Translations under genes and position numbers: made by a program
In this document: positions 1-32,721 of the stretch, piece by piece
Layout of the letters: the number at the start of each line of letters is the position of its first letter
Position numbering within the stretch: position 1 is the first letter of the stretch
Source: Paludibacteraceae bacterium
GTDB lineage: Bacteria > Bacteroidota > Bacteroidia > Bacteroidales > Paludibacteraceae
Assembly (NCBI GenBank): GCA_905234025.1
Contig: CAJOFT010000008.1
Span: forward strand, 1-32,721
DNA length: 32,721 nucleotides
Direction: 5' to 3'
The notes under the pieces: generated by a model
Told to the model about the DNA's origin: nothing
What the model saw: only the letters and a program-made list of their open reading frames with translations
Database searches by the model: none

Positions 1-403
1 GAATTGTAAATTCATGGTCTACCTTACAACTCGTTACATCACTCGCACTCATCTTGGTGTCGCCCACAAACACATTATATGTTGTTTTACCAGACGCAGT
101 GGAAACACCCTTGACAATAATCTTGGACACATTAAACGATAACGCGGGGAGCGTCAAAGTTGCATCTTTTTTACCAATCAGCAAAGCCGTAACCACACCG
201 CCAGTACCAGTTATTGCCTTATGGCCAGTAGCGGCAGCAACGGAAATGGTGTAGCCACCGTTCGTGTAACTTTCAGTGGTGGTTTTGGCCTCTGTCGGGA
301 AACTCCAGCCTGCAGCTGTGAAGTCAAGTGTTAACTTCGGCGTGTCCGCCATCATGCTACCAACAAAGAGGATAGCTGCTACAAAAGAAAAAATCTTTTT
401 CAT
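1..403 (-). CDS. Secreted protein, N-terminal part only (runs off the left edge)
   Basis: An open frame of 134 codons starts at an ATG at 403-401 and is still open at the window edge, so only the N-terminal part is visible. Residues 1 to about 20 form a signal peptide (MKKIFSF, hydrophobic core, then MMADTP). The following segment resembles residues 268-370 of the secreted protein encoded at 555-2546: both have an LDFT/LFDFT start, a GWSFPT/WGFPT motif, the pattern ATLTLPA/ATLALPA and the motif VSKIIV, each in the same order and spacing. It is therefore a paralogous beta-sandwich module of unknown function. The gene has its own promoter at 479-510 and is probably a separate transcription unit. 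Any C-terminal sorting tail lies outside the window. Confidence 0.8.
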   Translation of the reverse strand, partial: MKKIFSFVAAILFVGSMMADTPKLTLDFTAAGWSFPTEAKTTTESYTNGGYTISVAAATGHKAITGTGGVVTALLIGKKDATLTLPALSFNVSKIIVKGVSTASGKTTYNVFVGDTKMSASDVTSCKVDHEFTI

Positions 404-440
404 AAAATAATAGATTTAAATGGTTAATAATTTTGTTAAT

Positions 441-460
441 TATATTGTATAGACAATATA
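441..460. repeat. 8-bp perfect inverted repeat in the 5' leader of the left-edge gene
   Basis: TATATTGT at 441-448 and ACAATATA at 453-460 form a perfect inverted repeat with a 4-nt spacer. It lies between the predicted transcription start (about 472) and the ATG at 403. It could be a leader hairpin or an operator; the sequence does not decide which. Confidence 0.5.
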
Positions 461-478
461 TTGCTCACAAAAATCGGG

Positions 479-510
479 CAAAGTTACGACATTTTCGGGA
501 ACTGTGCAAG
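479..510 (-). promoter_or_regulatory. Bacteroidetes-type promoter for the left-edge secreted protein
   Basis: Read on the minus strand, a -33-like CTTG (510-507) is followed after exactly 20 nt by TAACTTTG (486-479), which matches the -7 consensus TAnnTTTG. The predicted start of transcription is about 70 nt upstream of the ATG at 403. Confidence 0.65.
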
Positions 511-562
511 CAAAAAGCGGACAAAATGCCGTTTTTATGCTGTAAAGCAGTTTTTTACTGCT
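510..562 (-). terminator. Weak terminator-like region after the 663-aa secreted protein gene
   Basis: On the minus strand AGCAGT (562-557) and ACTGCT (551-546) form a 6-bp hairpin whose loop overlaps the stop codon. About 20 nt further on is a second, weak GC-containing hairpin (CGG and CCG arms) followed by CTTTTT. Neither is a strong intrinsic terminator, but the next promoter begins immediately after, so termination here would make sense. Confidence 0.3.
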
Positions 563-2546
563 GTCTGCCCAAAACGTCAAAGCACTTGCCATTATAATAT
601 ATATATAGGTGTCCGTTGACAAGACGCTTTTCTACGAACGGTCTGTCATTAACTGCTTGAATCTCCTTTACAGCCGTAGGAACGGGCACTTCGTCAAGGT
701 AATACTTGGATGTTTTGCTTACGCCGGGCTGACCGCCATAGTTGGAAAGCACACCATATACCCAAACCTCATGTCCTTTGAGCGTCGGGTTGCTCACGAT
801 GTTCAAAGCATTGCGCACTTTGCCCTGCGGCAGTTCCACAAACACCATCTTCGACGGGTCTGTTTCTGTGGCGGAAGCGGCAATAGCTATCGCATTCGTA
901 GCTTCAGAACTCAAGGCACGAATCTTGATGTTCGGCTCAAAGCCGTCAATGATATAACCATGTACCCACGCTTTCCAGCCAGGGTTGTTCAGCGCCTGCA
1001 CATCCGGCACTTCGTACGGAGAAGTGGTGCTGCCTTCGGCGGTAACATTGGCGATGGCGTATTTGGCAGTGGTCACCTCGGACTTGTTGCCATCCTTAAC
1101 GGCGATAGCGCGGATGGTCAGTTTGTCCGCAACAGGAATAGCGGTGCTGTAAAGGGCTGACGACTCGGTCGGACGGGAACCGTCCAAGGTGTAGTAAATC
1201 TTTGCGCCTTCGGTGACAGAAGAGAGTTCAACCAGTTGTTCCGTCTTATAAACTCCCGCAGGCACGGACACATCCGGTGCTTCCGGCATACCGGGAACAG
1301 TGCCATAGACATCAATGGTTGTCACCTGTGCGGGATTGTCGTTGAGAACGGTCAGCACATACACATTACCCGCCGCACGGTAATCGCGGGAAATGAGATA
1401 GATATTTTCCTCCTGCGAACCGACAGTCGGCGCGCTTGCAGGATTTCCGCTGACCAGAATGTTCATCTCCGTCTTCGCGGAAGCCAACGATCTGCCTGTC
1501 ACGATAATCTTTGACACGCTGTACTCAAACGCAGGCAATGCCAACGTGGCATTCGCTTTGCCAAAGAGCAGGTAGCCGCCGCCCCAACTGCTCCACGTAT
1601 AACCGCCGTTGTTCTCTGTGTTTCCTGTTCCGGTGAGGGTAATGGTCTGCGACGTGCTGCTGTTCGTGAAACTCTTTGTTTCTGTCAGCCGCGATCCGCC
1701 GGTCGGAAAACCCCACGGATTAGCAGCAGGCGTGAAATCGAACAGCGCCAACGGTTCGTGTCCTTCAAACTCAGCGGTAACGGTTACATCGAATGCAGGC
1801 ATAAGAAACTGGTTGTCCGTAATGGGTTCTGTCTTGTCGCTCTCGCCGTCGTTGTAAGAATACACAAGCGAACCTTCCACATACTCATAGCCTTTAGCGG
1901 GCGTGAGGGTGATTTCCACCACTTCATCCTTGTTGGCAAACGCCATATCGGATGCAATCGTGCCTCCGTCCACCGTATTCAGCGTGATCTTATGCGGGCG
2001 GTTGTAATAAAGGGCAAAGGTCTCGTCCTTGATGTTGGTGGATGTCTGAGAAGAGTGGTTATAGACTTTCAGGTACGTTTTACCCTCGTTCTGATTGACG
2101 CCGATGTACTGGTTAACACTGCTTACTTCTGCGTAGAGATAGTAATCCGCTGACAGGTTCCAGACACAAGTTGCCGACTTGTTCGGTACGCTCACACGCA
2201 CGGCATCATGCGCATTACTGCTGGTAGCACTGGCGTTGATGTTCAGCATATTATTGCCGCTATTGAACGTGAAGTTGTCGCCGACTTTTCCCACCGTAAA
2301 GATGACTGTCTTGTCGGGTTCGATTTTTCCGTCCGTTTCCGTAATAACAATGGTAGTAGGCGCAGAACCGGTTGCCTCCTCTGCACTGATCGCATAGATG
2401 GTGCCTCCGAAGGCATACGTAAGAACAACCTGGTCACCGGTTTGGAGCGTGCCAAAGTCGGCATTGTTCAATTTGGTAAACGCAGCGGCTTGTGTTGCCA
2501 AAACCGCAACAAGTGCAAGAAGCACTGAAAGGAAATGTTTTTTCAT
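555..2546 (-). CDS. Secreted multidomain protein with chitobiase-C-like and InlB-like repeats
   Basis: A 663-aa protein with a signal peptide (residues 1-22, ending AQAAAF-like at the cleavage region). Visible modules are: an uncharacterised beta-rich segment (about 23-182); a segment resembling divergent InlB B-repeats (about 184-262, HKITLNTVDGG start); a beta-sandwich module (about 266-416) paralogous to the left-edge protein; a chitobiase/hexosaminidase C-terminal-like domain (about 424-498, with GAKIYYTLDGSRPT); and a segment resembling the DUF6359 family (about 508-620). The final 26 residues, with motif KRLVNGHLYIYYNGK and ending in VLGRQQ, resemble a short secretion tail also seen at the end of the 862-aa protein at 23568-26156. 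Function is unknown; a surface or extracellular role is inferred. The start lies 12 nt after the trxB stop, so it may be read through from the ftsK operon. Confidence 0.85.
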   Translation of the reverse strand: MKKHFLSVLLALVAVLATQAAAFTKLNNADFGTLQTGDQVVLTYAFGGTIYAISAEEATGSAPTTIVITETDGKIEPDKTVIFTVGKVGDNFTFNSGNNMLNINASATSSNAHDAVRVSVPNKSATCVWNLSADYYLYAEVSSVNQYIGVNQNEGKTYLKVYNHSSQTSTNIKDETFALYYNRPHKITLNTVDGGTIASDMAFANKDEVVEITLTPAKGYEYVEGSLVYSYNDGESDKTEPITDNQFLMPAFDVTVTAEFEGHEPLALFDFTPAANPWGFPTGGSRLTETKSFTNSSTSQTITLTGTGNTENNGGYTWSSWGGGYLLFGKANATLALPAFEYSVSKIIVTGRSLASAKTEMNILVSGNPASAPTVGSQEENIYLISRDYRAAGNVYVLTVLNDNPAQVTTIDVYGTVPGMPEAPDVSVPAGVYKTEQLVELSSVTEGAKIYYTLDGSRPTESSALYSTAIPVADKLTIRAIAVKDGNKSEVTTAKYAIANVTAEGSTTSPYEVPDVQALNNPGWKAWVHGYIIDGFEPNIKIRALSSEATNAIAIAASATETDPSKMVFVELPQGKVRNALNIVSNPTLKGHEVWVYGVLSNYGGQPGVSKTSKYYLDEVPVPTAVKEIQAVNDRPFVEKRLVNGHLYIYYNGKCFDVLGRQQ

Positions 2547-2558
2547 GGTAGTATATGT

Positions 2559-3536
2559 TTATAAGGTTTTTAGATATTTGTCTGCATCAAGTGCCGCCTT
2601 GCAGCCGGAGCCCGCCGCCACAACTGCCTGACGGTAACGCGGGTCGCAGCAATCGCCAGCGGCGAAAACTCCTGTGGCGATGTTGGATGTTTGACCGCTT
2701 CGCTGTTGGACGTTGGCGGTCAGACATTCCTGCGTACCGGGAGTGGTGAGCAGGTAGCCTTCTTCGTTCATGGCAAGCTGGTCGCGGAACAGTTGCGTGT
2801 TCGGGTGATGCCCGATGGCAAGGAAGAAACCGTCAATGGCGATATGATGAATCTGCTCGTCCGGCTCGCCCTTGCGGTAAACGAGGTCTGCGCCTTGCAC
2901 TTTGCCTTCGCCGGTCAACTGAAGGGTATTATGCTCAAAGAGGACTTCAATCTTGGGATTGTTCAGCACACGGTCCTGCATAATCTGTGAGGCGCGGAGG
3001 AATGGTTTGCGGACAATGAGATAAACCTTTTCGCAGAGGTTCGCAAGGTATTGCGCCTCCTCACAAGCCGTGTCACCGCCACCGACCACAGCCACGGTTT
3101 TCTTGCGATAGAAGAAGCCGTCACAGGTGGCGCAGGCACTGACACCGCGACCACGGTATGTTGTCTCGGACGGTAACCCGAGGTACTTGGCAGAAGCACC
3201 GGTAGCGATGATGAGAGCTTTGGTCTCGTATAAGTCGGTATCCTCGACCCAAATCTTGTGCGGAGTGTCAAGTTCGACTTTGGTCACTACGCCGGAGATA
3301 AAGGTTGTGCCGAAACGCTCCGCCTGACGACGGAGGTCGTCCATCATCTGGAACGGCTCCACGCCATCGGGATAGCCGGGGAAGTTCTCAACTTCGGTAG
3401 TGGTCATCAGTTGTCCGCCGAGTTGCGGACCTTCAATGAGCACTGGATTCAAATTGGCACGCGCCGCATAAATAGCGGCGGTATATCCGGCAGGTCCGGA
3501 ACCGATGATAATCAAGTTATGCACGTTATTGTTCAT
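2559..3536 (-). CDS. trxB: Thioredoxin-disulfide reductase
   Basis: FAD- and NADPH-dependent enzyme that reduces thioredoxin in the cytoplasm. The ATG at 3536 gives 325 aa; an upstream in-frame TTG at 3551 could add five residues but is a poorer choice. Visible motifs are GSGPAG (12-17, FAD binding), the redox-active CATC (135-138), GGGDTA (152-157, NADPH binding) and the C-terminal GVFAAGD (289-295). Between the PGT at 266-268 and GVFAAGD there are about 14 extra residues compared with typical bacterial TrxB. They correspond to a 24-nt duplicated element at 2673-2720 and probably form a surface loop. The gene follows lolA after a 126-nt spacer containing 11-nt repeats. The function is clear; the insert is the odd feature. 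Confidence 0.96.
   Translation of the reverse strand: MNNNVHNLIIIGSGPAGYTAAIYAARANLNPVLIEGPQLGGQLMTTTEVENFPGYPDGVEPFQMMDDLRRQAERFGTTFISGVVTKVELDTPHKIWVEDTDLYETKALIIATGASAKYLGLPSETTYRGRGVSACATCDGFFYRKKTVAVVGGGDTACEEAQYLANLCEKVYLIVRKPFLRASQIMQDRVLNNPKIEVLFEHNTLQLTGEGKVQGADLVYRKGEPDEQIHHIAIDGFFLAIGHHPNTQLFRDQLAMNEEGYLLTTPGTQECLTANVQQRSGQTSNIATGVFAAGDCCDPRYRQAVVAAGSGCKAALDADKYLKTL
2673..2720 (-). repeat. In-frame tandem 24-nt repeat inside trxB
   Basis: Two degenerate 24-nt units lie head to tail (2720-2697 and 2696-2673 on the minus strand), each containing the core TCCAACA. They encode TANVQQRS and GQTSNIAT. A perfect 7-bp inverted repeat TGACCGC/GCGGTCA (2692-2698 and 2716-2722) brackets the first unit. 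A closely related pair of units lies in the SDR gene at 20158-20205. Confidence 0.7.
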
Positions 3537-3552
3537 GTATTGTTTTTTCAAT

Positions 3553-3618
3553 TAGGTTGCAATCGGGTTTCTCTCAGGCTTCTCTCGGGTCAATCACGCA
3601 ATAATCACGCAATAATGG
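3553..3618. repeat. 11-nt degenerate tandem repeat in the lolA-trxB spacer
   Basis: Six consecutive 11-nt units can be read on the plus strand: TAGGTTGCAAT, CGGGTTTCTCT, CAGGCTTCTCT, CGGGTCAATCA, CGCAATAATCA and CGCAATAATGG. Adjacent units are most alike, as expected from stepwise duplication. A related set lies at 23224-23278. Confidence 0.65.
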
Positions 3619-3662
3619 CTGCTTGAAGATGGTGCAAGCCGAGGCGTCAATAAATCAACAAA

Positions 3663-4190
3663 TTAACGCAGGTCGTTGACAAATGTTTTTGGGTCGGGCG
3701 TTAATATGTATGTTTGTTGTTCTGTAATGTATTTCGTGTTGCGCAGGATGAGTGAGGTGGTCTTTTTTCCCTCGCGGACTTCAAGACGGACAGGGAGTTT
3801 GTCTTTTCCACCAATTGATTGGTCCTTCGGGGTGAGCGTAATAATCGTTGAGCCGTCCGCCTCGCGCTCCGTGATATTACAAACCTCACTCAATGCACAG
3901 GCATAAAGGAACGGATTGGTTTCAAGCAGTTCCTGTTCCGTCGGACGGGAAAGGGTCAGTTCGTCCGTGTCCTCATTATATATATATAAGGTGTTGCCAT
4001 CGTACGCCGCTTGCATATCAAAAACCGCAAGACGGAATTTTTCCCCCTGCATGGTTACCGAACCGGTATGATTCAGCGGCTGCGAGGCATCTGCGGAAAT
4101 CGTCAAGGTAAAATCCGCCTGCAAAGTTTTCGTTTCCAACGACGTCAGGAACGATTGCAAAACCGTTACTATAATCAGGCAAAGTTTCAT
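3663..4190 (-). CDS. lolA: LolA-like outer-membrane lipoprotein carrier protein
   Basis: A 175-aa protein with an N-terminal signal-like segment (residues 1 to about 17, MKLCLIIVTVLQSFLTS). The fold signature of LolA follows: TLQADFTLTI, then GSVTMQGEKFRLAVFDMQAAYDGNTLYIYNE, given here only as positions about 24-75, and the C-terminal YILTPDPKTFVNDLR. LolA-family proteins carry lipoproteins across the periplasm to the outer membrane. The start overlaps the ftsK stop in an ATGA (4187-4190), so translation is probably coupled. The order ftsK-lolA-trxB is familiar from Bacteroides genomes. Family membership rests on motif recognition and context, as LolA proteins diverge strongly. Confidence 0.85.
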   Translation of the reverse strand: MKLCLIIVTVLQSFLTSLETKTLQADFTLTISADASQPLNHTGSVTMQGEKFRLAVFDMQAAYDGNTLYIYNEDTDELTLSRPTEQELLETNPFLYACALSEVCNITEREADGSTIITLTPKDQSIGGKDKLPVRLEVREGKKTTSLILRNTKYITEQQTYILTPDPKTFVNDLR

Positions 4191-6700
4191 ACGTTCAGTG
4201 ATTCCAACAATCTTTCGAGGGATTCCATGTCCTGAATAAGCACGTCGCGGCCCTTCGGACCTTTATTCGGACCGACAATTCCGGTAGCTTCGAGCTGGTC
4301 GGACAGTTTGCCGGCACGGTTGTAGCCGATTTCGAATGCACGTTGCAAGCGGGAAGTGGAACCTTCCTGTTTGGAAACGACATAACGCGCCACATCGGCA
4401 AACATCGGGTCCAGACGCTTCGTGTCCACAGAACCCGGAGCAACTGTCTCTTCCTGTCCTTCTGGCACGTATTCGGGCAACTGGTAAGGCTGTGAGTAAC
4501 CTTGTTGCTCTTGGATATGGTTGACAATCGCTTCCACCTCGGGTGTATCGACAAAGGCGCACTGTATGCGCGTGAGGTTACCGCCGCCGGAATAGAGCAT
4601 GTCGCCCTTACCGATAAGTTGGTCAGCACCTTTGGCATCGAGCACCGTGCGGGAATCCACTACAGATTGCGTGCGGAAGGCAATGCGGGTCGGGATATTG
4701 GCTTTGATGGTACCCGTAACTATCTTAACGTCAGGACGTTGCGTTGCAAGAATCATGTGCATTCCAACGGCACGGGCTTTCTGCGCGAGACGCTGGATAG
4801 GACGTTCCACCTCTTTGCCCGCCTGCATGATGAAATCGCCGTACTCGTCGATAACAATGACCAGATAAGGCATGAAGTGGTGGTGCAGAATCTTCTTCGT
4901 GACCACATTCTCCACGTCTTTTTCGGGATTGAGGACGCGGGAATTGAACTTTTCGTTGTAATCTTCCAGATTGCGGCAGTTGGCTTCCGCGAGCAGCGAA
5001 TAGCGATCCTCCATCTCTATCACAAGGGAGTTGAGCGTGTTGATAACCTTCTGGCAATCGGTGATGATGATATCGCGGTCTTCCTGGTCGGGCATCGCCG
5101 CCATATAGTGCTTGAGCAGCGGTTTGTAAATCGAGAACTCGACCATTTTCGGGTCCACAAGCACAAACTTCAGTTCTGCTGGATGCTTCTTATATAATAA
5201 AGAGGTGATGATGGCGTTCAGACCGACAGACTTACCCTGACCGGTAGCACCGGCGACAAGGAGATGCGGCGTTTTGGCAAGGTCGAAACAGAAAACTTCG
5301 TTTGTGATGGTGCGTCCAATAGCCACCGGCAGTTTCATCTTTTGTTCCTCCTGGAAACGCTTGGATGCGATAACAGAGTGCATGGAAACAACCTGCGGTT
5401 TCTCGTTCGGCACTTCTATTCCGACCGTTCCTTTACCCGGCATCGGCGCAATGATACGGATACCTATTGCGCTGAGAGACAGCATGATATCGTTCTCTAA
5501 GTTCTGAATCTTGGCGATGCGGATACCCGCCTTCGGAACAACTTCATATAGCGTGACGGTTGGACCGACAGTAGCTTTGATTTGCTCGATTTCGATGCCG
5601 TAGTTGCGAAGTGTTGTAACGATGCGGTTGGCATTTGCCTGCTGTTCTTCCTGATTGATAACGGGAGCGGTCTCATTGTCATATACTTTGAGCAGGTCGA
5701 GTGTCGGGAACTTGTAGAACTCCAAATCCTTGCGCGGATCGTACGGTTCCAGTTGCTTGACAATTTCGACTTCGTCCGTTTTGTTGATGTCAAGGTCGGG
5801 ATCTTCGGGTGTTTCCGGAACATCCGGTATTTCCGGCTCATCCGGCGTGTCAGGCTCTTCATGCGTGTCCGGTGTCTCAATCTCAACCGTTATTACATCG
5901 TCGCCAACAGGCGTATCCGGCTCATCCTCTTCAGGCGTATCTACCGTAATAAGAATCGGCTCGGTCGGAGTTTCTGTCGGATCGGTTCCAGGAACATCGG
6001 GATTCGGGATTTCCGGCACTTCTTTCTTGCGGAACAAGCCTTTGCACCACTCGCCGAAACGTTTCATCTTCGGGAAGAACGTCTCGTCTGCAAGGATAAA
6101 GAAGATAAGCAGTGTTGCCACAAGGATAATCGTCGAACCGATTGGTTGGACATAACTGGTCATGAGTTCGCTGAGCCATTCGCCGTGCGCACCGCCCCAA
6201 CGGAAGAACGTACTGATGCCCGTAACGAGCTGTGCGAAACCAAGCGTTACGCTGCCCCAGATAAGCCAAAAGACCGAACAGAACAGCAGTTTCCATCCGC
6301 TAAAACTGAACGCATGAAGAAGCTTGAGTGTATAGAGTGACAACGCCACAAGAATAAGCACGGAAACGATTCCGAAAGAGCCGTCCACCATAAAATCAGC
6401 GATATGCGCACCCGGCAGACCCATTACATTCGCGATTTGCGCGCGCGTAGCCACCCGCTCTGCGTGAGACATGTTCAGCAGGCTCTGGTCCTGCGCACCG
6501 GTAAAGAAGTAACTGACCCAGGCTATGAGGGCAAACAACGAAAACGCCAGCAAAACAACGGCACAAATCACCTGCGTCCGACGGTCTGAAAAGAACGCAC
6601 GGAGTTGTTGGATTAAAGGAGTTTTCTCGACCTCGATCGTGCGCGTTTCGCGAACTGTGTCGCGGTCGGAACTGATATTGGAAGACGGTCTTCTCGGCAT
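4187..6700 (-). CDS. ftsK: FtsK/SpoIIIE-family DNA translocase
   Basis: An 837-aa membrane-anchored ATPase that pumps chromosomal DNA through the division septum and activates dimer resolution. Four hydrophobic segments lie at about 44-67, 109-130, 138-160 and 186-204. An acidic, proline-rich linker follows at about 228-304 (repeated PEI, PDV, PET, PDT). The alpha/beta motor has Walker A GATGQGKS (484-491) and Walker B VIVIDEY (614-620). A winged-helix gamma domain (about 765-837, with SRLQRAFEIGYNRAGKL) would read the orienting DNA sequences. Length and order are normal for Bacteroidetes. It is first in the minus-strand operon, with a promoter only 19 nt from the ATG. The linker is built from a 9-nt repeat also found in rnfG. 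Confidence 0.97.
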   Translation of the reverse strand: MPRRPSSNISSDRDTVRETRTIEVEKTPLIQQLRAFFSDRRTQVICAVVLLAFSLFALIAWVSYFFTGAQDQSLLNMSHAERVATRAQIANVMGLPGAHIADFMVDGSFGIVSVLILVALSLYTLKLLHAFSFSGWKLLFCSVFWLIWGSVTLGFAQLVTGISTFFRWGGAHGEWLSELMTSYVQPIGSTIILVATLLIFFILADETFFPKMKRFGEWCKGLFRKKEVPEIPNPDVPGTDPTETPTEPILITVDTPEEDEPDTPVGDDVITVEIETPDTHEEPDTPDEPEIPDVPETPEDPDLDINKTDEVEIVKQLEPYDPRKDLEFYKFPTLDLLKVYDNETAPVINQEEQQANANRIVTTLRNYGIEIEQIKATVGPTVTLYEVVPKAGIRIAKIQNLENDIMLSLSAIGIRIIAPMPGKGTVGIEVPNEKPQVVSMHSVIASKRFQEEQKMKLPVAIGRTITNEVFCFDLAKTPHLLVAGATGQGKSVGLNAIITSLLYKKHPAELKFVLVDPKMVEFSIYKPLLKHYMAAMPDQEDRDIIITDCQKVINTLNSLVIEMEDRYSLLAEANCRNLEDYNEKFNSRVLNPEKDVENVVTKKILHHHFMPYLVIVIDEYGDFIMQAGKEVERPIQRLAQKARAVGMHMILATQRPDVKIVTGTIKANIPTRIAFRTQSVVDSRTVLDAKGADQLIGKGDMLYSGGGNLTRIQCAFVDTPEVEAIVNHIQEQQGYSQPYQLPEYVPEGQEETVAPGSVDTKRLDPMFADVARYVVSKQEGSTSRLQRAFEIGYNRAGKLSDQLEATGIVGPNKGPKGRDVLIQDMESLERLLESLNV

Positions 6701-6718
6701 AATACATCAAATTTGGCG

Positions 6719-6750
6719 CAAAGATACAAAATATTTTCCATAAATGCAAG
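6719..6750 (-). promoter_or_regulatory. Promoter of the ftsK operon
   Basis: On the minus strand CTTG (6750-6747) is followed after exactly 20 nt by TATCTTTG (6726-6719), matching the TAnnTTTG -7 box. The predicted leader to the ATG at 6700 is about 12 nt. Confidence 0.75.
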
Positions 6751-6807
6751 GATTAAATGCAGTTTTGCGTTTTTTTCTTAAGAAAAAAGCAATTTTTGTG
6801 CCAAGAG

Positions 6808-6839
6808 TTTGCGTATATCAAAAAAAAAGTGTACTTTTG
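6808..6839 (+). promoter_or_regulatory. Promoter of the rnf operon
   Basis: TTTG at 6808-6811, a 20-nt spacer containing an A9 run, and TACTTTTG at 6832-6839 give a full match to the Bacteroidetes -33/-7 consensus. The predicted transcription start (about 6846) is about 15 nt before the rseC ATG, so no longer upstream coding segment of rseC can be transcribed from it. Confidence 0.85.
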
Positions 6840-6860
6840 CGGGTTGTAATGTGAATAAAC

Positions 6861-7130
6861 ATGTCTGAATGTGAAAACAAACCGACTAACTCCTGCGGCG
6901 GCTGTGCGCTAAAGTCGCATTGCAGCATCGTGGAGGAAGACAACCGGTTCACACGGCGGCAACGGTGGAAAGCACTGGCACTGGGCTATATTCTGCCGTT
7001 TGTGCTGTTGGCAGGCGTGATTGTTATCGCAGACACACTATCCGACAACGAATACCTCATCGGAGGACTTGCCTTGGCAACGGTCGGAATTTATTACACA
7101 ACCTTGTTTTTTATAAAACCAAAAGTATGA
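6861..7130 (+). CDS. rseC: Short RseC-like membrane protein, first gene of the rnf operon
   Basis: An 89-aa protein with a cysteine cluster (C12, C15, C21, in SCGGCALKSHC; also C4), followed by two membrane helices at about 38-58 and 65-84. RseC (SoxR-reducing system) proteins have an N-terminal soluble beta domain, a cysteine motif and two helices, and a gene of this family often precedes rnfB in Bacteroides. Here the soluble domain before the cysteines is missing: the promoter lies just upstream and the cysteines begin at residue 4. The stop overlaps the rnfB start in an ATGA (7127-7130). A role in Rnf assembly or cofactor delivery is inferred from context only. Confidence 0.75.
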   Translation: MSECENKPTNSCGGCALKSHCSIVEEDNRFTRRQRWKALALGYILPFVLLAGVIVIADTLSDNEYLIGGLALATVGIYYTTLFFIKPKV

Positions 7131-7984
7131 ATATAGTTGTAATTGCATTGCTCGTTCTGGGCGTGACGGGATTAACGGCGGCGATACTGCTGTTCGTGAC
7201 GGCTCAGAAGTTCAAAGTGGAAGAAGACCCGCGCATTGACGAGGTGGCGGAAGTCCTGCCCGGCGCAAACTGCGGCGGTTGCGGATTTGCCGGTTGCCGA
7301 GCTTTGGCGGAAGCCTGTGTGAAAGCGGATTCGCTGGACGGATTGCTGTGTCCTGTCGGCGGTAGCGAAACAATGGCAAAAGTGGCGGGGATTCTCGGAA
7401 TGGAAAGTGTAGCGGCAGAGCCGATGGTGGCTGTTGTACGATGCAACGGTACGTGTGAAGCGCGTCCGAAAACCAGCGAGTTCAACGGTTCACGGAGCTG
7501 CCAGATCATGCACAGTTGCTATGTGGGCGAAACGGCTTGTCCGTTCGGCTGTCTCGGTTGCGGCGATTGCGTGGCTGCGTGTCAGTTCGGCGCGCTGAGT
7601 ATGAATCCCGAAACAGGTTTGCCGGAAGTGGACGAAGAAAAATGTACGTCCTGCGGCAAGTGCGTCAAGGCGTGTCCGAGACAACTCATCGAACTGCGCA
7701 AGAAAGGTCCGAAGAGCCGCAGAATCGTTGTTCTGTGCCGCAACAAAGACAAAGGTGCCGTAACCCGCAAAGCCTGTCTGAACGGCTGTATAGGTTGCGG
7801 AAAGTGCCAGAAAGAGTGCAACTTCGAGGCAATAACCGTTGAGAACAACCTTGCGTATATCGACTTCAACAAATGCCGCTTGTGCCGCAAGTGTGAAGCT
7901 GCGTGCCCGACAGGTGCCATTCACGCCATCAACTTCCCGCCGCGGAAAGTAGAAGAACCTAAACAAGAGGAGGCAAACGTATGA
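7127..7984 (+). CDS. rnfB: Rnf electron transport complex subunit B (ferredoxin-type)
   Basis: A 285-aa iron-sulfur subunit of the membrane complex that oxidises reduced ferredoxin and passes electrons towards NAD+, coupled to Na+ or H+ export. It has an N-terminal membrane helix (about 3-24). A first [4Fe-4S] motif follows (C49, C52, C57, C75 in NCGGCGFAGC). Four ferredoxin-like cysteine motifs come next, starting near C138, C173, C217 and C250. The start was placed at the ATG overlapping the rseC stop, because it restores the membrane helix; the frame is open further upstream but there it only shadows rseC. The 3' end overlaps rnfC by 4 nt (ATGA). Confidence 0.96.
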   Translation: MNIVVIALLVLGVTGLTAAILLFVTAQKFKVEEDPRIDEVAEVLPGANCGGCGFAGCRALAEACVKADSLDGLLCPVGGSETMAKVAGILGMESVAAEPMVAVVRCNGTCEARPKTSEFNGSRSCQIMHSCYVGETACPFGCLGCGDCVAACQFGALSMNPETGLPEVDEEKCTSCGKCVKACPRQLIELRKKGPKSRRIVVLCRNKDKGAVTRKACLNGCIGCGKCQKECNFEAITVENNLAYIDFNKCRLCRKCEAACPTGAIHAINFPPRKVEEPKQEEANV

Positions 7985-9315
7985 GTACATTCAAGATTGG
8001 CGGAGTACATCCGCAAGATAACAAAGTATATAGCGCCGGAAAGGCGATTGTTGATTGCCCGCTGCCGCAAAAGGCAATTATCCCGTTGGTGCAACATATC
8101 GGAGCACCCGCGCAACCGGTGGTTGAGAAAGGCGACAAAGTGCGCGTCGGACAACTGATTGCCAAAGCTGGCGGTTTTGTTAGCGCAAATATCCACTCGC
8201 CGTTCAGCGGCACAATCGCAAAAATTGACACAACTGTTGACGGGTGGGGAGCCCGTGTTCCGGCAATATTCATTGACGTGGAAGGCGATATCTGGGAAGA
8301 CGGAATAGATAGTTCCGACAAACTTGTCCGCGAAGGGATTCTTGAACCGAAAGAAATCATCGACCGTATTTCCGCAGCCGGAATAGTTGGTCTCGGCGGC
8401 GCATGTTTCCCGACACATGTCAAGCTGATGCCGCCTCCAGGCAAAAAAGCCGAAGTGCTGATTGTGAACGGCGTGGAATGTGAACCGTATTTGACCTGTG
8501 ACCATCAGTTGATGATGGAAAAAGGCGAAGAAATAATCATCGGCATCCAACTTTTGACACGTGCTTTGGGTATTCAGCGTTCCATTATCGGCATCGAGAA
8601 GAACAAACCCGATGCGATTGCACATATGCAGAAACTTGCCAGCCGCGTATTAGGCATTTCGGTAATGCCGCTTAATCTCAAGTACCCGCAAGGCGGAGAA
8701 AAACAACTCATTGATGCCTGCATAGGCCGCCAAGTGCCAAGCGGTGCGCTGCCGATTGAAGTAGGAGCCGTGGTTGATAATGTGGCAACGGTATATGCCG
8801 TTTACGAGGCAGTACTGAAACGCAAACCGCTGATTTCACGCGTTATGACCGTAACCGGCAAAAACGTTGCCAAGCCCGGCAACTACCGTGTGCGTTTCGG
8901 CACGCCGTTGGCGGATGTGGTTGCATTGGCAGGCGGAGTGCCTGAAGACACCGGCAAGATTATCGGTGGCGGTCCTATGATGGGACGTGCTATGAACAGC
9001 ATTGACATGCCTGCCAACAAACGGGTCAGCGGATTGTTGTTTATGCCGGAAAGTGAATCGCGGCGTATTGAGCCGGAGAATTGCATCCGTTGCGCGAAAT
9101 GCGTAGGTGCCTGCCCGATGGGATTGGAGCCTTACCTGCTGGCACGCCAAGCCGAATTGCAACTTTGGGATGGCATGGAAGCCCATAATATTATGGATTG
9201 CATCGAGTGCGGCTGCTGCACGTTCACATGCCCGAGCCACCGTCCGTTATTGGATTATGTGCGTATGGGCAAAGCCAAAGTCGGCGGCATCATACGCGCC
9301 CGCAATGCCAAATAA
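7981..9315 (+). CDS. rnfC: Rnf electron transport complex subunit C
   Basis: A 444-aa peripheral subunit that hands electrons to NAD+. Motifs include GLGGACFPT (138-146) and NGVECEPY (163-170), typical of the FMN/NADH-binding fold shared with the complex I 51-kDa subunit. Two [4Fe-4S] motifs are present: C368-C371-C374-C378 (CIRCAKCVGAC) and C407-C410-C413-C417 (CIECGCCTFTC). Length is usual for the Bacteroides subunit. It overlaps rnfB by 4 nt. The spacer to rnfD (9316-9348) consists largely of an octamer repeat. Confidence 0.97.
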   Translation: MSTFKIGGVHPQDNKVYSAGKAIVDCPLPQKAIIPLVQHIGAPAQPVVEKGDKVRVGQLIAKAGGFVSANIHSPFSGTIAKIDTTVDGWGARVPAIFIDVEGDIWEDGIDSSDKLVREGILEPKEIIDRISAAGIVGLGGACFPTHVKLMPPPGKKAEVLIVNGVECEPYLTCDHQLMMEKGEEIIIGIQLLTRALGIQRSIIGIEKNKPDAIAHMQKLASRVLGISVMPLNLKYPQGGEKQLIDACIGRQVPSGALPIEVGAVVDNVATVYAVYEAVLKRKPLISRVMTVTGKNVAKPGNYRVRFGTPLADVVALAGGVPEDTGKIIGGGPMMGRAMNSIDMPANKRVSGLLFMPESESRRIEPENCIRCAKCVGACPMGLEPYLLARQAELQLWDGMEAHNIMDCIECGCCTFTCPSHRPLLDYVRMGKAKVGGIIRARNAK

Positions 9316-9322
9316 AATAAAA

Positions 9323-9362
9323 AAATGATTAAATGAGAAAATAAGAAAATGAATAAATTGAT
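9323..9362 (+). repeat. Octamer tandem repeat (AAATGnnn) spanning the rnfD start
   Basis: Five consecutive 8-nt units: AAATGATT, AAATGAGA, AAATAAGA, AAATGAAT and AAATTGAT. The rnfD start codon (9349-9351) is inside the fourth unit. A similar array lies at 17185-17232 between the thioredoxin and antiporter genes. Confidence 0.7.
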
Positions 9363-10347
9363 TGTTTCTCCGGCGCCTCACACCCATAGCGGTGACAGTG
9401 TGCGCAGAAATATGTTACTCGTGATTTTGGCGCTTGTGCCTGCGTTTGCCGTTTCAATGGCGGCATTCGGCTGGGGCGTGCTTATCACGACCGCCATCAG
9501 CATCGCAGCCTGTGTCGGCTTCGAGTGGCTGATTGCGAAGTTCATTCTCAAACAAGAACCGACCATCGGCGATCTTTCCGCTGTATTGACGGGCTTGCTG
9601 CTGGCATTCAACCTGCCGAGCAACCTGCCATGGTGGATTGTCATTATCGGCGCATTTGTCGCCATTGCAATCGGCAAAATGTCGTTTGGCGGACTTGGGC
9701 AGAACCTTTTCAATCCGGCATTGGTCGGACGTGTGTTCCTGCTCATTTCATTCCCTGTACAGATGACCACTTGGCCGCGTCCGTTGGGATTTGTGACAGG
9801 TTATATTGATGCCGCAACAGGTGCCACACCGCTTGCCGCCATGAAGCAAATCGTCAAAGGCGGCGACGCTTCTGCAATTGGCAAACTTCCCGAACTGTGG
9901 GATTCGTTCATTGGTCTGGTTGGCGGTTCATTCGGTGAGGTTTGTGCATTGGCGCTTATTCTGGGCGGTTTGTTGCTGATTGTCACTCGCGTCATCACAT
10001 GGCATATACCGGTTTCTGTACTCGCAACGGCAGCACTCTTTGCGGCTGTAACAGGCTTGTGTGGCGGACTTCCTGAAGGTTTCGGCACCGGTGAGTATGT
10101 GCTGATGACCCTTTGCACCGGTGGTTTGATGTTGGGTGCTTTCTTCATGGCAACCGATTACGTCACTTCTCCAATGAGTGCCTGGGGCAAGATTATCTTC
10201 GGCGTAGGCATTGGCTTTATCGCAATGGTAATCCGTACGTGGGGCGCATATCCCGAAGGCGTTTCTTTTGCGATTCTGATTATGAACGCCTGTGTACCTT
10301 TGTTGAACAAGATTCGCCCGAAACGCTTCGGCGAGCAAAAAAAGTAA
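9349..10347 (+). CDS. rnfD: Rnf electron transport complex subunit D
   Basis: A 332-aa polytopic NqrB/RnfD-family membrane subunit. About nine to ten hydrophobic segments can be seen between residues 22 and 310. The motif DAATGAT (154-160) corresponds to the covalent FMN attachment site, with T160 the likely attachment residue. Other family motifs are GDLSAVLTGLLLAFNLP (74-90) and GQNLFNPALVGR (117-128). Translation starts within an octamer repeat that takes the place of a normal spacer. The rnfG start follows 4 nt after its stop. Confidence 0.96.
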   Translation: MNKLIVSPAPHTHSGDSVRRNMLLVILALVPAFAVSMAAFGWGVLITTAISIAACVGFEWLIAKFILKQEPTIGDLSAVLTGLLLAFNLPSNLPWWIVIIGAFVAIAIGKMSFGGLGQNLFNPALVGRVFLLISFPVQMTTWPRPLGFVTGYIDAATGATPLAAMKQIVKGGDASAIGKLPELWDSFIGLVGGSFGEVCALALILGGLLLIVTRVITWHIPVSVLATAALFAAVTGLCGGLPEGFGTGEYVLMTLCTGGLMLGAFFMATDYVTSPMSAWGKIIFGVGIGFIAMVIRTWGAYPEGVSFAILIMNACVPLLNKIRPKRFGEQKK

Positions 10348-10351
10348 GACT

Positions 10352-10993
10352 ATGGCTAAATTACAAAGTACATTTATTAATATGGCATTGTCGCTGACGT
10401 GCATTACGTTGGTGGCAGCCGCTGCGTTGGCAGGTGTTTATCTGCTGACGCAGGCGCAGATTGAGCAGCAGAAGCGCGAAGCGCAGGACGCTGCCCGCAT
10501 TGCAGTGCTTGCCGGACACGAAGACGGCATCGCCATTGAGACGCAGGCAGATGGCTTCGGCGGTGTCATCAAACTGATGGTCGGCTTTGACAAGGACGGT
10601 CACATTCTCGGCTACGAAGTGCTTGAGCAGCAGGAAACACCGGGGCTCGGCACGCATATTGTCGAGTGGTTCAAGAACGCCGACAAGCCCGGACAGAACA
10701 TCATCGGCCGTGAGGCAACAGGAATGTTCCGTGTTTCAAAGGACGGCGGAGACGTGGATGCCATTACCGCGGCAACTATTTCGTCCCGCGCATTCCTTGC
10801 CGCAATTAACGATGCTTACGTGCAATTCAAGTCGCTGCAGGGCGAACAGGTCGAGGCTTGGACCGGCGCATCCGTAATGAAACCCGAAATGCCGGAGATT
10901 CCGGAAATAAAGGAGATACCTGACACCACGGCAATTCCCGACACTTTGGCAACCGTAGAACCAATAGAAGAAAAGGAGGCACAAGATGAATAA
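10352..10993 (+). CDS. rnfG: Rnf electron transport complex subunit G
   Basis: A 213-aa periplasmic flavoprotein subunit anchored by an N-terminal helix (about 12-33). The FMN_bind domain contains ETPGLGTHI (95-103) and DAITAATISS (136-145), in which T142 is the likely covalent FMN site. Residues about 176-213 form an extra acidic, proline-rich tail (MPEIPEIKEIPDTTAIPDT) not needed for the fold and encoded by a 9-nt repeat like that in the ftsK linker. The stop codon overlaps the rnfE start by 8 nt (ATGAATAA). Confidence 0.95.
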   Translation: MAKLQSTFINMALSLTCITLVAAAALAGVYLLTQAQIEQQKREAQDAARIAVLAGHEDGIAIETQADGFGGVIKLMVGFDKDGHILGYEVLEQQETPGLGTHIVEWFKNADKPGQNIIGREATGMFRVSKDGGDVDAITAATISSRAFLAAINDAYVQFKSLQGEQVEAWTGASVMKPEMPEIPEIKEIPDTTAIPDTLATVEPIEEKEAQDE

Positions 10994-11573
10994 ACCCACC
11001 CAAACATTACTGAACGGCATTCTCAAGGAGAATCCGACTTTTGGTCTCGTGCTCGGCATGTGTCCGACACTCGCGACCACAACAAGTGCCATCAATGGCA
11101 TGTCCATGGGCTTGGCAACGCTGTTCGTGCTGGTTTGCTCGAACATCGTTATTTCGCTCCTCAAGAACCTCATTCCTGACAAGGTGCGCATTCCTGCTTT
11201 CATCGTTGTTATCGCCACATTCGTGACACTGGTGCAACTGCTTATGCAAGCCTACCTGCCCGCAATCTACAACGTGCTTGGATTGTTTATCCCGCTGATT
11301 GTGGTGAACTGCATTGTACTCGGTCGTGCAGAAGCGTTTGCCGCAAAGAACAGCGTCGGACTTTCCGCATTGGACGGAATCGGAATGGGACTTGGCTTCA
11401 CATTGGCGCTGACAGTTCTCGGCGCATTGCGTGAACTGCTCGGAACAGGTGCTGTATTCGGTTGGCATGTCTTCCCCGACAATTACGGAGCGCTTGTCTT
11501 CGTCCTTGCTCCGGGTGCATTCATCTGCCTTGCCTACCTGATGGTTGCAATGAACAAACTTATAAAGAAATAA
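10986..11573 (+). CDS. rnfE: Rnf electron transport complex subunit E
   Basis: A 195-aa integral membrane subunit with about six helices. The motifs GMCPTLATT (C26) and VNCIVLGRAEAFA (C109) carry the cysteines proposed in this family to bind a [2Fe-2S] cluster together with RnfA. It is homologous to RnfA and probably packs against it with inverted topology. It overlaps rnfG by 8 nt and is followed by rnfA after 18 nt. Confidence 0.96.
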   Translation: MNKPTQTLLNGILKENPTFGLVLGMCPTLATTTSAINGMSMGLATLFVLVCSNIVISLLKNLIPDKVRIPAFIVVIATFVTLVQLLMQAYLPAIYNVLGLFIPLIVVNCIVLGRAEAFAAKNSVGLSALDGIGMGLGFTLALTVLGALRELLGTGAVFGWHVFPDNYGALVFVLAPGAFICLAYLMVAMNKLIKK

Positions 11574-11591
11574 TCTTGAAATTTTGAAATT

Positions 11592-12185
11592 ATGGTTTAC
11601 TTCTTGATATTTATTTCCGCGATATTTGTTAATAATATCGTTCTCAGCCAGTTTCTCGGCATTTGTCCGTTCCTTGGTGTCAGCAAGAAGATTGACACGG
11701 CTCTCGGAATGGGTGCCGCTGTGACCTTTGTACTTACGCTGGCAACCGTTGTAACCTATTTGCTCCAGAAACTGCTCATTCTCTGGCACGTAGAGTTCTT
11801 GCAGACCATTCTGTTCATCCTCGTCATTGCCGCGTTGGTGCAGATGATAGAGATTATCCTCAAGAAAATCTCTCCGTCGCTCTATGAGGCGTTGGGCGTG
11901 TTCCTTCCGCTGATTACCACCAACTGTTGCATTCTCGGTGTAGCCATTCTTGTGGCAAACGGCACAAACAAACTGCCTGTCGGCGCAGACCATAACTTGC
12001 TTACCGGCACGCTCTTTGCATTTGCAACAGCCATCGGCTTTGCATTGGCACTGGTTATTTTTGCCGGCATGCGCGAACAGCTCAGTATGAACAAAGTCCC
12101 CAAAGCAATGGAAGGCACTCCGATTGCACTCCTCACAGCAGGACTTCTTGCAATGGCTTTCATGGGCTTCTCCGGAGTCGTGTAA
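11592..12185 (+). CDS. rnfA: Rnf electron transport complex subunit A
   Basis: A 197-aa integral membrane subunit with about six helices. It contains NNIVLSQFLGICPFLGVS (14-31, C25) and TTNCCILGVA (109-118, C112 and C113), the conserved cysteine pairs that bind a membrane-embedded iron-sulfur cluster with RnfE. It is the last rnf gene, completing the order rseC-B-C-D-G-E-A. Confidence 0.96.
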   Translation: MVYFLIFISAIFVNNIVLSQFLGICPFLGVSKKIDTALGMGAAVTFVLTLATVVTYLLQKLLILWHVEFLQTILFILVIAALVQMIEIILKKISPSLYEALGVFLPLITTNCCILGVAILVANGTNKLPVGADHNLLTGTLFAFATAIGFALALVIFAGMREQLSMNKVPKAMEGTPIALLTAGLLAMAFMGFSGVV

Positions 12186-12203
12186 CACCTTAAATATAAT
12201 ACT

Positions 12204-12479
12204 ATGTTATTCAAATTAGCCTCATCGCTCCACCGCGAAGAACTGCGTTTGCCGTTTGAACCGGATCCGCAGTGGGTCGAAGAAAACCAGGTTGTTGCCG
12301 TTTTGAGCGGCGGCAGCGAAGCATTGTTCCTCGAAAAGGTGAACAAGGGAGAAATTACCCTTGACAAGCCTATCTATCTTATTGCCGGTGAGCAGAGCAA
12401 TTCGCTTGCCGCAAGCTGCGAAATATTAAGTTGGATCAATCAACACCACGGACATGGAGAGATTAGGACTCATCGGTAA
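12204..12479 (+). CDS. N-terminal part of a sugar-isomerase-like protein (apparently split gene)
   Basis: An open frame of 91 codons, 18 nt after rnfA. It contains VVAVLSGGSEALFLEKV and IYLIAGEQSNSLAASCEILS, segments that recall the N-terminal domain of L-fucose/arabinose isomerase-like proteins of Bacteroidetes. After INQHHGHGE the frame leaves the family pattern, ends in IRTHR and stops. The continuation (RLGLIGKPSDWL) lies in the +1 frame of the next open frame, which overlaps by 26 nt. The most economical reading is one gene broken by a frame-changing deletion, but two coupled polypeptides cannot be excluded. Confidence 0.6.
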   Translation: MLFKLASSLHREELRLPFEPDPQWVEENQVVAVLSGGSEALFLEKVNKGEITLDKPIYLIAGEQSNSLAASCEILSWINQHHGHGEIRTHR

Positions 12480-13194
12480 ACCATCAGATTGGCTTATCTC
12501 GTCAATTTACGACGCAAACATTATCCGCGAGAAATTAGGCTGCGAACTTGTCGAGATTCCCATTTCGGAAGTTCAGTCACTCGGCGAAGTCGAAGAAGGC
12601 GAAAAGGGCGCATTGCGCATTTACGACCGCCTCAAAGAACTGGTCGCCAAGTATCATTTGGACGGTCTGACACTCCGTTGCTTTGACCTGCTGACCGTTT
12701 GCAAGAACACCGGCTGTCTGGCGCTTGCCAAACTCAATGCCGAAGGTATTCCTGCAGCGTGTGAAGGTGATGTGCCTGCGTTGCTGACCATGGTGCTTGC
12801 CAAGCGCATTTCCGGCTGCTCGGGCTTCCAATGCAATCCTGCCCGCGTGAACACGGAGAACGGCGAGATGCTTTGGGCGCATTGCACCATTCCGCTCAAC
12901 ATGGTCGAAAAGTACGAGTACGATTCCCATTTCGAATCCGGAATAGGTATTTCCATCCATGCAGACCTGTCGTTAGGCGATTATACGCTGGTGAAAGTAA
13001 GCGGCGACCTGAAGCGCATTTTTGCGGAAGACGTCCAGCTTGTCCGCAACCAATACCAACCTAATCTCTGTCGCACGCAGGTATGGCTCAAAACAAAGCA
13101 GGTAATTCCATACCTGCTCTCAAAGCCTATCGCTAACCACCATCTCCTTGTGCCCGGTCATCATGCCGCCGAGTTCATGAAAGCGGTGGAGTAA
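12454..13194 (+). CDS. L-fucose isomerase-like protein, C-terminal part
   Basis: A 246-aa frame beginning MERLGLIGKPSDWLISS. Motifs that recall fucose/arabinose isomerase-like proteins include CEGDVPALLTM, GFQCNPARV, AHCTIPLNMV, SHFESGIGI and a C-terminal NHHLLVPGHHA; the Glu, His and Asp residues there are candidates for metal and substrate binding. The substrate is unknown. The usable ATG at 12454 lies inside the preceding frame, and the frame is closed by a TAA at 12427-12429 just upstream, so this part can only begin here or be reached by a frameshift. Its stop abuts the porW stop on the opposite strand with no spacer. Confidence 0.7.
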   Translation: MERLGLIGKPSDWLISSIYDANIIREKLGCELVEIPISEVQSLGEVEEGEKGALRIYDRLKELVAKYHLDGLTLRCFDLLTVCKNTGCLALAKLNAEGIPAACEGDVPALLTMVLAKRISGCSGFQCNPARVNTENGEMLWAHCTIPLNMVEKYEYDSHFESGIGISIHADLSLGDYTLVKVSGDLKRIFAEDVQLVRNQYQPNLCRTQVWLKTKQVIPYLLSKPIANHHLLVPGHHAAEFMKAVE

Positions 13195-15912
13195 TCATTT
13201 CATAAACTTCTCGTAATCCTCCACGGAGAACGTTGCGGGAATAAGTTTATAATTATCCTCTGTGATACACAGGAACGTGAGCTGCAATTCTTTGAAAAGG
13301 AGTTGCAGTTCGCTGTTTTTGGCTGTCAACCCGAGATACCAGTCTGTTTCGCCGAGATTCTCAAAGCCCGAAATACGCAGTGCGCAGCCATTTTCCCAAA
13401 CAGGCATTTTCTGGAGGTCAAAGTCACGGATCAGGAACTGCGAGAAGTTGAATAGTGCCACTTCGTACAGCAGTTTGTTCAGTTTCTGTTCATCCGTTTC
13501 GGGCAGGCAGAGCAGAATAAGACTTGCCGTATTGGTTTCTTTGGAGAATTGTTTCTCTGCCGCTGCTTCTTCGGGTGCTTCTTCCGTTTGTTGGCGAAGT
13601 TCGTCCAAATCGGATGTCATCGCACCTTTCTGGCTTTCCATGCCTTGCCCCATCATCGCGAGCATATCCTTTGCCATCGCACCGAGTTCGCTCTCGGGAT
13701 AACGGGAAACCATGTCCTTGAGTTCGGCGATAAACGCGTCTTGTCCGTCTGTCCGTGCAACCGCCACGGCATTTAGGAACAGGAAGCGTGGCATCAGCGG
13801 TGACAGCGGATATTCCTCTTCTGCATATTTCTTGTTGGCTTTGACCGTTGCAAATTCACTCTTGCGGTATGCGTTGTAGGTCGCTTCATAGACGGAATCC
13901 TGCTCTTGCGCCATGCGTTGCAGTTTCTCGAAGTAATCCGGCTGCGAAACAATTCGTGCCTGATCTGTATCCGGCCAACGGCGCATAATCTCCTGCCGGT
14001 AACGTTCCGCCGCAAGATTGTCCTGTGCTTTGAGTGCTTGCAGGTACTTCATATAATAGAGGTCTGTCAACCGCCTGTCATCCGGGAAACGGCGCTCGAA
14101 ATCGGCAAAGGTTTCGTCTGCCAGTTGCTGGTCACCGACTTTGTCCTGATAAATATATATAAGGGCATAGAGCGCATCGGCAATAAGGCTGTCGGAAAGG
14201 GCTATGTCCTCTTCTGTTTTGGGAATCTGCTGGAGGTAATATTCTGGCTTGTGCGTGTCAGTTTCCGGCACGACAACGGTGGAATCCGCTGCTGTGTCCG
14301 AACCTTCTGTTCCTTCTCCGTCCTGCCCGGCTTGGTCGTCATTTGTATCGTTGCCAAAGGTGGACACGGCTGCTTTGCTTCGTCTGCGCCAGTTGTCTTC
14401 GAGTGTACGCGTTCCCCATTGTTTGACGAACTGCTGTTTACCGGAGCGCATCAACTGGGCATTATAGAAATACCAATCTGCGGCAGCACCTCCGGCTCCG
14501 CCGATCATATTCTGCGTATTGACGCTTTGCAGACCTTCGTTCTCCGCCTCGCGTTGGGCAATCAGTTCTTTCTCCGCAGCTTCTTCTTCGGCTTTGATGA
14601 GGTCTTCAATGATTTTGTCCACAACCTTGCGTTGCTCTTCCGGCGTAAGCTTTGACAACCGTTGCAACGAATCCTGCAACTGTACGGTGGAGTAGGTTGC
14701 AATCAGTTCGTCCAACACTTCCGAACGCTTCATCAGACGGTCATAATCCTCGTTTTCAGCAGGGATTATGGTCACGGCCTCCTGATAGCAGGGCTGTGCA
14801 GGTACATAATCGCGCCGGTCAAAGTTTATATCGCCTGCTTTGACCAGTACGGCAGCTTTGGCAGGACCTGCCTGCGTACTTTTCTCAATGGCGATGGTAT
14901 AGTTTTCAAGTGCCTTGGTTGTATCACCGGAAGCGAGGTAGATATCTCCGATTGCGCCGTAAATGCGGTCGAGTTGGTCCTTGTGCTTTGCCAATTTCGC
15001 CATCTTCTCCAGTTTCTTCACGGCGGAACGTCCCTGCATCATAGCGAGGTTGATGCGCGCGTTGAAATCCATTGCCGGAACAGGAGCCATGCGGATGCAG
15101 CGTTTGTAAGCTTCTTCGGCTTCCTTGCGTTTGCCTTCCATTTGGTAAAGTTGTCCGAGCACATATACGAATCGTGGTCTGTGCACCTTGCGTTTCTCGT
15201 CCGGAGCAGCAATCTTGACAAACGGAATCGCTTCGTGGTATTGTTTGCCTTTGAGGAGCACATCGGCTTTTGCGGCGGAATATTCGGACGCATGTTTGCG
15301 GCTCAGTGCATCCACATTGACTTTGTTTATCATATCTTCCGCCTCATACTGCCAGCCCATTTCGGCATATGCCCGTGCAACGCGCAACTGGCATCGTGCT
15401 ACCACGTCCGGATCGTTTTCATAGTGCCTGATTACATAATTGAATGTTCCGACACTGCCAAGAAAATCGCCTTTGTAGAACTCTGATTCGCCCAACCGGA
15501 TCCACACGTTTCCCATCTGGTTATTGAATTCTTCTTGTTCGAGCCAGAGCTTGTAATTCGGGTCCTTGCGCTTTTTCGGGTCAGGTTTGGGTTTGGACTT
15601 GATGCTGTGCAGTTTGATGCACTTGCGGCATTTCTCAATCGTCTTGTCCATCTGGGAAGCGGAAGCTTCGGCAGCTTTGTGGTTGCTGACAGGATACAAC
15701 GGAATGACATCAGAGAAATCGTCCTCATTGGCTTTGATGATGGCTTGCTGTCCTTCCTGAAAAGCGATATTTCCATTGAAGAAGATGTTGTACTTCACCT
15801 TCGTCTGATGGAACGAACGTGTCGCCGCCGTATTATTCTGCGTGGAGCAGGCGGTGTTCAGGACAAGCGGCAGTGCTATAAGTCCAAATAATATGATTCG
15901 TATATTTTTCAC
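13195..15912 (-). CDS. porW: T9SS lipoprotein PorW/SprE, TPR-containing
   Basis: A 905-aa lipoprotein. The signal peptide ends LNTAC with C22 as the lipidated cysteine (a slightly atypical lipobox). The segment after it, RSFHQTKVKYNIFFNGNIAF (32-51), is the recognisable N-terminal pattern of PorW/SprE. Tetratricopeptide-like helices follow (about 130-400). A charged and low-complexity middle contains EEEAAEKEL and the DNDDQAGQDGEGTEGSD-type stretch, and there are more helical repeats towards the C-terminus. PorW/SprE is needed for type IX secretion and gliding in Bacteroidetes and is thought to link motor and outer-membrane parts. The start is a GTG at 15912 that overlaps the tsaB stop by one base (TAGTG). 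Length is near that of Flavobacterium SprE. Confidence 0.85.
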   Translation of the reverse strand: MKNIRIILFGLIALPLVLNTACSTQNNTAATRSFHQTKVKYNIFFNGNIAFQEGQQAIIKANEDDFSDVIPLYPVSNHKAAEASASQMDKTIEKCRKCIKLHSIKSKPKPDPKKRKDPNYKLWLEQEEFNNQMGNVWIRLGESEFYKGDFLGSVGTFNYVIRHYENDPDVVARCQLRVARAYAEMGWQYEAEDMINKVNVDALSRKHASEYSAAKADVLLKGKQYHEAIPFVKIAAPDEKRKVHRPRFVYVLGQLYQMEGKRKEAEEAYKRCIRMAPVPAMDFNARINLAMMQGRSAVKKLEKMAKLAKHKDQLDRIYGAIGDIYLASGDTTKALENYTIAIEKSTQAGPAKAAVLVKAGDINFDRRDYVPAQPCYQEAVTIIPAENEDYDRLMKRSEVLDELIATYSTVQLQDSLQRLSKLTPEEQRKVVDKIIEDLIKAEEEAAEKELIAQREAENEGLQSVNTQNMIGGAGGAAADWYFYNAQLMRSGKQQFVKQWGTRTLEDNWRRRSKAAVSTFGNDTNDDQAGQDGEGTEGSDTAADSTVVVPETDTHKPEYYLQQIPKTEEDIALSDSLIADALYALIYIYQDKVGDQQLADETFADFERRFPDDRRLTDLYYMKYLQALKAQDNLAAERYRQEIMRRWPDTDQARIVSQPDYFEKLQRMAQEQDSVYEATYNAYRKSEFATVKANKKYAEEEYPLSPLMPRFLFLNAVAVARTDGQDAFIAELKDMVSRYPESELGAMAKDMLAMMGQGMESQKGAMTSDLDELRQQTEEAPEEAAAEKQFSKETNTASLILLCLPETDEQKLNKLLYEVALFNFSQFLIRDFDLQKMPVWENGCALRISGFENLGETDWYLGLTAKNSELQLLFKELQLTFLCITEDNYKLIPATFSVEDYEKFMK

Positions 15913-16646
15913 TATTCCAATCCTTTCACATGACTTTTGGCAGCCACAAAATCCTTGAGATAGAAAGGCTCGTGGTACGCTATTTCGTTAGGCTCGGTAC
16001 ATGCTATTCCGTTGGCAACGATTATTCCCGCCAGAGCAGCCATATAGACAGCGTTCGGCATCACCTCCGGCACAAAGTGCACATCGTCTTTCTCCAACAG
16101 TTCTCTGCATTTTGCGGCGCCGTCACCGAAGAAAAAGAGCGGATGGTCGTCCGGCAGTTTTGTATTTCCGTCTATTATCCGTGCTTCTATTTCCCCTATT
16201 AGTTTGACCGGTTGGTTGTTATTCGTTTTGCTCGCAGCACCTTTCCGCAGGAGATAAATGCCGGTATATACTTCCATCCTGCGTGCGTCTATCATCGGCA
16301 TGAGGTAACATTCATCGGGCAGTTGCTGTTCCGCGATAACCGAAAGACAGAGCACATCGGTCGTTCTGATTGGTACAAGCGGCACATTCAGTCCGTAGCA
16401 CAATCCTTTGGCGGTGCTTGTACCGATCCGCAAACCTGTGTAACTGCCCGGCCCGTCGGACAGAGCCACGGCGTCAATGGTTAGGTTCTGCTGTTTGGCA
16501 TCGTCCAACAGCTGCGTGATAAACAGCGGAAGCTGTCTGGCATGGTTGCCGGATTCCTTGTCCATTTGGAAGGAAACGATTTGTCCGTCAGCAACGATAG
16601 CGGCAGAACAGACTTTGGTGCTTGTTTCGATTGCGAGTATTACCAT
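15912..16646 (-). CDS. tsaB: tRNA threonylcarbamoyladenosine biosynthesis protein TsaB
   Basis: A 244-aa protein of the ASKHA fold that forms a scaffold with TsaD and TsaE for t6A37 tRNA modification. The N-terminus MVILAIETSTKVCSAAIV and the motif LSDGPGSYTGLRIGTSTAKG (62-81) identify it. The ATG at 16646 was chosen although the frame is open for another 73 codons upstream. It starts directly at the conserved strand and lies about 12 nt after the predicted transcription start. It is the first gene of an operon with porW. Confidence 0.95.
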   Translation of the reverse strand: MVILAIETSTKVCSAAIVADGQIVSFQMDKESGNHARQLPLFITQLLDDAKQQNLTIDAVALSDGPGSYTGLRIGTSTAKGLCYGLNVPLVPIRTTDVLCLSVIAEQQLPDECYLMPMIDARRMEVYTGIYLLRKGAASKTNNNQPVKLIGEIEARIIDGNTKLPDDHPLFFFGDGAAKCRELLEKDDVHFVPEVMPNAVYMAALAGIIVANGIACTEPNEIAYHEPFYLKDFVAAKSHVKGLE

Positions 16647-16664
16647 GTTGCACAATTCAGCGTG

Positions 16665-16696
16665 CAAAGGTACTGCTTTATTCTGACATATGCAAA
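16665..16696 (-). promoter_or_regulatory. Promoter of the tsaB-porW operon
   Basis: On the minus strand TTTG (16696-16693), 20 nt, then TACCTTTG (16672-16665): a full consensus match. It is divergent from the thioredoxin promoter, and the two -33 boxes are 26 nt apart. Confidence 0.85.
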
Positions 16697-16722
16697 AAAA
16701 ATCGCTGCAAAACCCAAATAAA

Positions 16723-16754
16723 TTTGCACGTGTCATTTTTTTTCTGTACTTTTG
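16723..16754 (+). promoter_or_regulatory. Promoter of the thioredoxin-antiporter-SDR operon
   Basis: TTTG at 16723-16726, 20 nt, then TACTTTTG at 16747-16754: a full match to the Bacteroidetes consensus. The predicted leader to the ATG at 16774 is about 13 nt. Confidence 0.85.
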
Positions 16755-16773
16755 CACGCTAATTTGGAAAATT

Positions 16774-17190
16774 ATGGCTAAAAAACTCATTGTATCCGTA
16801 TTTTTGACGCTCTTTGTAGCAGGAGCTATGGCACAAGGCGTCTCGTATATCACCACGCAGCAGTTCAAAGAGAAAATCTTTGATTATGCGAATGAAAAAG
16901 ACTGGAAATATCTCGGCACAACTCCTTGTGTGGTGGATTTCTACACCACTTGGTGCGGTCCTTGCAAACGCTTGGCGCCGATTATGGAGGAGCTCGCACA
17001 AGAGTACAAAGGCAAAGTCAATTTCTACAAAGCAGATACGGAGCAGGAGCGCGAATTGGCGTACGTGTTCCAGATTTCCAGCATTCCGCAGGTCCTCTAT
17101 GTGCCGAAAGAGGGACAACCTATTCTGCTCAAAGGACTCTATCCAAAAGAGGAAATCATGAAGATTATCGACGAGCATCTTCTCAAATGA
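16774..17190 (+). CDS. Periplasmic thioredoxin-fold protein
   Basis: A 138-aa protein with a signal peptide (MAKKLIVSVFLTLFVAGAMAQ, about 21 residues) followed by a thioredoxin domain. The active-site motif is TTWCGPCKRLAPIMEEL and the cis-proline loop is ISSIPQVLYV. It should catalyse thiol-disulfide exchange in the periplasm; the WCGPC motif is that of reducing thioredoxins, so it needs an electron donor not encoded here. The frame is open further upstream, but the ATG at 16774 gives the signal peptide and suits the promoter. The 3' end runs into an octamer repeat. Confidence 0.9.
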   Translation: MAKKLIVSVFLTLFVAGAMAQGVSYITTQQFKEKIFDYANEKDWKYLGTTPCVVDFYTTWCGPCKRLAPIMEELAQEYKGKVNFYKADTEQERELAYVFQISSIPQVLYVPKEGQPILLKGLYPKEEIMKIIDEHLLK

Positions 17191-17232
17191 AAAAATGGGT
17201 AAATGCGAAAATGAGCAAATGCGAAAATCCTA
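17185..17232 (+). repeat. Octamer tandem repeat (AAATGnnn) between thioredoxin and antiporter genes
   Basis: Six units in a row: AAATGAAA, AAATGGGT, AAATGCGA, AAATGAGC, AAATGCGA, AAATCCTA. The thioredoxin stop codon is in the first unit. The last unit provides the TAA that closes the antiporter frame just before its GTG start. Confidence 0.75.
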
Positions 17233-17239
17233 ACTCTCC

Positions 17240-18868
17240 GTGTCTGTTGAATTTGTCCTGCTGATATTGTCGCTTCTGTTTTTTGCCAGTATTTTTACTG
17301 ACAAAATCGGTTACCGTTTCGGCGTTCCGGCATTGTTGCTGTTTTTGGCGGTCGGAATGTTCTTCGGACCGAATGGGGTAGGAGCTTGGTTCGGTTCTGA
17401 CGGAATCGGCTATATGCTGGATGTGAGCAGCGCGCAGGCTATCGGAACGGTGGCATTGTGTGTGATTCTGTTCTCCGGCGGCTTGGACACGAAGATTGCG
17501 GACATACAGCCCGTCTTTGCGCCCGGAATTACATTGGCTACTGTTGGCGTATTGCTCACCTGTGTTATCTCCGGCGTACTGATATATCTTATTTTCGGCT
17601 GGATGCATGCCATTGCATCCGTGAGCATATGGACAGCGCTCCTTATGGCGGCTACAATGTCCTCCACGGATTCGGCAAGCGTGTTCTCCATTCTGCGTAC
17701 CAACGGACTGAAACTCAAGCATAATCTGCGTCCGTTGTTGGAGTTGGAATCCGGCGCGAACGACCCGATGGCGTATATTCTGACCATCACACTCATCGAA
17801 ATCGTGAAGAACGATTCGATGGAAATAAGCGGATTAGCCATCTTCCAGGATATACTTGTGCAACTCGTCATGGGCGCGGTCATGGGCTTCCTCTTCGGCA
17901 AGTTCATCGTGTGGTTGCTCAACCGCGCAGACCTCAGCAACGAGAGCCTTTACCCGATTATGGTGCTCACGGCATGTATTTTCATTTTTGCTGCCACTTA
18001 CTATCTCAAAGGCAATCCCTATCTCGCGGTATATATCGGCGGACTGATTATCGGAAACAGCAAGTTCACCCGCAAACGCCAGACCAAATCGTTCTTTGAC
18101 GGACTGACGTGGCTCAGCCAGTTGGTGATGTTCCTCATGCTTGGTCTGATGGTGCGGCCGGTGGAACTTTTCAAACCCGAAGTGTGGCTGGCGTCATTCA
18201 TCATCTCGATTGTCATGGTGGTGTTCTCGCGGCCGTTCAGTGTCATGCTCTGCCTGCTGCCGTTCAAGCAGTTCAAGCAGGCGGACAGGCTGTTTGTCAG
18301 TTGGGTGGGGTTAAAAGGAGCCGTGCCGATTATCTTCGCAATCCTGTGCATGGCAAACGGCTTGCCGCATGCAGATATCGTGTTCAATGTGGTGTTCACA
18401 TGTACGATTGTTTCGCTCCTTGTGCAAGGCACAACGCTCAGCGCGATGGCGCGCAAGCTCAAATTGGTGCAGGCGGGAGACCCGAAAAAGAACAGACTCC
18501 AGTACTTCGACCTTGACCTGCCGGAGGAAATCGAATCCTCTGCCCGCGAACGGATAGTGGATGAAGCACTGATCCGGAACGGCTGCAAACTCAGGGAGAT
18601 TGCCATTCCCGAACATACACTGGTGATTATGGTCCGCCGCGAAGACACGTTCTTTGTGCCCAAGGGCGACACCGAACTGCAACTCAATGATGTACTGCTT
18701 GTCATTTCGGACAACAATGCTGAGAAAGTCGTGCAGGACCTTGAAGATGAAGAGTCTGAAATCCTTATGCACTGGTGGATGGACTTCACACGCCACACAG
18801 GACGTTTTATCAAAGTCCGCTGGCGCAAACTCATCGAAGATCAGAAAAAACGAAAAAAAACAATATGA
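17240..18868 (+). CDS. CPA1-family potassium/proton antiporter with RCK_C domain
   Basis: A 542-aa membrane protein with about 12 helices over residues 3-390. A TrkA_C/RCK_C-type regulatory domain follows (about 430-505, ending in LNDVLLVISD), then a charged C-terminal tail. The transport-site motifs SSTDSASVFSILR (141-153) and ELESGANDPMAY (168-179) place it near NhaP2/CvrA, which exchange K+ (or Na+) for H+; the ion is inferred. An in-frame TAA at 17231-17233 means translation must begin at the GTG at 17240, since no ATG precedes the first helix. Its TGA overlaps the SDR start in an ATGA (18865-18868). Confidence 0.88.
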   Translation: MSVEFVLLILSLLFFASIFTDKIGYRFGVPALLLFLAVGMFFGPNGVGAWFGSDGIGYMLDVSSAQAIGTVALCVILFSGGLDTKIADIQPVFAPGITLATVGVLLTCVISGVLIYLIFGWMHAIASVSIWTALLMAATMSSTDSASVFSILRTNGLKLKHNLRPLLELESGANDPMAYILTITLIEIVKNDSMEISGLAIFQDILVQLVMGAVMGFLFGKFIVWLLNRADLSNESLYPIMVLTACIFIFAATYYLKGNPYLAVYIGGLIIGNSKFTRKRQTKSFFDGLTWLSQLVMFLMLGLMVRPVELFKPEVWLASFIISIVMVVFSRPFSVMLCLLPFKQFKQADRLFVSWVGLKGAVPIIFAILCMANGLPHADIVFNVVFTCTIVSLLVQGTTLSAMARKLKLVQAGDPKKNRLQYFDLDLPEEIESSARERIVDEALIRNGCKLREIAIPEHTLVIMVRREDTFFVPKGDTELQLNDVLLVISDNNAEKVVQDLEDEESEILMHWWMDFTRHTGRFIKVRWRKLIEDQKKRKKTI

Positions 18869-20475
18869 AAACGGTAGTTTTCTTAACCGGTGCGACCGGC
18901 ACGATGGGCTGGGCGGGTGTGCAGGAGATTCTGCGCTTCCCCGACAGATATACGTTGCGCGTGCTGGCGCGTCCGTCGCAGAAGAACAAGCAGAAACTCA
19001 CACCTTATATCAATGCCTTTGCGGAGGATACATTCCAGGTTGTTTGGGGCGACCTCACGTCCTATGACGATGTGCTCAAAGGTGTTACGGGGGCGGACAT
19101 CGTGCTGCATGTCGGCGGCATGGTTTCACCGCAGGCGGATTATCGTCCCAAAGCGACCCGCAAGACCAATCTCGCAGCCGCAACATACGTCCGGGACGCT
19201 GTGCTTGCGCAACCTGCGGACAAACAGCCGAAAGTGGTCTATGTCGGCTCTGTAGCGCAAATGGGCGACCGCCGCGAACCGCTTCACTGGGGACGCGCAG
19301 GCGACCCGATATGTGTTAGCGCCTATGACCACTACGGGCTCACCAAAGCATGGGCGGAACGTATCATCACCGACTCCGGCATCAAGAATTGGGTCTCGCT
19401 CCGTCAGTCAGGTATTCTCTATCCCGCAATTCTCAAAAACTATGACCCGATCATGTTCCATGTGCCTGTGCGTGGCGTGCTGGAGTGGGCGACAGTGGAG
19501 GACAGCGGACGGCTCCTGGAACGCATCTGCCGACCGACCGTGCCTGCGGAGTTCTGGAAGAACTATTATAACATCGGGTCAGGCGAACAGTACCGCATCT
19601 CGAACTATGAGTTTGAGTGCCTGCTGTTGGACGCTATCGGCTGCCCGAGACCCGAAAAGATATTCAATGCCAACTGGTTCACCACGCGCAATTTCCACGG
19701 TATGTGGTATCTGGACAGCGACAAACTGGAGGACTTCCTGCACTTCCGTGCCAACGTGCCCATTAAGGATTATTTCCGCCAATTGGCGAAGTCAGACACG
19801 GTGCCGTGGGGCATCAAGTTCGCATCCAAGACCCACATAGCGAAACTCGTGCCGCATATGGTCAAACTCGCAATGCGAAAGATGGCTAACTCCGAGGAGC
19901 ATGGTACGCAACGCTGGATAAAAGACCTGAACGCACAGGACGAATCCCGCAGGAAGAAAGCTGCACTGCGTGTGGCAGCCTATTACGGATCCTATGAAGC
20001 ATACAAGGCTATTCCCGATTGGAAGCATATGGATCTCTCGCATAACAGCAGCAAAGCGGTCATTATGAACCACGGCTATGACGAATCCAAATCGCTCTCC
20101 GAACTGACGCTTGCAGACATGCAGAAAGCTGCAGAGTTCCGCGGCGGCAAGTGCCTCGGTCTAACTTCCAACAGCGCCAGCGGTCTCACTTCCAACAGTC
20201 CGAAGGACGGTCACTTGTTGGACGCGCAACTCGTTTGGCAATGTGCCCAAGGGCACACCTTCAAGGCTTCGCCGCGGCTCATCCTGCTTGGTGGGCACTG
20301 GTGTCCCGACTGCTTCCCGTGGCCTTATGCCGACACGGATAAACCGGTGAACCCATGGAACTGGGACGCCGAAGCCAAGCGCAATCCGTTCTTTGCACAA
20401 CTCTGGAGTCCGCTTCACGATGTCAGTGAAAACAATACCTACGGACCCGAAATATTTGACGGTTGGGAGAAATAA
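18865..20475 (+). CDS. NAD-dependent epimerase/dehydratase (extended SDR) with zinc-ribbon-like tail
   Basis: A 536-aa protein. The N-terminal Rossmann domain has the nucleotide motif TGATGTMG (8-15) and the catalytic YGLTK (Y157, K161), as in extended short-chain dehydrogenases acting on sugar or steroid-like substrates; the substrate is unknown. A C-terminal extension contains C460, H464, C480 and C483 in QCAQGHTF and HWCPDC, a likely zinc site. Residues 432-447 (GLTSNSAS then GLTSNSPK) are a tandem duplication inside this extension. The ATG at 18865 was chosen because it overlaps the antiporter stop and begins at the Rossmann strand; an in-frame ATG 90 nt upstream lies inside the antiporter gene. 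Only 3 nt separate its stop from that of the convergent helicase gene. Confidence 0.88.
   Translation: MKTVVFLTGATGTMGWAGVQEILRFPDRYTLRVLARPSQKNKQKLTPYINAFAEDTFQVVWGDLTSYDDVLKGVTGADIVLHVGGMVSPQADYRPKATRKTNLAAATYVRDAVLAQPADKQPKVVYVGSVAQMGDRREPLHWGRAGDPICVSAYDHYGLTKAWAERIITDSGIKNWVSLRQSGILYPAILKNYDPIMFHVPVRGVLEWATVEDSGRLLERICRPTVPAEFWKNYYNIGSGEQYRISNYEFECLLLDAIGCPRPEKIFNANWFTTRNFHGMWYLDSDKLEDFLHFRANVPIKDYFRQLAKSDTVPWGIKFASKTHIAKLVPHMVKLAMRKMANSEEHGTQRWIKDLNAQDESRRKKAALRVAAYYGSYEAYKAIPDWKHMDLSHNSSKAVIMNHGYDESKSLSELTLADMQKAAEFRGGKCLGLTSNSASGLTSNSPKDGHLLDAQLVWQCAQGHTFKASPRLILLGGHWCPDCFPWPYADTDKPVNPWNWDAEAKRNPFFAQLWSPLHDVSENNTYGPEIFDGWEK
20158..20205 (+). repeat. In-frame tandem 24-nt repeat inside the SDR gene
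   Basis: Two 24-nt units (20158-20181, 20182-20205) both begin GGTCT and share ACTTCCAACAG; 17 of their first 18 bases or nearly so are identical. The second unit aligns without gaps to the second repeat unit in trxB (GGTC, then AC and TCCAACA). The encoded motif SG-x-TSN is also shared. Confidence 0.75.
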
Positions 20476-20478
20476 GCC

Positions 20479-21729
20479 TTATTGTTTGGGCTTTTGTGAC
20501 GGACGGCGGTGGAAGAATTTCCGCCGCTGTTTCTTTGGTGCGCCTTTTTGTGGCTGCGGCGTATCAGGAGCGGGAGCTTCGCCCAATTCGGCTGGAAGTG
20601 GCAGACGCTCAATGTGCTTCTTGAGGAAAGACTCAATCTTGCGGAAGAAACGCCGGTCTTCAACGCTGACAAGCGTCACGGCGGCACCTATATTTTCTGC
20701 ACGCGCGGTACGCCCGATACGGTGTACGTAGTCCTCCGCGTCACGCGGCACGTCGTAATTGATGACCAACGGAATATCATCCACATCAATGCCGCGGGCG
20801 ACAATGTCCGTCGCAACGAGTACGTCTAATTTGCCATTGCGGAAGTCCAACATCACCTCGTCGCGCTCTTTCTGCTCCAAATCCGAGTGCATCGCGCGTG
20901 CGTTGATGCCTTTGAGACGCAAGGATTGGGTCAGGTCTTTGACGCGCTGCTTCTTGCCGACAAAAACAATGACTTTCTTGAGTGCCGTCTGGGACTGGGA
21001 CGCAAAATGTGCCAGCAGATGCTGCACCATCGCCGTCTTTTGCCCCTCATACAAATCCACAGCCATTTGGTGAATGGCTTCCGGCGGACGGGAAACCGCA
21101 ATCTGCACCTCGACAGGGTTGTGCATGATCGCTTTTGCCATCTTGCGGATGTCCGCAGGCATGGTTGCCGAGAACATAATCTTCTGGCAGTTTGCAGGCA
21201 GACGTTTGTATATCGACATGATATCGTCGTAGAACCCCATGTCAAGCATACGGTCAGCTTCGTCAAGAATAAAATATTTGACGCCGGAGAAATCCGGATC
21301 GTAGATGTTGATGAGACTGAGCAGGCGTCCGGGAGTGGCGATAACGATGTCCGCACCTTTGGTAATGCCGGAGGTCTGGTTGCCCCAGGCTCCGCCGTCA
21401 TTGCCGCCATACACAGCTACGGACGAGAACGGTACATAGTAGCCGAATCCTTCCATCTGCTGGTCAATCTGCTGGGCTAATTCGCGGGTCGGCGCCATAA
21501 TGATGGCGTTCAGTTTGTCGGGGTCGTGGTCGTCGTAGGCAAGGTTCGTGAGCAAGGGTAGGATATACGCAGCCGTTTTGCCGGTGCCGGTCTGGGCACA
21601 GGAAATGACATCATGACCGTCCAAAATGACAGGAATAGTTTTCTCTTGCACCGGGGTACACTCGTCAAAGTGCATGTCCCACAGGGCATCCAGCACATCA
21701 TCGGAAAGGGGTAGCTCGTCGAAATACAT
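20479..21729 (-). CDS. DEAD-box ATP-dependent RNA helicase (RhlE-like)
   Basis: A 416-aa helicase that unwinds RNA structures, for instance in ribosome assembly or RNA decay. It has the Q motif (CTPVQEKTIP, 24-33), motif I AQTGTGKT (45-52), PTRELAQQ (80-87), TPGR (132-135), DEAD (156-159), SAT (187-189), a C-terminal domain with HRIGRTAR (motif VI) and a basic tail (KKQRRKFFHRRPSQKPKQ). The short length and the tail suit the RhlE group. It begins 3 nt after the methyltransferase stop and is probably cotranscribed with it. Confidence 0.94.
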   Translation of the reverse strand: MYFDELPLSDDVLDALWDMHFDECTPVQEKTIPVILDGHDVISCAQTGTGKTAAYILPLLTNLAYDDHDPDKLNAIIMAPTRELAQQIDQQMEGFGYYVPFSSVAVYGGNDGGAWGNQTSGITKGADIVIATPGRLLSLINIYDPDFSGVKYFILDEADRMLDMGFYDDIMSIYKRLPANCQKIMFSATMPADIRKMAKAIMHNPVEVQIAVSRPPEAIHQMAVDLYEGQKTAMVQHLLAHFASQSQTALKKVIVFVGKKQRVKDLTQSLRLKGINARAMHSDLEQKERDEVMLDFRNGKLDVLVATDIVARGIDVDDIPLVINYDVPRDAEDYVHRIGRTARAENIGAAVTLVSVEDRRFFRKIESFLKKHIERLPLPAELGEAPAPDTPQPQKGAPKKQRRKFFHRRPSQKPKQ

Positions 21730-21732
21730 GGG

Positions 21733-23070
21733 TTATAAATTCCTTATCCGCCACTCGTTGGGATATTGGTTGTTCAGCCGGTTGCCGACATTCTTCGCGA
21801 AGCCGATAGGCACGTCCTCATATGTCAGCAGAATCGTTCCCATCGGCACGTTTTCCGGCACTAAAGTCTCTGTTCGCAGGTAGCTCAACGCCTGCTCGCG
21901 TTGCAAGTCCACCCTGTGGAACGCCTCGCGCTTGAGGTCTTTGACCATACTGAGGCTATGCTGCGGTACGACACCTTTGCCGCGTTCCTCACCGATTCCG
22001 AAACCGGTCAGTACGCAGGTCATGTTCGTGCACAGACTGTCAATCAGTGCCTTGTGCTTCATAGGGTAGGCGGTCATGAAGCGGTCGTTCTGCCGTATCG
22101 CCCATGCTTCGGGGTGCTGCACCCACGTCCGCATGACTTTCTCATATTCAGGATTGCAGAACGTCGGACGTTTCGGCTCTTTGATCTTATATGGTGCGAA
22201 CGGTTCGAGGTTCTTGCGGAACGCACAGATATAGAACCCTTCGCCTTTGACTTTGTGCGGGTAGAAATGGTAGCCCGGGAAACCTTCCTCAATGCCCCAG
22301 GACGGCTCGTAATGCAATGGCAGCACCTCCGCACCCAGACATTCCGCTATCCATTGGGCGTTCTCTTCGTCCTCTTCGCGGTTGAACGTGCACGTCGAAT
22401 AAATCAGCACACCGCCCGGCTTCAGCGCTTCCCAGACGTTCATCAAGATACTGCGTTGCCGTTCAGCGCACATCTTCACGTTCTTTAGGCTCCATTCTTT
22501 GCGGGATTCGGGGTCTTTGCGGAACATCCCTTCGCCCGAACACGGCGCGTCAACCAATATGCAGTCGAACAGGTTCATGCAATGCTCGCCGAAATCTTCT
22601 GCGGGGTTGTGTGTGACTACCGTATTGCCGTTGCCCCATTTCTGGATGTTTTCGCTCAGAATGAACAGCCGCTGCCGCACGACTTCGTTGCTGACCAACA
22701 GACCTGCGTCTCCCAGATGCTGGCTGATAAGCGTGGATTTGCCGCCGGGAGCCGCGCACAGGTCTAATACAATGCTTTCGGGGGACACATACTGGTCCAA
22801 AGCCTGTTGTACGAACATCGAACTGGCTTCCTGCACGTAGTAGCAACCGGCATGGAACAGCGGGTCGGTAGTGAAAGAAATGCGTTCCGTCAGGTAGTAG
22901 CCGTCGATATGCCACGGCACCTCTTCGGTGTCGCACGGGAAGGTCAGGACGTCCTTTTTGTCGTTCAGCCGGATGGATGTCACCGGCTCTGTTTCCAGGG
23001 CACGGAACAATTGTTCGGCTTCACTGCCCAACTCCTGACGCATACTATCCAAAAACTCCAACGGAAGCAT
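21733..23070 (-). CDS. RsmF-like rRNA cytosine-C5 methyltransferase (NOL1/NOP2/Sun family)
   Basis: A 445-aa S-adenosylmethionine-dependent RNA m5C methyltransferase. The SAM site LDLCAAPGGKST (102-113), motif IV VDAPCSGEGMFRKDP (173-187, C177) and the catalytic STCTFNREEDE (225-235, C227) are all present. A C-terminal region of about 150 residues resembles the RNA-binding part of RsmF/YebU. The ATG at 23070 was chosen over an upstream in-frame start at 23154, because the predicted promoter lies between them. It is the first gene of an operon with the helicase. The exact rRNA or tRNA target is not determined. Confidence 0.92.
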   Translation of the reverse strand: MLPLEFLDSMRQELGSEAEQLFRALETEPVTSIRLNDKKDVLTFPCDTEEVPWHIDGYYLTERISFTTDPLFHAGCYYVQEASSMFVQQALDQYVSPESIVLDLCAAPGGKSTLISQHLGDAGLLVSNEVVRQRLFILSENIQKWGNGNTVVTHNPAEDFGEHCMNLFDCILVDAPCSGEGMFRKDPESRKEWSLKNVKMCAERQRSILMNVWEALKPGGVLIYSTCTFNREEDEENAQWIAECLGAEVLPLHYEPSWGIEEGFPGYHFYPHKVKGEGFYICAFRKNLEPFAPYKIKEPKRPTFCNPEYEKVMRTWVQHPEAWAIRQNDRFMTAYPMKHKALIDSLCTNMTCVLTGFGIGEERGKGVVPQHSLSMVKDLKREAFHRVDLQREQALSYLRTETLVPENVPMGTILLTYEDVPIGFAKNVGNRLNNQYPNEWRIRNL

Positions 23071-23109
23071 TTTTACTGTACTTTTTCTCGCTTTTTCAAA
23101 TTCAAGCCG

Positions 23110-23141
23110 CAAAATTACTACAAAAATTTTGATTACGCAAA
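23110..23141 (-). promoter_or_regulatory. Promoter of the methyltransferase-helicase operon
   Basis: On the minus strand TTTG (23141-23138), 20 nt, then TAATTTTG (23117-23110): a full consensus match. Its -33 box is also the end of the T-tract of the terminator just upstream. Confidence 0.85.
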
Positions 23142-23167
23142 AAAAATCGCACATTTCCGTGCGATTT
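23138..23167 (-). terminator. Intrinsic terminator directly before the methyltransferase promoter
   Basis: AAATCGCAC (23144-23152) and GTGCGATTT (23159-23167) form a perfect 9-bp stem with a 6-nt loop. On the minus strand it is followed by a run of eight T. On the plus strand it is followed by CCTTTTT, so it might also act there, but no plus-strand gene precedes it. Confidence 0.75.
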
Positions 23168-23223
23168 CCTTTTTACCTGCCCAAAATATCCTATTGTCAA
23201 TTAAAAACTCACCCTGCCAATTC

Positions 23224-23278
23224 CCGTAGCATCTCGGGACTTCACTGGGACTTCTCCAAGACTTCTCCGGCATTTTCC
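23224..23278. repeat. 11-nt degenerate tandem repeat
   Basis: Units on the plus strand are CCGTAGCATCT, CGGGACTTCAC, TGGGACTTCTC, CAAGACTTCTC and CGGCATTTTCC. The central three share GACTTC-C at the same positions. They resemble CGGGTTTCTCT and CAGGCTTCTCT of the lolA-trxB spacer repeat at 3553-3618 and have the same period. Confidence 0.6.
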
Positions 23279-23312
23279 TTGTTTTGGGAATAACTCATCT
23301 TTTTATTCGCCA

Positions 23313-23344
23313 TAAAAGTACTACATTTTTTTGAATTATACAAA
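23313..23344 (-). promoter_or_regulatory. Promoter-like sequence for a possible short transcript
   Basis: On the minus strand TTTG (23344-23341), 20 nt, then TACTTTTA (23320-23313), one mismatch from TAnnTTTG. The predicted transcript would start near 23306 and end at the terminator at 23138-23167, giving roughly 160 nt. Confidence 0.45.
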
Positions 23345-23347
23345 TTA

Positions 23348-23382
23348 AATTATTCAATTTCAATAATTTATTTTGAATAATT
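23348..23382. repeat. 10-bp perfect inverted repeat upstream of the promoter-like sequence
   Basis: AATTATTCAA (23348-23357) and TTGAATAATT (23373-23382) are separated by 15 nt and lie just upstream of the -33 box at 23341-23344. An operator is possible, but the segment is so AT-rich that chance is a real alternative. Confidence 0.4.
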
Positions 23383-23406
23383 GCATTTTTATGGTTTTAC
23401 CTCCCC

Positions 23407-23445
23407 ACAAAAAGAGTGCAGTTCTGCTTAAAAACTGCACTCTTT
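23407..23445 (-). terminator. Strong intrinsic terminator of the T9SS-cargo operon
   Basis: AAAGAGTGCAGTT (23411-23423) and AACTGCACTCTTT (23433-23445) form a perfect 13-bp stem with a 9-nt loop. On the minus strand the stem ends in a run of five T before GTGGGG. It lies about 120 nt after the stop of the 862-aa gene, beyond the 24-nt tandem repeat. Confidence 0.85.
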
Positions 23446-23455
23446 CATGAATCTA

Positions 23456-23539
23456 TAACTCGTTAACTCCTTAATTCTCTAACTCATTAACTCCTTAATT
23501 CTCTAACTCATTAACTCCTTAATTCTCTAACTCGTTAAC
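23456..23539. repeat. 24-nt tandem repeat, three and a half copies
   Basis: Units start at 23456, 23480 and 23504, with a partial copy at 23528-23539. The second and third units are identical; the first differs by one base (TAACTCG versus TAACTCA). Each contains TTAACTCC and TTAATTCTC. It lies in the 3' untranslated part of the 862-aa gene and carries stop codons in several minus-strand frames. Units are directly adjacent without unique spacers, so this is not a CRISPR array. Confidence 0.9.
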
Positions 23540-23567
23540 GCGTGTGCGCTTGTCCTGTAAGTGGGTT

Positions 23568-26156
23568 TTATTTCACCACGGCTCCGGTGAGGGTGTAGAT
23601 ATGTCCGTTGCGGAGAATCATTACCTGTCCGTTATACAGCTCTTTCCGGACTGTGGTTGCTTCGTCCGCAACCTTCTCTGTTCCGGTTCCGATAGCAGAT
23701 GCCGTATAGCTTGCTACAGCACTATCGCTGTCGGTCTTGCCGTCTGCCGTTGCGTAGGCGGAAATAACAGTCATACCGGTAATGGTCACCTCTGCGGTAT
23801 TGCCGCTACTTACATAATCCGAAACGCCGTTGATGGTATAGTGTATAACGGCACCTGTCTCGGCGCTGATGGTCACTACCGTTCCGCTTTCATATTCACC
23901 GTCCGCCAGACTGAATACAGGTGTACCGGTTTTCGGTACGGTATAGGTAACACTTACCACTTCGCTGTTCAGCATGCCCTTATGGGCGCGATAGGCTTTG
24001 ATGGTTGTCGTTTTGGAAATCGTCCATGCGGCACCGCCTAACAGATATAACCATTCTCCGTCGTCCTGCGAATAATAGATGGTGTCGCCTGTCACGCCCG
24101 CAACCGTCACGTTGCTGCCTGCGGGAACCTCTCCCGCGGGAAGACTGAATACCGGCTTTTCCGCCTGCGGCAGAACAACCTTGTAATGCCGTGTCACGGT
24201 GCTGCTGTTCGTGTGACCGTCCTGAGCGGCGTATGCCGTGATAGTGACATCCTCCGTAATGGGGACGCTGACGCTTTCCACGGCAACGTTGTTTTTCCCG
24301 TTGACCGAATACATGATTTTTACACCTGCTGCCACGCTGATGGTAACCGTATTGCCGTACTGAACGGACGCATTGTCCGCTAACGAGAATACGGGGGCAT
24401 CCAGCGAACCGTATGTGATGGTATAGGTTGCTGTGGCAGTGGTACTTGTGGTGTAACCCTCACGGGTCAAATATGCACTGACGGTCACGGTTGCGCCGTT
24501 GTCGCCCGATAGTGTGACAGTTTTGTTTCCGGTTGTCGTACTCTCGGCACCGCCGTTGATGCTGTAGTGCAGTGTTGCAAGGGCGTCACTGGACTCTATC
24601 GTCAGCTCCGTACCCCATGCAACCGAACTTCCGCCGGCAATGGAGAAAGTCGGCGCAGTCAATGTCGGCTTCGGGGCATCGGAAACCGTATAGACGCCTT
24701 TCACCGTCCAACTGGTGCTCTTGCCCTCCTTGACGGCGTATGCCATTATAGTAACAGGCGATGTAATCGTCAATGCTCCGCTGTAGGCGCTATAGGTACT
24801 GCCGCCGTCCACGGAATAGTATATCTTTGCACCGGTTTCGCCGTTCAATGCCACCTTTGTGCCGCTTGTTACGGCACCAGGGCTGACGCTCAATGTCGGA
24901 GTGGCGGTCTGCGCCGTGTAACGTTCAATATAATCTATATCGTCCACATACAGGCTTATGCCGCCTGACTGGATGCGGAAGCGCACAATATCCGTACTGC
25001 TGATACCCGTCAGCGGTATTTCAAACCGTTGCATGGTGGTGGCAAGGTCTGTCTTGGTCAGTTCGCGCAGGGTCTGCCAGTCACCGCCTGCCCAAGTCTG
25101 GCTGCCGCCTTCGGACACCATCGTTCCTTTCTGGTAGGAGACGGTAATGGATGCTTCGCTCTTTTTCGCGGCATAGATACTTAATCCCGCAGGGCAGGGT
25201 ACAGCAGGCGTATAAATCACACTTGCGGACTTGATGCGGAAATACGGCGTGCCGCTTTTGGTGGCACCGCGGTCTTCCGTTTCTGAGGAAGCGATACTGC
25301 AATCCGGCCAGAAGTTCGCATCGGAACAGGGGTTCTGTGTCACTTTTCCGACTGCTGTCTTGATGGTCTTGGTGACGATGTCGCTCATCCCCAAGTCTGA
25401 TGTCCATGCTCCCACTTTCAGCGTCACGGTACTGCCCGCAGTGATGTTCACCCGCGTAGCGGACGTGGAAGACGTTGTCGGCGTGCTGCCGTCCGTGGTA
25501 TAATAAATGACTGCTCCTGCGCTTGTGCTTGCGAGGTCGGCATATACTTTGTCCGAGGCATAGTAGGTTGTGTCTCCTGCATTGGCGACGTATTCGGAAT
25601 TGCTGCCGTCAATAGAGATGGTCGGCATATCCGTTTTGCCGTCATACGATGTCCAGTGCACATTGAAGATATTGATACGGATGTCTTCTCCGCTCACGCC
25701 TTCCTGCATAGTGATGGACAAGGTGGATACGTCGCGCACTTTAAGGGTGGCACTCAGTTCATAAACCGTACCGATTACTTTCACATTGCCCGTTACATTG
25801 ACCGTTTTGCTGCCTGCTTTGACCACAAAGACACGGTTTACTCCATAGCCTTTGGTGGCACTGTTGGCACCGCTGATGCTGAATTTCACTTCGCCGATAC
25901 CTTCGTCCACGGAGGTTGTTCCGAGTGTGCCGCTGATACCGTTACCGCTGACGCCGCCGCTGATTGTTAGAGCTTTGTAGGTGCCTACGGTACTGTTACG
26001 CAATCCCACAACGGTCCATGAATCGCCGTTATTGCCGCTGAAACTCTTGCTTTCGCTGATACTGCTTGTACTTACATTTTCCAACGGAATACTGCCTTCC
26101 GCATAAACGCCTGCGCATACCATCAGCACCGCAATAATTGCTATCGTCTTTTTCAT
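23568..26156 (-). CDS. Secreted protein with tandem chitobiase-C-like domains
   Basis: An 862-aa protein with a signal peptide (MKKTIAIIAVLMVCAGVYAE). Modules are: a beta-rich N-terminal segment (about 21-170); a chitobiase/hexosaminidase C-terminal-like domain (about 175-268, with IYYTTDGSTPTTSS); a jelly-roll-like segment (about 275-412, ending LYVDDIDYIERY); and five tandem chitobiase-C-like repeats (about 418-820), each with the pattern P-x-FSLA/LSVSPG, then a YYSxDGG-type turn, then an ITAYA strand. The last 36 residues end in KELYNGQVMILRNG and YTLTGAVVK, a tail like that of the 663-aa protein at 555-2546. No catalytic domain is seen; a structural or adhesive surface role is inferred. 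The ATG at 26156 was preferred over an upstream in-frame start at 26186, which would overlap the preceding gene. It is the last gene of its operon. Confidence 0.85.
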   Translation of the reverse strand: MKKTIAIIAVLMVCAGVYAEGSIPLENVSTSSISESKSFSGNNGDSWTVVGLRNSTVGTYKALTISGGVSGNGISGTLGTTSVDEGIGEVKFSISGANSATKGYGVNRVFVVKAGSKTVNVTGNVKVIGTVYELSATLKVRDVSTLSITMQEGVSGEDIRINIFNVHWTSYDGKTDMPTISIDGSNSEYVANAGDTTYYASDKVYADLASTSAGAVIYYTTDGSTPTTSSTSATRVNITAGSTVTLKVGAWTSDLGMSDIVTKTIKTAVGKVTQNPCSDANFWPDCSIASSETEDRGATKSGTPYFRIKSASVIYTPAVPCPAGLSIYAAKKSEASITVSYQKGTMVSEGGSQTWAGGDWQTLRELTKTDLATTMQRFEIPLTGISSTDIVRFRIQSGGISLYVDDIDYIERYTAQTATPTLSVSPGAVTSGTKVALNGETGAKIYYSVDGGSTYSAYSGALTITSPVTIMAYAVKEGKSTSWTVKGVYTVSDAPKPTLTAPTFSIAGGSSVAWGTELTIESSDALATLHYSINGGAESTTTGNKTVTLSGDNGATVTVSAYLTREGYTTSTTATATYTITYGSLDAPVFSLADNASVQYGNTVTISVAAGVKIMYSVNGKNNVAVESVSVPITEDVTITAYAAQDGHTNSSTVTRHYKVVLPQAEKPVFSLPAGEVPAGSNVTVAGVTGDTIYYSQDDGEWLYLLGGAAWTISKTTTIKAYRAHKGMLNSEVVSVTYTVPKTGTPVFSLADGEYESGTVVTISAETGAVIHYTINGVSDYVSSGNTAEVTITGMTVISAYATADGKTDSDSAVASYTASAIGTGTEKVADEATTVRKELYNGQVMILRNGHIYTLTGAVVK

Positions 26157-26182
26157 GATAGTTGTATTTATGTCTTTGTTTG

Positions 26183-26509
26183 TCACTCTTTCCGGCGGCG
26201 GGTCAAACTGTATGCCGCACCTAAAACGGTTAATACCAATATCCCGTCACCGACAGGCAGTGCTCCCGGATCGCCGATATCGTCATCTTTGCCGACCTTG
26301 CGGATGCCGGGTCTGTTCCGTGTGCCGTTTTCGTTGTCATAGGTGGTGGAAACTCCCTGTTGGGCAGCCATGGGCAGGTTCGTTCCCGAACCTGCCATAG
26401 CTCCTGTCGATTGCCACTGCATCTGCGGCTCTTCTGCCAATGACTGTGCCGCGATAGTGGTGCACAATGTGATTGCTGCTACTGAAAGAATATACTTGAT
26501 TGTTTTCAT
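26183..26509 (-). CDS. Small secreted protein with sorting-signal-like C-terminus
   Basis: A 108-aa protein with a signal peptide (about residues 1-21, ending TTIAAQ). A polar, Gly/Met/Gln-rich body of about 60 residues follows. The C-terminus has three parts in order: PVGDG (85-89), a hydrophobic stretch of about 15 residues (89-103) and the basic RRRKE. This arrangement resembles the tripartite tails recognised by sortases or exosortases, or a simple membrane anchor with a positive cytoplasmic end; the processing enzyme, if any, is not in the window. An AGGAAA motif lies just upstream of the ATG. It sits between the giant T9SS cargo (41-nt gap) and the 862-aa protein (26-nt gap), suggesting a shared function. 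Confidence 0.8.
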   Translation of the reverse strand: MKTIKYILSVAAITLCTTIAAQSLAEEPQMQWQSTGAMAGSGTNLPMAAQQGVSTTYDNENGTRNRPGIRKVGKDDDIGDPGALPVGDGILVLTVLGAAYSLTRRRKE

Positions 26510-26550
26510 AACTTTTCCTTTCTTATTTTATTCAACAACTGATATTCTTT

Positions 26551-29500
26551 TTATCGTACAAACGTCTTGACGGCGGCATTGCCTTCAGCCGATTGGATCA
26601 CGATATTATATACGCCCTGCTGCGGTGCGTCAACGTTCACCACATGTTCGCCGTCTGCTTTGCCTTGACGCATCAGTTTGCCGACCATGTCGAATACGAG
26701 TACTTCGGCGTCCGCAGGTACGTTGCAGATACTTATCTGTCCGTTGTTGCAGACAACTGTCACATGCTCGCCGTTGATGGTCTCCGTTGAGGTGGTTACT
26801 TGTGCGGCGCGACGGATGCGGACGCTGTAGCCCGTATTCGTACCCTTCGCAGCTTCAATGGTGTAATCCTCAATCAGCAGGTTCGCAACCACGTTGCCGT
26901 TGTACAGCAACTCGATGCTTTCCGCACCCTTCGTCCGGCTGGAGCCTTCGTTCAGGCTGATGGTGTACTTGCCAGCCTTCGGCGCGTACAGTTCCATAGC
27001 CACATTCTCCGCATTGGCATCCGGAAGGGCGATATATGCCATCTTCTCGTTGCTTGCGTCAAGGAAGTACAACTGCGGTTTCGCGGCAGCGGCGTACATC
27101 TTGGTCAGGTCTCCGGCAATCTCGTATTCCGGCGTGAAGCAGTCATCCACTACTACACCGGCAATATCGCTCATGCCTTCTCCGTTTACGGTCAGGTCAA
27201 CCTCTACGCGTTGTTTCTGTGCGGTAGCCTTGCGGGCGGGAGCAGCTGACAGCGTGCGGTCTGCCTTCTGATAGGTCAGATTCAGCGTGTTGTCAGTACC
27301 GTTGGTCGGGTCAACTGTCTGTACGAAGTAGCCCTTGAACGGCTCTATCGTTGTAGCCGAAGCCTTCGCCTGTTTATAGGTCTTGGAGTTGCCTCCGTTC
27401 GGGATGGATACATAGACATAATCCAAATCTTCATATTCACCGGTCAGTTCGTTAACCATACCCAAAATCAGGTTTGTTTTGTTGTTCAAACCGTGACCAT
27501 CTACTGACGAACCGAACATACTGATATACGGTGAGCCGACGAAGTTCCAGCCGTGGTGGCGCTTGTCGTTCGCCAGACCATCCACCCAGTTATATACATC
27601 CGTTGTCTTCGCGTCATCACCTGCCTCGGTATATTCCTTCGTGGTCTTCGGCGGGAAGTAAACGCTCTTGAACTGTCCGTCCCATTCGGTGGTGAACAGA
27701 CCGATGATATATGCCTCGTTCGCTTTCAGCGTGCCGCTTACCGGCATCTGCTTCCAGTACTTCGAGCTTGTTCCGGGATAAGCGCTTGAGCCTTCCGACT
27801 GACGGGCGGCACCGTCGTAGTACTTGATGCCCCAGTCTTCCCAGTACTCACCCATCGTCTTACCGTTCTGCTGGCGGATTGCCGAGATATCGCAGTCGTA
27901 AGGCAGTGAGAACGGATACCAGTACTGGTCATCAATACGTTTCACGTGAACAACCTTGCCTGCGGCTATCGTGCTTCCGTTGTTGTTGATGATAGCGTAA
28001 CCGACCTCGTCGTTCTTCGCCTCCATCAGCAGACCGTCTAACAGGAAGCCCTGTTTTGCGCTGTTGTCAAAGCTTGCACCCGGATATACGGTCATGTTGC
28101 GGAACTGGCTGACACCGCCGCTTACGTGGCTCAGTTTTGCCTCGTCACGGATAACAACGTCACAGTTGGCGCATGTGTCACCTCCGAACGAGAACAAATC
28201 AGCCGTTGTCAATTTGTTGGCATCTACTACGATAGGCACTTTGTAGTCCTCGGAGGCATGAACGTTCTCTGACAATACACCGTTAATCGTGTCTATACTC
28301 ATCACCTCAATATGTATCGTCTTGCAATAGAACTCAGGTACATCCATTTCAACGGTGAATGAACCATCCGGATTCCTGTCTGCGCCTACTTCGTAATCGC
28401 CGACTTCTGTCCAAGCATTGTAGTAACCTGCATAGTCGTAACTACCCACGAACGAGAAGTTCGAGCACGATACGGCATCCTGGTCTCCTTCGGTCGGTAC
28501 GTGCGAGCCTTGCCATTCGGTATTCAGCGTCACCATATTTTCAATATTGCTGTTGATGGCATTGGCTCCGCTGGTTACATTCTTCCTGCGCACCAACAAG
28601 CAACGGTTGGTGGATAGCAGATAGCCCGGATGCTCGGAACTGGTGTTATAGTCGCTCGCTCCACTCATGTCTTGACCGTAACCTACCCAACCTTTGTCAT
28701 CACCGTCCTCATATTCACCGGTCTTGCTGTTGTACCAGTGCCATGCACCTTGTACGTTCTTGCCGCTCGGTGAACCGCCGTCTGTCCGGCCGCCGATGAT
28801 ATCCAGCATGTACCAGTCGCCGCGGGCATTGCTGTACGGCTCGGGCCAACTGATGGCAGCACCGGTCTTGGCGCTGGTAGTCGGTAGCGCATTATTGCGG
28901 GCAATAGTTACTGCGTCGGTCTTACGTACCAACATAAGTGCATCGTCACCACTGAACGAGAGTGGCAAATCAGACGACGTACCTTCCTGCCACCAGGTAC
29001 TCATCACATCTATTCCGACAGCATTCTGTTCGCAGGTTCCTACTTGGTTGGTCGTATAAACCACAATCTCTTCGTCAGGACATATCCAGCCCGGTTTGAT
29101 ATTACCCATTTCGCTCAAATCCATGACATTGGAGTGCCATCCGTCATATTTGCTGGACGAACGCCATACCTCCATACCTGCCAACGAAATAGTATCGTTC
29201 GTCGGGTTGAAGATTGCCCAGAGTTTCTTGTGGCTGTATGCCTCGTAGTACTTCGAGAAGAAGATTTCGTCACCGACGTTGAGTTCAATCTCGTCTGCCG
29301 TCTTCTCGCGGTTCATTACAATACGCACACTGTCAGCCTCTACGTTATGCTCTATCTTCAGTTCTGAATTGCTGATTTCCGTTACTTCCACAATCGGTTT
29401 GTCGGTGTCTTCACCGGCAGTTACCGTCCAATTAATATTCACTGTCACGGGTTCTGCCAATCCGCGGGTGTTAAGTATAACCGGACAAGTACCTGTGCTT

Positions 29501-32500
29501 CCCGGGGCGGTGTTCGGAGTGAAGAGTACGCGTATCGTACCACCTTCCTGTGCTACGGTGCTGTTACCCAACGTAATCTGGTCGCTGCCAGTTGCTACGC
29601 CCTTGCTGACACTGATTTCTGCCGTGGCATCCCAAACCTGTACGGTAATCACACCTGTTGCGCTTGAACCGGCAGGAGCACTGATTTCAATGTCATCCGC
29701 CTCAATTACCGGACCGTCAGCCTGCAAGGTCTTAAAGGTGATGCTGTTCGACGGACAGCCGTTCGCGTTCTTCAGCAAGTAGGTATATTGCGTGTTACCG
29801 CTCAGTGTACCTAATGCCTGAGAACTTGCTGCAGACAGATCCGCAATCGGGAATACCTTGTCCGGCTCTTCCGCATTCGGTGCACTGATACGTTTCAGCG
29901 ATACATCATCCAGATAGAACGGGTGGAAGGTATAACCAACATCCGCACGGTGTCCCACGAACGGTAATGCCTTAATCGGATTCTCCAATACAAATACATC
30001 CGTTATCTGTACATAGGTGTTGTTGGATTGTATGCTGGTATAATCCGGCGAGAGCGCATAGCAGGTCTCGTTTGTTGAACCAATCAATGTGCAACCTGCC
30101 AAACCTTGCTTGAAGTAAGAATGTTTGTCGCTGTAGCCGCTATATACCGGTACCTTTACCCAAGAGGTCATTTCGTATGTACCGGCAGGCAGAGTAACAG
30201 GGTTACCGTAAATCACTGTCGTGTATCCGAAGCCGGCATAGCCGCTTCCTTCCTTACTTGCGTAGAGGGCATGCGTGCCGGAGTGGGCATTGCTGCTCTT
30301 TACTTCGTATGCATCGCAACTGTACAATGCACCTATATTCAGGAAGTCCCAACCGGTCAGATCGCCTGTCTCGAAGCCCTCGTTGGTGATGTATTCGGCA
30401 TCTACCACACCGTCGCGGTACAAGTATAACGTACCTTCCGTTACACCTTCGAAGTTCGCGCTGCTGTTCCAGTTGGCAGTTGCGCTGTTCTTGGTGATAG
30501 CGGAAGCCGCCAAAGCCAAGGTCTCGAAGTCTGTCGGACAGTCGCTCGACTTGATAGGACGGGTGTAAGTGGTACCGGTTCCGTCCGTAATGGTCAGCGT
30601 ACCCGAAGTGACAGCAGGATTGGTCAGCGTCAAATCAATGTAGCCGCCCAACGCACCGGTAGCAGGATCATAAGTCGTATGGTCAACTAATCCGTAACCG
30701 CTGCTGACAGTTGGAACCACTTCGCAACCCGGCACTTTCTGACCGACCATATATACATGGGTTGTCTGTCCGCCAAGTACAACAATCTTATCTCCTGCCT
30801 CAATCTCCGTCGTATGACCTGCATCCTCATAGAACTTCACATAACTGCTACCGCTACTTGGCCAAGTATGGAACGCTACTTCTGCACTCTCCTTTGAGCC
30901 ACAGCTCATAGTGGTGTAGTATGTTGTATTGGCTGTCAATCCTGTTACTTCTTGCGAAGTGCCATCTACATTCTTATGATCATATCCGGTCACATATTCA
31001 CGGGCAACAGTAGATATAGTCACAGATTTTAAGCCATAACTTCCTGCTGCCGTACTTGCAGCAAAGACTATTCGATCGTTTGCCGCCAATCCACTCAATT
31101 TGACATTCCAAGTTTCCAACTGATTAGATGTTGTACTGAATGTTTTATTTGATGTACGTACATCATCAATATAGATGGTCTTCTGATGGCTTGTTGACGG
31201 ATAATTGTTGCCTGCGACCACATAAAGTTGTACAGTTCTGTTGGCAGATGCAAAGTTCTTGGTTGTAAAGGTAACTTGTAATTCTGTGCTTGCATCAATT
31301 GTCGATAATTTAGGAGATGCAAATGCATTGGAAGTGGCAGAAGTATAGAAAGTATACCCGCTATTGGTATTAGTTGCCAAAACACCATTTTGATCTGCAT
31401 TGGTTTTTCCACATCCCCAAGCATTATTGCCGGCTTGGGAATAGGTGCTAATAGTTGTAGTTGGGAAATCGGCATTAACCAACTCTGTGTCATTATGCTT
31501 GAATAAATTTAACTGCAACGTATTTGGTGCTTCACAAGTAAAATCATCCCAATGAGCAACTATGCTTGTCGGACTGGTGATACAAGGCATCATTGCCGTA
31601 GGAGCGGTACAATCCAAACTATAGACAAAGTCCACATGCGCATCTGCGAAACCTAAGCCGTTGGAATCAAAGAATCCCGCACCCTCATTCGCCAAACTAT
31701 TATAGTAACTAATACGGTAGGTATGTCCGGAAACAAGACTCGTTGTCGGAATACTGAATTGGGCTATACCGGATGCTACAGAATAATTGTTGAATCCTGT
31801 ATTCCAGTCATCGCCATTGGTGCTTAGGTCGCGGATAAATACGGCACTACCAACCTTATAGGTAGCATCTACCAACGAGCTTCCATCATTAGCTTGATAT
31901 ACCGCAGAACCTCCATTCAGATATACATAGAACTTATCATCGTACGTCAAACTATTATGACAAATCTTTCCTCCGCTTAGTTCATCTATACGGAACGTCA
32001 TCTCTGCCAAATCGCGGATGGTAATAGTCACATCTACAGTAACATTTGCGGCACCGACGCTGCTCAGCGTCAAGGTCGTCACATAGTCGTCGGCAACGGC
32101 TGTCGAAGCCATGTTAACCGTCACATTGCCTGCTTCATAGCTTGCCGTAATAGCCGGATTGCTGCTCGTCACGCTGATAGTGCCGTACATGTCGGTACCC
32201 GTTACTGCAAAACTCTCTGAAGTCGCCACATTGATGACGCCGTACAGGTGTTGTGCGCCCGGATCAGTAATAACCGGAGCAGGGATATGCAGCGAACTAA
32301 CCGATGTCGCATCGCCCTGACAAACCGTACCGTCCGCACGCAGCCAGATATTAGTGCCCTTGTACGTTGCCAACGGCAGCGAGAAGGTCAGCTTCTTGCA
32401 ATCAATCGTTCCTGTAATGTCCGTCCATGTTTCTTTATTGTCCTTACTGATCTCATAGTTCGTGGTGCCGTCATACGGTATCGATACGGTGGCTGTCGTG

Positions 32501-32721
32501 CCATCATAAGCATCCAGCGTCATCACCGGATTGATGATATAAGCGCAAGGATCACCGCTTACCGGCAAAATGCGGAAGTCGTACTTGTACGAAGAAGCAT
32601 TGCTTGTGTATTGACCGATTGTCGAACCGCTATAACCCAATCGTGCATTGGCGGTACGAATAGTATCATCCAAATGGAAATTGAAGGTTACAAGGTCACT
32701 ACTTTCTGCAAACCATTTCTG
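26551..32721 (-). CDS. Giant multidomain T9SS cargo protein (5' end outside the window)
   Basis: At least 2056 residues; the frame is open to the right edge, so the true start and signal peptide are not seen. A TTG at 32673 is not a convincing start. Visible modules include Ig-like and fibronectin-III-like segments (for example ITKNSATANWNSS), a jelly-roll segment beginning NEGFETGDLTGWDF, and a region resembling lamin-tail domains (with LWAIFNPTNDTISLAGMEVW). The C-terminal sorting domain contains ADAEVLVFDMVGKLMRQG, GVYNIVIQ and a final KTFVR, the pattern of type A T9SS signals. The protein is thus expected to be exported by the T9SS and attached or released at the surface. No catalytic motif was recognised. 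Base composition drops sharply within about 30960-31990. Confidence 0.88.
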   Translation of the reverse strand, partial: QKWFAESSDLVTFNFHLDDTIRTANARLGYSGSTIGQYTSNASSYKYDFRILPVSGDPCAYIINPVMTLDAYDGTTATVSIPYDGTTNYEISKDNKETWTDITGTIDCKKLTFSLPLATYKGTNIWLRADGTVCQGDATSVSSLHIPAPVITDPGAQHLYGVINVATSESFAVTGTDMYGTISVTSSNPAITASYEAGNVTVNMASTAVADDYVTTLTLSSVGAANVTVDVTITIRDLAEMTFRIDELSGGKICHNSLTYDDKFYVYLNGGSAVYQANDGSSLVDATYKVGSAVFIRDLSTNGDDWNTGFNNYSVASGIAQFSIPTTSLVSGHTYRISYYNSLANEGAGFFDSNGLGFADAHVDFVYSLDCTAPTAMMPCITSPTSIVAHWDDFTCEAPNTLQLNLFKHNDTELVNADFPTTTISTYSQAGNNAWGCGKTNADQNGVLATNTNSGYTFYTSATSNAFASPKLSTIDASTELQVTFTTKNFASANRTVQLYVVAGNNYPSTSHQKTIYIDDVRTSNKTFSTTSNQLETWNVKLSGLAANDRIVFAASTAAGSYGLKSVTISTVAREYVTGYDHKNVDGTSQEVTGLTANTTYYTTMSCGSKESAEVAFHTWPSSGSSYVKFYEDAGHTTEIEAGDKIVVLGGQTTHVYMVGQKVPGCEVVPTVSSGYGLVDHTTYDPATGALGGYIDLTLTNPAVTSGTLTITDGTGTTYTRPIKSSDCPTDFETLALAASAITKNSATANWNSSANFEGVTEGTLYLYRDGVVDAEYITNEGFETGDLTGWDFLNIGALYSCDAYEVKSSNAHSGTHALYASKEGSGYAGFGYTTVIYGNPVTLPAGTYEMTSWVKVPVYSGYSDKHSYFKQGLAGCTLIGSTNETCYALSPDYTSIQSNNTYVQITDVFVLENPIKALPFVGHRADVGYTFHPFYLDDVSLKRISAPNAEEPDKVFPIADLSAASSQALGTLSGNTQYTYLLKNANGCPSNSITFKTLQADGPVIEADDIEISAPAGSSATGVITVQVWDATAEISVSKGVATGSDQITLGNSTVAQEGGTIRVLFTPNTAPGSTGTCPVILNTRGLAEPVTVNINWTVTAGEDTDKPIVEVTEISNSELKIEHNVEADSVRIVMNREKTADEIELNVGDEIFFSKYYEAYSHKKLWAIFNPTNDTISLAGMEVWRSSSKYDGWHSNVMDLSEMGNIKPGWICPDEEIVVYTTNQVGTCEQNAVGIDVMSTWWQEGTSSDLPLSFSGDDALMLVRKTDAVTIARNNALPTTSAKTGAAISWPEPYSNARGDWYMLDIIGGRTDGGSPSGKNVQGAWHWYNSKTGEYEDGDDKGWVGYGQDMSGASDYNTSSEHPGYLLSTNRCLLVRRKNVTSGANAINSNIENMVTLNTEWQGSHVPTEGDQDAVSCSNFSFVGSYDYAGYYNAWTEVGDYEVGADRNPDGSFTVEMDVPEFYCKTIHIEVMSIDTINGVLSENVHASEDYKVPIVVDANKLTTADLFSFGGDTCANCDVVIRDEAKLSHVSGGVSQFRNMTVYPGASFDNSAKQGFLLDGLLMEAKNDEVGYAIINNNGSTIAAGKVVHVKRIDDQYWYPFSLPYDCDISAIRQQNGKTMGEYWEDWGIKYYDGAARQSEGSSAYPGTSSKYWKQMPVSGTLKANEAYIIGLFTTEWDGQFKSVYFPPKTTKEYTEAGDDAKTTDVYNWVDGLANDKRHHGWNFVGSPYISMFGSSVDGHGLNNKTNLILGMVNELTGEYEDLDYVYVSIPNGGNSKTYKQAKASATTIEPFKGYFVQTVDPTNGTDNTLNLTYQKADRTLSAAPARKATAQKQRVEVDLTVNGEGMSDIAGVVVDDCFTPEYEIAGDLTKMYAAAAKPQLYFLDASNEKMAYIALPDANAENVAMELYAPKAGKYTISLNEGSSRTKGAESIELLYNGNVVANLLIEDYTIEAAKGTNTGYSVRIRRAAQVTTSTETINGEHVTVVCNNGQISICNVPADAEVLVFDMVGKLMRQGKADGEHVVNVDAPQQGVYNIVIQSAEGNAAVKTFVR

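Follow-up and report, generated by a model that had tools for sequence, protein, structure and literature searches.

The window, by which we mean the entire 32,721-nucleotide stretch analysed here, comes from contig 8 of a Paludibacteraceae draft genome (1.94 Mb, 79% complete). The lineage is one of ruminant and horse gut bacteria, and its nearest named relatives, judged by PorW (80–86% identical), are MAGs of Paludibacteraceae that were recovered from red deer and reindeer. Near one end of the window lies the gene for P0001 (555–2546, minus strand), a secreted protein of 663 aa in which domain searches found Flg_new_2, CHB_HEX_C_1/Fn3_assoc and DUF6359 domains between the signal peptide and a short C-terminal tail. 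P0002 (23568–26156, minus strand) is a secreted protein of 862 aa when counted from its ATG, or 872 aa with an upstream GTG start; the same search found five CHB_HEX_C_1 repeats in it, again followed by a short tail. The signal peptides of both proteins are clear. Beside P0001, on the minus strand at 2–403, is the start of another secreted protein, lost at the contig end; at least part of it is similar to P0001, and it is probably a tandem paralogue. The RNF electron-transport genes for an RnfB-like ferredoxin, RnfC and RnfD stand in a row on the plus strand (6920–10347).

Two further features of the window concern the type IX secretion machinery (T9SS) and its classical signal. The gene for the T9SS lipoprotein PorW/SprE (13195–15912, minus strand; NF052312, E 4.5e-192, 640 bits against a cut-off of 250) shares the window with the tail proteins and is flanked by housekeeping genes. 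P0003 (26551–32721, minus strand) is longer than 2,040 aa and open at the contig end. Its C-terminus is a full-length type A-like CTD (26554–26775, minus strand) containing NNGQISI...VLVFDMVGK, which we used as a comparison domain; this CTD is divergent and stays under the Pfam and NCBIfam cut-offs (TIGR04183, E 4e-4).

P0001 ends in KRLVNGHLYIYYNGKCFDVLGRQQ (558–629, minus strand; profile A1, E 3.9e-13), with its stop codon directly after at 555–557, and P0002 ends in KELYNGQVMILRNGHIYTLTGAVVK (23571–23645, minus strand; profile A1, E 5.8e-14; stop at 23568), which AlphaFold predicted to be a three-stranded meander. The initial annotation had quoted both tails and described a shared K-x-L-x-N-G pattern, and translation of the two ORFs reproduced them exactly. 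The putative whole sorting signal of P0001 would comprise 39 aa, from a candidate cleavage-like element (PT/AVKEI, the slash marking the inferred cut) to the C-terminus (558–674, minus strand).

Searching the genome with single tails returned 28 places with the P0001 tail and 60 with the P0002 tail, many more than chance would produce. A tail profile of 50 rows and 33 positions (match threshold E ≤ 4e-4) raised this to 83 matches in the draft. The stop codon lay 0–5 residues past the tail match in all 66 ORFs fetched from the genome, and the tails of the named relatives were likewise all at the extreme C-terminus. When the tails of this genome and of relatives were pooled, the Asn/Asp of an Asn/Asp-Gly pair stood exactly 21 residues before the C-terminus in 127 of 172. 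Conservation over 159 tails was strongest at Gly33 (100%), Tyr/Phe29 (99%), Gly17 (98%), Lys12 (96%) and Ile21 (94%), with Gly17 preceded by Asn or Asp in about 80%. Pfam and NCBIfam searches with 50 tails gave chance matches only: none of the 50 matched PF18962 or TIGR04183, and the NCBIfam models of the T9SS type B and type C CTD families gave no meaningful match. By eye, the tails contained no hydrophobic transmembrane stretch with basic residues of the PEP-CTERM or LPXTG type.

The initial annotation had reasoned that a sorting role should appear as many profile matches confined to signal-peptide proteins, and that a tail that was rare or carried by cytoplasmic proteins would speak against it. 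We found the opposite of the latter: the roughly 83 copies fall almost only on signal-peptide proteins, and among the complete carriers of this genome a heuristic rule recognised a signal peptide on 46 of 50. The other four seem to be frameshifted or to lack their true N-terminus. Applied to 80 PorW loci from named relatives and the window, the same rule scored 41 of 41 complete carriers from the relatives, compared to 332 of 806 other ORFs (pooled enrichment, Fisher p about 3e-26); this rule is permissive, so weight should go to the contrast rather than to the rate itself. The proteins that bear the tail have unrelated bodies and include BspA LRR proteins, endonuclease I, C10, M6 and S8 peptidases, amylases, and Ig-like and fn3 proteins. 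Within the same genome, the C10 peptidases L250 and L262 carry the short tail and the cysteine peptidase L389 carries a full CTD.

We compared the tail with the classical type A CTD (PF18962/TIGR04183, Por_Secre_tail), in which motif A corresponds to strands 1–2, motif B to strands 3–4, and motifs C, D and E to strands 5, 6 and 7 (PMC4804311). An AlphaFold model made with 48 tails placed strands at residues 17–22, 25–30 and 33–35, separated by two-residue turns, with pLDDT of about 90 over residues 21–43. A model made with 13 CTDs from within the genus (mean pLDDT 92.5) showed a strand at 7–12, a two-residue turn, a strand starting at 15, Tyr29, Gly33 and further strands up to residue 67. Strand 1 with its turn had the same length in both models, as did the Tyr-x3-Gly of motif B, while the turn Gly and the motif-B Tyr were 11 residues apart in the tail compared to 15 in the CTD. 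The tails end about 4 residues past the motif-B Gly. Motif B of real CTDs was matched by positions 24–33 of the tail profile, and homology of the motif-B end of the tail to the CTD is reasonably supported. Aligned against the whole CTD by hhalign, the tail gave a weak match (probability 28–38%, P about 3–6e-4; score 17.75 versus 17.3 for the best of 200 shuffles), and a Foldseek search of the PDB with the 43-residue tail model returned no significant match. The spacing and the models, rather than statistics, support the predicted homology of strands 1–2 of the tail to strands 1–2 of the CTD. Judged from sequence and predicted structure, the tail would correspond to CTD strands 1–3 with motif B, and motifs C, D and E are missing.

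An element resembling Gly/Ala-Ile/Val-Glu occurred upstream of 59 of 172 tails; a control stretch had it in 4 of 172, and shuffling predicted 14. It stood 16–17 residues before the Asn-Gly in 43 of the 59, a quarter of all tails, and the distance from it to the C-terminus was mostly 37–38 residues. A strict cleavage motif was considered as a defining feature of the tail and dropped, as only a third of tails have one. The element may be related to the PT/GI site at which the short CTDs of Prevotella intermedia, whose cargo is glycosylated, are cleaved (PMC11969387); Ile follows the cleavage point there and the putative one here.

The relationship between the two signals was clearest on endonuclease I, which we took as a neutral cargo. 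A quick tree of the enzyme domain included 71 proteins from the genus, with CTD type assigned by eye; 53 had the short tail and 18 a type A-like CTD, and the enzyme in order relatives had a CTD or neither signal. The tail label required 12 changes on this tree, at least 8 of the changes being forced by strongly supported branches, and tail and CTD replaced each other at least 10 times within the genus, counts to which chimeras in the draft genomes could contribute a few false switches. Enzyme identity was 58–74% in five of six switch pairs compared, and 45% in the sixth (L239/L385). Several pairs switch signals at one common point past the enzyme. The pair L352/L340, 62% identical over 299 residues, is an example: L352 ends in SQAIDLVPTTNDQIPTTCRKLLRNGQILILRGDKTYDITGRLVE and L340 in ATAVENTQQEEFAVRVSGAALSVVLPKAADIRIFDTMGRLVISRQSSELHVTLPDGLYLVGVGNSIRKVIVSVR, and in their alignment the short tail stops directly after the motif-B GRLV. 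On this evolutionary evidence, tail and type A CTD are interchangeable between cargo proteins. The initial annotation had read the tail as the first half of a sorting domain, and the endonuclease pairs, the AlphaFold models and the motif-B match all agree with this; the part before motif B is statistically weak.

The balance between the two signals differed sharply from that in related families. The median number of PF18962 CTDs per genome was 4 in the genus compared to at least 43 in the order's other families. Within the genus, tail and PF18962 counts were inversely related (Spearman –0.32, p 0.006, uncorrected for relatedness and completeness). PF18962 found 5 CTDs in the present genome compared to about 83 tails. 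It undercounts, since a genus-tuned profile found about 11 type A CTDs here, PorU's own and five profile seeds among them; by the tuned profile, short tails exceed type A CTDs about 7 to 1. PorU itself (G000:C41:5567–8863; L003, L390) retains a full-length type A CTD, with most cargo short-tailed. We rejected the idea that type A CTDs are confined to machinery such as PorU, because a cysteine peptidase and an extracellular nuclease also carry one. Three genomes of the genus, G356, G373 and G401, have few tails (11, 9 and 3, respectively), with 18 type A CTDs in G356 and 21 in G373; these genomes may preserve the state before the tail expanded. Many Paludibacteraceae MAGs (loci L128–L193) encode, upstream of PorW, a pair of neighbouring secreted proteins with the tail, each of about 400–450 aa; at some loci a single one is seen. 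Next comes a protein of 1,700–2,150 aa with a type A-like CTD, and the two signals are thus in use alongside each other.

All 73 genomes of the genus contained the tail, at 3 to at least 66 copies each. The profile found none in 47 genomes from other families of the order, nor in 345 sampled genomes of other Bacteroidota. We had entertained a restriction to one genus and rejected it when a family-wide search detected 1–10 copies in 30 of 180 genomes from other genera of Paludibacteraceae. The initial annotation had proposed a test for co-occurrence with T9SS genes, and the tail genomes do encode this system. The three components that made up our T9SS check, SprA, PorU and PorW, are all present in this genome, and SprA was found in 68 and PorU in 70 of the 73 genus genomes. 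Every genome without SprA or PorU is 54–84% complete and every genome more than 85% complete has both; the absence of SprA from five of the genomes (54–84% complete) probably reflects missing sequence. One of the incomplete genomes (G390, 59% complete) lacks both SprA and PorU, yet has 38 tails. Nearly all order relatives have a T9SS and none has the tail, and thus a T9SS alone does not bring the tail with it.

We consider it likely that truncation of a type A CTD produced the tail and that this lineage uses it as its main T9SS sorting signal. The initial annotation had left open a shortened T9SS signal or a different sorting tail; the signal-peptide carriers, the T9SS-encoding genomes, motif B and the signal swaps support the former and make the latter less likely. 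Tail proteins would be recognized by PorV, exported by the T9SS and cleaved by PorU. The N-terminal signal peptide, as predicted from sequence, would direct Sec export to the periplasm, where the T9SS would read the last 37–39 residues of the cargo. This signal would begin with the Gly/Ala-Ile/Val-Glu element, which resembles a PorU cleavage site, and continue with strand 1 and its near-invariant Lys, the Asn/Asp-Gly turn, strand 2 and a second tight turn (usually Asp/Asn-Gly). Strand 3 would then end in the motif-B loop, Tyr-x-x-x-Gly-Gln/Arg-x-Val. Compared to a normal CTD, the predicted fold has a strand 2–3 connection four residues shorter and lacks strands 4–7. The reader is likely PorV or a PorV-like shuttle acting through motif B, which we propose because models for other species place motif B inside the barrel of PorV. 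The cargo would pass through SprA, and PorU would then remove the tail.

A strong argument against this mechanism comes from Porphyromonas gingivalis, which needs the C-terminal part of the CTD that is missing here (PMC10202324, PMC11285876). Removal of the two C-terminal residues of RgpB blocked its export (PMC11285876, PMC10202324), and the last 22 residues of HBP35 suffice as a signal (cited in PMC10202324 and PMC11285876). In P. gingivalis, export by a signal that lacks motifs D and E would thus be expected to fail. The motifs known as essential would be retained if the tail were instead a mini-CTD with reordered strands, in which motif D is represented by strand 2 (NGxLYIxRDGK) and motif E by the conserved Lys, both placed before motif B, so that B, D and E would be shown to PorV on one face. 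The strand order in the AlphaFold model of the tail would bring the Lys strand end, NG-x-x-Tyr and the Tyr-x3-Gly loop together at one end, and the CTD motif-D stretches GIYILLVDGK and GLYIVSDGQ score against tail positions 17–24, at about 0 bits. However, strand 1, the N-G turn and strand 2 are spaced as in CTD strands 1–2, and in the alignments of the endonuclease pairs the tail falls on the first half of the CTD in native order; we think reordering unlikely, if worth keeping in mind.

The confinement of the tail to one family, and the absence from it of PF18962, TIGR04183 and other NCBIfam signatures, would fit a tag for a different surface system, with its own outer-membrane receptor or sortase, that has taken over T9SS cargo. 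The tail nevertheless contains CTD motif B and often a PorU-like cleavage element, it and the type A CTD replace each other on homologous enzymes, and SprA and PorU occur together in every genus genome over 85% complete; we regard a separate system as quite improbable. A short, beta-rich tail could also serve enzymes and adhesins as a binding hairpin or in some other functional role that has nothing to do with sorting, an explanation we find very hard to reconcile with many unrelated bodies, a position always at the extreme C-terminus and carriers that are almost only signal-peptide proteins. Finally, the tails do resemble CTDs cut past motif B, as decayed and functionless remnants would. Their fixed length, the near-invariant Gly33, Gly17, Lys12, Ile21 and Tyr/Phe29, and the presence of about 83 copies here and of the tail throughout the genus indicate selection, and we give decay almost no credence.

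Taking the tail as a truncated type A CTD, we compared it with described T9SS signals. It shares with the type A CTD its C-terminal position, cargo with signal peptides, the Tyr-x3-Gly of motif B and, as predicted, the strand 1–2 hairpin with its N/D-G turn, and the two occur beside each other in one genome and in neighbouring genes. The type A CTD, however, spans 67–88 aa in a seven-stranded Ig-like fold in which motif B is followed by motifs D (GxY) and E (basic C-terminus), whereas the tail has about 37–39 aa and three predicted strands, without C, D or E. The short CTDs of P. intermedia are also shortened, with a predicted three-stranded sheet and long CTDs alongside, but they have 43–55 aa and contain motifs B, D and E in order, while the tail stops at B (PMC11969387). 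Models have them bind PorV in the manner of long CTDs, the loop of motif B reaching furthest into the barrel (PMC11969387). The HBP35 minimal signal, as cited in PMC10202324 and PMC11285876, is of similar size (22 residues, compared to a tail core of 21–25) and consists of the other half of the CTD, with motifs D and E. Alternative C-terminal T9SS signals also include the type B and type C CTDs (PMC10202324), from which the 50 searched tails differ in giving no meaningful match to any NCBIfam model. P. intermedia has been described as the only species reported to have both CTD lengths (PMC11969387); our search of open-access papers found short CTDs only in that species and no paper on the present tail.

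The tail probably works as a T9SS signal. We are evenly divided on the fuller proposal that it represents a further class of roughly 38-residue T9SS signals without motifs C–E, to which most cargo of the genus has switched from the classical CTD and for which an adapted PorV-type shuttle is the reader. What is known of CTD signal content comes mainly from P. gingivalis, where motifs D and E are needed and are sufficient in one protein (PMC10202324, PMC11285876); CTDs are species-specific (PMC11285876). If the proposal is true, the accepted minimal T9SS signal of motifs D and E would not be universal. The tail would be a large natural experiment that keeps the opposite half of the CTD, and no candidate signal centred on motif B is smaller. 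Homologous enzymes that come in pairs with little but the signal to tell them apart could show which contacts are needed by PorV and PorU. For this gut lineage, secretome prediction based on PF18962 would miss most of the likely T9SS cargo, finding 5 proteins in the present genome where about 83 carry the tail.
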